A DNA stretch of 64,000 bases from Flagellimonas maritima. GTDB taxonomy: Bacteria > Bacteroidota > Bacteroidia > Flavobacteriales > Flavobacteriaceae. Below the pieces are notes generated by a model. It worked only from the letters and a program-made list of their open reading frames with translations. It did not search any database and had not been told where the DNA came from. Shown here in pieces: positions 1 through 64,000 of the stretch. How positions within the stretch are numbered: position 1 is the first letter of the stretch; each line of letters begins with the position of its first letter. The DNA is taken from the NCBI RefSeq assembly GCF_003269425.1, contig NZ_CP030104.1, forward strand, positions 186,001 to 250,000, in the 5' to 3' direction. The position numbers were made by a program, and so were the translations under genes.

Positions 1-957
1 ATTACCAAAAAACAATAAATTTACTTTCTTGCTTTTTACATCTTCTTTTGTAAACTCCCCACTTGTAACATTTGGTCTAGTTGCCATGATGGACATTACC
101 ATAGCAGCAATACAAAATATTATAAAAATAAAGGTTGGGTAGATCAAATACGAATTGGTGGGATTATCGAGTTTAGGAATCAAGTTTGCCAACGCCAAGG
201 ATATGATTATTGCATTTACAGAGAGTAGGATATTGGCTTTGGTGTCGGCAATATCACTCAACTTTATATGGTTTCGTAAGGTTACCCTATAGAGCGTCTG
301 CACTCCCCTATCAACAATCTTTCCTTTAAATTTGGCTTTCAGTTTTTCTTTTCGGACCAGTTTCTTTCCCTTTTTTTTGGCCTTCACCAATTTTTTTAGG
401 TTCGTCTTTTTTTGTGGACCCCAATTTTCAATTGCATAATCTGTATAGAACTGGTGTTTGCTTCTGAAGAGATACAATTGGTTTTTTCGCCATTCTGATA
501 AAGAAATATCTTCATCCCTCAAATTTTGAAGCTCTTCTCGCCATAATTCTGAGAGTAATCTATAATCTTCCCCACCCAAAAAAGAGTATTGGATATCGCT
601 AATGATTTCCTCCATCTTGTTATTTGGGATTTCGTCATTATCTGTAAAAAGTAACAGACTTTCAAGGGTTTTTAACTCGTTGTCGGTGTATTTTTTTGTT
701 TTTAGGAACAGCTGTAGCTGTTGAATCGAAGAATAGATATCCAGACCGTTCTTTAATAAATGGATATCCATAAAAAGAACAACAAGGTATATTGATTCTT
801 TTTCTTTCTTTTCAAGCGCTGTAGTCTCCAACAAATCATCTGCATTATCAAGCAATCTCGATTTTAATTCCCAATTGCGAAATAACAGGCCGTCTTTTCT
901 AGACTCTTCGTAAAGCTGTTTAATATGTAATTTGGCTTCTTCTACAATATTGTCCAT
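1..957 (-). CDS. Pycsar-effector-like protein (degenerate HD + DUF5706/PycTM), partial
   Basis: This reading frame is open from an ATG at 957 to the window edge (319 codons, no stop), so the C-terminus is missing. Residues about 1-75 align by eye to the N-terminus of HD phosphohydrolases of this family. The usual YHN..EH..T and HD positions read FRNWELK (26-32) and MD (63-64), so the metal-binding histidines appear lost. A very basic linker (about 180-210) leads to DTKANILLSVNAIIIS (238-253), typical of DUF5706/PycTM, with membrane helices at about 243-260 and 271-291. In Pycsar defence, PycTM-type effectors disrupt the membrane on sensing cyclic nucleotides; HD-DUF5706 proteins are also common chromosomal genes in flavobacteria, so a defence role here is inference. 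The start lies 50 bp after the poxB-like gene, suggesting co-transcription. Confidence 0.75.
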   Translation of the reverse strand, partial: MDNIVEEAKLHIKQLYEESRKDGLLFRNWELKSRLLDNADDLLETTALEKKEKESIYLVVLFMDIHLLKNGLDIYSSIQQLQLFLKTKKYTDNELKTLESLLLFTDNDEIPNNKMEEIISDIQYSFLGGEDYRLLSELWREELQNLRDEDISLSEWRKNQLYLFRSKHQFYTDYAIENWGPQKKTNLKKLVKAKKKGKKLVRKEKLKAKFKGKIVDRGVQTLYRVTLRNHIKLSDIADTKANILLSVNAIIISLALANLIPKLDNPTNSYLIYPTFIFIIFCIAAMVMSIMATRPNVTSGEFTKEDVKSKKVNLLFFGN

Positions 958-1007
958 TTCGAATGTTTTAAGATTCAACTTCTATTTGTTCGCATAATGG
1001 GAAAACC

Positions 1008-2747
1008 CTAATCAAAATATGATTCAATCTCTTTTTTAATATTATCCCATTGTGCCCTATCCCCTTTTAAGGCCCTCCACAATTCTTTTGTTTTGGAAAC
1101 GCCAAAGTTAACGGCATGTTCCAATTCAATCTTGGGCGGAAGTGCAAGTTCTCCACTAGTGACCACAGCATTGATAATAAAAGGCAATTTTGAGTTTTTT
1201 GCCCTTATCACAGCATCATGGACCTGATCCGCTTCGCTTATGGTTATTCCGTCTCCTCCACAAAGTTTTGCATAAGCGGCAAAATCTATATTATTAACTG
1301 CCAATGCATCCAGATTTGGAGCCAGCCCCGCTTCTTCCATTTCAATTTTAACAAAACCTAACTCTGAGTTATTGAAAATGATGATTTTAATGGGTAATTT
1401 ATAGGTGACCGCAGTTTTAAAGTCATGCATTGACATATTGAAGGCTCCGTCCCCGACCATTGCCCAAACTTCTCTCTTGGGAAATTGTAGTTGTGCACCA
1501 ATAGCCGCAGGAAGCCCCACTGCCATAGAGCCATGATTGAAGGAACCTATAATCCTACGTCCAGAGTGGAAATTCATGATATTGGAAGACCATATGGCAG
1601 AAGTCCCTGTATCTATGGTAAAAATAGCATCATCACTGGCCAGGTCACTAACAGATTTAGCAACTATCTGGGGGTGTGTAGGTGACATCTCCCTGTCCGT
1701 GCTGCCTTTTTCATGCATGTTGTTTTTCCATGTTCTGAAATTTTCGTTCAATGAATTAAGCCACGAACCATCTTCTTTTGCATGTATCAATTTTCTTAAT
1801 TGGGGGATTACAGAAACTATATCGCCGTGTATACCCAAATCTATAGGTGTTCTATTGCCTATATTTTCTTCCCTTTTATCAATTTGGATTATTTTGGTAT
1901 TTTTTGGTAAGTAGTTTGTATAAGGAAAGTCAGTACCAAGCATCAATAATAGGTCACAGTCCATTACTGCTTCGTAGCCTGATTTGTTTCCTATCAATCC
2001 CGTTAGACCGACTACATTTTTAGTGCTATGATCAAAGATGTCCGATGATCTTAAAGAATGGGTAATGGGAGCTTTTATATGTTCTGAAAGTTCTAGAACA
2101 TCAGCTCTTGCTTCTCTACAACCTGCACCGGCCAAAATTCCAACTTTCTCAGCAGTATTTATCATTTTTGAGGCTTCCAATAAGTATTCGCTGCTTGGCA
2201 CGGTCAATGATTTGGAACGAAAGACTTTATGAACGAAGAATTCATTTTCAGCTTTCATAAAAGCGATGTCGGATGGGAGTTCTACCCTACAGACACAGTT
2301 TTTATTGACTGCTATTCTAATTGCCCTGAGAATTACCCTTGGTGCTTCTTCAGGGGAACGTACTACAGCTTGATATTCACAAATGTCATCAAATATTTTC
2401 GTCAAGTCCGCTTCTTGGTGGTATGCTGTTCCTAAATGCTCAATGGGTATCTGTCCGGTAATCGCCAAAACTGGGGAACGCTCTTTTTTTGCATTGTAAA
2501 GACCATTGACCAAATGTAATGCTCCAGGACCGACCGTACTTGCACAAACTCCAAAGTTGTTACCCAATTCCCCTTGCGCAAAGGCCGCATAAGAAGCATT
2601 GCCTTCATGATTGACTCCAATCCATTTTACATCATCCTGCTTTGCAATAGCATCAACCAATGGATTCAAAGCATCGCCTGCTACACCGAATATGTGTTTT
2701 ACACCTTCGTTTTTTAATATCTGTAATAATTGATCCGATACGTTCAT
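1008..2747 (-). CDS. poxB: Pyruvate dehydrogenase (quinone)/pyruvate oxidase-type ThDP enzyme
   Basis: This 579-aa protein has the three-domain layout of thiamine-diphosphate decarboxylases/oxidases. The N-terminal PYR domain carries the cofactor-activating glutamate in VNHEGNASYA (E48). A central FAD/Rossmann-like domain spans about 190-340. The C-terminal PP domain has the ThDP-Mg motif GDGAFN (432-437) and the downstream Asn pair (459-460). Length and motifs fit PoxB, which oxidatively decarboxylates pyruvate to acetate and CO2 and passes electrons to quinones at the inner membrane. Acetolactate synthase is the main alternative but is less likely because no small subunit or branched-chain genes are nearby. 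The start is 9 bp after the stop of the upstream 1239-aa gene, so the two are probably co-transcribed. Confidence 0.85.
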   Translation of the reverse strand: MNVSDQLLQILKNEGVKHIFGVAGDALNPLVDAIAKQDDVKWIGVNHEGNASYAAFAQGELGNNFGVCASTVGPGALHLVNGLYNAKKERSPVLAITGQIPIEHLGTAYHQEADLTKIFDDICEYQAVVRSPEEAPRVILRAIRIAVNKNCVCRVELPSDIAFMKAENEFFVHKVFRSKSLTVPSSEYLLEASKMINTAEKVGILAGAGCREARADVLELSEHIKAPITHSLRSSDIFDHSTKNVVGLTGLIGNKSGYEAVMDCDLLLMLGTDFPYTNYLPKNTKIIQIDKREENIGNRTPIDLGIHGDIVSVIPQLRKLIHAKEDGSWLNSLNENFRTWKNNMHEKGSTDREMSPTHPQIVAKSVSDLASDDAIFTIDTGTSAIWSSNIMNFHSGRRIIGSFNHGSMAVGLPAAIGAQLQFPKREVWAMVGDGAFNMSMHDFKTAVTYKLPIKIIIFNNSELGFVKIEMEEAGLAPNLDALAVNNIDFAAYAKLCGGDGITISEADQVHDAVIRAKNSKLPFIINAVVTSGELALPPKIELEHAVNFGVSKTKELWRALKGDRAQWDNIKKEIESYFD

Positions 2748-2756
2748 ACTTATTAT

Positions 2757-5700
2757 TTAAAAAGGGATTCCAAGACCTACCTGAAGTAGATTGGTCTCTC
2801 TTGAATTGAAATACCCTATCTGAAACTTTAGTGCTTTTAGACTACTGATCCAGAATCCTCCACCTTGCGATATATGCCAAACATTTGAATTGTCGTTTTC
2901 TACCCAAACCCTACCGTAATCAAATCCTCCATAAATACCGATGGTTACGGGGGAAACTGCAGTTATGTATCTTTTTAGGCGAAGTTTAAGGTCCGTACTC
3001 TGGAAGAAATAGGATTTACCTGAAAAACGTTCGTCCCTAAAGCCCCTTAATCCATTGTCCCCGCCAATTGAAGGTGCATGATAGAAAAAGAATTCATTAT
3101 TCCCAATGTTGGTCATTACTTTGGCGGTAGACCCCAGAACAAGGTCGCCAGATGGAATCAATTTATAGTCAAAGCCTACTCTTAAAGAAGCATAACCAAA
3201 TTTGTTGTTATCCGTATTTAAATTGTATTTATACCCTGCTGCAAAACCAAAATAAATTGCCTTGGTCGGGAAATCATCAGCATTGGTTCTGTCGTAATCA
3301 CCAGTTAATTCTGCTCCCAAAAATGTCTGATTCTCAAATATTTCGGGAGAAAAATTATCTGTATTGAAAAGCCTCTGGTCATTTTCATTTAACCGGAAAG
3401 ATTCTACGAGTCCCCTAAATCTTAGACTGTAGTAAGCCAAACCTACGCTGGCTTTAAGTTGTCTTAGCCTAGCCCTGTAAAAATCCCTGGTCAATTGATT
3501 CTCTTCGTTCACGGTCTCATTGCCGAATCCAAAAAAGTTTTTCGCAAACCTATCGCTTGTATAATAGCCATCGATCTCAAAATTCCATGAAGGAAATATA
3601 TTGCCAAAAACGCCTTTGTATTTGACTTCGGTAGCTTGAAAACCAAAATAGTAATTAGCTGCCAATTGATGCCTTTGTCTAAAAGAGTTTCCATTTATAC
3701 CATTTATGGTATAAGTATCGCTGAGGCCCAAAAACAGGCCATCATCTTGTCTAAAGCCAATATTTGGAACAAGTATGTTCATATTTGGTTTAAAATATCG
3801 CCAATGAAAGGAATTGGTTTTGTAGATGTCACTTATTTGTTTAGATGGAACTTGATCATTAAAAATGGTTTCTTCATGATTCCATTCGTAAACTTTTAGT
3901 CGTTTCTTATTTTTAATATTAAATTCATCTTCCCCGTAGCCTCCTACGATCCTGATTTTTATTTCATTGTCCCCGTTACCCCCAATATTGAATTCGTCAT
4001 CATCTCCAAGACCATAAAGCCAGATTTCCTTGGTTTCATCCTTATTGAATACCCGTTGATAAATTATTTCGTTTTTCTCATCGGACAGCAAACGTTTTAC
4101 TACGACCTCCGTTATACCGTCAGGCCTACGTTCAACTTCAAATAAATCATCCTTCTCTGTTCCGGTTATGGTCACTATCTTATTTAGGTATTCTGCATAT
4201 TGTTCGGCCGCTTCATCCAACATTTGAAGCCTTTTTTTCAAATTTTCCTTGATTTCTTCGATTGTTTCATCCCTTACTTCGGCTGGGAGTCTTTGAAAAG
4301 CTTTTTCTATGACCGCAGTTGTCAAATTCTTTTGAATCGCTTTCGCTTCATCTACCCAGACTTGTGTCCCGTGACTGTTCAATAATGCGCGGTCTAATTT
4401 TTGGCCTCCCATGTTCTGCCATTTTACATTATTGATATCCTCATCAAAAGTCTGCCACATTCTGCTGTTTGGAACAAAAAGTTTGATAAGGCCCATTGCG
4501 AATCCATCAAACTTGGGGAACACATTGTCCCTATCGCGAGGTATTGGCATGAACTCTTTTTCACCATCCCTTCCTTCATACTCTATCCATCTCCATTGAT
4601 CTTGGTGTCTATCCCAGTCCCCTATCAACATATCAAAAATTCTAGCTCTAATAAAGTTTTTTTGATCTACGGTATATGATTCATCGCTCTTGATTTTTTC
4701 CAGCATATCGGTAGTGCTTTCGTAATCTGTAACCTTCCCGGATTCATTTATTGTTCTTCTGTACCCTTTATAATTTGCCTGTTCTTCTGAAGGTCTACGC
4801 TCCACAAAATAAAGCTCATCACCAAAATTTTCATTGTACTCTTCCAAGGCGTCCTGCTTTGGGATATAGAACAGGTCATTGTCCGAATGGTTGACGCCAG
4901 CAGCCTTTGCCAATGGATTAACGGTCAATTGCATATAGGGATGTGCTGTGGTAAAGAAATCGGAAATTACCTTTTCTGCCCAAGTATCTTGATAGTCATC
5001 TTGATTGTAAGCAATTCCCGGAAGTTTGAATTTTAGAAATTTTAGTGCGTTTTTCCGTAAAGATCTCATTGAATATTGCCTACCCTGTTCATCTTCTAGC
5101 CTTAACGAGAAGGATTGGTGTCCTCCACCTTCCTTTACAACTTTTAATCCTCCATGCAGTGTATCCAAATAAGCCACGGGGGCAGTTACGGATTCACCAA
5201 AGTATTTTCGATAGCGTTCACCCCAAAGAAATTTATAAAAACCACTTTTTTCATAAGCTTTTGGGTCATCCAAAACCACGTCTTTAACGGTTTTCTTTTC
5301 AACTTTATCGTATTTTTTGATTGTGGTGTCTTTTTCCAGTTTTGGAAGAAGGTTTATTTGCACTTTTCCTTCCATATCATCTTCATTATAGAAAGTGGCT
5401 TTAGAGCTTCCATCATCAAAATATTCGAGCTTTACAAATCCCCTTGCTCCATAAGTATATTTACCTTCATACTCAAGCGTACCGCCTATGGCTGTGATTC
5501 TTTCTTTGGAAATATGTGTAGGACTTTTGCTTCCCAAAGAACCACTGATCAGTTGATGTATTCCACCACCATATAAATATTGCAGGTTTTCTTCATGCCC
5601 GGAAACAACGGTTACCCTTTCTGAAGATTGTGCCAAGGCAGTTACCAAAATACGGAGGTAGTTGTACCTTCTTGAATTTAAATGGTCTGGGTTAAACGAC

Positions 5701-6476
5701 CCTAAATCCATAACGGCCTCTTTGAGGGTTCCATAAACGGGAATTGGTTTTAAATGGTCGCCAATGGTCTGGTTTCCTGCATAAACACCGTTGCTAAAAA
5801 CTGGATGGTGCATTGCAATTACAATATTCTTTCCTTGGCCATCGTTAATGTAACCTTCCAGTTCTTCCATAAACCTTCTCCTGGTTACAATATCTGTACA
5901 TTTTTTATTGATATTCTCAATTCTGGACCAATTTGCAATAAACCATTTTGAATCTATCAAAATCAAATCCAAATCATCGTTGATTACTTTATGTTCTATA
6001 GGACAAGCATTTTCGGGAAAAAACGAGAGTCTATCATTATCCTTGTCTTTAATATAGTCTTCAATTTTTTCTACTTTTTTGCTATTGTAAGCCTTCCATT
6101 CATTGTTTCCCGGAATAAAGATTGTGTTCCCCAAAAATTCGCTTGTGATATTGAGATGTTTATCCATCAGCGATTTGTCCGCTTCCCAATTTCCCAGTTT
6201 TTCAGAAATATTATCACCTGTAAAAATGACGGTGCTCTTTGAGCCGGCAGATTTCAATTCTGATTGCAACTTTTGGTATAATTCGTCTGTGGGGGTCTCA
6301 GTAACATTTCCCATACCACCGGCAATAAAAAAAGTATGGTTCACTTTATTATTTATACTAAGGGTTGGTTCAAGATTTTTTTGTTGTTCTTTATAAGACG
6401 CACACCCTAAGAAAAGAATTGAAAAACTAACAAAAATTAAAAGTACTGAAGGAATCTTGCAGCGTTTGTTCAACAT
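2757..6476 (-). CDS. Outer-membrane lipoprotein: phosphoesterase-like, kinase-like and Omp85-type barrel domains
   Basis: This 1239-aa protein begins with a lipoprotein signal (lipobox LFLGC, Cys25). Residues about 45-310 resemble a calcineurin-like phosphoesterase: GDN (87-89), GNNE (123-126), HHP (223-225) and GHEENLQY (293-300). The first metal Asp (GGMG at 53-56), the His of GNHD and the last His of GHxH are replaced. Residues about 450-660 look kinase-like, with a Gly/Lys-rich segment (450-475), GDWDRHQDQW (619-628) and PRDRD (646-650), resembling the catalytic and metal-binding loops of CotH/Fam20/HipA-type kinases. The C-terminal third has repeated amphipathic strands, the Omp85 loop-6 signature GLRGFRDERF, and ends in Phe, so a BamA/TamA-type barrel is likely. 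Databases usually label such proteins metallophosphoesterase or BamA/TamA family protein. The biochemical role is unknown. Confidence 0.75.
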   Translation of the reverse strand: MLNKRCKIPSVLLIFVSFSILFLGCASYKEQQKNLEPTLSINNKVNHTFFIAGGMGNVTETPTDELYQKLQSELKSAGSKSTVIFTGDNISEKLGNWEADKSLMDKHLNITSEFLGNTIFIPGNNEWKAYNSKKVEKIEDYIKDKDNDRLSFFPENACPIEHKVINDDLDLILIDSKWFIANWSRIENINKKCTDIVTRRRFMEELEGYINDGQGKNIVIAMHHPVFSNGVYAGNQTIGDHLKPIPVYGTLKEAVMDLGSFNPDHLNSRRYNYLRILVTALAQSSERVTVVSGHEENLQYLYGGGIHQLISGSLGSKSPTHISKERITAIGGTLEYEGKYTYGARGFVKLEYFDDGSSKATFYNEDDMEGKVQINLLPKLEKDTTIKKYDKVEKKTVKDVVLDDPKAYEKSGFYKFLWGERYRKYFGESVTAPVAYLDTLHGGLKVVKEGGGHQSFSLRLEDEQGRQYSMRSLRKNALKFLKFKLPGIAYNQDDYQDTWAEKVISDFFTTAHPYMQLTVNPLAKAAGVNHSDNDLFYIPKQDALEEYNENFGDELYFVERRPSEEQANYKGYRRTINESGKVTDYESTTDMLEKIKSDESYTVDQKNFIRARIFDMLIGDWDRHQDQWRWIEYEGRDGEKEFMPIPRDRDNVFPKFDGFAMGLIKLFVPNSRMWQTFDEDINNVKWQNMGGQKLDRALLNSHGTQVWVDEAKAIQKNLTTAVIEKAFQRLPAEVRDETIEEIKENLKKRLQMLDEAAEQYAEYLNKIVTITGTEKDDLFEVERRPDGITEVVVKRLLSDEKNEIIYQRVFNKDETKEIWLYGLGDDDEFNIGGNGDNEIKIRIVGGYGEDEFNIKNKKRLKVYEWNHEETIFNDQVPSKQISDIYKTNSFHWRYFKPNMNILVPNIGFRQDDGLFLGLSDTYTINGINGNSFRQRHQLAANYYFGFQATEVKYKGVFGNIFPSWNFEIDGYYTSDRFAKNFFGFGNETVNEENQLTRDFYRARLRQLKASVGLAYYSLRFRGLVESFRLNENDQRLFNTDNFSPEIFENQTFLGAELTGDYDRTNADDFPTKAIYFGFAAGYKYNLNTDNNKFGYASLRVGFDYKLIPSGDLVLGSTAKVMTNIGNNEFFFYHAPSIGGDNGLRGFRDERFSGKSYFFQSTDLKLRLKRYITAVSPVTIGIYGGFDYGRVWVENDNSNVWHISQGGGFWISSLKALKFQIGYFNSRETNLLQVGLGIPF

Positions 6477-6535
6477 AATGTTGTGTGTTTGGTTTATTGA
6501 TTGGTAAAATGATTGGGAGAAAATAAGTGTTTGGT

Positions 6536-6700
6536 CTAAAATCCAAAACCTGTTATTGCTACTGCTATAATTAACAGAATCAAAGCCGCAAGTATAAAGT
6601 AGAAAGCAGTTTTGGTTTTAGTATTATTCTGAAAGATATACTTTCTTGTAGGCTCTTCTTCGTTCTTAACGAACTTTGTATTTTCTTCACCTTGTTTCAT
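6536..6700 (-). CDS. Small single-pass membrane protein (54 aa)
   Basis: An ATG at 6700 opens a 54-codon frame ending in TAG at 6536. The N-terminal half is hydrophilic and charged (MKQGEENTKFVKNEEEPTRK), followed by one hydrophobic helix, FYFILAALILLIIAVAITGF, near the C-terminus. This suggests a tail-anchored inner-membrane microprotein. It lies 59 bp upstream of the 1239-aa outer-membrane protein gene on the same strand, so it may be the first gene of that operon. No family was recognised. The clean hydrophilic-to-hydrophobic organisation supports a real gene, but length alone is weak evidence. Confidence 0.55.
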   Translation of the reverse strand: MKQGEENTKFVKNEEEPTRKYIFQNNTKTKTAFYFILAALILLIIAVAITGFGF

Positions 6701-6850
6701 AACTATTCAGTATTATTCATTCTAACGGTGCAAGATACTTTGGTACTTTATAGATATTTGTTTCAAACGATATCTTCTTTGACCCATTCCCTTTTCCGAT
6801 TCAAGTCAAGGATTAATGCAATAGCGATAAATGATCGTCCTATTTCGGGT

Positions 6851-6858
6851 TATTTTTG
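6851..6858 (+). promoter_or_regulatory. Bacteroidota -7 promoter element (TATTTTTG)
   Basis: This exact match to TAnnTTTG lies 22 bp before the ATG of the YtxH-type gene. That places the transcription start about 15 nt upstream of the start codon. No convincing -33 TTG box was found. Confidence 0.4.
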
Positions 6859-6880
6859 ATAAATCTTAAAAAAACAAATT

Positions 6881-7243
6881 ATGAGTGATAGCAGCAATAC
6901 ATTATTAGGAATCTTGGCGGGTACCGCAATCGGTGCCGTTGTGGGAATTTTATTTGCTCCTGACAAAGGTACAAACACCAGAAGAAAATTGGCAGAGCAA
7001 TCAAACTCCCTAGTTGACGAGGTAGCAACCAAAACAGGCGAGATTAAGCAGCAGGTAGCGGATACATTGTCCAGCAAAGCTTCAACTTTGGAGGATAAAA
7101 TGGAGTCTTTGGTAAGCTCTGCTAGCTACAAAACGGAAGACGTAATTACTACATTGGAAGCAAAATTGAAAGAGCTGAAATTAAAGAACAAAAAATTGCA
7201 ACGTCCTAATCAGAAATTACCGCACCCTAATGAGCTCGCCTAA
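6881..7243 (+). CDS. YtxH domain-containing stress protein
   Basis: This 120-aa protein opens with a glycine-rich membrane helix (LLGILAGTAIGAVVGILFAP, residues 8-27) followed directly by DKGTNTRRKLAEQ. That is the signature of the YtxH/gas-vesicle-like family (…GILFAPxxGxxxR). The remainder is a charged, probably coiled-coil region rich in Lys, Glu and Ser that would face the cytoplasm. YtxH proteins are general-stress proteins of unknown biochemistry. The gene overlaps the next one by 14 nt, so the two are translationally coupled in a three-gene operon. The low-complexity C-terminus (KLKELKLKNKKLQRPNQKL) is unremarkable for the family. Confidence 0.85.
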   Translation: MSDSSNTLLGILAGTAIGAVVGILFAPDKGTNTRRKLAEQSNSLVDEVATKTGEIKQQVADTLSSKASTLEDKMESLVSSASYKTEDVITTLEAKLKELKLKNKKLQRPNQKLPHPNELA

Positions 7244-7583
7244 GAAACTGAGTACCCTAACATCAAAATCTTTTGAAGACTCCCAAGAATTGATTCAACA
7301 TTCTTGGGAGTATTATAAATTAAAGCTTTTTTTGCACGTTGCAGAATTCAGCACGAATCTTGTGAAATATTCTTTGATCGGAAGTCTTGGTCTATTTTTG
7401 TTGTTGTTTTTATCTATAGCACTGGCTCTATATATTGGTGAAGCTATGGGAAATACTGCAATTGGTTTTGTAATTGCAGCTTTGATTTATGGCCTATTTT
7501 TGATGGTTATCATCATTATGAGAAAAAAGATTGAAAAGATTATTGTCAGCAAACTTTCTAAATCCATGCTACACGATGAATAA
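7230..7583 (+). CDS. Holin-like (phage holin superfamily 3_6 type) membrane protein
   Basis: This 117-aa protein has a short hydrophilic N-terminus (EDSQELIQHSWEYYKLKL), then two hydrophobic helices at about 47-66 and 75-95, and a basic tail. Size and topology fit the putative Actinobacteriota holin-X/YqjE-like family, which in flavobacteria typically follows YtxH genes. The ATG lies inside the end of the YtxH gene, and the stop codon overlaps the start of the next gene in an ATGAATAA arrangement, supporting tight coupling. No lysis genes are present, so the phage label is only a family name. A structural role in the stressed inner membrane is inferred. Confidence 0.7.
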   Translation: MSSPKKLSTLTSKSFEDSQELIQHSWEYYKLKLFLHVAEFSTNLVKYSLIGSLGLFLLLFLSIALALYIGEAMGNTAIGFVIAALIYGLFLMVIIIMRKKIEKIIVSKLSKSMLHDE

Positions 7584-7782
7584 AGTAGATTATGACTCTA
7601 TATCTGACATTAAACAAGAGCTGAAAATCTTGAGACTAAAGAAAGACATTAGTTTGGAAGAGCTCAAATCAAATAAAGATGATTTTGAAGAGGCAATGCA
7701 ACCTTTGAGTTTAATCAATAAATTTATCAGTCCCTTCAAAAAAATTGCCATAGCTTACATGTTGAAGAAAATTATTAAGTAA
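7576..7782 (+). CDS. DUF6327-type small protein
   Basis: The preferred start is the ATG at 7576, which overlaps the stop of the preceding gene; an upstream in-frame ATG at 7531 lies deep inside that gene. The 68-aa product begins MNKVDYDSISDIKQELKILR, a pattern seen in short flavobacterial proteins labelled DUF6327 that accompany YtxH and holin-like genes. It is highly charged with a predicted amphipathic helix at 10-40 and a basic C-terminus (KKIAIAYMLKKIIK) that could lie on a membrane. The family name is from memory. The function is unknown. Confidence 0.65.
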   Translation: MNKVDYDSISDIKQELKILRLKKDISLEELKSNKDDFEEAMQPLSLINKFISPFKKIAIAYMLKKIIK

Positions 7783-7788
7783 AAATTG

Positions 7789-8826
7789 TTAGGCCACCGC
7801 TGACATTTGCTTTTTATTATTTTTCACCTCACTGGGACTTAAAGCATATTTTTCTTTAAAAATTTTGGAGAAATAACTTCTACTTGTAAAACCTATCGTG
7901 TATACGATCTCTGAAATACTTAAATCAGTATTGTTGATTAAGTCCCTGGAAACTTCTAATCTTGCGTTTCTTATAAATTCAGTAACGGTTTGACTGTAAA
8001 GCAATTTAAAGCCCTCTTGAAGTTTGGCCTGCGTAAGACCAGTATCCATAGATATAGTTTCCAATGTATAGGGCTTGGAAATATTCTTTTCTATATTTTT
8101 TGCGCAATTTCTAATAACCGCCAACTCTCTCTTTAATAGCGTTGTCGGTAATGGCTTATTGTTTACCTCTCTGTTATGTTGAAGCATGTGCATTGAGAGT
8201 ATTTGGTATACCAGACCTTGAATTTGCATAATTCTGATCATGCCTTTCCCTTTAACAGTTCTTAGAGCACTGATTTTGTCAGCTAATTTTAGATTATAGG
8301 TGCCAAAATATGAAAACACCTTTTCATGGTCCGTATCAAGAAATACACTATATAATTTCTGATTGAGTTCTTCGCCTTGATTTAAACGTTTGCGCAAGAA
8401 GGGTTTTCGTGCTATTTGAATCACATTGATTGCCAATTTTAAATCCTTTGGAAAGTAACCATAATTATAATCTCCATCTCTACTGGTTATAATTACTGAT
8501 TGGTACTGTTCTAAAATTTTGATTTCCTCATCGCGTTGAAAACCGAATTTATGGGCACAATAACCTTCTAAACAATATGAGAAATGTATGGGATTAAATT
8601 TAGAGGTGTTCATTATCAATGTAACCTCTTTGTAAAAAGTGATATCGTATTCCAATAAACTAACGCCCCAATCAAATGTTATGAACCGTATATTTCCCGA
8701 AGCATTTTCATTTTCAATATTTAAGGTATACTCACCCCAACGTTCAACAATTTGACCACCAATTTTGTCGCGTATCTGCTTAACTGTTCCTTCAGTATCC
8801 TCAGCATCAATTTTGATAGTAATCAT
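7789..8826 (-). CDS. AraC-family transcriptional regulator (paralog 1)
   Basis: This 345-aa protein has a C-terminal double helix-turn-helix of the AraC/XylS type (about 235-335). It includes the conserved second-helix and recognition block TDLSISEIVYTIGFTSRSYF followed by SKIFKEKYALSPSE. The N-terminal about 200 residues carry a domain shared with three other regulators in this window, with the local pattern RFITFDWGVSLLEYDITF. It resembles a degenerate cupin-like sensor, but no ligand could be deduced. The gene converges on the YtxH operon, separated by only 6 bp. The adjacent envelope-stress genes make a stress-responsive role plausible, not demonstrated. Confidence 0.85.
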   Translation of the reverse strand: MITIKIDAEDTEGTVKQIRDKIGGQIVERWGEYTLNIENENASGNIRFITFDWGVSLLEYDITFYKEVTLIMNTSKFNPIHFSYCLEGYCAHKFGFQRDEEIKILEQYQSVIITSRDGDYNYGYFPKDLKLAINVIQIARKPFLRKRLNQGEELNQKLYSVFLDTDHEKVFSYFGTYNLKLADKISALRTVKGKGMIRIMQIQGLVYQILSMHMLQHNREVNNKPLPTTLLKRELAVIRNCAKNIEKNISKPYTLETISMDTGLTQAKLQEGFKLLYSQTVTEFIRNARLEVSRDLINNTDLSISEIVYTIGFTSRSYFSKIFKEKYALSPSEVKNNKKQMSAVA

Positions 8827-9009
8827 AAAGAACTGTATTTGATTAATTATGAACCGAAGTTCTTACCCATTGTAAAATTACAAATTTGTTTAAGTATTTT
8901 GTTAAGCTAATAAAACAAAAAATGCTCTCAATTCAAATTGTTACACTTTAATTTTAATAATAATATATCTTGAAATTTGTTTTTTTGGTTTAAAAATTTA
9001 TGCTAAAGA

Positions 9010-9612
9010 TTAATCAACTAATGGATTTAGGGGTATATAATGATATTTTAATTCTCCTATATGTTCATAAGTGGTACCACCCTCCTTTAAAATGGCCCAA
9101 TCAAACTCACCTCCTATTTCATCTTTATCATATTGTTCAAGGAGCACGTTACTGATTAAAAGATATTCTTTTGCTTCTATATCGTTCTTTAACAATCTAT
9201 GTGCGATTATCACATCTTCTCCCAGTAACTTTATTCTATTGCCGACTTGTGCCGATGCAATTTCATTACCATAGTGCAGTACAATTTTTAAACCTAGAAT
9301 TTGAGGAATCTTTATGGCTTTGTCATCAGAGGAATATGCTTTTCTCAGTACATCCAATTGCTTATAGAATTCGGTATAAAAAGTTCTGCATTGGTTTATT
9401 AAGTCTGTCAGCTTTGGCAACTTGCCATGGCGATAGAAAAGTACGGCATCACCCTCTATTTCAGATACCTTTAAATTTATAGTATTGGAATAAATTACTT
9501 TGTTGAGCAATGATGGTATGACCCTTGAACTCAATTCAAAATCCACATCGCTCATAAATTCCGTAAACCCACTTATATCCGGTATGCAAATTAATGTCTG
9601 TTCTGCTTTCAT
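9010..9612 (-). CDS. DUF2652 protein with class III nucleotide-cyclase-like fold
   Basis: The ATG at 9612 is preferred to an in-frame one at 9699 because it gives a TAATATG junction with the upstream flavodoxin-type gene and starts at the conserved domain. The 200-aa product has PDISGFTEFM (D12) and EIEGDAVLFY (D55). The spacing is that of the two metal-binding aspartates of class III adenylate/guanylate cyclases. GEDVIIAHRL (131-140) corresponds to the GDxVNxAxR motif: the Arg is kept, but Ile replaces the catalytic Asn. DUF2652 proteins are common in Bacteroidota without known activity. Cyclase activity is therefore uncertain; nucleotide binding is possible. It is probably co-transcribed with the flavodoxin-type gene. 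Confidence 0.75.
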   Translation of the reverse strand: MKAEQTLICIPDISGFTEFMSDVDFELSSRVIPSLLNKVIYSNTINLKVSEIEGDAVLFYRHGKLPKLTDLINQCRTFYTEFYKQLDVLRKAYSSDDKAIKIPQILGLKIVLHYGNEIASAQVGNRIKLLGEDVIIAHRLLKNDIEAKEYLLISNVLLEQYDKDEIGGEFDWAILKEGGTTYEHIGELKYHYIPLNPLVD

Positions 9613-9613
9613 A

Positions 9614-10321
9614 TTATCTGTATTCAGGGTTTTCAAAATTCCATCGTGTGCCATCATCCCATTCATCTCTGGAATTTCCGTAGGGAGGATATCCCCCATT
9701 GGCTTTTAATATATGGGCCAAATGTAAGAGATTATAGGTCATAAAGGTAGTATTCCTATTGGTGAACTCATTTTTTTTTGCATTAGACTCCTCATCCAAA
9801 TAGCTTGGTCCAGGCCCTGCTTCACCTATCCATCCACAATCGGCCTGCGGTGGAATACTATATCCCAAGTGCTGTAGTGCATATAAAATGCCCATACTAC
9901 AGTGCTTTATACCATCTTCATTGCCCGTAATAATACAGCCTCCTACTTTACCATAATATAAATACTGCCCTTTATCATTGGTTTTTCCACTCATGCCATA
10001 TAATCTTTCAATTAACCGTGACGCAATCGAGGAACGTTCGCCCAACCATATTGGGGTACCTATAATTAAAATGTCTGCAGTATTTACTTTTTCGTATAAT
10101 TTTGGCCACTCATCCTTATCGAATCCTTTTTCAGTCATATCAGGTACCAGTCCAGGAGGAATCTCGTGATTTGCCAACCTGATATAATCAACATTAACCC
10201 CCTCTTTTTTCATTATTTCCATGGAAACCTTCATTAAACCTTCTGTATGGCTCTTTTTGGGAGATGGCTTTAGCGTACAGTTAACGTACAATGCCTTTAC
10301 ATTTGAAAATTTTCCTTCCAT
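9614..10321 (-). CDS. Flavodoxin family / NADPH-dependent FMN reductase-type protein
   Basis: This 235-aa protein has the flavodoxin-like order. An N-terminal phosphate-binding stretch, CTLKPSPKKSHTEGLM, resembles the SxRxxS(N/H)T loop of FMN reductases. It is followed by ADILIIGTPIWLGERSS (the G-T-P-x-W flavin-contact loop), then GGCIITGNEDG. It probably binds FMN and reduces quinones or other acceptors with NAD(P)H in the cytoplasm. The C-terminus (SRDEWDDGTRWNFENPEYR) is typical of a larger flavodoxin subgroup in Bacteroidota. Translation is linked to the DUF2652 gene by one intervening base after the stop. Confidence 0.8.
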   Translation of the reverse strand: MEGKFSNVKALYVNCTLKPSPKKSHTEGLMKVSMEIMKKEGVNVDYIRLANHEIPPGLVPDMTEKGFDKDEWPKLYEKVNTADILIIGTPIWLGERSSIASRLIERLYGMSGKTNDKGQYLYYGKVGGCIITGNEDGIKHCSMGILYALQHLGYSIPPQADCGWIGEAGPGPSYLDEESNAKKNEFTNRNTTFMTYNLLHLAHILKANGGYPPYGNSRDEWDDGTRWNFENPEYR

Positions 10322-10473
10322 TTGAACTACTTTTTAAATGCCGAAGATATGAAGCTTATTAAATATCGTTTGTTCTAAACGAATAATTAGTGCTTTTATC
10401 ATCCGCCAAAATTCAAGAATTATTTACGATAATCATTAAATCGTTAAAGCACTTAATCCAAGACATACAGACT

Positions 10474-10481
10474 TACTTTTG
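10474..10481 (+). promoter_or_regulatory. Bacteroidota -7 promoter element (TACTTTTG)
   Basis: This exact TAnnTTTG match ends 20 bp before the ATG of the acidic lipoprotein gene, leaving a short A-rich leader (AAAAAAACAAACACAATACC). The -33 region is not a good match. Confidence 0.45.
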
Positions 10482-10501
10482 AAAAAAACAAACACAATAC
10501 C

Positions 10502-11080
10502 ATGAAAAAATTATTTTTATTGGCAATAGTAATGTCAACTTTATCTGCGTGCAATATAGAAAAGAAAAAAGAGGGAGAGCTTCCTTCCATTGATGTTGAC
10601 GTAGATACGGAAGCAGGCGAATTGCCGGAATACGATGTAAAATGGGCAGATGTAAATGTAGGAACCACTACAAAAACCGTTGAAGTGCCAAAAGTCGTAA
10701 TTGTAATGGAAGAGGAAGAAGTAGAAGTGCCCTATATTGATGTAGATATGCCGGATAATAAATTTGGGGATAAAGAAGAGCGCACATTAATGATCGAGGC
10801 CGAAGTTTCCGACTACGAACACGATATTGAAATTGAAGAAATATTTGCAAGTAAGAATACATTGCACGTTATAGCGAAACTTGAGAAATCAGATACCTCT
10901 TTGGATGATAAGAAAATGAGAATATCCGATCAAGTAACACTTAATGCGCCTGATCTTAACGTAAAATATTATATTGTAGGTGAGCGTCCTGACAGGGTTT
11001 TTAATTCAAGATACAAGTATATAACTTCCATAGAAGATCTTAAGAGCAAAATTGATGACTACACTGTTATCTATAACTAG
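10502..11080 (+). CDS. Acidic lipoprotein with Glu/Val-rich segment
   Basis: The 192-aa product starts MKKLFLLAIVMSTLSACNIE, a clear signal peptide with lipobox (LSAC, Cys17), so it is probably anchored to the outer or inner membrane facing the periplasm. The first half is strikingly acidic and repetitive (SIDVDVDTEAGELPEYDV, VIVMEEEEVEVPYIDVDMP), with alternating Val/Ile and Asp/Glu suggesting beta strands. The second half, from about residue 95, looks like a folded alpha/beta domain without a recognised family. The gene stands alone with its own promoter and a downstream hairpin. The function is unknown; the acidic repeats could bind cations or stabilise the envelope. Confidence 0.75.
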   Translation: MKKLFLLAIVMSTLSACNIEKKKEGELPSIDVDVDTEAGELPEYDVKWADVNVGTTTKTVEVPKVVIVMEEEEVEVPYIDVDMPDNKFGDKEERTLMIEAEVSDYEHDIEIEEIFASKNTLHVIAKLEKSDTSLDDKKMRISDQVTLNAPDLNVKYYIVGERPDRVFNSRYKYITSIEDLKSKIDDYTVIYN

Positions 11081-11116
11081 TGTAAGTCAATTTTGGTTTG
11101 ATTGGTTGGTTACCCA

Positions 11117-11145
11117 AAAATGGCTCCTATATTAGGGGCCATTTT
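11117..11145 (+). terminator. Hairpin after the acidic lipoprotein gene
   Basis: AAATGGCTCC and GGGGCCATTT can pair around TATATTA. The following T-run is short, so this is either a weak terminator for the lipoprotein gene or a leader hairpin for the hemerythrin operon starting 19 bp downstream. Confidence 0.45.
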
Positions 11146-11163
11146 ACACTTAAAAAAGAAACT

Positions 11164-11610
11164 ATGAAAACAATTTTTGAAGCACTGCGCGTAGACCACG
11201 ATAAACAGAGGTCGTTACTGGATAAATTGGTTAATACCACAGGTGATAGTGAGGATAGAAATACATTGTACGGCAAACTAAAGGAGCAACTTGAGCAACA
11301 TGCAGATGCCGAAGAACGGTTTTTTTACAAACCTTTGATCTCTGCAGATATTACACAGGAAAAAGCAAGACATAGTATCGCGGAACATCATGAAATAGAC
11401 GAACTCCTTGAAGAACTTGATGATACAGAATATAGTTCTCCTGCTTGGTTGGTCACTGCTAAAAAATTAAAAGAAAAAGTAGAGCATCATTTAGACGAAG
11501 AAGAACAAGAGGTTTTTCAATTAGCGGGGAAGGCACTAAAAGATAATCAGAAAAAAGATTTAGCGGTTTCCTACGAGAACTATATGAAGGATAAGGGAGT
11601 AGAACGATAA
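11164..11610 (+). CDS. Hemerythrin/HHE cation-binding domain protein
   Basis: The start is placed at the ATG at 11164, because the extra upstream residues would come from the hairpin region. The 148-aa product is all-helical and carries the hemerythrin-type metal ligands: H12 (VDHDKQ), H46 and E50 (EQHADAEE), H75/H76 (AEHHEID) and H108/H109 with following Glu residues (EHHLDEEE). Such proteins bind a diiron centre and may sense or store oxygen, NO or iron; the actual role here is unknown. It is the first gene of a tight operon with topoisomerase IB (4-bp gap), MscS and TrkH, which suggests stress-linked expression. Confidence 0.8.
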   Translation: MKTIFEALRVDHDKQRSLLDKLVNTTGDSEDRNTLYGKLKEQLEQHADAEERFFYKPLISADITQEKARHSIAEHHEIDELLEELDDTEYSSPAWLVTAKKLKEKVEHHLDEEEQEVFQLAGKALKDNQKKDLAVSYENYMKDKGVER

Positions 11611-11614
11611 TATC

Positions 11615-12703
11615 ATGGCCTCTCACCATATTCAACAGATAATAGATGGAATCATAAAAAATCCAGAAGATAATATTGAAAAACTGGATTTAATTTATAC
11701 CAATGACGAACATCTTTCCATTTACAGAAAAAAAAATCGTAAAAAATTTGCCTATTTCAACGAAGACAAGCCTATCGATGAGGCTACTGAAAATCGCATT
11801 AAAACACTTGCCATACCACCCGCTTGGGAAAATGTAAAAATTTCCTATCTCTCCAATGGACATTTACAGGCTGTTGGCAGGGATTTAAAACAACGAAAAC
11901 AATATCGATACCATCCCCTTTGGTCAAAAGTCAGAAATGAAACCAAATTCTATAGAATGGAGGAATTTGGCAGGAAATTACCTCTACTAAGATCGATTAT
12001 TGAGGCAAATCTTGCATTAAAAGATTGGTCAAAGCAAAAATTAGTAAGTTTGGTCATTGCGCTCATGGATGAAACGAGTATGAGAATTGGGAACGATTAT
12101 TATGCCAACCACAATCACACGTACGGTCTTTCTACCCTTAGAAAGCGCCACGTCAATCATTCAGGTAAAAATCTACGTTTCGAATATCAAGGTAAGCGGG
12201 GCAAAAAACATAAAGTCACTATAAGGAATAAAAAATTAATACGTCTTGTTCGCCAATGTGAAGAGTTGCCTGGCTGGGAACTTTTTCAATTTTATGATGA
12301 GAACGGTATAAAAAGAAGGGTTGACAGTACTATGGTCAATGACTTTTTATTTGATGTTTGTAAAGCTGAGTTTACGGCAAAGGATTTTAGGACTTGGAGC
12401 GCATCGGTCGCCTTTTTCGAGTTTTTGTACAAAAGTGGCGTCGCTGATTCTGAGGACGATAAGAAAAAGAAAATTCTGGAAGGATACGACAGTGCAGCAT
12501 CCGTTTTGGGAAATACGAGAAACGTATGCCGAAAATATTATGTGCATCCTAAGATTGAACGAACCTATTATGAAAAAGGAGTTTTGAAAACACCTAACGA
12601 TGTGGAAATAATAAATGGAAAAATCGACAATCAATCCAATTACGAAATACTATTTTTGGAAATGATCAAAGATTATTTTCCGGTAACCTTAAAAAATAAC
12701 TAA
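11615..12703 (+). CDS. DNA topoisomerase IB (poxvirus-type)
   Basis: This 362-aa protein matches bacterial/poxviral type IB topoisomerases. It has an N-terminal DNA-clamp domain (IPPAWENVKIS, 67-77) and a catalytic domain with SMRIGNDYYA (R157), DFRTWSAS (R259) and GNTRNVCRKYYVHPKI. In the last motif Tyr309 occupies the nucleophile position. The enzyme relaxes supercoils through a 3'-phosphotyrosyl intermediate. The residue before the nucleophile is Tyr instead of the more usual Ser, which is probably harmless. The family is widespread in environmental bacteria and often sits with stress genes, as here between hemerythrin and MscS genes. Confidence 0.92.
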   Translation: MASHHIQQIIDGIIKNPEDNIEKLDLIYTNDEHLSIYRKKNRKKFAYFNEDKPIDEATENRIKTLAIPPAWENVKISYLSNGHLQAVGRDLKQRKQYRYHPLWSKVRNETKFYRMEEFGRKLPLLRSIIEANLALKDWSKQKLVSLVIALMDETSMRIGNDYYANHNHTYGLSTLRKRHVNHSGKNLRFEYQGKRGKKHKVTIRNKKLIRLVRQCEELPGWELFQFYDENGIKRRVDSTMVNDFLFDVCKAEFTAKDFRTWSASVAFFEFLYKSGVADSEDDKKKKILEGYDSAASVLGNTRNVCRKYYVHPKIERTYYEKGVLKTPNDVEIINGKIDNQSNYEILFLEMIKDYFPVTLKNN

Positions 12704-12707
12704 ATAC

Positions 12708-13583
12708 ATGAAAGAGAAATTTGAAAATGCACTGGGCAAAATGTGGGACAAACTGGATGGATGGTTCAATGCTTTCGTTGTCAGTTTGCCAAATATCATT
12801 TTGGCGATATTGGTTTTTGCAATTGCAGCTCTTATTTCAAAATACATAAAGAAAATTGCTTATAGACTGGCCTCAAGAACCAATCTACAAGAAAGTATGA
12901 AGCAATTGATTTCACAAATTGTTGCCATACTCGTCATCATCGTTGGACTGTTTTTTGTACTAGGTATCTTAAATCTTGGCAAAGCGCTCAACACCATACT
13001 TGCCGGGGCAGGTGTTGCTGGTTTGGCTGTTGGTCTGGCACTTCAAGGGGCTTTGGCAAACACATATTCCGGTATTATTCTATCCTATGTCAAACAAATA
13101 AAATTTGGTGATTGGATAGAGACAAATTCTTATGAAGGAGAGGTTGTGGATATTGATTTAAGGGTAGTGACCATTAAGCAAGTCGACAATAATATGGTCT
13201 ATATTCCCAACAAATTGGTGGTAGAGAATCCAATAAAGAATTTTTCTACAACGGCACAATCCAGGGTAATATTGGAATGTGGCGTTGGGTACGATTCGGA
13301 TTTGGAAAAAGTTCGTAATTTGGTAACAAGTACTATCGCAAAAAACTTTGAGGCTGTTGAGAATAAAACTGATGTATTATTTCTCTACAGGGAATTTGGT
13401 GATAGTTCCATAAATTTTGAAACCAGGTTTTGGATAAATTCAACATCCGCTCTAGAAGTGGCAAAGGCCAAGACCGAAGCTATGATCAAAATAAAAAGTG
13501 TATTTGATGAAAACAACATTGATATCCCTTTCCCAATAAGAACATTGAACATTCCAAAGCCGATAGATATAGCCAATAAGTAA
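12708..13583 (+). CDS. mscS: Small-conductance mechanosensitive channel (MscS family)
   Basis: This 291-aa protein has the compact MscS layout. Three N-terminal membrane helices include the glycine/alanine-packed pore helix TM3 (AGAGVAGLAVGLALQGALAN, about 98-117). They are followed by the beta domain (IKFGDWIETNSYEGEVVDID) and a cytoplasmic alpha/beta vestibule ending at IDIPFPIRTLNIP. MscS opens under membrane tension to release solutes on hypo-osmotic shock. The start codon is 4 bp after topoisomerase IB, and the potassium transporter gene follows after 38 bp, so the operon joins DNA topology with osmotic and ion homeostasis. Confidence 0.92.
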   Translation: MKEKFENALGKMWDKLDGWFNAFVVSLPNIILAILVFAIAALISKYIKKIAYRLASRTNLQESMKQLISQIVAILVIIVGLFFVLGILNLGKALNTILAGAGVAGLAVGLALQGALANTYSGIILSYVKQIKFGDWIETNSYEGEVVDIDLRVVTIKQVDNNMVYIPNKLVVENPIKNFSTTAQSRVILECGVGYDSDLEKVRNLVTSTIAKNFEAVENKTDVLFLYREFGDSSINFETRFWINSTSALEVAKAKTEAMIKIKSVFDENNIDIPFPIRTLNIPKPIDIANK

Positions 13584-13621
13584 TCACTAAATACCAACAA
13601 TAAACCGACGACCAAGGCATC

Positions 13622-14986
13622 ATGGCCAATTTAAAATCTATTTACAGGTCTTTAAATCTTAAGTATTTTAAATTTAAACTGGGCCTAAGTCCCCAACAAA
13701 ATCTATTCTATGGTTTTCTGACCTACGTTACAGCGGGCTTTATACTGCTACTTTTACCCTGGTCCCAAAAAGTACCCATAAATATTTTGGATAATTTATT
13801 TATTGCAACCTCTGCAGTATCCACTACAGGTTTGGTTACGGTAAGCGTTGTGGATTCCTATACGGGATTTGGCCAGTTCATCGTTATGTGCCTGTTTCAA
13901 CTTGGCGGTATTGGGTATCTTACATTTACTACCTTTATGTTGTTGTCCACCACCAGAAAACTGACCCACTGGCACCAAAAGATTTTAAAATCTGAATTTA
14001 CTCTGCCCGTTACCATAAAAATTTCCGACTTTTTAAAATCAGTGATTTTTTTTACTGTTATAATGGAATTTATTGGCACCATCCTGTTCTTTATTGCTTT
14101 TAAAATGGATGGGCAAGCCACTGGTGAAGCTTTATGGAGTGCTCTTTTTCATAGTATCAGTGCTTTCTGTACCGCAGGTTTTAGTTTGTACAATTCCAGT
14201 TTTGCGGAATTCTCGGATAACGGATTTATTAATTTTATCATCTCATTTTTAGCAATCGCAGGTTCTTTAGGTTTTATCGTGGTTACCGATTCCTTTTTAT
14301 GGGTTCGAAAAAAAGGACATAAATTGAGTTTCACTACAAAAATTATTTTTATTGGATTCATTTCTTTGCTCGCCATTGGTTTTTTGTTCTTGTTTTTATT
14401 TGAGCCCACCATACGCGATTTACAGGGTACAGAACGTTTTCTAGTCTCATTTTTTCAAGCAATGAGTGCAATGACAACTGTAGGTTTTAATACCGTAGAT
14501 TACGGTGTGCTTTTACTGCCCGTTTTATTGATTGTCATTTTTTTAATGTACGTTGGTGCATCTCCTTCAGGCACTGCAGGGGGAATGAAAATAACAACGT
14601 TGACCGCTATGGTTGCCATCATTGTAAGCAGACTTAAAGGCAATAAACAAATAACTTTTTTGGGCAAAAAAATCCCTTTTGAAAGACTTTATATTGCTAC
14701 TTCATCTTTTATATTTTATACTTCCATTATATTTTTTGGAACTTTCTTGCTCACTTTTACGGAACAATCAGAATTTCAGAATATACTTTTTGAAGTGGCT
14801 TCCGCATTGGGAACAGTAGGTCTGAGCACGGGAATTACTGGAAATCTTACCGAGTTTGGAAAAATAGTGATTATTGTCTTAATGTTCATTGGACGTTTGG
14901 GAGTATTAACTTTTGGATTGGCAGTGCTGGCAAGAAGAACCTCCGCCACAAATGAAATTTTTACGGAAGAGGATATCGCTGTTTAA
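13622..14986 (+). CDS. TrkH/KtrB-family potassium uptake protein
   Basis: This 454-aa integral membrane protein shows the four pore-loop repeats of the TrkH/KtrB superfamily. Their filter sequences are VSTTGLVTV, FCTAGFSLY, MTTVGFNTV and LGTVGLSTG. Length and the short N-terminus resemble KtrB (Na+-dependent K+ uptake) more than TrkH of enterobacteria. The family normally needs an RCK regulatory subunit (KtrA/TrkA), and none is encoded next to it, so the partner must lie elsewhere. A role in osmotic adaptation agrees with the preceding mscS gene. The following 188 bp to the next gene hold no clear terminator. Confidence 0.9.
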   Translation: MANLKSIYRSLNLKYFKFKLGLSPQQNLFYGFLTYVTAGFILLLLPWSQKVPINILDNLFIATSAVSTTGLVTVSVVDSYTGFGQFIVMCLFQLGGIGYLTFTTFMLLSTTRKLTHWHQKILKSEFTLPVTIKISDFLKSVIFFTVIMEFIGTILFFIAFKMDGQATGEALWSALFHSISAFCTAGFSLYNSSFAEFSDNGFINFIISFLAIAGSLGFIVVTDSFLWVRKKGHKLSFTTKIIFIGFISLLAIGFLFLFLFEPTIRDLQGTERFLVSFFQAMSAMTTVGFNTVDYGVLLLPVLLIVIFLMYVGASPSGTAGGMKITTLTAMVAIIVSRLKGNKQITFLGKKIPFERLYIATSSFIFYTSIIFFGTFLLTFTEQSEFQNILFEVASALGTVGLSTGITGNLTEFGKIVIIVLMFIGRLGVLTFGLAVLARRTSATNEIFTEEDIAV

Positions 14987-15174
14987 AATAATCTCTTCTT
15001 TAGTTAAAAAATTATTTTGTAATTCTTGAATTCCAAAAATATAAGGTATCCCCTACAAACATTGGGCTGGTGATGCTAAAATCCATGTATGATGCTATAA
15101 GAATCAATTATTCTATGTATTGAGTTCACCCGAGAAATACATCAGAATTAACTTTATTAAAACATTGCTTACAG

Positions 15175-15417
15175 ATGGAAATCTATTTTGGTTTGGTTAT
15201 GGGTTTTGCATTGGGAATCATTGTTATGGTAATTAATAGTAGAGTTTATAACAAACAATACTATAGCAAACTTTCAAAAACAGTGGAATACGAAACCTTA
15301 ATTTCAGAACCTTCCACTTTTAACAGCAGAACTTCAAATTATCGAAATGAAGAAGTGAATCATGTTACAAAGAGTGGGCAAAGAAATTTAAAGGTTATCT
15401 CAAACAATAAAAAATAG
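15175..15417 (+). CDS. Small single-pass membrane protein (80 aa)
   Basis: The product starts with one hydrophobic helix (LVMGFALGIIVMVINSRVYN, about 6-25), followed by a hydrophilic tail rich in Ser, Asn and Lys. The N-terminal glycine-containing helix and absence of a lipobox suggest an N-terminal membrane anchor. No family was recognised. It lies between the K+ transporter and another small protein gene on the same strand. Confidence 0.5.
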   Translation: MEIYFGLVMGFALGIIVMVINSRVYNKQYYSKLSKTVEYETLISEPSTFNSRTSNYRNEEVNHVTKSGQRNLKVISNNKK

Positions 15418-15475
15418 CTGCCATTATCTGAAATATACAAGATATTGTTAATATTCAAAATAGATTGGTAAGACC

Positions 15476-15784
15476 ATGAAAAATAAAGAACTTTCCAACA
15501 AAGAGAATGCACGGGAATTTCAAGAAAAAGATTTTCATTGTAATGAAGAAATCAATTCAAAGGTCTTTAAACTTTGGATGGAAACGAATTCATTGATTAT
15601 GTCAGAAACTGAGAAAAAACAAAAAGAGAAAGTGTTTCGTAAAGATGAAGTGGACATCAATAAAGGTTCGAAATTAAATCATAGGACCTTTTTTTCGAGA
15701 GGTTCCAAAAATGTGTTCTTAAAAATGAAAAACAGGGCCGAAGCAATGTTGAATCATATCAGAACTCTGGAATATTTGCATTAG
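15476..15784 (+). CDS. Hypothetical charged protein (102 aa)
   Basis: This 102-aa, strongly basic/acidic protein has no hydrophobic segment or signal peptide, so it is probably cytoplasmic. Lys and Glu dominate (KKQKEKVFRKDEVDINKGSK). No domain was recognised. Its start is 58 bp after the small membrane protein gene. A hairpin repeat at 15820 follows the stop and may terminate transcription. Confidence 0.45.
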   Translation: MKNKELSNKENAREFQEKDFHCNEEINSKVFKLWMETNSLIMSETEKKQKEKVFRKDEVDINKGSKLNHRTFFSRGSKNVFLKMKNRAEAMLNHIRTLEYLH

Positions 15785-15819
15785 TACCAAATTCCAAAAA
15801 GTCCATAGTCATCGTATTT

Positions 15820-15857
15820 GTCATGTTGAGTCCATCTGCAAATGGACTCAATATGAC
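15820..15857. repeat. REP-like palindrome between convergent genes
   Basis: GTCATGTTGAGTCCAT and ATGGACTCAATATGAC form a nearly perfect inverted repeat with a short CTGCAA loop. It sits between the convergent 102-aa protein gene and the second AraC regulator, where it could act as a bidirectional terminator. The GTCAT...ATGAC ends resemble the repeats at 43551, 45386 and 61233. Confidence 0.6.
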
Positions 15858-15916
15858 TTAAAATTTACTTTTCAGATAGCTTCTTAATACGAATATATTC
15901 AATGTGATTCTTAAGA

Positions 15917-16960
15917 CTAATCATGTTGCTCCGAAACCTCACTTGACATACGTATATTGAGTTTCGATTTATATTCTTTTGGATTGCACTTATATTTTGC
16001 CTTAAAGATTTTACAAAAATAGCTTCTGCTGGTTAACCCAACCGAATAAACAACTTCAGAAATGTTCATATCCGTATTTTTTATAAGTGCTTCCGCTTTT
16101 TCCAAACGGGTGTTTCTAATAAAATCGGATACGGTTCTGTTGTATAGAAACTTAAACCCTTCTTGGAGTTTGGCGGCAGATAGACTAGACCTTAAACAAA
16201 GCTTATCAATTGTAAAACACATTTCAGGATTTTCCTGTATATGTTTGGCAACATCCATTATCTTGACCAATTCCCGCTTTATTAATTTTGTTGGATTGAC
16301 CACACCGCTGATTTCCCTTTTATACTGCTCAATGTGACTGGCCAGAATTAATACACAGATACCTTCAAAGTAAAGCAATTCGGAAAGTGAATCAGCATAT
16401 TTTGCCTTGCCAAGTTTTTTAATGTAGTCCGCAATATCGAGATTCATTTTACCCAAATGGACCATATGGTGCTTACTGTTGAGTTCGGAAAGAAAGCTTT
16501 TAAACTTTTGCGCTATAAAAGTAGGATTGTTGTTATGTTTTTCAAAATAGGTTTTTACATCTACCCTAAGCAAATTCAATGTAATATCAGAATTGGGTTT
16601 GAGTATCAGGCCTCCGGTAAAACCATTGGTAGTCTTTATGATTGCCGTTTGCAGCTCGTTGAGCTTGACCAAATGGTTATTGTGGTGGGCCGTATAAAAA
16701 CAATCGCCTTCAAAACAATATAAAAAGTATATGGATTGGTCGTTTTCAGACACAAGCCCCAGATAAGTATCCTCTTTAAGATGCACATTAAACTCCATCA
16801 TAAAGAGACCATCATCGAAATTGATACATTTTACTTCTCCCCTACCGATACCATCGGCAAGTTTTAAAATATTCGTATCATTCTCTTGCTGAACTTCACC
16901 TTTCAAATTCAATGAAAGCCGATTCAACTCTTTGTAGGCACGTTGTTTTCTTTTTTCCAT
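15917..16960 (-). CDS. AraC-family transcriptional regulator (paralog 2)
   Basis: This 347-aa regulator has an AraC-type C-terminus: the first HTH is near FTIDKLCLRSSLSAAKLQ, the second contains ISEVVYSVGLTSRSYF and KIFKAKYKCNPKEYKSK. It shares with the other three regulators the N-terminal segment (KCINFDDGLFMMEFNVHL) and the YFLYCFEGDC motif. It is more diverged in the sensing domain than paralogs 1 and 3, with an Asp-Gly pair replacing the Trp-Gly of the FDWG motif. It is oriented towards the small-protein genes and ends 60 bp from the REP-like hairpin. Target genes are unknown. Confidence 0.83.
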   Translation of the reverse strand: MEKRKQRAYKELNRLSLNLKGEVQQENDTNILKLADGIGRGEVKCINFDDGLFMMEFNVHLKEDTYLGLVSENDQSIYFLYCFEGDCFYTAHHNNHLVKLNELQTAIIKTTNGFTGGLILKPNSDITLNLLRVDVKTYFEKHNNNPTFIAQKFKSFLSELNSKHHMVHLGKMNLDIADYIKKLGKAKYADSLSELLYFEGICVLILASHIEQYKREISGVVNPTKLIKRELVKIMDVAKHIQENPEMCFTIDKLCLRSSLSAAKLQEGFKFLYNRTVSDFIRNTRLEKAEALIKNTDMNISEVVYSVGLTSRSYFCKIFKAKYKCNPKEYKSKLNIRMSSEVSEQHD

Positions 16961-17189
16961 CGGATTTTTTTTGGATTTAGATAGCTGACAACCAAACTAT
17001 CATGGCCAAAATTAGACTATTCAGAATGCCATGTTTAACAGTATCAATGAAATGTTTAACGAAAAAGGGTATATGATAGCCAATTAACATAAACTATTAA
17101 ACATTTAGTTTTAAACGTGTTACAATTATTTTTTTTTGGGTCAAGCCTATTTTACAATTTAATGTTACTTGCATCAAGAAAATAGAACT

Positions 17190-17909
17190 ATGTATCATAG
17201 ACTTTCAAATGCTGCAGATAGAGAAGAGATGGAGAGAGTATTTGGACTTAAATTTAAATACCCAAAATTATATTCGCCCAACATGATTATTGATGGAATG
17301 ACGGAATCCATTCTTTCCGTTATAACCATGCAGGATTCAGAACATATAAATTATGCCATATGGGGATTGATGCCCGATGATTATAAAGAGGATTGGAAAA
17401 TTTTTCAGAATGGAATGAATACACTAAATATAAATGTGGCAAAACTCAGTTCCATTAAATGGATGAAAAATTTACTGATGTTCAAAAGATCTCTGGTGTT
17501 GGTATCTGGATTCTTCACATATTTCTTAAAAAAAGGGAAGCTATACCCATATTATGTAAGTTCTGTAGACCAAAAGCCTTTTTGTATTGCAGGAATCTAT
17601 AGCACGCTTGATGACGGTTTTCTCAGTTGCTCCATAATTACTACCAAGACAGATAAATTCATTGCCAATTACCACAACTTGCACAATGAGAAACCTTTGC
17701 TGATACCAAGCGATGTGAAAGATTTATGGCTTTCCGAATCAACGGAAACAGATTTAGTGAACGATATCATCAAAAATCCACCAGCTATGGAATTGCGTGC
17801 CGATCCCATAGCTGGTGAATTTTTTAAAAAAAACATTGTTTATGATAGTCTGTTAAACCCTGTATATTATGAAGGGATACCTGGCGGAAACACTTCCTCT
17901 AAATTTTAG
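17190..17909 (+). CDS. Degenerate SRAP (HMCES/YedK-like) protein
   Basis: The ATG at 17190 gives a 239-aa protein starting MYHRLSN, aligning with the MCxR start of SRAP proteins; the alternative TTG at 17169 only adds seven residues. The fold markers are recognisable: NYAIWGLMP (for xxGLIPxW), NTLNINVAKL (for TLNARSET), LVLVSGFFTYF (for CLIPVSGFFEW), PFCIAGIYSTL and NYHNLHNEKPLLIP (for xIHNxxxRMPVIL). However, the crosslinking Cys2 is Tyr and the catalytic Glu of the GF(F/Y)EW motif is Thr, while the Asn and His positions remain. SRAP enzymes trap abasic sites in single-stranded DNA via Cys2. This copy is probably unable to do so and may be a DNA-binding pseudoenzyme. Its 3' end overlaps the convergent AraC gene by 11 bp. 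Confidence 0.75.
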   Translation: MYHRLSNAADREEMERVFGLKFKYPKLYSPNMIIDGMTESILSVITMQDSEHINYAIWGLMPDDYKEDWKIFQNGMNTLNINVAKLSSIKWMKNLLMFKRSLVLVSGFFTYFLKKGKLYPYYVSSVDQKPFCIAGIYSTLDDGFLSCSIITTKTDKFIANYHNLHNEKPLLIPSDVKDLWLSESTETDLVNDIIKNPPAMELRADPIAGEFFKKNIVYDSLLNPVYYEGIPGGNTSSKF

Positions 17910-18927
17910 CTCTTTTCAATAATTTCAAACGATATTCAGTTGGCGTAATGCCATAGGTTTCATGGAATATTTTTGAAAAATAACTACGGCTACTGATACC
18001 TATTTTATAGACAATCTCTGAAATTGAAAGTTCTGTATTTTTTAAATAGTCCCTGGAAATTTCCAATTTAAGGGTTTTGGAATACTCATTTACCGTTTTT
18101 CCATATAATACCTTAAAACCAATTTGAAGCTTTTTTGCGCTCAATCCAGATATGGAAGATAACGTTGCAATATTTAATGGCCCGGATATATTGTCCACCA
18201 TGTATTCCGCGAGCCGTTGTACCTTTTTAATATCTTCCCTGGCAAGAGATTCCGGCAAGGTCATGTTATTTTCAAACTTATGGTGCTCCAACAACTGCAT
18301 GGCCAATATAACATTTAATCTCCCTTCAATTCCCAAGGTCTTTATCATACCCTCATTGGTGTCTGAACGGATTTGTTTTACATAATCGGCAATTTCTAGA
18401 TTGTAGTTCCCCAGATGCTTAAAGGGAAGGCTAACAGTATCATCTTTAAAAATTGAACTAAGAACATCCCCCAAATACGCTAAATTGTTATTTTTCTTTT
18501 TAGCATATTTCTTTTTTAATATTTGAATAAAGTTCACCTTTACATTTACCCTATTTGGAAAAATAAATGTTTTCTTGGATTTCTTTTTAGGGGATATGAT
18601 AATATTTTGATATCGCTCAAGTGTAACAGATTCCTTTTCGATATCTTGTATATAATGAAGGTTTCCTTCTGTAATAAATATAAATTCTATGGGAGTATCA
18701 CCGTTGGTGATATGTACCAATTTTAAATCTTGATTAAAGTTTACATCGTAATCGATGAGCGAAACGCCCCAGTCAAAAGATATACTGCGAATTATGCCCT
18801 TGCCCAATTCATTGTCGAAAGTCAAGGTTCGCTCTCCCCATTTTTCTTCAAGAGTACCCCTTAAGATGACGTTTAGTTCATCCAATAAGGAGTCAACACT
18901 CTGATTTTCAATACGAATTTCTTGCAT
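17899..18927 (-). CDS. AraC-family transcriptional regulator (paralog 3)
   Basis: The start is set at the ATG at 18927 (MQEIRIENQSVDSL), since the 26 residues added by an upstream in-frame ATG do not match the paralogs. The 342-aa product has the shared N-terminal domain (RSISFDWGVSLIDYDVNF) and the C-terminal double HTH, with ISEIVYKIGISSRSYF and KIFHETYGITPTEYRLK. It resembles paralog 1 most closely by eye. The gene converges with the SRAP-like gene, overlapping its end by 11 bp, and lies 142 bp from paralog 4, which could reflect tandem duplication. Confidence 0.85.
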   Translation of the reverse strand: MQEIRIENQSVDSLLDELNVILRGTLEEKWGERTLTFDNELGKGIIRSISFDWGVSLIDYDVNFNQDLKLVHITNGDTPIEFIFITEGNLHYIQDIEKESVTLERYQNIIISPKKKSKKTFIFPNRVNVKVNFIQILKKKYAKKKNNNLAYLGDVLSSIFKDDTVSLPFKHLGNYNLEIADYVKQIRSDTNEGMIKTLGIEGRLNVILAMQLLEHHKFENNMTLPESLAREDIKKVQRLAEYMVDNISGPLNIATLSSISGLSAKKLQIGFKVLYGKTVNEYSKTLKLEISRDYLKNTELSISEIVYKIGISSRSYFSKIFHETYGITPTEYRLKLLKRAKI

Positions 18928-19069
18928 TTTGTGTAATTGACAATTTATGCAAAGAAAGAATGTATTGATTTTTTGGTTTAGCAATTTTGAAATATAAACT
19001 AGCAATATTGACTGGTTAATATGTCAAAAATGTTAAAGTATATCTAAAATAAGTTAAACAATAATAGGG

Positions 19070-20107
19070 TTACGCAGATTTGTCTCCTTCAGAAGAGCGG
19101 TGCTTTGTAACATAATCTTTTGGAGAAATACCGAAACGTTCTTTAAAAAGCTTGGAAAAATAACTCCTTGAATTTATTCCGATTTTATAAGTGATTTCCG
19201 TTATGTTATCTTCAGTTGATTCAATCAAATCTTTTGCTTTGTCCATTCTAACCTCTTGAATGAACTGATTTACAGATTTATTATAGAGTTGTTTAAATCC
19301 TTCCTGTAATGTATTTTGGTTTAGTCCTACCCTTTTGGCCAAGGACAATATACTACCTAATTGAGCCATCTCCTCCTTTATAATGTTGCTCGCCTCCTCT
19401 ATTTTCTCTACTGTATTGATTCTTGGTATTTTCCGTCCGTTGGGGTCTCGACTATCATCCACATACTGCTTTAGAAAATGTGTCAGTATCTCAAAGACCT
19501 TACCCTCAAGAAAAACATATCGCATGAATCCCGTCAAGCTCGTGGTGGTGAACTCCTCCATAAATTGTGCAATATCCAGGCTGAAATATCCTTGATGGTA
19601 AAAAGGGTTTATACCGTTCACGTCCCTAAAAATATCTGAAAGGGGCGGTTTCATATCTTCTAAAAAATCATCGATTTTAGCTTCAAAATCTTTTCTGTTG
19701 AGAAGAATCAGAAAAAAGCACGTAGAATCCTGGTTGTTCAAAGTTAATGTTTGGGTACCTTTCAGCCCTTCAGAACTAATGACACTCTCAAGATGTTTAA
19801 TTGTCTTGCTTCCGCTTTCACTGCCTTCAAAGTTAACTTCATCCTCCCTATTGAATAGAATCAGTAAGGGCTGGACTGTCGCTTCTTCTAAAACGAGATG
19901 CAACACTTTAGACAATGTACAGTCAAACTCGTATACCGTAATACCATGGTCAAAATCATACGCCTTTATATAGCCATGTCCTATCTCTTCCGGTAAGTTT
20001 ATAGAAAATTCCCTGTTATCCTCGGCCCAGTCCGCGTTAAGGCTTGAAGCAATGGTAGCCATCATTTTTTGAGCGTGCTGATCCTTTATCTTAATTTTTT
20101 TAACCAC
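19070..20107 (-). CDS. AraC-family transcriptional regulator (paralog 4)
   Basis: This 345-aa protein has the AraC double-HTH C-terminus (ITEITYKIGINSRSYF, KLFKERFGISPKDYVTK). Its N-terminal domain retains KAYDFDHGITVYEFDCTL but is the most diverged of the four regulators, including an acidic insertion (REDEVNFEGSESGSK). The start ATG at 20107 is preceded by an A/T-rich region. It lies tandem to paralog 3 and faces away from the DUF1328 and acidic microprotein genes starting 195 bp upstream, which are possible divergent targets. Confidence 0.84.
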   Translation of the reverse strand: MVKKIKIKDQHAQKMMATIASSLNADWAEDNREFSINLPEEIGHGYIKAYDFDHGITVYEFDCTLSKVLHLVLEEATVQPLLILFNREDEVNFEGSESGSKTIKHLESVISSEGLKGTQTLTLNNQDSTCFFLILLNRKDFEAKIDDFLEDMKPPLSDIFRDVNGINPFYHQGYFSLDIAQFMEEFTTTSLTGFMRYVFLEGKVFEILTHFLKQYVDDSRDPNGRKIPRINTVEKIEEASNIIKEEMAQLGSILSLAKRVGLNQNTLQEGFKQLYNKSVNQFIQEVRMDKAKDLIESTEDNITEITYKIGINSRSYFSKLFKERFGISPKDYVTKHRSSEGDKSA

Positions 20108-20301
20108 AATTCTACAGCTTTATATCGATTTTAAAGATAGACAAATTAAAGCTTTTAATATACTGAAAACTAATAGTGTACATATTTTTAGTTTATGAGT
20201 CAATATCTCATGCTATTACGGTAAATGGTATGGGATTAATTAAGCAAATTTGTAACGTACTGATTAAGAGTTAATCAGAATTAACCTTAAAACTTATAAA
20301 T

Positions 20302-20466
20302 ATGTTACGTTGGACAGTTACATTTATTATATTGGCAATTATAGCCGCAATCTTTGGATTTGGTGGAATCGCTGCCGGGGCAGCTTCAATCGCTAAAATT
20401 CTATTTTTTATATTTCTCGTACTAATTGTTATATCTTTGATTAGCGGAAGAAAAAAAATTCTGTAA
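20302..20466 (+). CDS. DUF1328 (YtjA/UPF0391) membrane microprotein
   Basis: An ATG at 20302 opens a 54-aa frame starting [20 protein letters not shown]. It continues through [20 protein letters not shown] and ends in a short basic tail (SGRKKIL). Two hydrophobic helices, the LRWxxxFxIxAIIAAxxGF start and the GGIAxxAAxIAK centre are the signature of DUF1328, small stress-associated inner-membrane proteins. The gene precedes a small acidic lipoprotein gene by 24 bp and is probably co-transcribed with it. Confidence 0.88.
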
Positions 20467-20490
20467 AAAATATTAACCAAAATATATATC

Positions 20491-20700
20491 ATGAAAAAAT
20501 TTAGTACCGTATTAGCAATCTTGATGTTATCTGTATTTACTTTAGTACAGTGTCGTGAAACTAAAGAAGAGAAAGCTGAAGATGCCATTGAAGAAGTTGG
20601 TGAAGATATAGAAGATGCAGGAGAAGAAGTTGGAGAGGAAATGGAAGATGCAGCAAATGATGTTAAAGAAGAAATGGACGGTGAAACTGATGATAACTAA
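20491..20700 (+). CDS. Acidic repeat microlipoprotein (69 aa)
   Basis: The N-terminus (MKKFSTVLAILMLSVFTLVQ, then Cys21) is a lipoprotein signal with lipobox LVQC. The mature 49 residues are almost entirely acidic helical repeats (EDAIEEVGEDIEDAGEEVGE) with a VGE(D/E) period, suggesting an extended amphipathic or coiled helix in the periplasm. Similar short acidic lipoproteins are common beside DUF1328, YtxH and CsbD genes in flavobacteria; the function is unknown. A strong terminator follows. Confidence 0.75.
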   Translation: MKKFSTVLAILMLSVFTLVQCRETKEEKAEDAIEEVGEDIEDAGEEVGEEMEDAANDVKEEMDGETDDN

Positions 20701-20728
20701 TTAACATTGGAACATCATAGTAGATATT

Positions 20729-20760
20729 TAAAACTCTGGCAATTGCCAGAGTTTTTGGTT
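20729..20760 (+). terminator. Rho-independent terminator
   Basis: AAACTCTGGCAATTGCCAGAGTTT is a perfect 24-bp palindrome followed by TT, then GGTTTT. It ends the DUF1328/acidic lipoprotein unit and could also serve the convergent AsmA-like genes. Confidence 0.85.
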
Positions 20761-20780
20761 TTATATCATAAATATCTTAA

Positions 20781-21869
20781 TTAGTTCTCATTTTGACTTT
20801 TCTCTACGGCATCCTCAAATTCGATATTTCCTTCCGTCTGATTTTCAAAAGCCTTGATCCACCCATTTTTTACAATATTGAAAATCGTTGGCCAAACCTT
20901 ACCTTCAACTTGGTTTAAATCGCCCTCGATGGGTACCTTTGTCGCTAAAGTATTGTTTCCTTTATTTTTCAATAAGAATTTGAAGAAACCTACAAAACCT
21001 TCCCAAAGCACTCCTAAAAAACTATCCCCTTTCCCTACCAGTTTAGCATCCTTGAGCAATGGTTTCACGTAACCCGTCAAATACCCGTCAGCAATGGCAA
21101 CTTCACTGTAAAGATTAAAATCACCACTTTCAAAATCGATTTCTGCATAGTGTTCTGTAAAATCGTTTAGTGCTGTTGCCGAAGCTCCCTCAAGAGAAAA
21201 ACCCATATCCATATCAGGTACTTGTTTTACCAAATCCATTCTACCATCTAAATTTACCTTGCCATTCCCAATTGAGATAGCTGTAGCATGTATCTCAGAT
21301 GGTAAATTGAGCTGTTTTTGTACCACATTCCTCAAATTGGTTGCATTTAGGTTCAGTTCTGCAAAATGTAAATCGATATTTGGCTCTGCGCTCAATTGCA
21401 CAAATGCAGCTTTTCCATTAGTAATGCCAAATTTGTTGATATCAATGGGTACCAAATCAGTCAAAGCTTTGGTCCAATCATCCAACTCGGGGTCGGCAGT
21501 ATCGTTTTCCTGTTGATCCTCGAATACATAAATGAATTCAGGGGACGAAAGGTAAATTTCGCTTACAACTTTACCTTTGAACAATGCGCCCCACTCTACA
21601 GATATATCTGCTTTGGGAATGGTCAAAACCGGGACTTCTGAGGTTGCGTTGACCCGTTTTAGATAAAGTGAATCGATTACGTACGCTCCCCGCAATAGCG
21701 AAATATCTATATCTTTAACCTGGCCATAATAGCCAGGGATATCCGCAAGGACCTTGTTGACATAGTTTTTCACAAAATATGGTAGTAACAACCTACCGAC
21801 TATCAACAATACTACTATGCTAATGGGTACTATATATCGTTTTTTCTTGTATACTTTTTTTTTCGCCAT
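20781..21869 (-). CDS. DUF748/AsmA-like envelope protein
   Basis: This 362-aa protein has a basic N-terminus (MAKKKVYKKKRY) and one membrane anchor (IVPISIVVLLIVGRLLLPYF), followed by a long periplasmic part. The latter has the AsmA/DUF748 features YVNKVLADIPGYYGQVKDID and alternating beta strands. Such proteins form groove-like bridges related to AsmA/TamB and are thought to aid lipid transport between membranes. The C-terminal part contains a short amphipathic segment (FLGVLWEGFVGFFKFLLK). It lies 9 bp downstream of another DUF748-like gene, suggesting that the two work together. Confidence 0.72.
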   Translation of the reverse strand: MAKKKVYKKKRYIVPISIVVLLIVGRLLLPYFVKNYVNKVLADIPGYYGQVKDIDISLLRGAYVIDSLYLKRVNATSEVPVLTIPKADISVEWGALFKGKVVSEIYLSSPEFIYVFEDQQENDTADPELDDWTKALTDLVPIDINKFGITNGKAAFVQLSAEPNIDLHFAELNLNATNLRNVVQKQLNLPSEIHATAISIGNGKVNLDGRMDLVKQVPDMDMGFSLEGASATALNDFTEHYAEIDFESGDFNLYSEVAIADGYLTGYVKPLLKDAKLVGKGDSFLGVLWEGFVGFFKFLLKNKGNNTLATKVPIEGDLNQVEGKVWPTIFNIVKNGWIKAFENQTEGNIEFEDAVEKSQNEN

Positions 21870-21878
21870 AATTATTTC

Positions 21879-23405
21879 TTAGTCTTTTTTTCCATTTCCG
21901 GTTATGGTATCCAAAATTCCATCCCGTATACAGACCCATACATAATTTGTAAACGATTTGGTTTTGTCGGGTTCTGTATCGATAGTACCAAAACGAAATC
22001 CCCTGGAATTGCTCTTTGAGCCATCATTTACAAATAAATTGACAACAAAAGACACCACTTTCTTAATTTTCAACAAATCCTTATCCAAAAATTTAAAGTG
22101 TAAATTCTCATACTCCATCTTTATATCACCGGAAGCTGCATATGCATTTCCCCCAAAAGTGAAATAGGTACGGTCTACCTTGCCTTCCGCCACGGCCTTC
22201 ATACTAATTTTTAAAAATGGATTGATTGCTTCGGTATCTAGATTGTGCATACTGCCGGAGACCAAAAAATTTTCATCGGTGTCTGTAGGGTTAACGCTGT
22301 AATTAATATCAACTGGCGCTTCGCCCATTAGCAATCCCTTCAACTCTAAATTGATGTCTTTATCGATATAACTGGATAAATCCGTAATTTTTCCTTCTAT
22401 ATTATTAAAATAAATATTTTCGGCACGCAAGTCATTGGAAATCTTTTCGGTATATACAATGCTACTGTTAGCAATTAAAATACTGTCAATTTTCATTTTT
22501 GCAGGGATACTCCTGAGCATTTCGCCGTAGTATTTTTTCACGGTCAAATCGTCTGCCAAGGTTTTGTCCCTATATATTTCCAAGTTTAGGGAATCCATCA
22601 AAATATTGGTTCCCTTTATATACAATGAATCGCCGTTCTCTTTAGAAAAATTCAATTGGTTCAAGCTCAACAAATCAACAGAAAATTTGTAGTGGTCCCT
22701 TTCCGTAGATCGTATTTTTGATAATTGGGATATATCATAGATGGTCTCAATTGCAAAACCATCGATTTTGGCATTGCTATTTTTGAAGGATAGTTTTGCT
22801 AAAGAGAGCTTTTCGTAGTCACCAAGGGCAAGGTTTACCTTATCCAGTTCTAGATTTAATTCTTGCTTTTCAGTATCAAAAAAAGAAAGTTTACCATCTG
22901 AATAATCAATGTTTTTAATTGAAAACAAAGGGGCCTCCAAAATTACATCCTGCTTCTTTGTAGTGGCATCATTATATATAACCCTTCCATTGAAGCTTTC
23001 AAATTTATCGATGTAAAAACTTGATTTTTTTTTTGCTTTATCGCCTTGCAACGTAGTATCTACAACCCTTTTTGTAATATTCAGCACATAATCATCAACT
23101 TTGATTTTTGAAAAACTGGGTGTTTTCTTACGTGCAACATCGATGAGCCCCATAGTGGAAAGCTCTAAATCCTTTATGTCAATATCGATATTTACTGCCT
23201 GCGTTTCGTAGTTAAGAACAATGCCCGAAATGAAAAGGGTACTCCCAAAGAACGAAATGGAAACATCATCGACCGTACCGGTACATTCCGGTATGGTTTT
23301 TAAAGTTTTATTCAAGTGATTTTTAATGAATATAGGAACTAGTAACTTTACCGTTAAAAAAAGAACAGCTACGGTAATTACTGTTATAAATAGTTTCTTT
23401 CTCAA
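21879..23405 (-). CDS. AsmA/DUF748-like envelope protein
   Basis: This 508-aa protein has an N-terminal membrane helix (LFITVITVAVLFLTVKLLVP) and then NHLNKTLKTIPECTGTVDDV, the same motif seen in the neighbouring 362-aa protein. The body is beta-rich with repeated FxxxNxxY-like strands, consistent with AsmA-like repeats, and the C-terminal part contains an amphipathic helix (IKKVVSFVVNLFVND). An inner-membrane-anchored periplasmic role in envelope lipid homeostasis is inferred. The gene is 9 bp upstream of its paralog and 44 bp downstream of an ArsC-like gene on the same strand. Confidence 0.7.
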   Translation of the reverse strand: MRKKLFITVITVAVLFLTVKLLVPIFIKNHLNKTLKTIPECTGTVDDVSISFFGSTLFISGIVLNYETQAVNIDIDIKDLELSTMGLIDVARKKTPSFSKIKVDDYVLNITKRVVDTTLQGDKAKKKSSFYIDKFESFNGRVIYNDATTKKQDVILEAPLFSIKNIDYSDGKLSFFDTEKQELNLELDKVNLALGDYEKLSLAKLSFKNSNAKIDGFAIETIYDISQLSKIRSTERDHYKFSVDLLSLNQLNFSKENGDSLYIKGTNILMDSLNLEIYRDKTLADDLTVKKYYGEMLRSIPAKMKIDSILIANSSIVYTEKISNDLRAENIYFNNIEGKITDLSSYIDKDINLELKGLLMGEAPVDINYSVNPTDTDENFLVSGSMHNLDTEAINPFLKISMKAVAEGKVDRTYFTFGGNAYAASGDIKMEYENLHFKFLDKDLLKIKKVVSFVVNLFVNDGSKSNSRGFRFGTIDTEPDKTKSFTNYVWVCIRDGILDTITGNGKKD

Positions 23406-23449
23406 TATTTGATTTGAATTACCTCTATTTAATCGATGATATTGATTAT

Positions 23450-23860
23450 TTAAGTTCGGCTATCATTATTGCTGGATGAGTTATCAGCCACAAAGGAAAT
23501 CAAGGACTTTGGACTATTAAAATGCTTAAACTTACCATTGATGATTGCAATAACGCCCTGAATCAGTTCAGGTTTATTTTTTATGATCGTTAACCAATCC
23601 TCAATAGAAAAATCCGAAGCGTTTATTTGTTCCACTTGATCGGACTCCAACATATCCAAATCCACTATTTCCTTGATTGGCTTGTCTACACCTTCAATAA
23701 GTTCTGCCCAATGTGATTCTGGCAACATTTCATTGGCGGTATCTATTGCCAATAAATCCTCGTCAAATGCTTTAAGATAAGAATTGGCCTCTTTATCATT
23801 AATGGAATTTGAGTTATAATATAAATTTACTTGATTATCATCTTTGGCAATAATACCCAT
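23450..23860 (-). CDS. ArsC/Spx-like thioredoxin-fold protein lacking the cysteine
   Basis: This 136-aa protein shows the local order of ArsC/Spx-type proteins. An N-terminal strand (VNLYYNSNSINDKEAN) is followed by a helix, then ELIEGVDKPIKEIVD, EDWLTIIKNKPELIQGVIAI and FKHFNSPKSLISFV. The last two correspond to the ArsC L-x-x-x-P-x-L-I-x-x-P-I and substrate-loop regions. The catalytic CxxS/CxxC position is occupied by NSNS-type residues, so redox or arsenate chemistry is unlikely. It is probably a cytoplasmic pseudoenzyme or regulatory protein. The assignment is by eye and moderately uncertain. Confidence 0.6.
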   Translation of the reverse strand: MGIIAKDDNQVNLYYNSNSINDKEANSYLKAFDEDLLAIDTANEMLPESHWAELIEGVDKPIKEIVDLDMLESDQVEQINASDFSIEDWLTIIKNKPELIQGVIAIINGKFKHFNSPKSLISFVADNSSSNNDSRT

Positions 23861-23993
23861 CTTGTTTTAGCATCTAAAATAGTTATGCAGGGTTTTTAAT
23901 GTTAACGCATACAAAGTTTTAAGTAACTCAATGAAAATCTTTTTTGTGCGTTACGTACAGGCTTAGTAGCTTAGGGGATTATAGTATTTATTT

Positions 23994-25424
23994 ATGAGCC
24001 CTACGGTCAGAACAATTCTTTTGGTTGCATATATTGCTATTACATTGTGGTCCATCACTGTAATAATATATTATGGCAGAAGGCCCACAAAATCCATAAG
24101 CTGGGTTTTAGCAGTAATAACACTGCCCTTCGCAGGACCTGCGTTATATTATTTGTTTGGTGTAAATAGGCGAAAATTTAAATTTTTCTCTATAAAACAA
24201 TTTGAAAAGCGACAAAAATACAAGAGTGCAAAACCAGATTCGGGCAAGGACTTTACAGTAAGTTTTGACGATATCCATAAGCGAAAGCTTTGTTCCCTAC
24301 TTTCAAAAAATTCAGGCTTTGAAGCACTCAACGGGAATAAAGTAACCATTTTACAGGACGGTGAGGAAACATTTAGAACGCTGTTCTCGGCAATGGAAAA
24401 AGCCAATAAATTTATCCATATACAATATTACGTCCTCGAGAGAGGGGATTTATTGGAAAAAATCCTGAAAATATTAAAGAAAAAAGTTTCTGAAGGCGTT
24501 GAGGTCCGTATTATCTATGATTCTTTTGGCAGCTTTTCCTTTCGGGGTCGAATAAAGAAAAAGTTTCTCGAAATAGGAGCTTCCATTTACCCAATGATGC
24601 CGATTCGATTTGGCAATTTACTATTCTCGATAAACTTTAGGAACCATAGAAAAATTGTAATTATCGATGGCGAAGTCGCTTTCACCGGTGGTGTCAACAT
24701 ATCTGACAAATACATTAAGGCAGAAGGGGACCTAGGCCGGTGGAAAGATACCCACATGTGTTTGGAAGGACCAATCGTCAATGATATTCATGTTGTTTTC
24801 TTAAAGGACTATTTTTTCGCAAGCAAGGATGAGGAATTTGATGTGAAAAAGTATTTGACCTTGTCCAAGAATGAGGGCGATGTTATTGCACAGGTAGTTG
24901 CAGGTGGGCCGGATTACCGTCATCCTGCGGTAATGCAGCAATACATTTCTATGGTTAATTACGCAAAAACAAAAATAAGGGTTGCAAATCCTTACTTTCT
25001 TCCTGGCGAAGCATTTTTGCAAGCAATAAAAATAGCGTCACTTGGTGGGGTGGAAGTATCTCTTCTAGTACCTAGAAAATCTGATTCCCAAGCTGCGCTC
25101 AATGCCATGTTTTCCCAATTTGAAGAGTTGATGGATGTTGGCATTCGGATTTTTTTAAGGGATGATTTTTCACACAGTAAAATTCTGGCCATAGATGATG
25201 AAATAGTGTCCATTGGTTCAGGTAATTTTGACAATAGAAGTTTTGAGCATAATTATGAGACAAACGTACTTCTATATGACAGAAAAATATCTGAAGACAT
25301 AAATAGTGTATTTGATAAACTCATAGCCGATGCAGAGGAACTATCATTGGAAAGGTTTAAGGAAAGGTCAAGATGGAGAAAATTTTTGGAGGGGCTTTCC
25401 AAATTCTTCAAGCCACTATTGTAA
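23994..25424 (+). CDS. cls: Cardiolipin synthase
   Basis: This 476-aa protein has two N-terminal membrane helices and two phospholipase D HKD motifs, NFRNHRKIVIIDGEVAFTGG and FSHSKILAIDDEIVSIGSGN, each with the downstream GxxN. The ISWVLAVITLPFAGPALYYL segment is typical of bacterial ClsA-type enzymes. They condense two phosphatidylglycerol molecules (or PG with PE) into cardiolipin at the inner membrane. The length matches ClsA (about 480 aa). It stands alone, divergent from the ArsC-like gene, and fits the envelope-stress theme. Confidence 0.93.
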   Translation: MSPTVRTILLVAYIAITLWSITVIIYYGRRPTKSISWVLAVITLPFAGPALYYLFGVNRRKFKFFSIKQFEKRQKYKSAKPDSGKDFTVSFDDIHKRKLCSLLSKNSGFEALNGNKVTILQDGEETFRTLFSAMEKANKFIHIQYYVLERGDLLEKILKILKKKVSEGVEVRIIYDSFGSFSFRGRIKKKFLEIGASIYPMMPIRFGNLLFSINFRNHRKIVIIDGEVAFTGGVNISDKYIKAEGDLGRWKDTHMCLEGPIVNDIHVVFLKDYFFASKDEEFDVKKYLTLSKNEGDVIAQVVAGGPDYRHPAVMQQYISMVNYAKTKIRVANPYFLPGEAFLQAIKIASLGGVEVSLLVPRKSDSQAALNAMFSQFEELMDVGIRIFLRDDFSHSKILAIDDEIVSIGSGNFDNRSFEHNYETNVLLYDRKISEDINSVFDKLIADAEELSLERFKERSRWRKFLEGLSKFFKPLL

Positions 25425-25503
25425 GTTGTTCGCACATATATAAAATACTTTTCATCGTAACTTTGCCTTTTTATTGCAAACGTTAATATTCCCCATACTT
25501 TTT

Positions 25504-26061
25504 ATGCACACAAAATCCAAATTCCCGGAATCTATCAAAAATGAAGTTAACATTGCATTACGCTATTATCCTAGTTTGGAAAACGTTCCTATAGAATTCA
25601 AGTTTAAAAAGAATATTAAAAAATCCGTAATGCTTGCGCAACCTACTTTTACCAGTCTGTTCAAGTCTAGGGAAAATCGAGCTTACATAATTCTGATCAG
25701 TGAAAAATTTAAGATTACTGGGCAAGAATTCAAGACTATCAATGTTCCAAAAGATGTATTGGTCGGTTGGTTGGGTCATGAGCTTGGCCATGTTATTGAT
25801 TATCAGACAAGGGGAAATTTAGAAATGATTTCTTTTGGGATAAAATATGTTCTGCTCAAAGAACATATTAAAGAGGCAGAAAGAACCGCAGATAGAGCTG
25901 CTGTTGAAAGGGGCATGGCCGATTATATTATCAAAACCAAAAATTTTATACTGAACAATGCCGAAATTGCAGAGTCCTATAAAAGTAGAATAAGGGAATA
26001 TTATCTATCTCCAGAAGAAATTATGGAAATGGTACAAGAAAAACATGAAAAAGAGAATTAA
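25504..26061 (+). CDS. Putative zinc metalloprotease-like protein (HELGH)
   Basis: Starting at the ATG at 25504 gives 185 residues; a TTG at 25474 would add ten unlikely residues. The core motif VGWLGHELGHVIDYQ contains HExxH with Gly-His spacing. A later acidic patch (HIKEAERTADRAAVERGM) could supply the third zinc ligand (E..xxAD). There is no signal peptide or membrane helix, so it is probably cytoplasmic. Such short proteins occur in flavobacteria without an assigned function. It may be a peptidase of the minimal gluzincin/SprT-like type. Confidence 0.6.
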   Translation: MHTKSKFPESIKNEVNIALRYYPSLENVPIEFKFKKNIKKSVMLAQPTFTSLFKSRENRAYIILISEKFKITGQEFKTINVPKDVLVGWLGHELGHVIDYQTRGNLEMISFGIKYVLLKEHIKEAERTADRAAVERGMADYIIKTKNFILNNAEIAESYKSRIREYYLSPEEIMEMVQEKHEKEN

Positions 26062-26065
26062 AGCA

Positions 26066-27589
26066 CTACGACATAGATGCCACAAATTCTTCCCACTCGG
26101 CGAACTTATCCTCGCCCATAACGCGTTCCATTTTTACTTGACCACCTTTCTTTTTGTTGGCCCCGTTCCATTCTGAAAACATGACAGGGTCTACAAAATG
26201 CACTTTGACACCTTCCAAGGCTTTTCCTCTGGCAACCCTGTAATTTTTGTTCGCTTCTTTTAGGTGTTCATCAAGTATATTGGCAGCTTTGGTATTATCA
26301 TCACCCTTTTCTGAACCTAAATACCATGTATGATAAAAACCATCATCATAGCGTTTTGCGCATAATGTATATTCAGGGATTTGAAGATCAAGCTCCTTCT
26401 CCAATTGCTTAACTGCCTTGTTCAATTTATTTACGGATAATTGTGAACCTACAGTGTTTAGAAAGAATTTGGTTCTGCCCGTAATTTTAATTTCGGCCCT
26501 CTTAACATCGGTAAATTCGATGGTATCCCCTATTATATATCTCCATGCTCCTGAAACAGTTGACATAATAAGAACATAATCCTGGTCTTCCTCTACTTCG
26601 TCCAGGGTACATGAAGGGGCATCTTGCGTAAGTGAGCCATCTTGATTTACGTAATCAGGTTCAAAAGGCACGAATTCAAAATAAATTCCATTATCGGTTA
26701 TTAGCTTCATTGCAGAGGTTTCCGGTCTACTTTGAAATGCTATAAATCCTTCTGATGCCAAATACGTATCTATGATTTGAATTGGTTTTCCCAGCAAAGC
26801 ATTGAAACTTTTCTCATAAGGATCAAATGCAACTCCGCCAGAAGTATATACCGTTAAATTGGGCCATATCTGATGGATGTGTTCCAAATTGTTGTAATCA
26901 ATTACTTTTTTGAGCATTAATTCCATCCATGATGGTATTCCGCTCAACGCACCAATATCCCAATTTTTGGCTTGTTTGGCAATTTTTAGTACGCGTTCAT
27001 CCCAGTCATCTATTTTAGCAATGTCTTCCCCAGGTTTATAATATCCCTTGAACCAAAATGGTATATTGCTCGCGCTGATACCGCTAATCTCTCCTTCCAA
27101 ATGTCCATCCCGTTCTTCTAAATCGGTAGAACTGCCTAACATCATAATCTCTTTTTCAAAAAAATCTGCAGGGAAGTCAAAATTGCTCAATGCTAAAACC
27201 TGCTGAATTCCTGCGCTTTTTATTGCGGAAATCATTGCATCTGTTACAGGGATTCGTTTGCTTGTTTTACCTGTGGTACCGGAACTTAAAGCAAAATAAT
27301 CAGGATTACCGGGCCATGTAATATTTTCCTCTCCATCTATCACCTTGTTCCACCATGCCTTTGATAGTTGGCTATAATCATGATATGGTATTTTTTTGGC
27401 GAACATCTTGCGCGGGTCATCCAGTTCAAGCATTTCATCAAACCCATAATGTTTTCCAAAAGAAGTCTTTGAAGCAGTTTCCAAAAGCATCTTAAGAACA
27501 CGTTTCTGCTCTTCTACTGGGTTCCCATCATCGGATAATTTATCCGTTACGTTGATAACCCCTTTAATAATATTTCCAATAATAGCCAT
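26066..27589 (-). CDS. GH3-family acyl-adenylating enzyme
   Basis: The start at 27589 (MAIIGNIIKGVIN) is preferred, because the extra upstream residues come from the terminator region. The 507-aa product belongs to the GH3 auxin-responsive-promoter family within the ANL-type adenylating enzymes. It has the ATP/AMP motif ALSSGTTGKTSKRIPV, then VYTSGGVAFDPYEKSF, YLASEGFIAFQSR, RYIIGDTIEFTD and KITGRTKFFLNTVGSQLS. Plant GH3 enzymes conjugate acyl acids to amino acids; bacterial substrates are unknown. The C-terminus (RVARGKALEGVKVHFVD) is complete. It follows the PfpI-like gene across a hairpin, so co-transcription may be partial. Confidence 0.85.
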   Translation of the reverse strand: MAIIGNIIKGVINVTDKLSDDGNPVEEQKRVLKMLLETASKTSFGKHYGFDEMLELDDPRKMFAKKIPYHDYSQLSKAWWNKVIDGEENITWPGNPDYFALSSGTTGKTSKRIPVTDAMISAIKSAGIQQVLALSNFDFPADFFEKEIMMLGSSTDLEERDGHLEGEISGISASNIPFWFKGYYKPGEDIAKIDDWDERVLKIAKQAKNWDIGALSGIPSWMELMLKKVIDYNNLEHIHQIWPNLTVYTSGGVAFDPYEKSFNALLGKPIQIIDTYLASEGFIAFQSRPETSAMKLITDNGIYFEFVPFEPDYVNQDGSLTQDAPSCTLDEVEEDQDYVLIMSTVSGAWRYIIGDTIEFTDVKRAEIKITGRTKFFLNTVGSQLSVNKLNKAVKQLEKELDLQIPEYTLCAKRYDDGFYHTWYLGSEKGDDNTKAANILDEHLKEANKNYRVARGKALEGVKVHFVDPVMFSEWNGANKKKGGQVKMERVMGEDKFAEWEEFVASMS

Positions 27590-27603
27590 ATCTATAAATT
27601 TAA

Positions 27604-27628
27604 AAGGGTAGGCATTTTGCCTACCCTT
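27604..27628 (-). terminator. Intercistronic hairpin between the pfpI-like and GH3 genes
   Basis: On the minus strand AAGGGTAGGC and GCCTACCCTT pair around a short AAAAT loop, followed by TTAAATTT. It lies between the PfpI-like stop and the GH3-type ATG, so it could be a terminator or attenuator setting the ratio of the two products. Confidence 0.7.
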
Positions 27629-27640
27629 CATTTTATCATT

Positions 27641-28204
27641 CTATGCGTTTACCACTTGGTCTTCGTGTTTACCTTCACAAAGTTCCTCTATAACTTTTTC
27701 TATAAATTGTGGTAAATCATCAGGGTTTCTACTGGTTGTAAGTCCATGGTCGACCACAACTGCTTCGTCTGACCATTCAGCTCCAGCATTTATAACATCA
27801 TCTTTAATGCTATGGTACGATGTGATTTTTCTGTTTTCTATCACTCCGGCACTGATTAACAACCATGGCGCATGGCATATTGCCGCTACTGGTTTTCCAC
27901 TCTTAAAAAATGAACGGATAAACGCTAATGCATCTTCATTTGTTCTCAAAGAATCTGGATTGAACACACCACCTGGAAGAACCAATGTGTGATAATCGCT
28001 TTCGCTTACTTCATTCAAGGTTTTATCTACTTTTATCGATTCTCCCCAATTATCTCCGTCCCAACTTTTAATTTCGCCACTTTTTATGGAAATAATATGA
28101 ACAGCTGCACCGTTGTTTTTCAGGGCGTTCATAGGTTCAAAGAGTTCTGATTTTTCAAATCCGTCTGTAGCTAGGATAGCTACATTCTTATTTTCTAATT
28201 TCAT
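27641..28204 (-). CDS. DJ-1/PfpI/YhbO-family glyoxalase-like protein
   Basis: This 187-aa protein has the DJ-1/PfpI fold markers: an N-terminal Rossmann-like strand (VAILATDGFEKSELFEP) with the conserved Glu, LVLPGGVFNPDSLR, and the nucleophile elbow PVAAICHAPWLLISAG with Cys and His. It ends with VVVDHGLTTSRNPDDLP. Family members act as glyoxalase III/deglycase-type chaperone or stress proteins; peptidase claims are weak. A -7 element (TAGTTTTG on this strand) lies 24 bp upstream. Confidence 0.88.
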   Translation of the reverse strand: MKLENKNVAILATDGFEKSELFEPMNALKNNGAAVHIISIKSGEIKSWDGDNWGESIKVDKTLNEVSESDYHTLVLPGGVFNPDSLRTNEDALAFIRSFFKSGKPVAAICHAPWLLISAGVIENRKITSYHSIKDDVINAGAEWSDEAVVVDHGLTTSRNPDDLPQFIEKVIEELCEGKHEDQVVNA

Positions 28205-28227
28205 AATATGCTGTTTTTAATTTGACA

Positions 28228-28235
28228 CAAAACTA
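28228..28235 (-). promoter_or_regulatory. Bacteroidota -7 promoter element for the pfpI-like gene
   Basis: CAAAACTA on the plus strand reads TAGTTTTG on the minus strand, an exact TAnnTTTG match 23 bp before the ATG. The -33 box is not clear. Confidence 0.4.
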
Positions 28236-28341
28236 GCGTTCGTTGCTTGGAAACATTTACTCAATTCGAATGATGATTGACTTGAATGCCTTTTTAAAAA
28301 TCAGTGTTGTTATAATTAAATAGAAATGAAGCCAAAGAAGC

Positions 28342-28581
28342 TTAATTGTTTCTGAGTGCTTCGATCAGTTGTTGTTTATCCATTTTTGAGCGGCCTTCTA
28401 TTCCAATATTCTTGGCCTGTTTATACAATTCGTTCTTGGTCCTTTCTTCATAAGGTTTAGAATTGCCACCTTTCTTACCGGAATCAGATGTATTTGCTAT
28501 TCTAGCAGATTTTTCTTTACTATACCCCTTGTCTCTAAGTGCTTCGTATTGATCTTGATTCTTTATTCTTTTTCCTGGCAT
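28342..28581 (-). CDS. Rho N-terminal-domain small protein (79 aa)
   Basis: This 79-aa, Lys/Glu-rich protein has two recognisable parts. Residues 1-40 (RIKNQDQYEALRDKGYSKEK) resemble a DUF7218/KGG-like stress motif with SDSGKKGGNSK. Residues 45-79 (RTKNELYKQAKNIGIEGRSK) form a Rho-N/SAP-like helix-extended-helix motif ending in QQLIEALRNN. It probably binds nucleic acid. Such proteins are widely found next to CsbD and other stress genes. It is monocistronic and divergent from csbD. Confidence 0.78.
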   Translation of the reverse strand: MPGKRIKNQDQYEALRDKGYSKEKSARIANTSDSGKKGGNSKPYEERTKNELYKQAKNIGIEGRSKMDKQQLIEALRNN

Positions 28582-28767
28582 ATTATAAAAATTTGATTTG
28601 ATAAAACTCTATTGCAGTACATATATCTAAATTAATACAGCGCTTGGATAGTACTTAATCCATTCAAAAGTTTATTTATCACTACTGCGTGCAAAATTAT
28701 GGGCCCAAGCTATTTATTTGCACTAACAATTGAATGTTTTAAGCAAATAAAATTAAATGTAACTGTT

Positions 28768-28775
28768 TAGTTTTG
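28768..28775 (+). promoter_or_regulatory. Bacteroidota -7 promoter element (TAGTTTTG) for csbD
   Basis: This exact TAnnTTTG match lies 38 bp upstream of the CsbD start. It leaves an A/T-rich leader (ATAAACAAAAATACATC) before the ATG. Confidence 0.45.
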
Positions 28776-28813
28776 TGCAACATATTTAATAATCTTATAA
28801 ACAAAAATACATC

Positions 28814-28999
28814 ATGAACTCACAAGAATTAGAAGGAAAATGGAATCAGGTCAAAGGAAATTTTAAGCAGAAGTACGGTAGTCTTACGGATGATGACGTA
28901 ACATACAGCGAAGGTAAGTTTGATGAGATGCTCGGAAAACTCCAAGAGAAAACAGGGAAGAAAAAAGAAGAATTGAAAAAGGAAATTGAATCTATGTAG
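28814..28999 (+). CDS. CsbD-family stress protein
   Basis: This 61-aa hydrophilic protein starts MNSQELEGKWNQVKGNFKQK and contains YGSLTDDDVTYSEGKFDEML, then GKLQEKTGKKKEELKKEIE. This is an almost textbook CsbD/UPF0337 sequence. CsbD proteins are small cytoplasmic general-stress proteins of unknown mechanism. The gene has its own promoter and terminator, so it is monocistronic. Confidence 0.93.
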   Translation: MNSQELEGKWNQVKGNFKQKYGSLTDDDVTYSEGKFDEMLGKLQEKTGKKKEELKKEIESM

Positions 29000-29016
29000 A
29001 TTGAAAATTCCAAAAG

Positions 29017-29047
29017 AAAAAGGTCAAGATTTTATCTTGACCTTTTT
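29017..29047. terminator. Bidirectional Rho-independent terminator
   Basis: AAAAGGTCAAGAT and ATCTTGACCTTTT form a perfect 13-bp stem with a 2-3-nt loop and a T-run on both strands. It ends csbD on the plus strand and the YihY/BrkB gene on the minus strand. Confidence 0.92.
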
Positions 29048-29073
29048 TTGTTTTAAATAAAATCCTTTAGAAT

Positions 29074-29964
29074 TTACTGGGAGTCCTCATCAGTAATCCC
29101 AATTGCCAAACCATAATTTTTAGAATAGACCCAAGTAAACTGTGCTCCAAAAAATAAAATTAAGCACGAGTATGAAACCCAAAGTAGTATAAGTACTATT
29201 GTTCCTGCCGCACCATAAGTAGATCCTGGATTGGCCTCTCCAAAGTACAGCCCCAAAAGAAATTTACCGAATACAAAGAGCACTGAGGTAATCAATGAAC
29301 CTACCCAAACTGTTTTCCAGCGTATTTTTGTATCTGGTAAGTATTTGAATATCAATGCGAAAAGTAACGCTATAATTCCAATGGATATTAGTGTATCCAT
29401 TAGAAAAGCGATGTATATTACTATATCTGGAAAAATACTTTTTATATAGTCGTTCAATGCGGAAATTGCCGTGGTCATTAAAAAGCTTATCAGTAATAAA
29501 AAACCAATGACTACGATAAAAGCAAAACTTCTCGCTCTATCTATAAGTAGTTTCAGCATATTGGATTTTGGATTGGGTCTTAAGTTCCAAATTTCGTTGA
29601 GCGATAATTGTAAATGATAGAAAACCCCAGTAGCACCAAAAATTAAGGTGGCTATTCCCAAAATAGTAGCTAAGGTACTTTTTTTGTCATTTTGAGTCTC
29701 GACCATAATACTCTGTATGGATTGTGCGGCGTCTTGTCCCAAAGCATTTGATATTTCTCGAGTAAGCTGGCCTTGAACGATTTCTACACCCCAAATAGCG
29801 CCGACCAAGTTTACGATAATGACCAAAAGACCCGGTAAGGAAAGTACCGCGTAGTAAGCCACTACAGCACTCAACCGAAAAGGGTCTTTGGATTCCCAAG
29901 CTTTATAAGTTTCCACTATAAGCTTTGGTAAATGACCAATTTTAAATTTTTTTGACGACACCAT
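29074..29964 (-). CDS. YihY/BrkB-family membrane protein
   Basis: This 296-aa inner-membrane protein has about six transmembrane helices and the family patterns RLSAVVAYYAVLSLPGLLVI and TLIFGATGVFYHLQLSLNEI. The central part reads KYLPDTKIRWKTVWVGSLIT, followed by STYGAAGTIVLILLWVSYS and FGAQFTWVYSKNYG. These are typical of YihY/BrkB (once misannotated RNase BN). The function is unknown; a role as an envelope transporter is suspected. It shares the bidirectional terminator with csbD. Confidence 0.88.
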   Translation of the reverse strand: MVSSKKFKIGHLPKLIVETYKAWESKDPFRLSAVVAYYAVLSLPGLLVIIVNLVGAIWGVEIVQGQLTREISNALGQDAAQSIQSIMVETQNDKKSTLATILGIATLIFGATGVFYHLQLSLNEIWNLRPNPKSNMLKLLIDRARSFAFIVVIGFLLLISFLMTTAISALNDYIKSIFPDIVIYIAFLMDTLISIGIIALLFALIFKYLPDTKIRWKTVWVGSLITSVLFVFGKFLLGLYFGEANPGSTYGAAGTIVLILLWVSYSCLILFFGAQFTWVYSKNYGLAIGITDEDSQ

Positions 29965-30163
29965 ATTCGAAAATACTATTTTCCAAAGAAATCCATTGTT
30001 CCAAATGACTTAGATAAGGATGGTTTTCAGATTTAGCAATTACAACGAACAAAATTGATTAAGAAATATGCAGTATTAATTTGCTTGTTCAATACAACTT
30101 TTAATAATTTGAAGAAAATCAAATGCTAAAAAAAAAGGAAGCTAAATCTATAACCAATACGTG

Positions 30164-30637
30164 TTACTCCAAAACTTTTAGGATTTTCTTTGGCGGAATA
30201 TATTCAAAATAACGCTTTATCACCTGAAATTTTTCATTCATAACAACTATTGCAGGGAGTGTAAATGGACGCTCATCCCTGGATGCCAACAACAAAGGGA
30301 TTTGATGAACCGGGTTGCGCTTTTGGCCAAACTCTTTGTTGTAAAAGATATCCCCTCCAAATACAATGCTGTCCCTGGACTCGGTATTCATTTTTACTGC
30401 ATAGTAATCCGCATTCAATAAAGCTATCACTTTGGGGTCACTATAAGCAGCCTTATCCATTTTTTTGCAATAGGCGCACCAATCAGCATAAAAATCTATA
30501 AAAACTTTTTTGGGCTTTACTGTGAGTGAATCTTCCAACTGTGCAAAACTCAACCAATTGATTTCCTGCACTTGCGAATACGCAATGGAGAACGATGTAA
30601 TAAAATAAGTACACAATAAAAAATTTCTCAAACCCAT
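30164..30637 (-). CDS. Periplasmic thioredoxin-like protein
   Basis: This 157-aa protein has a signal peptide (MGLRNFLLCTYFITSFSIAYS) and a thioredoxin fold with FYADWCAYCKKMDKAAY, giving a CAYC redox pair at about residues 51-56, plus IPLLLASRDERPFTLPAIVV with the cis-Pro region. DsbD-gamma/DUF255-like periplasmic thioredoxins of this type reduce or oxidise exported proteins. It follows the TonB-dependent receptor gene by 81 bp on the same strand, and that receptor has a CxxC in its plug, so a functional link is plausible but unproven. Confidence 0.82.
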   Translation of the reverse strand: MGLRNFLLCTYFITSFSIAYSQVQEINWLSFAQLEDSLTVKPKKVFIDFYADWCAYCKKMDKAAYSDPKVIALLNADYYAVKMNTESRDSIVFGGDIFYNKEFGQKRNPVHQIPLLLASRDERPFTLPAIVVMNEKFQVIKRYFEYIPPKKILKVLE

Positions 30638-30718
30638 ATCGGTAATACTGCTACATGAAACTTATCAAATATGTTTTCGTACAATATATTCTTCTCTTAA
30701 TAAATTCAGTGATGAAAT

Positions 30719-33082
30719 TCAGTGGAATTTTCCAAATTTCACTCCTATAAAAAAAGTTCTTGGTGCATTGGGACCGTAAACATAATCAGAATCCCTTGTA
30801 GGTCCTGTATCAAAATCATTTTGAAAGCTATTAAAAATATTTTTGACACCCCCGGAGAATGTAACCATAAAATTCTCATTAAAATCTACATGGGATTCTA
30901 ATTTGACGTTCAAATCGAAAAAAGGGCTTACATCGTTCAGTTGCAAAAAACCTGTATCACTAATGACCAAAGGAACTATCATTTCACCTGTATAAGTTCC
31001 TGTTATATCAATATTGAATGTTTTATTAGGAATCCAGGCTGTATTTAAATACCCATACAAGTTTGGGTTTCTTACGAACTCGTTAAGAATAACATCAGAT
31101 TCTCCAGGAGTTCCATCGGTTTCAAATAGAATTTGGGGTTCATCATATTGAGCTTTCTGTACAGTTCCACCAAATTGAAATTGCCATTTAGGGTCAGGTG
31201 AAACTCCAAACTCAAAATTTGAGCCATACACTTTAGCACCTGAACCGTTTCGTACCTCTTCCAAAATAGAACCATTTTCCAGAACCGCTCCTGTACTTAC
31301 CAATGTAAAAGGGTTTTCCAATATTGTAAAAAATCCTTCGACCAGAAAATCCATTTGCAACAATCCTATGGATTTGGAATAATTTAAAGAACCTGTAAAT
31401 GCGTTTGAATACTCGGTATTTAAATCGTTGGAAAGAATTACAAATTGAGGTTCACCACCAACACTTGAAATATGTAAATCTTCATTAAAGGCTTGCGGCG
31501 CTCGAAATCCCCTTGCATAGCCACTTCTAAGCTTCAATTCTTCTGTGAATTGATACGAGAAAGTGAATCTTGGAGATACCGTAGTCTGAACTATATCAAC
31601 ACCTCTATCAATACCACCGATAGTGTAATCTCCGTCAACATGTACGTTGTCCAAACGAGTACCGATCAAAGCCGTAAATTTTTCATTGGGTTTCCATTCG
31701 TACTGTGCATAACCGCCAAGGGAATTTACACTTTGGTCTATCAAACGATTGTAACCCATTATAATATCTTCTGTTTCTATATGGTTAAACTCGGCACCTA
31801 CGGTTAAAACATCTTGATTTTTAAATGATTTTGTGAACTGCAATCCATTTACCCAAGCCAAATCTTTGGTACTACCAAAAGCATTATTTGCCAAAATACT
31901 ATCCTGTCTGGTTCGTCCACCACCAAGACCTCCATAAAAACTGTCTCTATTAGTATATGAAGCTGATGTATAAAATTGAATTTTTTCTGTATGGTCCTTG
32001 CTGGTATGCTCGTAATCCGCTCCTCCAATAAATGTATCATGATCCAATTCTTCCGTAATATCCGTAAACTGAGGTGCTAAATTCAATCGGTCCCCTCCCC
32101 TACGATATTCTCGGATAGCATTTAAATTTACAGAAATCCGACTACGGTCACTAGGTCTCAAGAAGGCTTTTGCACCCACGGTATTGTTCCGCAATTCCAC
32201 CAATTCCGTAAAACCATCATCATTTGCATCATAGCTTTCACGATTTCGATAGGTACCAAACAGCGTGAACCCGCTTTTTAAATCATCTGAGATTACAGAA
32301 GTATTGAATGTCAATATGCGGTCCAGGGCTTCCCCATCGACAAGGGCAAGATTGGTTCCAACCTCCCACGTATTTAAAATAGGGTCCTTGGTAATGACAT
32401 TAACCGTTCCCGCTATCGCATTGGAACCGTAGAGCGCCGAACCGCCACTACGTACAACTTCCACACGTTCTATAACATTTGTTGGGATTTGTTCCAAACC
32501 GTAAATACCTAATAGAGAACTAAATACAGGTCTACTGTTCAATAATATTTGGGTATATCCGCCGTCCAGACCATTTAATCGAACTTGGGTAAATCCGCAA
32601 TTTTGGCAATTTGTTTCCACTCGAACACCTGGTGCATAACTAAGACCATCAGCAAGAGAAATAGATTGAGTAGCGGTCAACAGCCTTGGCTTTAATGTAG
32701 AAACCACTACAGGTGCGCTTCTACGTTCTACACGGTTTCTTGTAGCACTTATAACAACTTCGTTTAATCCCAAAGCGTCTTCAACCAATTCAAAGTTCAA
32801 AGTAATATTCTCCTTGGCACTGCAGATTAAGGTTTTTGTAATATTGCGATATCCTTGCGAACTGACCTTAATATTCATTTGCCCTGGTTTCACTTTTAGG
32901 TCATAAAACCCTTTTGAATTTGTAGTGGTCCCTTCAATTCCGTTTTCTATAAAAATTGTCGCAAAGGGGACGGCTTCCCCGTCCGAAGTAACACGTCCAG
33001 TAATTCTGGCCTCATTGGTTTGAGCCAAAATGGTAAGATGAGAAGTAATTAGCCCTACAAAGAAAAATAATTTTAAACTCAA
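30719..33082 (-). CDS. TonB-dependent outer-membrane receptor
   Basis: This 787-aa protein has a signal peptide, an N-terminal carboxypeptidase-regulatory-like domain (ARITGRVTSDGEAVPFATIF, about 24-115), a plug with NEVVISATRNRVERRSAP and a C-terminal 22-strand barrel ending ...IGVKFGKFH. The plug carries NCQNCGFTQVRLNGLDGGYT, with a CxxC close to the barrel entrance, and RVEVVRSGGSALYGSNAIAG. The type resembles FepA/CirA or heme/metal receptors more than SusC, which suggests uptake of a metal complex or cofactor; the ligand is unknown. A -7 element lies 38 bp upstream. Confidence 0.87.
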   Translation of the reverse strand: MSLKLFFFVGLITSHLTILAQTNEARITGRVTSDGEAVPFATIFIENGIEGTTTNSKGFYDLKVKPGQMNIKVSSQGYRNITKTLICSAKENITLNFELVEDALGLNEVVISATRNRVERRSAPVVVSTLKPRLLTATQSISLADGLSYAPGVRVETNCQNCGFTQVRLNGLDGGYTQILLNSRPVFSSLLGIYGLEQIPTNVIERVEVVRSGGSALYGSNAIAGTVNVITKDPILNTWEVGTNLALVDGEALDRILTFNTSVISDDLKSGFTLFGTYRNRESYDANDDGFTELVELRNNTVGAKAFLRPSDRSRISVNLNAIREYRRGGDRLNLAPQFTDITEELDHDTFIGGADYEHTSKDHTEKIQFYTSASYTNRDSFYGGLGGGRTRQDSILANNAFGSTKDLAWVNGLQFTKSFKNQDVLTVGAEFNHIETEDIIMGYNRLIDQSVNSLGGYAQYEWKPNEKFTALIGTRLDNVHVDGDYTIGGIDRGVDIVQTTVSPRFTFSYQFTEELKLRSGYARGFRAPQAFNEDLHISSVGGEPQFVILSNDLNTEYSNAFTGSLNYSKSIGLLQMDFLVEGFFTILENPFTLVSTGAVLENGSILEEVRNGSGAKVYGSNFEFGVSPDPKWQFQFGGTVQKAQYDEPQILFETDGTPGESDVILNEFVRNPNLYGYLNTAWIPNKTFNIDITGTYTGEMIVPLVISDTGFLQLNDVSPFFDLNVKLESHVDFNENFMVTFSGGVKNIFNSFQNDFDTGPTRDSDYVYGPNAPRTFFIGVKFGKFH

Positions 33083-33554
33083 TATAATTAATTTAAAATA
33101 TTCTAAATAAAAATTTAGACAAATCTAATAAATAGTTTATATCGATGAAATAATTTTGTAATAAGTTTTTATAAATAATAGAGCAATATCAGCCTCAGAA
33201 CTATTTATGAGTAGCTTGACAATTCATTTGTAGTATCATAAGGCATATTGGTGCAATTAATTGCCGCCTTAATAGTATAAAAATAATATTGAAGAATTAC
33301 CGTCTTGCTATTGATATAACTTGGAAAACGTAGTAATTACTTTGAATCTTTAGAAAAGAGAACAATAACTATACATCCTAATACATAACATATTGCGAAG
33401 AAACAAAATAGGGTTATATAATTCATCATAAGTAGGAAATTTCATGTAAATTAATAAAATCACCTAATTCTTATGTTTACCCTGTATTAAATTCGACCAA
33501 TTGCATATTAAGAAGTCAGATAGAAGCAAAATTGTTGCTATATCATTTATAGTT
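33083..33554. other. AT-rich intergenic region between TonB receptor and GH125 genes
   Basis: The 472 bp are very AT-rich and hold no open frame worth reporting. Apart from the receptor promoter at 33120, no hairpin or repeat was recognised. Because both neighbours are on the minus strand, it contains the 3' end of the GH125 transcript, yet no typical terminator was seen. Confidence 0.5.
33120..33127 (-). promoter_or_regulatory. Bacteroidota -7 promoter element for the TonB receptor
   Basis: CAAATCTA on the plus strand reads TAGATTTG on the minus strand, matching TAnnTTTG 37 bp before the ATG. Confidence 0.45.
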
Positions 33555-34988
33555 TTATAATAATTCAGGGTATTCTGAATGTACTTTTATGATCAACTCG
33601 CCAAAAAGCGTATTGGCCCAAGCAAACCAATCACGTGTATAAGCACTGGGGTCGTCTTTGTGGAATGCCTCATGCATGAACCCTGTATCCGCATGGGTAG
33701 ATTTGAGCATCTTGAGACATTTTTTTATTTCTTCTTTATTATTGGAAGTCAACGCCCTTAGAATAATACCCATTGGCCATATTTTTTCTTTCCCGGTATG
33801 TGGGCTTCCTTGTCCTTCCGCCGCTTCACCTTTTAAATAATAAGGGTTGTCCTCGCTTATAAGAAAGGCCCGTGTATTTTTATAGATGGGTTCATTTTGA
33901 AATTTATCGTTCAAATAAGCTAAAGACATCAGGGAAGGTACGTTTGCATCATCCATAAAAACTTGATTTCCGAATCCATCCACTTCATATGCATATATTT
34001 TTCCAAAATCCAGATGTTCGGAAATCGCATATGTATTGACTGCATTCTCTATTTCAATAGCAAAATCGTTACATTCTTTGGCAAATTCGTTGTCTTTCAG
34101 AACTTCACTATAGATTTTTGCAAGCTGCCTGAGCGACACCATTGCAAATAGGTTTGACGGAATTAAATAGGGATACAAAGTGGCATCATCCGATGGTCGG
34201 AACATAGAACAGATCAACCCTGTATATTTTATCGGTCTTCCTGTTCCTTCGAATATCGGAGCATCTGTCATTCTGCTCGTTTTTCTTATAAAAGTGTATG
34301 GAGAGGTGCCATCTTTACGCTGTTCAGCTCTAAAGGTTTTCACGATAAGTTTCATTGCCTTATCCCAATTATCATCAAAAATGGATGAATCGTCGGTCAG
34401 ATTAAAGTAACCATGGGCCAATCTAACAGTATAGCACAGAGAATCTATTTCCCATTTCCGTTCGTGTACGCCAGCTTTTGACTTTGGCATATCATCGTTC
34501 CATTTGGAAACCTTGGTCAAATCCTTGTAAAAAGCATTCGCGTAAGGATCGAGCAAGACACATTTTACCTGTCGGTTGATTAAACCGATAATCAAATTTT
34601 TTAGTTCTGCATCTTTTTGAACCAAAGGCATGTAAGGCCAGACCTGCGCTGTGGAATCCCTTAGCCACATTGCATCAATATCGCCTGTTATGATAAAGGT
34701 ATCCGGTCTGCCATCGATAACTTCGTAATCAACTGTGGTATCCAGGGTATTCGGATAACAATTTTCGAACATCCAAGCCAACTCCTTGTCCTTTATAACG
34801 GATTTAACCCTAAGAATGAGCTTTTCCACTTCGGAACTTACAAATGTTCTCTTGTCCAAGGGTGGCCTTTTAGAAATAAAATCTTCTGGTACCTTTAAAA
34901 AATTAGTACCCAAAATACTATTCATTGGCATTATTCCGAAACTACCTAATGCTAACGCTTTTGTCTTCAAAAATTTTCTTCTTTTCAC
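33555..34988 (-). CDS. GH125 exo-alpha-1,6-mannosidase-type hydrolase
   Basis: This 477-aa protein has a twin-arginine-like signal (MKRRKFLKTKALALGSFGIM), so it is probably exported folded. The (alpha/alpha)6 fold of GH125 is supported by DAMWLRDSTAQVWPYMPLVQ, WEIDSLCYTVRLAHGYF, IKYTGLICSMFRPSDDATLY and GSPHTGKEKIWPMGIILRAL. GH125 enzymes are metal-independent, inverting exo-mannosidases acting on alpha-1,6-linked mannose. The full-length family size (about 430-480 aa) is kept. It stands divergently from the rhamnose operon and supports alpha-mannan or N-glycan use, together with the GH92 enzyme. Confidence 0.88.
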   Translation of the reverse strand: MKRRKFLKTKALALGSFGIMPMNSILGTNFLKVPEDFISKRPPLDKRTFVSSEVEKLILRVKSVIKDKELAWMFENCYPNTLDTTVDYEVIDGRPDTFIITGDIDAMWLRDSTAQVWPYMPLVQKDAELKNLIIGLINRQVKCVLLDPYANAFYKDLTKVSKWNDDMPKSKAGVHERKWEIDSLCYTVRLAHGYFNLTDDSSIFDDNWDKAMKLIVKTFRAEQRKDGTSPYTFIRKTSRMTDAPIFEGTGRPIKYTGLICSMFRPSDDATLYPYLIPSNLFAMVSLRQLAKIYSEVLKDNEFAKECNDFAIEIENAVNTYAISEHLDFGKIYAYEVDGFGNQVFMDDANVPSLMSLAYLNDKFQNEPIYKNTRAFLISEDNPYYLKGEAAEGQGSPHTGKEKIWPMGIILRALTSNNKEEIKKCLKMLKSTHADTGFMHEAFHKDDPSAYTRDWFAWANTLFGELIIKVHSEYPELL

Positions 34989-35208
34989 TTTTATGATCAG
35001 GTTTTATGTTTTTGGTCATTTTGATCTTTCCCTTTGTACGTTAAACACAAAGCTTTAATTGAGCTTATAACAAATTAATCTCTACCGCTGACGATTTTGA
35101 AATATAGATTCTTAACTCTTTTTTTCTCTTCTATATTTCAAATCAGAATGGTTTAATCCCTGTCATCATCGAATTTTAAGTATTCTAAAATAAATATCGA
35201 ACAACGTA

Positions 35209-37314
35209 ATGAATCTTATAAAAACCGATTTCAAACATGTAGATTATCTATGGGACGATAAAAAAGCATCAGAACTTGAAGATGACCAGGTCGCACTTTT
35301 CCTTTACAGGTCGAACATATTGGGAGCCGACTTACGCATCACCAATTATGGTGGCGGTAATACCAGTTGCAAGACTTTTGAAAAAGACCCTTTGACCAAT
35401 GAGGAGGTAGAAGTCATGTGGGTAAAGGGTTCTGGTGGCGACATTGGTACGTTAACGCGTGCTGGAATAGCAGGTTTATATACCGAAAGATTGCGAAATT
35501 TGAAAAATGTTTATGGGGGTCTGGAAGATGAAGACCGAATGGTAGGCCTGTTCAACCATTGCATCTACGATTTGGATAGTAAGGCACCTTCCATAGACAC
35601 TCCTTTGCACGGACTGTTGCCCTTTAAGCATATAGACCATTTACATCCTGATGCATTGATTGCAGTGGCCGCTGCGGAAGACAGCGAAAAAGTTACCAAA
35701 GAAATCTGGGGAGATACCATGGGCTGGGTGCCTTGGCAAAGACCGGGCTTTGATTTGGGGCTTCAACTGGAAAAATGTCTGAACGATAATCCAAGTATTC
35801 GTGGTATCGTGCTAGGGAGTCACGGACTTTTTACATGGGGCGATACATCTTACGAATGCTACATGAACAGTTTGGAGGTCATTGAAATGGCATCTGAATT
35901 TATTGAAAATAAAATAGCGGAGAACGGAACTGTTTTTGGAGGTGAGAAGATTGCATCGCTGCCAAAGGCGGAACGTTTGGAAAAGGCCGCGGCTTTGATG
36001 CCAGTATTAAGAGGTATCTGCTCATCTAATAATAGGATGATTGGGCATTTTACCGATGCCAATGTGGTGATGGAATACATAAACAGTAATGACCTGGAAC
36101 GTTTGGCACCTATGGGAACCTCTTGTCCCGACCACTTTTTACGCACTAAAATACAGCCCTTGGTATTGCAATTGGAGACCAATTTTGACTTGAACGACAC
36201 TGAAACACTACTACAAAAATTAAAGCCCGCATTTAAAAGCTACCGTGAGGAATATAGAGAGTACTACGAAACCTGTAAAAGAAACAATAGTCCCGCTATG
36301 CGCGACCCCAATCCGGTTATCATCATATTTCCAGGAATTGGTATGTTCAGCTTTGCGAAGAACAAACAGACCACTCGGGTAGCCAGTGAATTCTACATCA
36401 ACGCCATAAATGTAATGCGCGGAGCGGAAGCAATTTCCAAGTACACTTCCTTACCGAGACAAGAGGCGTTCGATATCGAATACTGGCTATTGGAAGAGGC
36501 GAAATTGCAGCGCATGCCAAAAGAAAAGCCACTCTCACGAAAAGTTGCACTCGTTACAGGTGCTGGTGGAGGTATTGGAAAAGCAATTGCAGATAAATTG
36601 GCTCAAGAAGGTGCCAATATAGTACTCACGGACATTGCCGAAGATAGACTCAAAGAAGGTCTTGCCACCTACGCAAAAGATACTGCCAGCTATGCCGTAT
36701 GCGATGTTACCCAAAAAGAATCCATTGCAGATGCCTATAAACAAGCATGTCTTGACTTTGGAGGAGTGGATATTGTGGTGCACAGTGCAGGTCTTGCCAT
36801 TTCAAAACCTTTGGAAGATACCACGGAGAAAGATTGGAATCTATTGCAAGATGTACTTGTTAAAGGTCAGTTTGAACTGGCAAAAGCAGCCGTTGAAATT
36901 ATGCGAAAACAAGACCTGGGCGGCGACTTTATAAGTATAGCCAGTAAAAATGGATTGGTAGCAGGTCCCAACAATGTTGCTTATGGAACGTCAAAAGCCG
37001 CACAACAGCACATGTCCAGACTTTTAGCGGCCGAACTTGGAAAAAACAAAATACGGGTCAATACTATAAACCCTGATGGTGTTATAATTGGCAGCAAAAT
37101 TTGGGAAGGTGACTGGGCAGAAGGCAGGGCAAAAGCGTACGGAATCTCTGTAGAAGAGTTGCCCGCCCACTATGCCAAAAGAAATCTATTGAACGAAATC
37201 ATCTATCCGGAAGACATTGCCAATGGTGTATTCTCCTTGGTCGGAATACTAAATAAGACCACGGGCAATATCATTAATGTTGATGGTGGTATGGCAAATG
37301 CATTTGTTAGATAA
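35209..37314 (+). CDS. rhaD: Bifunctional rhamnulose-1-phosphate aldolase/L-lactaldehyde dehydrogenase
   Basis: This 701-aa fusion joins a class II aldolase domain (about 1-430) to a short-chain dehydrogenase (about 440-701). The aldolase carries zinc ligands H141, H144 and H146 in HIDHLHPDA and H205 (GSHGLFTW). The dehydrogenase has the cofactor loop TGAGGGIG (449-456), NAD contact D475-type ITDIAEDRL and the catalytic Tyr592/Lys596 of YGTSKAAQ. The aldolase cleaves L-rhamnulose-1-P to DHAP and L-lactaldehyde, and the dehydrogenase is expected to oxidise the aldehyde to L-lactate. The enzyme is called RhaEW or RhaDE in other genera. It is followed by the isomerase, kinase and L-lactate oxidase genes, completing the route. 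A strong terminator lies between it and the next gene. Confidence 0.9.
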   Translation: MNLIKTDFKHVDYLWDDKKASELEDDQVALFLYRSNILGADLRITNYGGGNTSCKTFEKDPLTNEEVEVMWVKGSGGDIGTLTRAGIAGLYTERLRNLKNVYGGLEDEDRMVGLFNHCIYDLDSKAPSIDTPLHGLLPFKHIDHLHPDALIAVAAAEDSEKVTKEIWGDTMGWVPWQRPGFDLGLQLEKCLNDNPSIRGIVLGSHGLFTWGDTSYECYMNSLEVIEMASEFIENKIAENGTVFGGEKIASLPKAERLEKAAALMPVLRGICSSNNRMIGHFTDANVVMEYINSNDLERLAPMGTSCPDHFLRTKIQPLVLQLETNFDLNDTETLLQKLKPAFKSYREEYREYYETCKRNNSPAMRDPNPVIIIFPGIGMFSFAKNKQTTRVASEFYINAINVMRGAEAISKYTSLPRQEAFDIEYWLLEEAKLQRMPKEKPLSRKVALVTGAGGGIGKAIADKLAQEGANIVLTDIAEDRLKEGLATYAKDTASYAVCDVTQKESIADAYKQACLDFGGVDIVVHSAGLAISKPLEDTTEKDWNLLQDVLVKGQFELAKAAVEIMRKQDLGGDFISIASKNGLVAGPNNVAYGTSKAAQQHMSRLLAAELGKNKIRVNTINPDGVIIGSKIWEGDWAEGRAKAYGISVEELPAHYAKRNLLNEIIYPEDIANGVFSLVGILNKTTGNIINVDGGMANAFVR

Positions 37315-37675
37315 ATTAGTTTGAGTTAGTTTTTTTAGCAAACTTCCAAGGGCAAATTTGTCCTTGGAAGTACTTTTTTTTTAAAATTCATATGTTCAAT
37401 TTATATAGAAACAAAATCATGAGAACCTAAAATACCACCTGAGAAAGGAGAACTAATTCAGGGGCATGCATTACGTTGATAAGCATGAACGGATAATTTA
37501 GGCACTACCCCGCAGAGCCATCGGATGTGTCAGGATTAAGACCGCTGCCCTAAAAATGGTTAGTAGATTTTTTTGGTCTTGGTTCATGATTACTTGATTA
37601 TTTGCATGTCGTAATTATCGCGATGTTAAATCCTAGGCAGAACTTGGTGAATTCTAATGATTAAAAAATAAGATT
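37315..37675. other. Intergenic region with terminator and unexplained higher-GC stretch
   Basis: After the rhaDE terminator, bases 37450-37560 are visibly richer in G and C than the flanks (GGGGCATGCATTACG, CCCCGCAGAGCCATCGG). They contain only stop-interrupted frames. This may be the remnant of an inserted element, or a structured leader of the rhaI gene. No known RNA family was recognised. Confidence 0.4.
37342..37382 (+). terminator. Rho-independent terminator after the fused aldolase gene
   Basis: CTTCCAAGG and CCTTGGAAG pair around GCAAATTTGT, which itself adds pairs, and are followed by TACTTTTTTTTT. It separates the fused aldolase gene from the rhaI-kinase-lldD genes. Confidence 0.88.
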
Positions 37676-38950
37676 TTGGATAAAAATAAGATTCTAGATA
37701 GTAATAAAAAATACCTACAAACCCATACGGAGACGTTTGATTTCCTCTCGAACCAACTTTGCTCACAAGGACGAGACGTGACCAATATCCTGAAGAAACT
37801 ATCACAATTTCAAGTAGCCATACCAAGTTGGGCACTTGGTGCAGGCGGAACCCGATTCGGTCGGTTTGGTTTCCAAGGGGAGCCATCCAATTTAGAAGAA
37901 AAAATTGATGATGTGGGAATCCTACATAGTCTTACACAAACTGCAGGGGCAATTTCATTGCATATTCCTTGGGACGTACCCACGGATTACGATACCGTAA
38001 AAGAAAGGGCAAAATCACAAAACATCGTTTTTGATGCGGTGAACTCCAATACATTTCAAGACCAAAAAACGGCGAAAGAAAGCTACAAATATGGTTCATT
38101 GGGCAATATGACAAAAGCTGTACGGGAACAAGCCATTCAACATAACAAAGAGGTTATAGACATTGGCAATAAACTGGGTTCCAAAAGCCTGACGGTTTGG
38201 TTGGCTGATGGAGCCAGTTTTCCGGGACAAAGCAATTTTCAAACTGTTTTGCAGCATACCGAAACCAGTTTAAAAAGTATTTATGAACATCTGCCGCAGG
38301 ATTGGAAAATGTTTATCGAATACAAACCTTATGAACCCAATTTTTATAGTACGGTTATCCAAGATTGGGGCACCTCGTTCATGCTGGCGAACGCTTGCGG
38401 TGAAAAAGCGTATACCTTGGTCGACCTTGGCCATCATTTACCGAACACGAACATTGAACAAATTGTTTCAACATTAATGATGAAAGGCAAATTGGGCGGA
38501 TTTCATTTTAACGATAGTAAATACGGTGATGACGACCTTACTGTTGGCAGTATTAAACCCTATACATTGTTCTTAATATTCAACGCCTTGGTCTACGGTA
38601 TGGAAAACAATCCGCAAAATCCCTACCCTGCATGGATGATAGATGCAAGCCACAATATAAAAGACCCCTTGGAAGATTTGATGCAATCACTGGAAGCCAT
38701 TCAAGAAGCCTATGCCAAAGCACTTTTGGTGGACCAAAAAGGATTGTTAAAAGCACAACAAGAAAATGATGTGGTACGATGTCAAGAAATGCTACAGAAT
38801 GCATACAGAACAGATGTTAGGCCCCTTTTAAGACAAGCACGTTTGAATTCTGGTGGAGCCATACAACCAATAGCAACCTATAGAAGTTTAAAAATCAGAA
38901 AAGAATTGATCAAAAAAAGAGGTGCGAATTCTGTCGCCTCAGGACTATAA
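37676..38950 (+). CDS. rhaI: L-rhamnose isomerase (Pseudomonas-type)
   Basis: The frame has no ATG before about residue 80, so the TTG at 37676 (MDKNKILDSNKK) is the likely start. The 424-aa length matches RhaI of the Pseudomonas stutzeri type, a TIM-barrel xylose-isomerase-like enzyme. Metal and substrate positions appear in MFIEYKPYEPNFY, TLVDLGHHLPNTN, GGFHFNDSKYGDDDL and WMIDASHNIKDP. It isomerises L-rhamnose to L-rhamnulose; the family can also act on L-mannose, D-allose and other sugars. It is followed by a kinase gene after 9 bp. Confidence 0.88.
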   Translation: MDKNKILDSNKKYLQTHTETFDFLSNQLCSQGRDVTNILKKLSQFQVAIPSWALGAGGTRFGRFGFQGEPSNLEEKIDDVGILHSLTQTAGAISLHIPWDVPTDYDTVKERAKSQNIVFDAVNSNTFQDQKTAKESYKYGSLGNMTKAVREQAIQHNKEVIDIGNKLGSKSLTVWLADGASFPGQSNFQTVLQHTETSLKSIYEHLPQDWKMFIEYKPYEPNFYSTVIQDWGTSFMLANACGEKAYTLVDLGHHLPNTNIEQIVSTLMMKGKLGGFHFNDSKYGDDDLTVGSIKPYTLFLIFNALVYGMENNPQNPYPAWMIDASHNIKDPLEDLMQSLEAIQEAYAKALLVDQKGLLKAQQENDVVRCQEMLQNAYRTDVRPLLRQARLNSGGAIQPIATYRSLKIRKELIKKRGANSVASGL

Positions 38951-38959
38951 CTAAGGTTG

Positions 38960-40330
38960 ATGCAAAAAGTAACGGCAATATTCGACATTGGAAAAACCAA
39001 TAAAAAAATCTTCTTGTTCGATAAACAGCATCAAGAAGTCTACAGGGAATATGCCCAGTTTGATACAATTCAGGATGAAGACGGCCATCCGACCGAAGAC
39101 CTCGCCTCTCTTCAAAAATGGTTAAAGGATGTTTTTAAAAGACTATTGGGAAACAAGGAATATTCCATAACCGCAATCAATTTTTCAAGCTACGGCGCCA
39201 GCTTGGTCCACTTGGATAAAAATGGAAAAGTTCTTACACCTCTGTACAATTATACAAAAGCTATACATTCAGAATTGATAGCCACATTCCATGAAAAATA
39301 TGGGCCAAAAATGGAGTTCGCTTCCAAAACTGGAGCCACTATTGAGGGAATGTTAAACGCTGGACTACAATTGTATTGGTTGAAACATGAAAAACCCGAG
39401 GTCTTCAACAATATAGATACCTCCATGCACTTACCGCAATACATAAGTTATCTGTTTACGGGAATTCCACTTAGCGAGTATACCAGTATAGGTTGCCATA
39501 CATCGCTTTGGGACTACTCTAAAAACAACTATCATGACTGGGTATACAAAGAAGGTATTGATAGGGTATTGCCACCGATAGTTTCAACGGCGACAAGCAT
39601 CAATATGGATTATGGGGGCAAACGTATAAAAATCGGTGTCGGCATTCACGATAGTTCTGCTGCCCTATTGCCTTATGTTAGAAGTATAAAGAAAAAATTT
39701 ATTTTAGTTTCCACTGGAACATGGAGCATTTCCCTAAATCCTTTTACCGAGAGGGCGTTATCAAAAGAGGATATTTCCAAAAACTGTATAAACTATATGA
39801 GAATCAATGGAAAACCAGTAAAAGCGGCCCGTTTATTTTTAGGGTACGAGTATAAGGTACAGGTTATCGAATTATCCAATTTTTACAATGTAGAGAAAGA
39901 CAAGCACAAGAAAATCCGCTTTGATTCTAAAATTTATACCGATATAATCAAAGATTTTCGACCAATGTTTCGTTGGACAAGCTTCTCTACTTCGGACATG
40001 CCAAATGAAACTATTTTTAAGTATGACTCTTACGAATATGCCTATCATCATTTAATGATTGAGTTGGTAAAGTTTCAGGTTGAAAATATTAATTTGTCCA
40101 AGGGCAATGACTCCATTAAAAGACTATACATAGATGGCGGATTCAGCAGTAACGATGTATATATTAAATTGCTTTCCCACTTTTTAAAGGATATGGAACT
40201 GAGAACTACCGATGCTTCGCTGGGTTCAGCATTGGGTGCAGCTTTGGTCATCTCGAACGCAAAGCTCGACTCTAAATTCTTAAAGCGAAACTATTCGTTA
40301 AAAAAACACAATCCCTTTATAACAAAATAG
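38960..40330 (+). CDS. rhaB: FGGY-family carbohydrate kinase, probable rhamnulokinase
   Basis: The ATG at 38960 is used instead of the adjacent TTG. The 456-aa protein has the FGGY sugar-kinase bipartite ATPase fold: the phosphate-1 loop TAIFDIGKTNKKIFLFD, the catalytic-Asp region VGIHDSSAALLPY (about 235-240), the adenosine-loop region FILVSTGTWSISLNPF and the late motif RLYIDGGFSSNDVYIKLL. FGGY enzymes of Bacteroidota in this setting phosphorylate L-rhamnulose; L-fuculose is an alternative. The gene lies 9 bp after rhaI and 4 bp before lldD, a tight operon. Confidence 0.84.
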   Translation: MQKVTAIFDIGKTNKKIFLFDKQHQEVYREYAQFDTIQDEDGHPTEDLASLQKWLKDVFKRLLGNKEYSITAINFSSYGASLVHLDKNGKVLTPLYNYTKAIHSELIATFHEKYGPKMEFASKTGATIEGMLNAGLQLYWLKHEKPEVFNNIDTSMHLPQYISYLFTGIPLSEYTSIGCHTSLWDYSKNNYHDWVYKEGIDRVLPPIVSTATSINMDYGGKRIKIGVGIHDSSAALLPYVRSIKKKFILVSTGTWSISLNPFTERALSKEDISKNCINYMRINGKPVKAARLFLGYEYKVQVIELSNFYNVEKDKHKKIRFDSKIYTDIIKDFRPMFRWTSFSTSDMPNETIFKYDSYEYAYHHLMIELVKFQVENINLSKGNDSIKRLYIDGGFSSNDVYIKLLSHFLKDMELRTTDASLGSALGAALVISNAKLDSKFLKRNYSLKKHNPFITK

Positions 40331-40334
40331 CACT

Positions 40335-41483
40335 ATGGCTTTCAACCCAAACTATCCGTCCGTAGAAGACCTTAGAAGCAAGGCAAAAAAAAGAATCCCA
40401 AAGTTTGCTTTTGAGTATCTGGACGGTGGCTGCAATGAAGATGTAAGTCTTGCACGCAACACCTCCGAAATACGAAAAATACAATTACGACCACGCTACT
40501 TGCGAAACACCGCTATAAGCACTACCAAAACAAAAATTTTGGGGATGGAGTTTGACGCCCCTTTTGGTATTGCCCCGGTTGGCCTACAAGGGCTAATGTG
40601 GCCGAATGCCGCCGAGATTTTAGCCAAATCCGCTTTTGATCACAACATTCCGTTCATTTTAAGTACGGTCACCACCACATCCATAGAACGGGCAAGCGAA
40701 CTAACCGAAGGAAAAGCTTGGTTTCAATTGTACAATCCCGCAGAAGATGCATTGCGAAATGATATTATAGAACGCGCAGAAGCCGCTGGGTGCAAAGTTT
40801 TGGTATTATTATGCGATGTTCCCACATTTGGATACCGTCCAAGGGACATCCGCAATGGTCTTGCCCTACCCCCAAAAATGACCCTAGCGAATATCCTACA
40901 GATTTTGGGAAGACCGGCATGGGCTTTAAATACCCTAAGATTTGGACAGCCCACGTTTGAAACGTTAAAACCGTATACCCCAAAAGGACTTAACCTAAAA
41001 CAATTGGGCAAGTTTATGGACAAAACATTTTCCGGCAAACTAAACAAAGAAAGAATACAACCGATCCGTGATAGATGGAAAGGGAAATTGGTGCTAAAAG
41101 GAGTGGCATCGGAACAGGACACCCAAGATGCCATACGCATGGGCTTTGACGGAATCATTGTTTCCAACCATGGTGGCAGGCAATTGGATGCAGCACAATC
41201 CAGTATTAACGCACTATTGGAAATAGCGGAAAAATACAATGACCAAATAGAAATAATGATGGATAGCGGGCTACAGTCGGGGCCCGATATTGCCCGCGCA
41301 ATGGCCGCAGGAGCAAAGTTCACGTTCATGGGCCGTTCTTTTTTATACGGTTGTGGAGCTTTGGGAACCAACGGGGGCGACCATACCATAAGCATGCTAA
41401 AAACACAGTTCAAACAAGTAATGGAGCAGTTGTGTTGTGAAAAGGTTGAAAACTTGCCGAAACATTTAATTAAACTTTCCTAA
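40335..41483 (+). CDS. lldD: FMN-dependent L-lactate dehydrogenase/alpha-hydroxy-acid oxidase
   Basis: This 382-aa TIM-barrel flavoprotein has the family signature SNHGGRQLDAAQSSI (catalytic His about 277), PFGIAPVGLQGLMWPNAAE and VVSTTS-like TTTSIERASE, plus the C-terminal FMN-phosphate loop AGAKFTFMGRSFLYG. It oxidises L-lactate to pyruvate at the membrane, passing electrons to the quinone pool. Its position behind rhaI and the kinase, with 4 bp spacing, means that the L-lactate made by the fused dehydrogenase can be turned into pyruvate in the same pathway. Glycolate or mandelate oxidation are alternatives for this family, but the context favours lactate. Confidence 0.88.
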   Translation: MAFNPNYPSVEDLRSKAKKRIPKFAFEYLDGGCNEDVSLARNTSEIRKIQLRPRYLRNTAISTTKTKILGMEFDAPFGIAPVGLQGLMWPNAAEILAKSAFDHNIPFILSTVTTTSIERASELTEGKAWFQLYNPAEDALRNDIIERAEAAGCKVLVLLCDVPTFGYRPRDIRNGLALPPKMTLANILQILGRPAWALNTLRFGQPTFETLKPYTPKGLNLKQLGKFMDKTFSGKLNKERIQPIRDRWKGKLVLKGVASEQDTQDAIRMGFDGIIVSNHGGRQLDAAQSSINALLEIAEKYNDQIEIMMDSGLQSGPDIARAMAAGAKFTFMGRSFLYGCGALGTNGGDHTISMLKTQFKQVMEQLCCEKVENLPKHLIKLS

Positions 41484-41503
41484 AAAAAACGAAGCTTAAA
41501 AAT

Positions 41504-41831
41504 TTATTCTCCTTTGGATAGAAACCCATTTATGAGCTGTTGCAACCTATCAACGTGCACTTTTGAACCTGCTTCGTTAATCAAGTTATGGGTTTCCTCA
41601 GGATCTTTCTCAAGATTGTACAATTCCGCTGGAATGTCCCCCTCCGTATATTGAATATATTTCCAATTTTTGGTGCGAATGGCCTTCCACGCCCAACAGC
41701 CCCGTTTGCTGGTCATCGGTAATGATTAAAATAATATTCGGTCTTTCGTTCTGTTGTTGTGCTATAGCGTCATTGAAGGAAAGAACCAATAGCAATAATA
41801 ATCCCGTATAACTAAAAATTTTCATCTTCAT
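41504..41831 (-). pseudogene. Sulfatase remnant with internal deletion and frameshift
   Basis: An ATG at 41831 encodes a signal peptide (MKMKIFSYTGLLLLLVLSFN) and the sulfatase start RPNIILIITDDQQTGLL. Around 41690 the frame changes. In a second frame the sequence continues with AIRTKNWKYIQYTEGDIPAE, LYNLEKDPEETHNLI and a stop at 41504, i.e. the usual sulfatase C-terminus. About 350 residues, including the catalytic formylglycine motif, are missing. This is therefore a deletion remnant of a fourth sulfatase, not an active gene. It lies between lldD (convergent, 20 bp) and the gmhA-like gene. Confidence 0.88.
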
Positions 41832-41862
41832 ACTTTTTGAAATGATTCAATATGATTTAAGA

Positions 41863-42447
41863 CTAAAGATTCATCATTTTTTCGATACTGAAGATAATCG
41901 AGTGGATGATTTTAATATGTATTTCCTGAATTCTATCCGCATAGCCTTCATAAGGAACCACCACTGAAATATCCGATAGCTGTTTCAATTTTCCGCCTGA
42001 CTTTCCAGAAAGCAAAACAGTGGTTATACCCTTGGTTCGTGCGGTTTTAAATGCTTCGACAATACTTTGCGAATTACCACTGGCACTTATTCCCAAGAGG
42101 ATATCGCCAGAAGACCCCAAACTCTCCACAAATCTGGAAAAAACATGTTCATATCCATAGTCATTGCTAACGCACGATAAATGACTTGGGTCGGAAATGG
42201 CAATTGCCGGCAATGGTTTACGGTTCTCGCGATAACGTCCCGTAAGTTCTTCCGCAAAATGCATTGCATCGCAATGGGAACCCCCGTTACCGCAAGATAT
42301 GACCTTGTTTCCACGAGTGAAGGCTTCTGTCATTTTCTTGGAGATTTCTAAAATGGTATCAAAATTGGCATCGGAACCTATAAAATCTTCAAGTACGTCC
42401 CGGGCTTGAAGAAATTCATTTTTTATATTATGCTTTAGATGCTCCAT
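41863..42447 (-). CDS. gmhA: SIS-domain sedoheptulose-7-phosphate isomerase-type protein
   Basis: This 194-aa protein is a single SIS domain with the GmhA pattern: [59 protein letters not shown] and a C-terminal [20 protein letters not shown] motif. GmhA converts sedoheptulose-7-P to heptose-7-P for LPS core or capsule. In a catabolic locus it may act on another ketose phosphate, such as a hexulose phosphate. The start lies 3 bp after the ROK kinase gene, so the two form a gene pair. Confidence 0.8.
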
Positions 42448-42450
42448 GGT

Positions 42451-43440
42451 TTATTTTGTCAACATTGCTGCCCCAAAGACACCGGCACTATCGCCCAATT
42501 TGGGTTTAAGAAACGATGTTTCCAATGTACTATTGAAAATGTATTTCCGCACACGTTCAACACCTTCTGTATATAATAAATCGATATTGCCTACACCACC
42601 GCCCAATACTATGGCCTGTGGATCGAGAATATTGATGATGGAAGCGATACCTTTACCAAAAAAATCCAACAACCTTTCAACCGTTTGTTCGGCATATTCG
42701 TCATTTCCTCTTTTATAGGCCATCATGATTTCTTTCAGATTCTTTCGATTTCCGCTTTGCAGTTCGTAATAGCGCTCCAGACCTGTTCCCGAGATTATAG
42801 TCTCTACACAACCTTTGCGCCCACAATAACATTCGCCGCCCGAAGCATCCAAAAAATTATGCCCCCACTCTCCGCCGATACCATGTTTTCCATGTATTGA
42901 CCTACCGTTGACCACCACACCGCCGCCAACACCCGTTCCCATGATCACCCCAAAAACCACATTGGCATCCGGTACAGCTTCCGGCACGGAGCCCATTGTG
43001 GCTTCCGCCAATGCAAAACAATTGGCATCGTTTGCGATTTCGACTTGAAATCCAAGCAGTTTTTCCAAATCCGCTTTTATCGATTTTCCGTTCAAACAGA
43101 CCGTGTTGCTATTTTTTAGGGTATTTGTTGTAGGGTCTAGCGTACCAGGTGTACCGATACCCAGTTTTGAAATAGTGACACCACCTTTATTTTTCAGCTC
43201 ACCGACCAGCTTTTCAATTTGAGCAAGGATATGTTCGTACCCATTTTGTTGTTCCGTTGGTACGCGAAGTCTTTCGATTACGTCAAAACCATTATGGTTT
43301 TCAACAAGCACGATACCTTCGATTTTGGTACCTCCTAAATCAATACCGCAGAGAACTTGCCCTGTTTTGCTTTCTTTCACCATGTGGTCGTTTGAAAAAT
43401 TATAGTGCTTGCCGTTCAGTTCAAAAATCTCGAAATACAT
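42451..43440 (-). CDS. ROK-family sugar kinase
   Basis: This 329-aa protein has the ROK motifs: the N-terminal ATP-binding VLCGIDLGGTKIEGIVLVE (about 30-48), the acidic catalytic region EIANDANCFALAEA, GVIMGTGVGGGVVVNG with GGEWGHNF and the zinc motif CYCGRKGCVE. The ATPase motif LDPQAIVLGGGVGNIDLL is also present. It lacks an HTH domain, so it is a kinase and not a repressor. Substrates could include mannose, fructose or glucose released by the hydrolases; the position next to GmhA and mannosidases favours a hexose or ketose. The start at 43440 is supported by the conserved IDLGGTK position. Confidence 0.85.
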   Translation of the reverse strand: MYFEIFELNGKHYNFSNDHMVKESKTGQVLCGIDLGGTKIEGIVLVENHNGFDVIERLRVPTEQQNGYEHILAQIEKLVGELKNKGGVTISKLGIGTPGTLDPTTNTLKNSNTVCLNGKSIKADLEKLLGFQVEIANDANCFALAEATMGSVPEAVPDANVVFGVIMGTGVGGGVVVNGRSIHGKHGIGGEWGHNFLDASGGECYCGRKGCVETIISGTGLERYYELQSGNRKNLKEIMMAYKRGNDEYAEQTVERLLDFFGKGIASIINILDPQAIVLGGGVGNIDLLYTEGVERVRKYIFNSTLETSFLKPKLGDSAGVFGAAMLTK

Positions 43441-43550
43441 CTTTCATTAACTTCTATTTCGCGAATTGAAATACAAGTAAATATCAGAAGGTATACATTG
43501 AGTTTTTATAAAAGTTTTTTTGAATATGAAAACATATGGTAACTATCCAG

Positions 43551-43632
43551 CGTCAACCCGAACTCGTTTCAGGTTTACACCTAGTTATTTCTTTATTGAT
43601 ATGATGCGATTCTGAAATAAGTTCAGAATGAC
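43551..43632. repeat. REP-like composite repeat (diverged copy)
   Basis: Two hairpins, CCCGAACTCGTTTCAGGTTT and ATTCTGAAATAAGTTCAGAAT, are flanked by GTCA and TGAC. It is related to the repeats at 45386 and 61233, sharing GTCA...GAACT(C/T)GTTTCAGG and ...GAAA..GTTCA.ATGAC. It is located in the divergent region between the ROK and FucP-type genes. Confidence 0.55.
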
Positions 43633-43697
43633 AATGATATCATCATCATGATATAGAACAGATAATCTTTAAGTACTTGGTAATTATCCAACTTACA

Positions 43698-45107
43698 ATG
43701 ACACAAAAAAATCATAGTACCAGTTTGTTCGTCTTAACCATTCTATTCTTCCTATGGGGTTTTTTGACATGCATGAACGATATTCTGATTCCCTATTTGA
43801 AGGAAATCTTCATTTTGAAATATTGGCAGGCCATGTTGATACAGTTCTGTTTTTTTGGGGCCTATTTTATAGGGTCGCTCACCTATTTCCTAGTTTCTCT
43901 AAAAAAAGGGGACCCCATCAACAAAATTGGCTATAAAAATGGAATCATTATAGGGCTTGCGGTTTCTGGATTGGGTTGTTTTATGTTTTACCCAGCAACG
44001 GAGTTTGAAATTTATGGATTATTTCTGTCCGCGCTATTTATTCTGGGACTCGGTTTTACGCTACTGCAAATTGTGGCAAATCCGTATGTATCGATTTTAG
44101 GTAAGCCGGAAACGGCATCCTCACGTCTAAACATGTCACAGGCATTCAATTCTTTGGGTACGACCATAGCACCGATTTTTGGTGGTTATCTCATCTATGA
44201 ATTTTTCTTTGTTGAGGGTGCCGAAGGTGATTCCACCAAAATACCGTACGTAATCTTTGGGACTATCTTCGTTCTTCTCGCGATTGTATTCCGATTTGTT
44301 AAACTGCCCAGGTTCAAGAATGAAGAAGAAATTGTAAAAGGAATCGGTGCGCTTCGTTTTCCAAATCTTTCATTGGGAACTATCGCCATATTCACCTATG
44401 TGGGAGCCGAAGTTGCTATTGGTAGTTTTCTTATAAACTTTATTGGACTCGAAAATATTATGGGTCTCGACGAGGCCGTAGGGAAAAATTTTCTGGCCTA
44501 TTATTGGGGCGGTACGATGATAGGTCGTTTTTCCGGAGCACTATCGCTTAGCAATCTGGACAATTTTAAAAAGTATGCGCTCATGATTGTGCTGACGGTA
44601 CTTTCTTTCACCTTGATATTCTCTATTTCTGGAATCGAATTCAAAACGGTCTTGCCCTATGTTGGTATTGTAGGACTGAATTTTATAGTTTTTTTACTCG
44701 GAAAGAGCATCCCGTCAAGAACATTGGCATTATTTGCTATTGTGAGTGCGGGATTGGTAATGTATGCGATAATGGGCTCGGGCAGTTCGGCCATGTGGGC
44801 ACTTATTGGGGTCGGTATCTTTAATTCAATCATGTGGTCGAATATTTTCACCATAGCCATCAAAGGCCTTGGAAAATATACCAGTCAAGGTTCTTCCCTG
44901 TTGGTAATGGCTATTCTTGGGGCTGCATTGGTTCCGTTGATCCAAGGGATAATGGCTGATACTCTGGGCTTACAGTTTTCATTTATTGTGCCTTTTGTCT
45001 GTTATCTGTACATTATATTTTATGGTTTTTATAGCCCTAGATTGATTAAGACAGATGATTCTCTTGAAAAGATAGAGCCCAATAAAGTTAAATCGCTAAG
45101 CAAATAA
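43698..45107 (+). CDS. FucP-family sugar/H+ symporter
   Basis: The ATG at 43698 (MTQKNHSTSLFVLTILFFLW) is preferred to the TTG at 43677. The 469-aa protein has twelve predicted membrane helices with the FHS-family pattern FFLWGFLTCMNDILIPYLKE, SLKKGDPINKIGYKNGI and the central NIIANPYVSILGKPETASSR-like region (VANPYVSILGKPETASSRLN). Major facilitator FucP relatives import L-fucose, L-rhamnose, glucose or mannose with protons. Here it probably supplies the monosaccharides released by the neighbouring exo-hydrolases; the substrate is inferred. Confidence 0.87.
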   Translation: MTQKNHSTSLFVLTILFFLWGFLTCMNDILIPYLKEIFILKYWQAMLIQFCFFGAYFIGSLTYFLVSLKKGDPINKIGYKNGIIIGLAVSGLGCFMFYPATEFEIYGLFLSALFILGLGFTLLQIVANPYVSILGKPETASSRLNMSQAFNSLGTTIAPIFGGYLIYEFFFVEGAEGDSTKIPYVIFGTIFVLLAIVFRFVKLPRFKNEEEIVKGIGALRFPNLSLGTIAIFTYVGAEVAIGSFLINFIGLENIMGLDEAVGKNFLAYYWGGTMIGRFSGALSLSNLDNFKKYALMIVLTVLSFTLIFSISGIEFKTVLPYVGIVGLNFIVFLLGKSIPSRTLALFAIVSAGLVMYAIMGSGSSAMWALIGVGIFNSIMWSNIFTIAIKGLGKYTSQGSSLLVMAILGAALVPLIQGIMADTLGLQFSFIVPFVCYLYIIFYGFYSPRLIKTDDSLEKIEPNKVKSLSK

Positions 45108-45207
45108 TATATGAATCCGTTGTGCATTTTGTTATTTTAATTTAGAATAACTAGTACGATATGAAATGTTAACAAATTGCAGAAGTATTTCATTGAGTAT
45201 AGTAGCT

Positions 45208-45304
45208 GTCATTTCGAGCGCAGTCGAGAAATCCTAATGATTAATCTTCCAAACTGGTCTCGACCTTGGTTCACCTTGAGCCAAGTCGAAAGGCTCGACC
45301 TGAC
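45208..45304. repeat. REP-like repeat, Flavobacteria-type GTCATTTCGAGCGCAGTCGA
   Basis: GTCATTTCGAGCGCAGTCGA followed by GAAATC begins the element. TCGACCTTGG, CCAAGTCGA and GGCTCGACCTGAC end it, giving nested hairpins and GTCA...TGAC ends. The TTTCGAGCGCAGTCGAGAAATC palindrome is a well-known dispersed element in marine flavobacterial genomes (from memory). Confidence 0.7.
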
Positions 45305-45385
45305 ATCGGTACTGTTTATTAACCTTGGAGTCATTGTCATTGGAATCTTAAATCGAATTCCATATCAAAATAATATATTTTTCTC

Positions 45386-45473
45386 GTCACTCTGAACCCG
45401 TTTCAGAGTCTCATCTCCGCAGTCAATGTTCAAAATAGTGTAATAAGATGTTGAAACAAGTTCAACATGACGG
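45386..45473. repeat. REP-like composite repeat
   Basis: GTCACTCTGAACCCGTTTCA with GAGTC forms the left hairpin; GATGTTGAAACAAGTTCAAC with ATGACGG forms the right. A near-identical copy is at 61233. Confidence 0.75.
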
Positions 45474-45550
45474 CAACACAAGATTTTCAGTCTTCAAAAT
45501 GAACAACGGGCAAGATGGACATATTTTGCCTCAGGCAATTAAAACATTTA

Positions 45551-47836
45551 TTATTCTTGAGCTGTTTCCCTGTTTTCGGTCTCAATGAGCAACATCCCGT
45601 TATCCGATGTCAAGGCCCCATGACTTACCTTGTAATCAACATCTTTGTCGCCCAAACGGATTGACTTGATGGCGCCATCTTTAGGGCCTCGGCGCTCGAT
45701 AACGATTTGACTTCCCTTATAAAAATCATTGTTCAACTGTATCTCAATCTTCTCAAATACGGGAACCGTGACAAAATACTCAGGATTCCCAGGTGTATGG
45801 GGATAAAGGCCCATCATGGCAAAAACCACCCATGAGGACATGGCTCCTGCATCATCGTTACCTGGAAGACCGTTGGGAGCGTTCGGAAAATGCTCTTTTA
45901 AAAGATTATGGACCGTGTGAGCAGTTTTCCAGTTTTTTTCTTTGGTCAGGTTATAAAAAAAAGGAAAACCAAAACCTGGTTCATTGGTCATGTCGAAATA
46001 CTTTTTATCAAAAATGGTATCGAGGTTCTTTAAAAATTGCTCTTCCCCCATTCTATTCTTTAACGTATCGATTCCGTGTGGTACGGAAAATAAGTATTGC
46101 CAGGCACTACCCTCTACGAATCCTGGACCGCCTCGCAAACCAAAATTCATCCTGTCCCATAATTCTTGAGTGGGGTCGAACGGTTTGTACCAACTTCCAT
46201 CTTTATTCTTGGGCTGAAGCAAACCGATCTCGTCGTTATAAAAGGACATAAAGGATTTTGAACGTTTAAGGTATTTTTGATAATCCTCTTCATTGCCCAT
46301 CAATTTGGCCATTTGTGCGATATTGTAATCCGCTAGATTGAATTCCATCGTATTGGACACTGCACCCCAGACTATTCCATTGTTCCATTGAAAATTCTCG
46401 ACCTCGCTAAAATTACCGTCCATAGTGATGTAGCCATAGGTATTATAATCCCTAATTCCCCGTCTATTAAGATTTCCTTCTTCGTAATCGGCACTTTTGA
46501 CCATTGCTTCGTAAGCTTTCTGCACATCAAAATTGTCGATGCCTTTAGTGTAGGTGTCACCGATAACAATTGGGGCAGGGTCGCCCACCATTAAATAAGG
46601 CTCAAAATTGAATATGGGCCATTTGGGAAGCCACCCGGATTCGTCATAGATGTCAAGCATGTTTTTTACAAATTCTTCCTGTTTTTCCGGGTACGCCAAA
46701 GTTAATAATGGATGAGTAGTCCTGTACGTGTCCCAAAGCGAAAAACCAGTGTATCGCGTGTATGACGATTTCCCAATTTCCGTGCTTCCCATTCTTACAT
46801 AATCCCCGTTATGGTCACTATAGGTCATTGGCATCAAAAGGCTATGATAAAGCGCCGTATAAAAGACCGTTTTGTCGTCATCCGAATTGCCGGTCACCTT
46901 TATTCTGCCCAATTCTTTTTCCCATTCTTCCTCAGCTTCTTTTTTTACCTTTTCAAAATCATAGCCTGTTTGCTCCTTATTCAGGTTTTCTTCCGCATTT
47001 GCAGTGGACACGTAGGACACTCCGACCTTAATGTATAGCTCGGCAGGGGCTTCGTTATCAAAAACGTAGCTAATTCCACTTGGCTTATCGTCCAGATTTT
47101 GATTGAATCGGGTATCGGTTCTGTTATTGTATTCCAAATAGGTTGAATCTGCTTCCTTACTTAAATGTGCACTAAAAAAAACGAAGCTTCTGTTCGCCGC
47201 ACCACAAAAGTTGCCTTCCAATTGATACCCGCTCACAGCTGTATTTGTATAATTTTCGATGACTCCCCCTTTTACATGCGCTTGTTGTGCCATAAGGTCC
47301 AGGTATATTTTGGTACTGCCTTTTGGCAATTCCAATTTGACAATGGACGATCTTTTGGTAGTCGTAGCATGAACCGTGATTTCATCTTCATCCAATCTTA
47401 CACTGTAATATCCAGGTCGTGCTATTTGTTGGGAAAAACTTGAACCCTCGTACCCAGAAGGTAAATCACGAGTGGAAAATTTGAAAGGAATACTCCCCGT
47501 AGCAGGACATCCGACTCCCGAAAAATTGACATTACTGAACCCGAATATTTTCTTTTCCTCGTGACGGTATCCACTGGGCGATTGCATCTTTGTGAAATCA
47601 AAGGACTGTGGGCTTACGGAAACCATTCCCCAAGGGCGAACAGCACCTGGGTGCACATTACCTATGGAGTGCTTTGTTCCGTTCCCCTCAGTTCCTATGA
47701 ATGGATTGACATAGGATGTATATTTAGAATTAACGTTCGGATTATCCAGCGTATTCCCTGAAGGCTCTTTACAGCTAAAAACAAAAATGAACTGCAATGG
47801 TATCACACATAAAAAGCTGTATCTAAATTTTCTCAT
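45551..47836 (-). CDS. GH92 exo-alpha-mannosidase (lipoprotein)
   Basis: This 761-aa protein begins with a signal and lipobox (FVFSCKEPSG). It has the GH92 hallmarks: VNPFIGTEGNGTKHSIGNVH, GAVRPWGMVSVSPQ, the central FSLWDTYRTTHPLLTLAYPE and DESGWLPKWPI. Toward the C-terminus are NEPGFGFPFFYN and the catalytic-base motif GNDDAGAMSSWVVFAMMGLY. GH92 enzymes are Ca2+-dependent inverting exo-mannosidases on alpha-1,2/1,3/1,4/1,6 linkages or mannose-1-phosphate. The His usually following NEP is replaced (NEPGFGF), which may shift specificity. It is probably on the outer membrane or in the periplasm and pairs with the GH125. Confidence 0.92.
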   Translation of the reverse strand: MRKFRYSFLCVIPLQFIFVFSCKEPSGNTLDNPNVNSKYTSYVNPFIGTEGNGTKHSIGNVHPGAVRPWGMVSVSPQSFDFTKMQSPSGYRHEEKKIFGFSNVNFSGVGCPATGSIPFKFSTRDLPSGYEGSSFSQQIARPGYYSVRLDEDEITVHATTTKRSSIVKLELPKGSTKIYLDLMAQQAHVKGGVIENYTNTAVSGYQLEGNFCGAANRSFVFFSAHLSKEADSTYLEYNNRTDTRFNQNLDDKPSGISYVFDNEAPAELYIKVGVSYVSTANAEENLNKEQTGYDFEKVKKEAEEEWEKELGRIKVTGNSDDDKTVFYTALYHSLLMPMTYSDHNGDYVRMGSTEIGKSSYTRYTGFSLWDTYRTTHPLLTLAYPEKQEEFVKNMLDIYDESGWLPKWPIFNFEPYLMVGDPAPIVIGDTYTKGIDNFDVQKAYEAMVKSADYEEGNLNRRGIRDYNTYGYITMDGNFSEVENFQWNNGIVWGAVSNTMEFNLADYNIAQMAKLMGNEEDYQKYLKRSKSFMSFYNDEIGLLQPKNKDGSWYKPFDPTQELWDRMNFGLRGGPGFVEGSAWQYLFSVPHGIDTLKNRMGEEQFLKNLDTIFDKKYFDMTNEPGFGFPFFYNLTKEKNWKTAHTVHNLLKEHFPNAPNGLPGNDDAGAMSSWVVFAMMGLYPHTPGNPEYFVTVPVFEKIEIQLNNDFYKGSQIVIERRGPKDGAIKSIRLGDKDVDYKVSHGALTSDNGMLLIETENRETAQE

Positions 47837-48072
47837 CCAGCACCTTTTTGATTAAAACAAGGAATTTAAAATGGTGATATCGCTCAATACTGCTATTTTG
47901 GAAAATAAGAGACAATATAATTTGCTTAAAATTACTTTAAGTTCTACTCGTGATTATTTGATGGCATAAATTCAATGCAATGTTTTTATAACTTAACATA
48001 GACTTTGCCATCAAAACATTTCAAGTATGAATTGCATATATGATTCCCAAAAGCAAACAAACCTATATTGGT

Positions 48073-49167
48073 TTAAGAAGTTTCTGAGTACTTTTTTTTG
48101 TATTGTTTTGGGGTAAGCCCCGTTAGTTTCTTGAAATTAACATAAAAGACGGACTCGGAACGAAATCCGCTGTCCACGGCAATGGCAAAAATTGTAAGGT
48201 CTTTGTGCTCCTCACTTTCTAATAACCTTTTGGCCTCTTCTATTCGTTTTTCATTGATATAAGAACTAAAGGATTTTCCCAAATAATCATTGAGAACTAT
48301 AGAAAGTATATAAGACTGGACTTCCAATGTATCGGCCAGTTTTTGTTCGTTCAATTCCGTGTCCAAATGAATTTTATCCTCGATTATCAATTTGTTCAGC
48401 TTATCTATATAAACCTGCCCATCTGGAACCTTGGATGTATTTTTTGACTTAAAAATGGGTAGCCCAGATAGTATTTTTGGATACTTGAAGAAGAAATATA
48501 TGGTTATAAATATGATGGAGCACGTGAAAATAATATAGTTGAGTTCTACCAGTTTCTGTATGGTATTCCTAACAGGTGAATCGAGGTCAAAATTGGGAAC
48601 GATCAACAAAAAATAGCACAGGTTCAGAAATGTAATATAGGTAAGTACCCCTAGAAAATAGGTCAGCATTCTGGGCCACCAGAGAATCGCTTTCTTTTTG
48701 ATGATATCTTTCTGTCCTTGAATAATATTCCATCCTTTTAGAAAAAGAAACAGCTTCCATATAAGAATAGTTGTCAATACTACTTTGTGATAAAGTGAGC
48801 CTACGTAATTGTAAAAGCTAAAATCACTCCTGATAAAGGCACTCAGCACCAAAATCGTTCCGGCAATTATTGGAACATATAAATACTTTTGGTCTTTTTT
48901 ATCGATGCCCCCGCCCACGACCGCCTTAATGTAGAGAAACAACAAAGTTGGCAATAAAAGGTCCAAAAAATCCGGTATGACCAATAATCTAGGAAATTCA
49001 ATTTTCCAATCTTGATACCTTAAAAGGTATTGAAACAATATGTTCAAGGAAGTGACAAAGAATATAAGGGAAAGGATATAGTTGTTCCGAGCCTTTTTAA
49101 CGATAGGTATAAAAATTCCCACGATTAGACTTTGCACACATCCCCAAATAAAAAAAATAACTGCCAT
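48073..49167 (-). CDS. Membrane-anchored AraC-family regulator
   Basis: This 364-aa protein has about seven hydrophobic helices in residues 1-240 (VIFFIWGCVQSLIVGIFIPI, LVIPDFLDLLLPTLLFLYIK), then a cytoplasmic AraC-type double HTH. The latter includes NEQKLADTLEVQSYILSIVL and FAIAVDSGFRSESVFYVNFK, with the motif LTGLTPKQYKKK at the end. 7TM-AraC regulators are common in Bacteroidota and often sit by polysaccharide loci, sensing a signal through the membrane. This gene is transcribed as a single unit between the GH92 and sulfatase genes and probably controls the locus in place of a hybrid two-component system or SusR. Confidence 0.82.
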   Translation of the reverse strand: MAVIFFIWGCVQSLIVGIFIPIVKKARNNYILSLIFFVTSLNILFQYLLRYQDWKIEFPRLLVIPDFLDLLLPTLLFLYIKAVVGGGIDKKDQKYLYVPIIAGTILVLSAFIRSDFSFYNYVGSLYHKVVLTTILIWKLFLFLKGWNIIQGQKDIIKKKAILWWPRMLTYFLGVLTYITFLNLCYFLLIVPNFDLDSPVRNTIQKLVELNYIIFTCSIIFITIYFFFKYPKILSGLPIFKSKNTSKVPDGQVYIDKLNKLIIEDKIHLDTELNEQKLADTLEVQSYILSIVLNDYLGKSFSSYINEKRIEEAKRLLESEEHKDLTIFAIAVDSGFRSESVFYVNFKKLTGLTPKQYKKKYSETS

Positions 49168-49286
49168 TTTTTATTGAAACTTAATAAACCAATCAAGTGT
49201 AACCATTATTCGAATTTAATAATAAGAATAAAATCATACATCATTAATAAATCCGTATGGAAACAATCAAACTTGAGCTTAAAAAA

Positions 49287-50825
49287 TTAATTCTTGCCTT
49301 CATTGGAAAATTCTTCCAAAGTTTTTACCAACTCCCTATACTTTTTATCCGTACTGTCAAAAATATTATTGGTTTCTGAAATATCCGCATTAAGGTCGAA
49401 AAGTTGAAAGGCTTCTTCATTGGATTTAGGAATTATTTGAAAAGGTACCGTGAATCCCCCTGATCCCAAGCCGGCAATCAGTTTTAAAGAATCTTTTCGA
49501 ATGGCAAAAAAGCCTCTTGAGGAATGATGGATCAAAAAATCCCTTTCTGTCAATTCCTTTCTTTCATTTTTCAAAATGGGCAATATACTCACACTGTCCT
49601 CACCCTCGTTTTCCCCAAGGGTCGCCCCTGTTAAATCGGCAAGTGTTGCCATTAGATCATTTAGTAATATTGGGGTATCCGATTTTGAGTTGGCGGGTAT
49701 CCGATTTTTCCAACTTGCAATGAACGGGATTCTATGACCCCCTTCATAGATATCGGCCTTTTGTCCTCTGTATATAAAATTTCCATCGTGTTCGTAACTG
49801 GGGTCTATATACGCTTTTTGAAATGTACCATTATCACTTGTAAATATAAAAAGTGTGTTCCCTACCAAACCCTGTGACCTCAACGTATTGGAAATGGTAT
49901 TGACCACGTCATCGACCATATGGATAAAATCCCCATAGGTTCCAGCTCTACTGGTTCCCTTGAATTTTTCCGAAGGCAACAACGGGCTATGGGGTGCGGT
50001 CAAGGGAAAATATAGAAAGAAGGGCCGCTCCTTGTTCTCCGTTATAAAATCTACGGCTTTCTCCGTCAATTTTGGCAATACCTCGGCATGCCTAAAATCA
50101 GTTGCCGCCAAACCGGCATGCCATTGCGTTAGGCCATCCCTTTCTATTAAAAATTCCTTTTCTACCGATTTCATCGGAAGACCTTGAATGGTCTGGTTTT
50201 CTATATAACAATAAGGTCGCATATCCAAAGATGCCGAAACTCCAAAAAAGTAATCAAACCCTACCGAAATTGGGCCATTCTCAATCGGCTTTGTAAAATC
50301 TATGGCATCGCCAGGGTATTGTGCAGGATGAAGGTCCTTGTTCTCCCAAGGTATTTCTTTACCTTCCTTAACGGGCCATGTCATGCCCAAGTGCCATTTT
50401 CCAATACAAGCTGTTTTGTACCCCTTAGTTTTTAACAAAGAGGCAACCGTTGTTCTATTTGAATCGATCAATGGCGGTGAATATCCCCAGGTAACCCCTC
50501 GCTTCAATCGGGTTCGCCACGCATACCTCCCAGTTAGTATACTATATCGGCTAGGTGTGCAAACTGAAGAAGAGCTATGGGCATCTGAAAAACTCATTCC
50601 CGAAGTGATCAATGAGTCCAGGGTCGGTGTATTGACTTTAGCAGTGGGATTGAGACCACTAATATCACCATACCCCATATCATCGGCCAAGATATAGACA
50701 ATATTGGGTTTTGCAGTTATATCTGACCTATGGTCGCCCTCCGACTTTTGTTCTTTTTCAGCACAAGAAATCGTGATCAGCATGACAAACACAAATACCC
50801 CAAAAAAAATAGTCCTAAAATTCAT
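49287..50825 (-). CDS. Type I sulfatase (arylsulfatase-like lipoprotein)
   Basis: This 512-aa protein has a lipobox (ITISCAEKEQ, Cys21) and the S1 sulfatase fold. The metal motif NIVYILADDMGYGDISG is at 41-57, and the formylglycine site SVCTPSRYSILTGR has Cys89 as the residue to be converted. PFFLYFPLTAPHSP, LFIFTSDNGT and the C-terminal LKLIAGLGSGGFT region complete the fold. Its domain order and length match family S1 arylsulfatases acting on sulfated glycans. It is the last gene of a four-gene minus-strand operon beginning at 56124. No formylglycine-generating enzyme or anSME is encoded within the window. Confidence 0.92.
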   Translation of the reverse strand: MNFRTIFFGVFVFVMLITISCAEKEQKSEGDHRSDITAKPNIVYILADDMGYGDISGLNPTAKVNTPTLDSLITSGMSFSDAHSSSSVCTPSRYSILTGRYAWRTRLKRGVTWGYSPPLIDSNRTTVASLLKTKGYKTACIGKWHLGMTWPVKEGKEIPWENKDLHPAQYPGDAIDFTKPIENGPISVGFDYFFGVSASLDMRPYCYIENQTIQGLPMKSVEKEFLIERDGLTQWHAGLAATDFRHAEVLPKLTEKAVDFITENKERPFFLYFPLTAPHSPLLPSEKFKGTSRAGTYGDFIHMVDDVVNTISNTLRSQGLVGNTLFIFTSDNGTFQKAYIDPSYEHDGNFIYRGQKADIYEGGHRIPFIASWKNRIPANSKSDTPILLNDLMATLADLTGATLGENEGEDSVSILPILKNERKELTERDFLIHHSSRGFFAIRKDSLKLIAGLGSGGFTVPFQIIPKSNEEAFQLFDLNADISETNNIFDSTDKKYRELVKTLEEFSNEGKN

Positions 50826-50862
50826 TAATCTTCGTTTTAATCAACAAGTTCATGGTAAAAAC

Positions 50863-52602
50863 TCAATTCGATGGAACTTCATAAGAAATTGGTTCACTTT
50901 CTTCGTAACCGTAGCGTACCGTTTTGATTTCAATTTTGTAAATTTTTTCTCTTGAAAGTGGCTCATCATATATAAGCCATCTCTCCGTATCGTTTGTTCG
51001 GTAGGCTATGGTCGCTCCTTCTGTTTCACATTCCAGTAAAATACTGTCGTTCTTAAAAATTAGCTTTCCCTCTTTGGTTTTGGGTTGTTCACCGCCCGGC
51101 CACATGAGCTCGGCCTGTTCCATTTCTGGGACGTCTTTTAAATCCCCATAGGTATTCTGCCAGTACTCCAAAGCAATTTTCATTCGTTCTAACGTTTCGG
51201 AATAACTAGGACTTGAAGCCAGGTTATTCAATTCAAATGGATCATCGTTTAAATTATAGAGTTCTTCGCTTGGTTTTGGCCTTTTTAACCAATAGGACTG
51301 ATTTCTGTTTAAGGTACCCAATTTATCCATGCGCTTAATTTCTGTCATCAAAGGCATTTGGTTTAAGAAAGTGATTTCTTGTGAGTAGGGCACTTCTGGA
51401 GTGAAATTTTTTATGTATTTGTAATCCTTATCCCTTATCGCCCTTCTAATATCATATCTGTTGTCCATACGGTCTCTGGCTGCATATACATAGTCCCTTG
51501 GATTTTGTGCAAGCTCCGTGACCATAGACTTTCCCTGTACCCACTGCGGAACTTCGACACCCGCCAGTTCCAGCACGGTAGGGGCCAAATCAACAAAACT
51601 ATAAAGATTTTTGTCCCTTGAAGGTTGTTCCCTATTTTTTGGCAGGTACTTTTCTGGATAATGGATGATTAGCGGAACCTTTATGCCACTATCATAAATC
51701 CATCTTTTGCTTCTTGGTAGGCAATCCCCATGATCACTCATGAACATTACTATGGTATTCTCCAAAAGACCGTCTTCTTCCAAATCCTTTAAGACCTCTC
51801 CTATTTGAACATCCATTCTGCTCACATTATCATACAGTCGTGCTATGTGACTGCGACTGGTTCGTGTATCCGGTAAAAATGGCGGAACGACTACCGCTTC
51901 AGGAGCAACACTGTTTTCCTCATCAAAGGCAGGTCTTTTTCGGACGTCGGGAGCCAAATTCGGTCTTTTGATGTTGAACTCATCAAAAAAACGATTCTTG
52001 GTGCTATCTGGCCAAATATTGATTTCGTGGGTGATTTCAAAAGTGTAATAAATAAAAAATGGGCGTTCTTTATCCGCTTCAGGTCTGTTTCGCCATGATG
52101 GATATGCAGATACTTCGTCCCAAATAGTGAAGGGCTCTCCAAACTGATAGTCCAACTTTTTATAGGAAGCGGTCCAATATCCGTTTTTTCTAAGGATTTC
52201 AGGAAACGCCTTGACCTCTGGTGGTGGTACGGCATTGTACTTTGGAAACCCGGGTATATCGATTACCCCGGATTTTTGTCGCATATGTTGCGTTCCAATA
52301 CTTGTGGGATACATCCCTGTTATCATTGAAGAGCGACTGGGAGCACAGACACCTGAAACCGTAAAGGCGTTTTCATATACAATCCCATTTGATGCCAATT
52401 GGTCTATATTGGGTGTATGCGCCAAACTGTCTCCGTAGGCAGCAAATCTTGGACTAAGGTCTTCCGCCACCAACCAGATGATATTGGGTCGATTTTCCAC
52501 TAAAACCGTATTTTCCCTGATTTCCTTCTTTTTGGAATTACATGCCAGAACTGCCAGTGTGAAGACGGCGATTATTGGTATGTACAAATGTTTAAACTTC
52601 AT
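50863..52602 (-). CDS. Type I sulfatase (heparan-sulfatase-like) with extra C-terminal domain
   Basis: This 579-aa lipoprotein (LAVLACNSKK) has the S1 motifs RPNIIWLVAEDLSPRFAAYG, the formylglycine site SGVCAPSRSSMITG (Cys86), PFFIYYTFEITHEINIWPD and MFMSDHGDCLPRSKR. The N-terminal VAEDLSP pattern resembles S1 subfamilies containing N-sulfoglucosamine sulfohydrolase relatives. After the usual C-terminal ELYNLNDDPFELNNLA, about 100 extra residues include EGATIAYRTNDTERWLIYDE and a Ser/Tyr-rich end. This is similar to the CHB_HEX_C-type Fn3-like domain and may help bind the glycan. It is translationally close to the GH gene upstream (8-bp gap). Confidence 0.9.
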   Translation of the reverse strand: MKFKHLYIPIIAVFTLAVLACNSKKKEIRENTVLVENRPNIIWLVAEDLSPRFAAYGDSLAHTPNIDQLASNGIVYENAFTVSGVCAPSRSSMITGMYPTSIGTQHMRQKSGVIDIPGFPKYNAVPPPEVKAFPEILRKNGYWTASYKKLDYQFGEPFTIWDEVSAYPSWRNRPEADKERPFFIYYTFEITHEINIWPDSTKNRFFDEFNIKRPNLAPDVRKRPAFDEENSVAPEAVVVPPFLPDTRTSRSHIARLYDNVSRMDVQIGEVLKDLEEDGLLENTIVMFMSDHGDCLPRSKRWIYDSGIKVPLIIHYPEKYLPKNREQPSRDKNLYSFVDLAPTVLELAGVEVPQWVQGKSMVTELAQNPRDYVYAARDRMDNRYDIRRAIRDKDYKYIKNFTPEVPYSQEITFLNQMPLMTEIKRMDKLGTLNRNQSYWLKRPKPSEELYNLNDDPFELNNLASSPSYSETLERMKIALEYWQNTYGDLKDVPEMEQAELMWPGGEQPKTKEGKLIFKNDSILLECETEGATIAYRTNDTERWLIYDEPLSREKIYKIEIKTVRYGYEESEPISYEVPSN

Positions 52603-52610
52603 TGGGTCGA

Positions 52611-54200
52611 CTATTGAAATTTGATTATAGCTATGGAATGCGGGGGCAATTTGATGGTATCCACAACATCTACCTCGTCTACTAAAATATTCTCAAAACC
52701 TATCACAGGATTGGAAGGGTCTGAAGCATAGGTACTCATCTTGCCCTTGAAATTGGGAATAGTAGAAAAATCAACTTTTTGATCCGTAAAATCATAGTTT
52801 ACGACGATTGCGGTATTTCCGTTTTTATTCCTGAACATATATCCCTTCAAATTTTTTGCCTGTTCTCCCCTATCATCGGTCAAAGTAGAAGCTATATCAA
52901 AATTTAAAACTGCACCCTCTACTTTGTCTTTCATTGCATCACCGAACAGTTTTGTTATCATCCCACCTGCGGATAGCGTATAAGGTATTGATTTAACGTT
53001 TTGGGATTTTAGGTGTTGGTAATTAAGTGAATCGGTATGCACCATACCAAAAAGAGTTCCAGTTAAGTTATGCATGCTGGATAATTCAACATCACTTTCC
53101 AGAAATTTAAAAAGGTATTTGGACAAAATCAACGTCTGGGTCCAACTATGAAGTATAACGGAATTATCGTCCCTTATATTGAATTCGGTGACCCACAGAT
53201 TCATATCATCAGGAACATAAAAATCATCTAATTTTTTTAAATTTTTTGAAGCTGTAGTGAACATATTACTATATGCCTGCTTGTCCTTTAGAAGTTCCAA
53301 TTCCCATTGTTGCCGTTCACCAATTGCTTCGGGACCTGTTCTTGTTGCAGTTTGGGATTCACCCAGCCCTTCTTTGCCAGGGGCTATTTTTTTTCGTTCC
53401 AATCGTCCGTCCAAACCAGAAGGTGAATACAAATGTATTACGATGGCATCAGCATTAGTGCACTTTTCCAAGACCCTCTTGTTCCAATCCACTTGTCTAG
53501 GGTGTCTTGTTATATAGCTTCCAACTACTGCAAAAGATGCATTGGGAAACTCTTTTCTTAGTTTAGCTATCCAAACCTGACAGGTTTCCCCATAGGATTC
53601 AGGGGTGGGGAATCTTAAGAGCGGAAACGGAATATTGAAATAAAGTTCATTGCCCATTTCAATATATTTTATGGGAATCCCCAAAGATTCAGCTTTTTTC
53701 AAATTTCTGATACTATGCTGCAAATCTTTGCTCAACATGTTCAACATAAAGACTGGAACTATACCTGTTTGTTGGTACATTTTTGCCAGACTTTCAATAG
53801 TATATCGGTCGGGGCTCGCCCTATGGTCGTTCTCCACCACCCATTTTATCATTAGACTATCGGGTACGTCCCTATCAACGGCACCTATATCCCAATCCCA
53901 ATAATTTCCGATGGTGCCACCAGGATAGCGCAATGTTTTTATTTGTGTTTTCTTGGTGACTTCGACCAAATCTTTGGTGCTCCAGGGGTCATTGAAACTG
54001 ATAAGATTGGCATTCGCACCAATTAAATTTTCTTGAACAGGTTTCCATTCACCGATTGTGGCATTACTTATTTTTTCTTGCGATGTTTTGGATTTACAGC
54101 AGCATAGTAATATAAAAACACTACAAACAAAAAAAATCTTCAAGCTGTTCTGAATTCTTGTTTTCCAGAATACATGTAAAATTCTTTTTTTAATCATCAT
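52611..54200 (-). CDS. Unassigned clan GH-A-like glycoside hydrolase (lipoprotein)
   Basis: This 529-aa protein has a lipoprotein signal (FILLCCCKSK). Its TIM-barrel appearance includes LRYPGGTIGNYWDWD (90-104), the acid/base candidate YIEMGNELYFN (Glu185), the histidine-containing VIHLYSP and the nucleophile candidate NLWVTEFNIRD (Glu339). The Asn-Glu and later Glu arrangement is that of retaining clan GH-A enzymes (GH39/GH51/GH79-like). A C-terminal beta domain with IVVNYDFTDQKVDFS follows. No exact CAZy family could be recalled. Its place in a sulfatase operon suggests an exo- or endo-hydrolase of the sulfated backbone. The start overlaps the upstream ARH gene by 11 bp. Confidence 0.72.
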   Translation of the reverse strand: MMIKKRILHVFWKTRIQNSLKIFFVCSVFILLCCCKSKTSQEKISNATIGEWKPVQENLIGANANLISFNDPWSTKDLVEVTKKTQIKTLRYPGGTIGNYWDWDIGAVDRDVPDSLMIKWVVENDHRASPDRYTIESLAKMYQQTGIVPVFMLNMLSKDLQHSIRNLKKAESLGIPIKYIEMGNELYFNIPFPLLRFPTPESYGETCQVWIAKLRKEFPNASFAVVGSYITRHPRQVDWNKRVLEKCTNADAIVIHLYSPSGLDGRLERKKIAPGKEGLGESQTATRTGPEAIGERQQWELELLKDKQAYSNMFTTASKNLKKLDDFYVPDDMNLWVTEFNIRDDNSVILHSWTQTLILSKYLFKFLESDVELSSMHNLTGTLFGMVHTDSLNYQHLKSQNVKSIPYTLSAGGMITKLFGDAMKDKVEGAVLNFDIASTLTDDRGEQAKNLKGYMFRNKNGNTAIVVNYDFTDQKVDFSTIPNFKGKMSTYASDPSNPVIGFENILVDEVDVVDTIKLPPHSIAIIKFQ

Positions 54201-56124
54201 GCAAATCTTTTATGTTAAACAGCAATTCCGTATCCCATTGCGATTGGTGGGGATGTTTTTCTTTATGTTCTTTTAGTCCAATATTCACCAAAAAATCATC
54301 ATTAATAAAGTCGAATCGCAGCAGCAATCCATTTACACCCTTGTTGAGCTGAAGTTCTATAGCTTCTGTTCCCGGCCATCTTCTCTTTGGAGTAGCTGTT
54401 TCATGAAGTTTTTTATCATTGAGCCAGAGACTACAATAATTGCTATGACCAAGACTTAACCATTTTTTTATACTTTCCGTAGAATCGATTTCGGTATACA
54501 AATAGAGTGTTCGCTCTCCTTTTCCATAGAAATAATCCCCTAAATCTATTTCCATGGACTTGGGAAAGATAAGTTGGCTGCCGTAGGGTACATTTTTAAA
54601 ATCGGGCAATTCTAGGAGTGCATCGATTTTCTTTTGATCAATAAATTCGGTGGAAGGCCGCCCTGCATCATGGTTCATATAAATGACAGATGGCAATGAG
54701 CTCATTCCATGATCGGGATATTTTTTATCCATCGGTATCAAGCTTGAATCATCTTCGATAAAAGGCCCGAGCAGTAGCCATTTGCCATAATTGGGCATAC
54801 CCTTTCTAAAAATCTTTTTTTCTGTTCCTGAATCAACTTCCAACCGATAAGTAAGGCTTGGTTTGGTCGGAAAAGCATCGATTTCACAAACAAGCTGTAA
54901 ATCTTTAACGACTTTTTGACGGGCAGGTACGGTCATTTCATCAGTAAAATTTCCAAAAAAATCAGAAGTGAGATTGATTTTAAGTTGAAGTGCCGAATCC
55001 TTTAGGTTTTCAATCGTAAGTAATACTACCCCCGTTTTATTCGATGTTAGACAAGGATATTCCTTTAGACTAACATGAAGTGCATATTCCCTCAAGGGAA
55101 TTTTAGGTGTTGATTTGCCCGTAGGAAGGCCCGTAATCCCAAAATCTGGATTCAGGTCAAGAAAAGGTTTGGCTGCTGTACAGGTAAATTCCGTGAGTTC
55201 GGTAATCGTATTTGGGCAACTGATTCCTGTTATTTCGGGACTCACTAAAATTTCGTCCCCTACTCGCTTTTTCCAAATTTCGGGCAGAGCTTTAAATCCC
55301 ATAACGATGCCCAATAAAGCGCCTGCGGTAGCAATGATGCAATCACTATCGTGCCCATAGTGCAAGGCCGAGTTCAAGTTATCTATTTTTCCCTCGGAAT
55401 TTAACAAGGAAAGAATGGTAAATCCAATATTCATAGGGGCCGATGTAAAATCGGCATCACCGTATAAGCTTTTTATTTTTTTTGATGCTACATCCTCACC
55501 ATATTCGCGGTTCCAAAAAATGATGGCACGAATCAAATTTGCACAAAGACCCTGTTTGGGTATAAACTTCAATGCTTTGGTCAGAATTCTGAACATATCG
55601 TCCTCTGTGAAAGCAATGGCTGCAGATGCTGCCAGGTATTGTTCTGCCTCGACCGAAAATCCTTCGTGATCAAGTGTCGAATCCATCTTTGCATAAAATA
55701 CGGCCTTTTCAGGGTTCCCAGCACATAACATACCCCAAATCTCACTGCGGATGGGCGACCCCATACTTTGTTTCCAGTAATTGTTGTTGTGGGAACCGGA
55801 ATCGGGGTTATCCAGACCAAGGCGTATATTTCTCGTTGCTATACCATATTCGTTCCATGGAAAAGCAACGTGATTTATCCAATGCTCCTTAAAATCGCTT
55901 TCCCTTACCTGTGAGCCTTTTTGAAGAACCATGTCTAACCATAATAATTGTAGGTCCAGATCGTCGTTGGCAAAATTATTTTCAAAAAGGGAATCGTTCA
56001 ATGCAATTGTATTAAATCGTTTATACCCTTCAATTGGGGCGCCAAGGATACCGCCCGCACACTTACCTACCCAACCACCACGTACTTTATCGATATAGTT
56101 GGCGTATTGTAAAGTTTTTTTCAT
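54190..56124 (-). CDS. ADP-ribosylglycohydrolase-family protein with C-terminal beta domains
   Basis: This 644-aa protein has an N-terminal ARH/DraG-like helical domain (about 1-310) with the metal motifs NDDLDLQL (D54, D55, D57) and GHDSDCIIATAGALLG (257-272). The remaining 330 residues are beta-rich: an Ig-like module (about 340-430) and a galactose-binding-like module near the end (LWLNDKKLHETATPKRRWPG). There is no signal peptide, so the protein looks cytoplasmic, odd for a partner of outer-membrane enzymes. ARH-family proteins in polysaccharide loci have no defined substrate; a glycosidase activity on an N- or O-linked residue is possible. It is the first gene of the operon running to 49287, divergent from the susC gene. 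Confidence 0.8.
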   Translation of the reverse strand: MKKTLQYANYIDKVRGGWVGKCAGGILGAPIEGYKRFNTIALNDSLFENNFANDDLDLQLLWLDMVLQKGSQVRESDFKEHWINHVAFPWNEYGIATRNIRLGLDNPDSGSHNNNYWKQSMGSPIRSEIWGMLCAGNPEKAVFYAKMDSTLDHEGFSVEAEQYLAASAAIAFTEDDMFRILTKALKFIPKQGLCANLIRAIIFWNREYGEDVASKKIKSLYGDADFTSAPMNIGFTILSLLNSEGKIDNLNSALHYGHDSDCIIATAGALLGIVMGFKALPEIWKKRVGDEILVSPEITGISCPNTITELTEFTCTAAKPFLDLNPDFGITGLPTGKSTPKIPLREYALHVSLKEYPCLTSNKTGVVLLTIENLKDSALQLKINLTSDFFGNFTDEMTVPARQKVVKDLQLVCEIDAFPTKPSLTYRLEVDSGTEKKIFRKGMPNYGKWLLLGPFIEDDSSLIPMDKKYPDHGMSSLPSVIYMNHDAGRPSTEFIDQKKIDALLELPDFKNVPYGSQLIFPKSMEIDLGDYFYGKGERTLYLYTEIDSTESIKKWLSLGHSNYCSLWLNDKKLHETATPKRRWPGTEAIELQLNKGVNGLLLRFDFINDDFLVNIGLKEHKEKHPHQSQWDTELLFNIKDLHDD

Positions 56125-56479
56125 TTAAATCGTTAGTTGTTTGATTTTATTTTTTGACTTTACAATAACATGTATACTTTCATTCTTTTCCTTCGGATTT
56201 GAAACTCCTTAGTATATAAATCAATCGAACGGGCTAAAAAAGCCTTTAGGATTTATCCGTTTCCAAACATTTGATAAGGTCGCGTCAGCACTCGATTGTC
56301 TTAAAAATATTCTCGAATTGTTTCTTCTATTTTATGTGAATTTGGAAATTAAAAGGGATAAAGTTTCTATTAATTCAATTTTAGCTTTGTTAAATTGACG
56401 ATTCTATAATTTAATGAATCATCATTACGAACCAACAAGCTGAAAATAGCAAAAACTAACTTCAAAAAACTAAGCTACT
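56125..56479. other. Divergent promoter region of the SusCD and sulfatase operons
   Basis: The 355 bp separate the divergent ARH and SusC genes and should hold both promoters and the operator. A TAGCTTTG -7 element for susC lies at 56382. A short hairpin, GGGCT/AGCCT, at about 56230 may be a regulatory site. No coding frame was supported. Confidence 0.6.
56382..56389 (+). promoter_or_regulatory. Bacteroidota -7 promoter element (TAGCTTTG) for susC
   Basis: This exact TAnnTTTG match predicts a start about 85 nt upstream of the susC ATG. The region 19-23 bp upstream (AAAGTTTCT) is only a weak -33 match. Confidence 0.45.
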
Positions 56480-59400
56480 ATGATGAAAATGTTGTTGAAA
56501 AAAGAAACAATAGCTTTCTGTATGTTGTTTTATGGAATGGGTGCATTCATTTATTCCCAACAAATTACAGGAACGATAACGGACCCTGGAGGTGTTCCGT
56601 TATCTGGTGCCACCATTATTGAAAAAGGAACAACAAATGGTGTACAAGCCGACTTTGATGGAAACTATACCATTATTCCTAGCAATGATAACGCTACATT
56701 GGTCTTCTCCTACATTGGGTTTTCCAGTAAAGAAGAAAATATAGGCGGTAGGACAACTATAAATGTTACGCTACAAGAAGATGTCTCAAAACTGGACGAA
56801 GTAGTGGTCATAGGATATGGTACCCAGCGACGACAGAACGTTTCCGCTGCCATTAGTACAGTTTCTGCGGAAGCGATCGAAGGGCGACCTGTTGCAGACT
56901 TTACCAATGCCATACAAGGACAGGTTGCCGGTCTACAGATAACCAATAGCTCGGGGCGACCTGGGGCAGGCACGCAAGTACAGATAAGGGGTACGGGATC
57001 CATTACGGGCAATAGCAATCCGCTTTATGTTATTGATGGATCAATAATAAGCACTTCTGGCGGAGGCTCTGGAGATCCTCTGGCTACAATAAATCCTTCT
57101 GACATAGAATCTATAAATGTTTTAAAAGATGCTTCCGCTGCTGCCATATATGGGGCAAGAGCAGCAAATGGAGTCATTATTATTACTACCAAAAGAGGTT
57201 CTTCAGGAAGGGCTAAGATTTCACTGAATACTTTTGCAGGGTTTCAACAAGCCACCAATACTTTGGATTTATTGGATGCACAGGGATACCAACAAGTATA
57301 CAACCAAGTGTTGGATAATGCTGAGCAGAACCGTATCCCAAATCTTGACGGGACTACGTTCAATACAAGCACCGATTGGCAAGATGCTGTTTTACAAACA
57401 GCGACTATCCAAAACTATGAGATAAACGCAACGGGCGGAGGTGAAAACACGCGTTATTTTACTTCTCTGGGACATTATAGTGAGGACGGAATTATTATCG
57501 GAACGGGATTAAAGCGTACAACCCTTCGATTGAACACAGATACTAAACTCGGTAAGTTCAAAATTGGTAATTCCATGACCTATTCCCGTTCTGAGTTTGA
57601 TCGAGAGTATTCGGCAAATGGAAGAAACGTTCTGGCTTGGTCACTTTTAAACGCTCCTACCGTTGATATTTTTAACCCAAATACCATAGGTGGTTTTGGA
57701 GGACCTACCGACGATGATGGAGGAAGACAAATTTTGAACCCAGTTGCCGCGCAGAATTTAGTGGAGAACGAAGGTACTATCAACCGTTTTTTAGGGAACG
57801 TTTATGCTGAATATGAAATTATTAAAGGATTAAGCTTCAGAACACGTTTATCGGCGGATATTATTAATTTCCAGAATCGATTTTTTGCACCTTATTACCA
57901 GCAGGTTCCAGATGGCATACCTGGAGACATTATCGGGCTATCCGACGGTGCAGAGGTGGATGAAACACGCGGGGAGAGCATTTCCATCCTATTGGAAAAT
58001 ATTCTTACCTATAAAACTTCCCTTGGTAAAAACAACTTTGATTTTCTATTGGGATACAACATCCAAGATGATGAGGAATCAAGAATACAGGCAAGAAATG
58101 TAGGCGGCTTTATAAGTCCAGGATTTCCCGTATTAAGTGCCTCTACGGTCGCTACGGCTCCTGCAACGGGTCGCAAAATAGAACAGCGAACCTTATCTTA
58201 TATAGGAAGGGTCGTATACGATTACGACAATACATTTTTGAGCACTTTTAACTTTAGAAGAGATGGCTCCTCTATTTTTACAGAGGACAATTACTGGGAT
58301 AACTTTTTTTCCGGTTCAGTAGGTTTGGTCATTAGTAATCTAGGCTCTTTAAAAAATAGTACTGTTTTGGACAACCTAAAAATCAGGGCTAGTTACGGCT
58401 TTCTTGGCAATGATAGAATTAATGCAAATGCTGCCAATTCAGTACTTAATTCCGGTATACGATATATTCTTGGTGGCAATCAGGAGGAGTTGATCGGTGT
58501 TGCACCTACGGGAAGATTCGCAAACCCGAACTTACAATGGGAAAAGCAGAAACAATTGAATGTTGGGCTCGACTTGGGCTTGTTCAACAAGTTTAGCTTT
58601 ACCGCAGATTACTTTGTAAAAACATCCGAAGACCTGTTATTGGAATTCCCTTTACCTTCAGTAACAGGATTCAACAATGTTTTTATTAATGCCGGTGAGG
58701 TAGAGAACAAAGGTTTGGAACTATCCGCCAACTTTAATGATAAAAAAGGAGATTTTACATACGGAATCGGTTTTAATGTAACCTTTTTAGAAAATGAGGT
58801 CACACAACTTGCCAATGGTGTTGAATTCATTAACCAGAATAGCAGTGGACTATTTGGAAACATTCCTAGGACCCGAGTACAGGTTGGGGAATCATTGTTC
58901 AATTTCTTCGGTTATCAAGCAGATGGAATCTATCAGTCGCAGGAAGAAATTGACGCGGGCCCAACACCACTAGCAAATACACAACCTGGAGATATACGCT
59001 TTGCCGATGTTAGTGGACCGGATGGTGTTCCAGATGGAGAAATTACCGAAGATGACCGTACCATAATAGGAGATGCTACACAAGATGTTCAATATGGCAT
59101 TACGTTGAACTTGGGCTACAAAGGTTTTGATCTATCCGCTCAATTTCAGGGAGTTGCCGGTAACGATATTTTTAGCGATACCAAATTCTACACCGAAGGC
59201 TATTTTTTGAACGGTAACCTATCCACTAGGGTTTTGGATGCATGGACACCCGAAAATCCAAGTACTACCCAGCCTAGGGCCATACCAAATGGCCTATCCA
59301 ACAACAATATTGCTTCATCTTATTTTGTTGAAGATGGATCATATTTTAGATTGAAAAATCTTCAGATCGGCTATAGTTTTCCACAACAGATACTAGACCA

Positions 59401-59563
59401 ATTGGGAGGACTTTCCAATGCTAGATTCTATCTGGCAGGTCAAAACGTATTCACCATAACCGATTATAGTGGTTTTGACCCAGAGCAGGCATTAAATGGA
59501 TTTGATCCTGTATCCTATCCCCAATCACGACGTCTCACTTTAGGAGTTCAACTAGGTTTTTAA
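56480..59563 (+). CDS. susC: SusC/RagA-type TonB-linked outer-membrane transporter
   Basis: This 1027-aa protein has a signal peptide, a carboxypeptidase-D-like regulatory domain (QQITGTITDPGGVPLSGATI, about 27-100), a TonB-box/plug with DEVVVIGYGTQRRQNVSAAI, NPLYVIDGSIISTSGGG and ASAAAIYGARAANGVIIITT, and a barrel ending RRLTLGVQLGF. The plug pattern (LDEVVVIGYG, IRGTGS, DASAAAIYGARAANGVI) is diagnostic of the SusC subfamily. It imports oligosaccharides in a pedal-bin complex with the SusD protein encoded 10 bp downstream. The cognate glycan is inferred to be the same sulfated mannose-rich substrate as for the nearby enzymes. Confidence 0.95.
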   Translation: MMKMLLKKETIAFCMLFYGMGAFIYSQQITGTITDPGGVPLSGATIIEKGTTNGVQADFDGNYTIIPSNDNATLVFSYIGFSSKEENIGGRTTINVTLQEDVSKLDEVVVIGYGTQRRQNVSAAISTVSAEAIEGRPVADFTNAIQGQVAGLQITNSSGRPGAGTQVQIRGTGSITGNSNPLYVIDGSIISTSGGGSGDPLATINPSDIESINVLKDASAAAIYGARAANGVIIITTKRGSSGRAKISLNTFAGFQQATNTLDLLDAQGYQQVYNQVLDNAEQNRIPNLDGTTFNTSTDWQDAVLQTATIQNYEINATGGGENTRYFTSLGHYSEDGIIIGTGLKRTTLRLNTDTKLGKFKIGNSMTYSRSEFDREYSANGRNVLAWSLLNAPTVDIFNPNTIGGFGGPTDDDGGRQILNPVAAQNLVENEGTINRFLGNVYAEYEIIKGLSFRTRLSADIINFQNRFFAPYYQQVPDGIPGDIIGLSDGAEVDETRGESISILLENILTYKTSLGKNNFDFLLGYNIQDDEESRIQARNVGGFISPGFPVLSASTVATAPATGRKIEQRTLSYIGRVVYDYDNTFLSTFNFRRDGSSIFTEDNYWDNFFSGSVGLVISNLGSLKNSTVLDNLKIRASYGFLGNDRINANAANSVLNSGIRYILGGNQEELIGVAPTGRFANPNLQWEKQKQLNVGLDLGLFNKFSFTADYFVKTSEDLLLEFPLPSVTGFNNVFINAGEVENKGLELSANFNDKKGDFTYGIGFNVTFLENEVTQLANGVEFINQNSSGLFGNIPRTRVQVGESLFNFFGYQADGIYQSQEEIDAGPTPLANTQPGDIRFADVSGPDGVPDGEITEDDRTIIGDATQDVQYGITLNLGYKGFDLSAQFQGVAGNDIFSDTKFYTEGYFLNGNLSTRVLDAWTPENPSTTQPRAIPNGLSNNNIASSYFVEDGSYFRLKNLQIGYSFPQQILDQLGGLSNARFYLAGQNVFTITDYSGFDPEQALNGFDPVSYPQSRRLTLGVQLGF

Positions 59564-59573
59564 TAAGGTAACA

Positions 59574-61142
59574 ATGAAAAATATAAACAATATGAAAATT
59601 TCAACATCTTTTTTGTTAATGCTGTTTCTCATTGGTACAGTAGGCTGTAGCGATTCGTTCCTTGACGAAGCAGATGTATTTAGAGAGCTTGATTCCAGTA
59701 CATTTTATAAAACCGATGCCGATGCCATAAGTGCTGTAAATTCCGTATACGCACCATTGAATGACCAAGGTCTTTTTAAAAGGTTTTACATGTATATTGC
59801 ACATTTTACCGGTGAAACTGCATTGACAAATGGCACCCGTTCCAACGAACAGGTGTATGTCAACTTCAATTTTAACCCAGCCTCCGGGGATTTGATTCCT
59901 AAGGCTTGGGAAGAATGTTATAAAGGCATTAACAGGGCAAATCAAGTTATAGAAAGGGTACCGGAAATTGACTCCCCCAATGAAGACTTATTGAACCGAG
60001 TGGTAGCGGAGGCAAAATTTTTACGGGCTTTTTATTACTTTGAACTGGTGAAACTATACGGCAACGTACCTATTTACAATCAGGTATTTAATGGTGATCT
60101 TTCAGATGATGAACAATTATTTCCTTTACAGTCACCTCCGTCCGCAATATATGGGGTCATAGAAGCCGATTTATTGGATGCCATTCCCGATTTACCTGAA
60201 AGCTATGATAACAACAATACGGGCAGGGCTACTTCTGGAGCGGCAAAATCCCTATTGGGCAAAGCTTATCTCTATAACGGTGAATATCAAAAATCGAGAG
60301 ACATATTGAACGAGGTCATTACTTCTGGGGTCTATGCCTTAGAATCGGATTTCATCAATATTTTCCCGAAATCCAATGAGAATAATGGTGAATCAATTTT
60401 TGAGGTACAGTTTCAATCCGGTTTTGGTGCTGCTTTTGATCAGCCCAACCGTGGCGGACCCAATGAAGCCAGTTGGATGAACAACTGGTTCAGCCCTGCA
60501 AGAATCGGGTTTAGAAATGCGGTCCCAGGAAGACAGACCATTGAATTCTTTGAACAATTTCCAGAAGAAGATGCTATAAGGCGTACTGGAACTTATGCAC
60601 AACCAGGAGATGTTTGGGGTACTTGGAACCCGATAGCCGATGATCCCGTGGCGGCTAATCAGTGGCGGGATAGAGTACTGGTCTTTCCAGACCCAACATT
60701 ACCATTTTTAGGTATACGCAAATATGCCGGAGGACCGGACGATCCAGATAGTTTTAATCAAAATGCGAACAATTATAGGGCAATCCGCTTGGCAGATGTG
60801 CTTTTGATGTTCGCAGAAGCGGAAAACGAAGTTAACGGCCCAACATCCTTGGCCTATAGTGCAGTGAACCAAGTACGGGTACGTGCAGGAGTTGACCCTT
60901 TCCCCGAAGGACTCAATACAGCTGACTTTTTTGACAGACTAAGAACAGAGCGAAGATTGGAACTTACGTTTGAATATTCGCTGTTTTTTGATTTGGTACG
61001 CTGGGCGAATAGTGGAAAAATACAAAGTAGTGAATTGCCAGCTATAATGCCCGGTTTTACGGTAGGGAAGAATGAAGTATTACCTATTCCAGAAATAGAA
61101 TTGATTGACAATCCAAACCTTGATCAGAATGATGGGTATTAG
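59574..61142 (+). CDS. susD: SusD/RagB-type surface glycan-binding lipoprotein
   Basis: The 522-aa product starts with a lipobox (LIGTVGCSDS) and is a SusD-like all-alpha TPR-related protein: KAWEECYKGINRANQVIERV, AEAKFLRAFYYFELVKLYGN, GAAKSLLGKAYLYNGEYQKS and RLADVLLMFAEAENEVNGPT. The C-terminal RLRTERRLELTFEYSLFFDL and NEVLPIPEIELIDNPNLDQN complete it. It caps the SusC barrel and delivers oligosaccharide. It lies 10 bp after susC. The glycan-binding aromatic residues cannot be assigned by eye. Confidence 0.95.
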   Translation: MKNINNMKISTSFLLMLFLIGTVGCSDSFLDEADVFRELDSSTFYKTDADAISAVNSVYAPLNDQGLFKRFYMYIAHFTGETALTNGTRSNEQVYVNFNFNPASGDLIPKAWEECYKGINRANQVIERVPEIDSPNEDLLNRVVAEAKFLRAFYYFELVKLYGNVPIYNQVFNGDLSDDEQLFPLQSPPSAIYGVIEADLLDAIPDLPESYDNNNTGRATSGAAKSLLGKAYLYNGEYQKSRDILNEVITSGVYALESDFINIFPKSNENNGESIFEVQFQSGFGAAFDQPNRGGPNEASWMNNWFSPARIGFRNAVPGRQTIEFFEQFPEEDAIRRTGTYAQPGDVWGTWNPIADDPVAANQWRDRVLVFPDPTLPFLGIRKYAGGPDDPDSFNQNANNYRAIRLADVLLMFAEAENEVNGPTSLAYSAVNQVRVRAGVDPFPEGLNTADFFDRLRTERRLELTFEYSLFFDLVRWANSGKIQSSELPAIMPGFTVGKNEVLPIPEIELIDNPNLDQNDGY

Positions 61143-61232
61143 GTTAAATGATTTTATTAACGTAATGCATTTTGCTATTTTACTTTTTAACCAAAATTTG
61201 GAGATACACATGTTAAAATAGCACATTTTTGC

Positions 61233-61319
61233 CGTCACCCTGAACTTGTTTCAGGGTCCCATCCTCGGAATCGTTTGTAAAATTAGGGAATTTGAGGTTG
61301 AAACGGGTTCAACATGACG
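61233..61319. repeat. REP-like composite repeat
   Basis: GTCACCCTGAACTTGTTTCA with GGGTCCCATC at the left and GAGGTTGAAACGGGTTCAAC with ATGACGC at the right form two hairpins. It matches the copy at 45386 over most of both arms. It lies between the convergent susD and mutarotase-like genes. Confidence 0.75.
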
Positions 61320-61383
61320 CCAGATTAAGATTTCCAGTTTTTATGATGAACAACGATTTTTATTAGTTAAGTTTAGTTCAAGG

Positions 61384-61415
61384 GCTGCTCTCAATGAGAG
61401 CAGCTTTTTTTATTT
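61384..61415 (+). terminator. Rho-independent terminator after susCD
   Basis: GCTGCTCTC and GAGAGCAGC pair around AAT and are followed by TTTTTTTATTTT. It is the distal terminator of the susCD transcript, 242 bp after susD. Confidence 0.9.
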
Positions 61416-61434
61416 TAAAGTGGATGTAAGTGAA

Positions 61435-62568
61435 TCAGTTAAATTTTGAAAAAATCTTCTCGACCTCACCTTTTTCAGTAGCATACTGTACAATTACGGT
61501 TTCATCGGTTAGAAACACATGGGTAGTTTCTAAAAATTTTGCTGGAATTTCCATTGCGAACATATAATATGTTTTGTCCAAGGTCTGCCCAGCATCAATA
61601 AACTCAAAGGAAAGGTTCGCAAAATAAGTGTAATTACCGGTGATTAGTTCTTTAAAGCCCAATCCCACTCCACAAGTGGCAAACTCAATGGCCCTCCCCA
61701 CTACTTTGCCATCCACAGATTGATGCCAAACATTTAACCAAGGGTATTCATTTATCTTCCAGATATAGCCTATCAGAAGCTTTTTATCAGGGTTGCTGGC
61801 GGTAGCCCAACCAGTTTTATCCGATTCAGAAAAAATATGGGACGTCAAATAGGTCTTTTTTCGACTGCCAGAAGTTCGTAAATCGATTTTACCATCTGGC
61901 AAGATTCCATTGGGCCAATAAAAGGAATCAGCTTCCAAATTATTGTACGTAGTTCTTGGATAAGCTCCTTTTTGATAGAATCCTTTTCCCGCATTGGTAT
62001 CGATACGTAAATTTTTGGAAACAAATGCACCGCCAAATGTTGGGTGTTGCAGAAAATTGTATACTCTGGATATGGGCAAATCGTTTGTGACGGATTCTTT
62101 CACTTGTATCAGTGCTTCATTTTGATATAATGTGATTTTCCTCTCCAGGCTAAGACCCTCGATCTTTGATCGAAAACCTGTTTTCAATATCTTATTTCCT
62201 AGACTATCAATACTGAAGTTATTTCTTTTCCAAATTTGCGCCGTAGGTTCGCCATACAAACGAATACCTGCATTTTGTTCACCTTCGGTAGGCATTCCCC
62301 AGGTCCCCAGGCTTATAAAGTGTCCACGAAATGCAAAACCATCTTTATTGATTTCCGGTTGATTTTCCACAGGGAGTGACCAATCGAATGGGTTAACAGG
62401 ATTGTCCTTAAATTCTAAAGAAGTGATTGCGCCTCCATGTAAATTTTGTACCAATTTCAGACTTTTGTTCTTTAAGACTATCGAATCCTTTACATGTTGC
62501 ATGCTTTGAACTTCAGCAGAAATCAAAATAAAAAATAGGAGTAGACTATAGCTATTTACTTGATTCAT
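61435..62568 (-). CDS. Galactose-mutarotase-fold secreted protein
   Basis: This 377-aa protein has a signal peptide (SYSLLLFFILISAEVQSMQ). Its body is rich in beta strands typical of the aldose-1-epimerase/galactose-mutarotase superfold: KLVQNLHGGAITSLEFKDNP, RVYNFLQHPTFGGAFV, LLIGYIWKINEYPWLNVWHQ and GKVVGRAIEFATCGVG. It could be a mutarotase, or a carbohydrate-binding or hydrolytic member (several lyases and hydrolases share this fold); no catalytic residues were certain. Its start overlaps the sulfatase gene upstream by 17 bp, so the two are translationally coupled. Confidence 0.65.
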   Translation of the reverse strand: MNQVNSYSLLLFFILISAEVQSMQHVKDSIVLKNKSLKLVQNLHGGAITSLEFKDNPVNPFDWSLPVENQPEINKDGFAFRGHFISLGTWGMPTEGEQNAGIRLYGEPTAQIWKRNNFSIDSLGNKILKTGFRSKIEGLSLERKITLYQNEALIQVKESVTNDLPISRVYNFLQHPTFGGAFVSKNLRIDTNAGKGFYQKGAYPRTTYNNLEADSFYWPNGILPDGKIDLRTSGSRKKTYLTSHIFSESDKTGWATASNPDKKLLIGYIWKINEYPWLNVWHQSVDGKVVGRAIEFATCGVGLGFKELITGNYTYFANLSFEFIDAGQTLDKTYYMFAMEIPAKFLETTHVFLTDETVIVQYATEKGEVEKIFSKFN

Positions 62569-63979
62569 CCTCCATTTTATTTATTGGCATGGGTGCATTG
62601 GTTCGAATCAACCATTGTTTAATGCTGTCTTTCATTTTTGAGGTAACCTCAGGATACTTTGTACTTAAATCCTCCTGCTCTCCCAAATCATTTTTTAAAT
62701 CATAAAGTTCCGTAGTCTCGTCTTCCAATGATAGAATAAGTTTCATATCACCTTTTCTTAATGCAGCCTTTGGTCTTCCGCCCTGATTGCTAAAGTGTGG
62801 ATAATGAAAATAAAGGGATTCCCTGGTCAAAGTTTCCCCAGCCTCAAAAGCTTTGAGCTTGTTTTCACCATCAATGGTCTGCGGTACGTTTTCATTTTCC
62901 CGAACAAGTTTTAGGAACGTCGGGAATATATCAATGGTAGATATGACGGACGAATTAACGTACCCCCCTTCCCAATTTCCTTTCCAATATGCAATCATCG
63001 GTACGCGCAGGCCGCCCTCGTACATGGTTCCTTTCCCAGACTTCAACGGATCGTTCACCGTAGGTTTGCTTCCTGCTTCACCGACCGCAAGCCCACCATT
63101 GTCCGATACAAATACTAGCAATGTATTTTCCATAAGCCCGTTTTCCTCAAGGCTCTTTACGATTTCGCCTACCGATGCGTCCATCTGTTCGATCATGGAG
63201 CCATACACGGGATTAAAGTCGTTTGGCCTTGGATTTTCCTTCATTTTATACTTCGCCACTAAGGTTGAATCTCCCTGAAGCGGCAGATGAACTGCGAAAT
63301 GCGCCACCGTCATAAAAAAGGTGGTGTCCTTGTTCTGTTCGATAAATTTTATGGAATTCCGCGTAATTTCATCCGTTATATACGGTAATTCATAAGCTTC
63401 TGTATTATCACCTATTTTGTACCATTTGTAGGTTTCATCTACGGGCAACAACTCGTAATCAAATCCTTCAGTAACATCAAAACCTTGGAACTTGGGGTCG
63501 GATTTTCCAAAAGTTGTATTCTCGCCCAAATGCCATTTACCTATTAACGCCGTTTTGTAACCATCTTTTTTAAGTTCTTCCGCTATGGTGATTTCATCCA
63601 ATGGTAGATGGTTCTCATATTCGGCAGGCAACACGGGAGAATCCTCAACTTGCTTTGTGCCATAAAGATAATTCGTCAACCCTACCCTGGCCGGGTAACG
63701 CCCCGTCAAAAGACTTGTCCTGGTAGGGGAACAGACATGGCTCCCCGCATAGGCATTATCGAATCGCATACCGTTTTTGGCCAATTCATCCAAGTTTGGA
63801 CTTTCAAAATAGGTATTTCCGTAAACGCCAAGATCCGACCACCCCAAATCATCGGCCACGATCAGCACGATATTTGGTTTTTGTTGTGTACTAACGATCG
63901 AATCGTTGGAACTGTTTTTTTTGTCTTTACAAGAAGTGATGCAGATTGATAGTATCAATACTCCTACTATTTTTTTCAT
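62552..63979 (-). CDS. Type I sulfatase (lipoprotein)
   Basis: This 475-aa lipoprotein (SICITSCKDKK, Cys17) has the S1 sulfatase motifs PNIVLIVADDLGWSDLGVYG (35-54) and the formylglycine site SHVCSPTRTSLLTGR (Cys83). IGKWHLGE, FFMTVAHFAVHLPLQ and LLVFVSDNGGLAVGEAG, followed by GKGTMYEGGLRVPMIAYWKG, complete the fold. The layout resembles arylsulfatase A/S1-type enzymes acting on galactose or hexose sulfates. It overlaps the mutarotase-like gene by 17 bp. Its promoter would be at or beyond the window edge, and its own upstream neighbours are unknown. Confidence 0.92.
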   Translation of the reverse strand: MKKIVGVLILSICITSCKDKKNSSNDSIVSTQQKPNIVLIVADDLGWSDLGVYGNTYFESPNLDELAKNGMRFDNAYAGSHVCSPTRTSLLTGRYPARVGLTNYLYGTKQVEDSPVLPAEYENHLPLDEITIAEELKKDGYKTALIGKWHLGENTTFGKSDPKFQGFDVTEGFDYELLPVDETYKWYKIGDNTEAYELPYITDEITRNSIKFIEQNKDTTFFMTVAHFAVHLPLQGDSTLVAKYKMKENPRPNDFNPVYGSMIEQMDASVGEIVKSLEENGLMENTLLVFVSDNGGLAVGEAGSKPTVNDPLKSGKGTMYEGGLRVPMIAYWKGNWEGGYVNSSVISTIDIFPTFLKLVRENENVPQTIDGENKLKAFEAGETLTRESLYFHYPHFSNQGGRPKAALRKGDMKLILSLEDETTELYDLKNDLGEQEDLSTKYPEVTSKMKDSIKQWLIRTNAPMPINKMEDESSK

Positions 63980-64000
63980 GATCTTACTTTAGTTATTGGT

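Follow-up and report, generated by a model that had tools for sequence, protein, structure and literature searches.

The window analysed here, a stretch of 64,000 nucleotides from Flagellimonas maritima, carries near its start an open reading frame that runs on the minus strand from 6476 down to 2757 (the plus-strand frame is full of stops) and encodes a lipoprotein of 1239 amino acids, in which a phosphoesterase-like domain, a kinase-like domain, a beta-rich linker and an Omp85-type barrel are predicted to follow one another. Both the frame and the three-part architecture proposed in a preliminary description hold, each of the three domains being confidently modelled and matched to a known fold. 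A signal peptide with a lipobox-like LGC ending in Cys25, read by eye in the translation, occupies residues 1-25 (6402..6476; all features of this gene lie on the minus strand). It is followed by a purple-acid-phosphatase-like domain with a degenerate site (residues 40-380; 5337..6359), placed by predicted fold and residue alignment, and by a kinase-like domain in which 11 of 11 scored site residues are present (residues 395-785; 4122..5294), placed by its model and fold matches. Within the latter lie the glycine-rich loop GGGHQSF (residues 450-456; 5109..5129), located in an alignment of relatives, and, at exactly the residues given previously, the candidate catalytic-loop motif GDWDRHQDQW (619-628; 4593..4622) and metal-loop motif PRDRD (646-650; 4527..4541), both assigned by alignment, model and profile comparison. 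A linker of predicted beta structure (residues 786-898; 3783..4121), whose second half has short strands at intervals of about 10 residues, leads into a predicted 16-strand barrel of the TamA/BamA type (residues 899-1239; 2760..3782; Pfam, NCBIfam, model and fold match), for which TamA is the best fold match. Its (V/L)RGF motif lies in the GLRGFRDERF that had been noted with an Omp85-type barrel, found by alignment at residues 1142-1151 (3024..3053), which we take to be the loop-6-type motif of Omp85 proteins. In a Pfam scan of the whole protein only the barrel end scored above a cut-off (ShlB, 6.2e-05), the NCBIfam Omp85_fam match of 9.9e-10 lying under its own; the Pfam scan recognised no POTRA domains in the whole protein, of which the linker was scanned as a part, and with the whole protein as query no solved structure was matched by sequence at E<=1.

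Nine bases downstream of the barrel-protein gene lies a gene for a thiamine-pyrophosphate enzyme (1008..2747, minus strand), which separates it from its usual neighbour, an HD-PycTM homologue that the window edge truncates (1..957, minus strand). We recognised this homologue by similarity, the domains having been called on the neighbour of a second family copy in the same genome, where an HD domain is fused to a Pycsar-effector-type membrane domain (L002:5269-6462). None of the loci compared, many of them short-flanked, has a homologue of the thiamine-pyrophosphate enzyme, which therefore probably lies outside the conserved unit. HD-PycTM homologues occur in 53 of the 70 well-flanked loci of one set (L062-L140) and in 19 of the 20 loci of another (L230-L249), including all 17 with the kinase-degenerate copies described below, and are directly adjacent in 77 of 176 rows, many of which have little flanking sequence. 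A YtxH gene and a gene for a small membrane protein lie upstream of the window gene and divergent from it, with relatives in five and six different window-clade loci, respectively; a beta-propeller lipoprotein is encoded near the family gene in L144 (SdiA-regulated, 1.3e-08) and L002 (0.0019, under the cut-off). Farther along the window, four mutually related regulator genes are spread over about 12 kb (7789-8826, 15917-16960, 17899-18927 and 19070-20065), the first AraC-type by Pfam and the other three matching the same relatives; between them stand putative stress-type genes. Positions 30719-63979 look like an ordinary locus for glycan use, where the eight genes scanned include GH125 and GH92, three for sulfatases, one for an ADP-ribosylglycohydrolase and two for TonB-dependent receptors. 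Rfam and tRNA scans of the window returned nothing.

The middle region, which had been likened to CotH, Fam20 and HipA on the strength of its two motifs, is kinase-like in a confident model, with structure matches to CtkA, HipA, CotH, type II PI4-kinase (PI4K-II) and Fam20; Foldseek matched 12 solved structures at E<=0.001, with TM-scores of only 0.28-0.53. By predicted secondary structure GDWDRH and PRDRD flank one beta-hairpin (strands 234-240 and 246-252, motifs 225-234 and 252-256 in model numbering), which is where a catalytic and a metal loop usually lie. The model thus does not point to either outcome that the preliminary description had set against its reading, a middle region unlike a kinase or two motifs lying apart in space. 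Residues D620-H624, Q627, W628, W630, P644 and D648-D650 are invariant in the window protein and 18 relatives down to 27% identity, and the window copy keeps 11 of 11 chosen kinase-like sites (glycine loop, Lys/Arg, Glu, DRH and metal Asp), the role of each being one that we infer from the alignment. This invariance, together with the wide occurrence of the family, shows that the motifs did not arise by chance, an explanation that the predicted fold also rules out.

Profile comparison links the domain to known kinases at a distance. The middle-domain profile against CotH and HipA beats 100 of 100 column shuffles, superposing the catalytic loop with both and the metal loop with CotH, at low hhalign probabilities (6-8%). 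Membership of CotH, HipA or Fam20C by sequence was rejected: Pfam CotH gave no match to the window copy at E<=10, HipA_C reached 14 bits against a cut-off of 30.5, and Fam20C reached 17.1 bits with the window middle domain against a cut-off of 26.8, and a sub-threshold E of 0.022 over residues 564-625 in the whole-protein scan. Fam20C matches seven of 72 middle-domain members at E<=1 (best 8.7e-4), and a Fam20C search of 99 genomes, silent everywhere and on its controls likewise, is uninformative. Over the middle third, every Pfam family stays under its cut-off; EnY2, the Pfam family with the most matches (20 of the 72, best 4.8e-4), was taken as chance on a helix. Against solved structures the middle-domain profile found only CtkA (0.18) and an esterase (0.33), and the PADLOC model PDC-M03A matches the kinase-like part at E 1e-6. 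Against reading the domain as a kinase, folds of this kind are also those of pseudokinases, AMP-transferases and kinases that act on lipids or small molecules. We consider it rather unlikely that the domain regulates a TamA-like insertase or translocase, whether by binding nucleotide, by transferring AMP or as a non-catalytic scaffold: the TamA likeness of the barrel and the usual function of Omp85-type barrels in assembling or moving proteins, as stated in the main text of an earlier survey (PMC4104836), would suit such a regulator, but the absence of Pfam-recognised POTRA domains would not, and catalytic-type residues strictly conserved in relatives 27-60% identical to the window copy fit catalysis better than a scaffold.

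The N-terminal third, described at first as a calcineurin-like phosphoesterase, retains that description as a fold, but neither the Pfam match nor a complete site is present in the window copy. PF00149 (Metallophos) gives no match to it even at E<=10; the full-length paralogue in the same genome (L002, 40% identical to the window protein) matches at 3.6e-10 and has both its phosphatase and its kinase-like sites intact by alignment. At the seven scored positions (D54, D88, N124, H125, H223, H294 and H296), whose ligand roles we presume from those in purple acid phosphatase, the aligned window copy reads GDNNHHE against DDNHHHH, with D54G, H125N and H296E substituted and D88, N124, H223 and H294 retained. 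The tyrosine that comes after GDNI in relatives is missing as well (a gap or a serine, by alignment), which brings the loss to four of eight site residues. By analogy, one metal site would be gone and the other (D88, N124, H223, H294) retained.

Lost phosphatase residues and a patchy distribution, with a copy at least 55% identical to the window protein in only two (G004 and G022) of 23 other same-genus genomes, are what would be expected if the window copy were merely a decaying duplicate with no special role. We nevertheless hold this to be very improbable: the reading frame is intact, the GDNNHHE pattern is common to 12 non-identical copies (window copy counted), and identity across 11 copies of the window clade is 56.5% for the phosphatase-like domain, compared with 61.0% for the barrel and 62.5% for the kinase-like domain (63.1% phosphatase-like versus 66.4% kinase-like in the 10 core copies). 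Judged by within-clade identity, the domain with the degenerate site is not in decay.

The family is broad in Bacteroidota and, by its predicted architecture, a common outer-membrane protein of flavobacteria. It is present in 28 of 39 near genomes (own genome counted) and in 22 of 23 other genomes of the genus; the middle-domain profile has matches in 141 of 395 genomes of the phylum, and a full-length kinase-degenerate relative used as query has matches in 253 of 349 genomes of family rank. The Flagellimonas maritima genome also encodes a stand-alone kinase-like protein of 426 aa with a hydrophobic N-terminus (1468-2748 of L003), about 12.5 kb past the window end. The modules occur separately elsewhere: in L149 and L150, both from one genus, three adjacent same-strand genes encode the kinase-like plus beta part (518-519 aa), the PF00149 part (403 aa) and the PF01103 part (388 aa; Pfam on L149 only). 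Kinase-like plus barrel proteins without the phosphatase domain measure about 850-920 aa, and kinase-like proteins without the barrel about 425 and 515-560 aa. Three loci (L141, L151, L156) hold neighbouring barrel-less kinase-like genes, at least one intact and one with D622S and H624R, sets that look like kinase/pseudokinase-like pairs.

Importantly, full-length copies lose one site or the other. Among 206 that are non-identical (identical copies counted once, the truncated L092 excluded for gaps, partial ORFs admitted only above 1150 aa), 129 have both sites intact, 54 are phosphatase-degenerate, 23 are kinase-degenerate and none has lost both. Each of the 54 retains 10 or 11 of 11 kinase-like sites, and 22 of the 23 retain 7/7 phosphatase sites, the remaining one having six and a called start too late to reach the seventh. 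The class cut-offs, 6/7 for the phosphatase and 9/11 for the kinase, were set after seeing a table of the sites, and the choice hardly matters since no copy has 5/7, or 7 or 8 of 11. The statement that both are never lost is valid for the full-length form only, since degenerate kinase-like sites occur in phosphatase-less forms (L153, L290 and one copy each in L141, L151 and L156). One locus set was drawn by kinase-motif patterns (80 of 583 kept), so that kinase-degenerate copies are under-sampled; the 20 places L230-L249 come from the family-rank search, in which at most two candidates were scored per genome, and comprise 17 best matches and three others. Shared descent clusters the counts of degenerate copies. 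A quick tree of 115 rows, built on the barrel only, with long branches and predating the family-rank search, requires at least five changes of the phosphatase label (at least four by starred branches; one of the five depends on L095_8681, whose placement is unsure) and one of the kinase label. With so few independent losses, the Fisher p of 7.7e-4 for reciprocal loss, which ignores descent, gives no firm support.

The genomic placement of the degenerate copies is more telling. All 23 kinase-degenerate copies share their genome with a phosphatase-degenerate, kinase-intact copy, which is immediately adjacent in 21 cases, one 211-aa ORF away in one (G504, L242) and elsewhere in the genome in one (G703; L246, L280). 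For 18 the partner lies inside the same fetched locus; adjacency was established through twin loci or pieces in G770 (L070), G774 (the same copy as in L243) and G776 (L281); in the last of these, two ORFs make up the neighbour, with 0/7 phosphatase and jointly 10/11 kinase-like sites. At six of 20 loci (L234-L237, L239, L240) a kinase-degenerate copy is flanked by two phosphatase-degenerate ones. The genome handles checked because they have a phosphatase-degenerate copy number 27 and stand for no more than 26 genomes, since G004 and G768 coincide; all of them retain a 7/7 phosphatase copy. The kinase-degenerate copies keep D622 in all cases and D650 in most, and on that account may still be active. 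This reciprocal loss in neighbouring duplicates suggests, at the level of sequence, that the two halves have real, separable activities. Whether these oppose each other is a further matter: it is possible, if less than probable, that each domain catalyses a step of its own that does not oppose the other, such as phosphorylation by a lipid or glycan kinase and then hydrolysis of a different phosphoester, in connection with an envelope molecule being exported or assembled through the barrel. Co-occurrence and reciprocal loss fit a shared pathway, whether its steps are opposing or sequential.

Heinz & Lithgow (2014, PMC4104836) described the fusion of PF00149 to an Omp85-type barrel as 'Metallo', a subfamily within the Omp85/TpsB superfamily, so that the word 'undescribed' in the preliminary description holds only in part; the main text of that paper uses the word 'kinase' 0 times. 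There the domain is called a metalloprotease, proteolysis or virulence is proposed and conservation is put at genus level. Compared by description, the likeness lies in a PF00149-type domain with an Omp85-type barrel, a combination that the paper places among POTRA-less architectures; 'Metallo' as described there differs from the family here, which has a kinase-like middle third, is broad in Bacteroidota and includes copies losing either activity. PlpD-type patatin-Omp85 proteins, in the outline given of them, likewise carry an enzyme domain N-terminal to an Omp85-type barrel, but the enzymes are others, and the window protein has a lipobox N-terminus and no POTRA recognised by Pfam. A full-text literature search, with subscription papers mostly outside its reach, turned up, apart from Heinz & Lithgow 2014, no work that we could identify with this family, and no paper that we recognised as treating the kinase-like part. 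A Riemerella metallophosphoesterase was not counted as a family member, since a review, where it mentions the protein, lists it as a type IX secretion effector. Unlike the CotH spore-coat kinase (5jd9, 5jda) and HipA/CtkA, the kinase-like domain of the window protein shares its polypeptide with a phosphatase-like domain and a barrel; Fam20C/Fam20A secretory kinases have different accessory domains, PI4-kinase type II (9hhm, 4pla) is a human lipid kinase at 11-12% identity, and purple acid phosphatase (2bq8, 1ute) has the four of eight site residues missing from the window copy.

Taken together, we lean towards the view that the family is an outer-membrane, envelope-facing enzyme with two activities, and that the window copy is specialised to the kinase-like half. 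A lipid-anchored N-terminus would lead into a purple-acid-phosphatase-like hydrolase, an atypical-kinase-like transferase of the PI4K-II/CotH/HipA kind and a 16-strand Omp85-type barrel. The transferase would most likely add phosphate (or nucleotide) to an envelope substrate, and the phosphatase would act in the same pathway, possibly taking that group off. The two activities would be separable between polypeptides, copies dividing them, and in the window copy, the paralogue for the kinase-like half, the phosphatase-like domain would persist as a pseudo-enzyme with a structural or regulatory role. What the analysis shows are predicted folds, conserved motifs, the pattern of degeneration, split genes and neighbours, from which catalysis, the opposition of the two activities, the envelope substrate and the location are inferred; we know of no activity for any family member. 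ATP is probably scarce outside the cytoplasm, which puts the phosphate donor in doubt and is the chief objection to this explanation. A phospho-switch within the window protein, as originally suggested, is unsupported because its phosphatase site is degenerate; such a switch is possible for the paralogue with both site patterns intact.

More tentatively, and against our own expectation, the family could be a reversible phosphorylation system in the outer membrane, with kinase and phosphatase on one barrel, a non-cytoplasmic donor, an HD-PycTM membrane partner and, in some lineages, a split into cooperating half-active neighbours, a pseudo-phosphatase kinase beside a pseudo-kinase phosphatase. 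To our knowledge, no phosphate-transfer chemistry built into a bacterial outer-membrane barrel is known. For assays, the window copy would offer the kinase-like reaction alone and the kinase-degenerate tandem partners the phosphatase alone. The family reaches 253 of 349 family-rank genomes, yet its middle third falls below every Pfam cut-off, and the reciprocal loss in neighbouring copies offers evidence from nature that each half has a real function, separable from the other.
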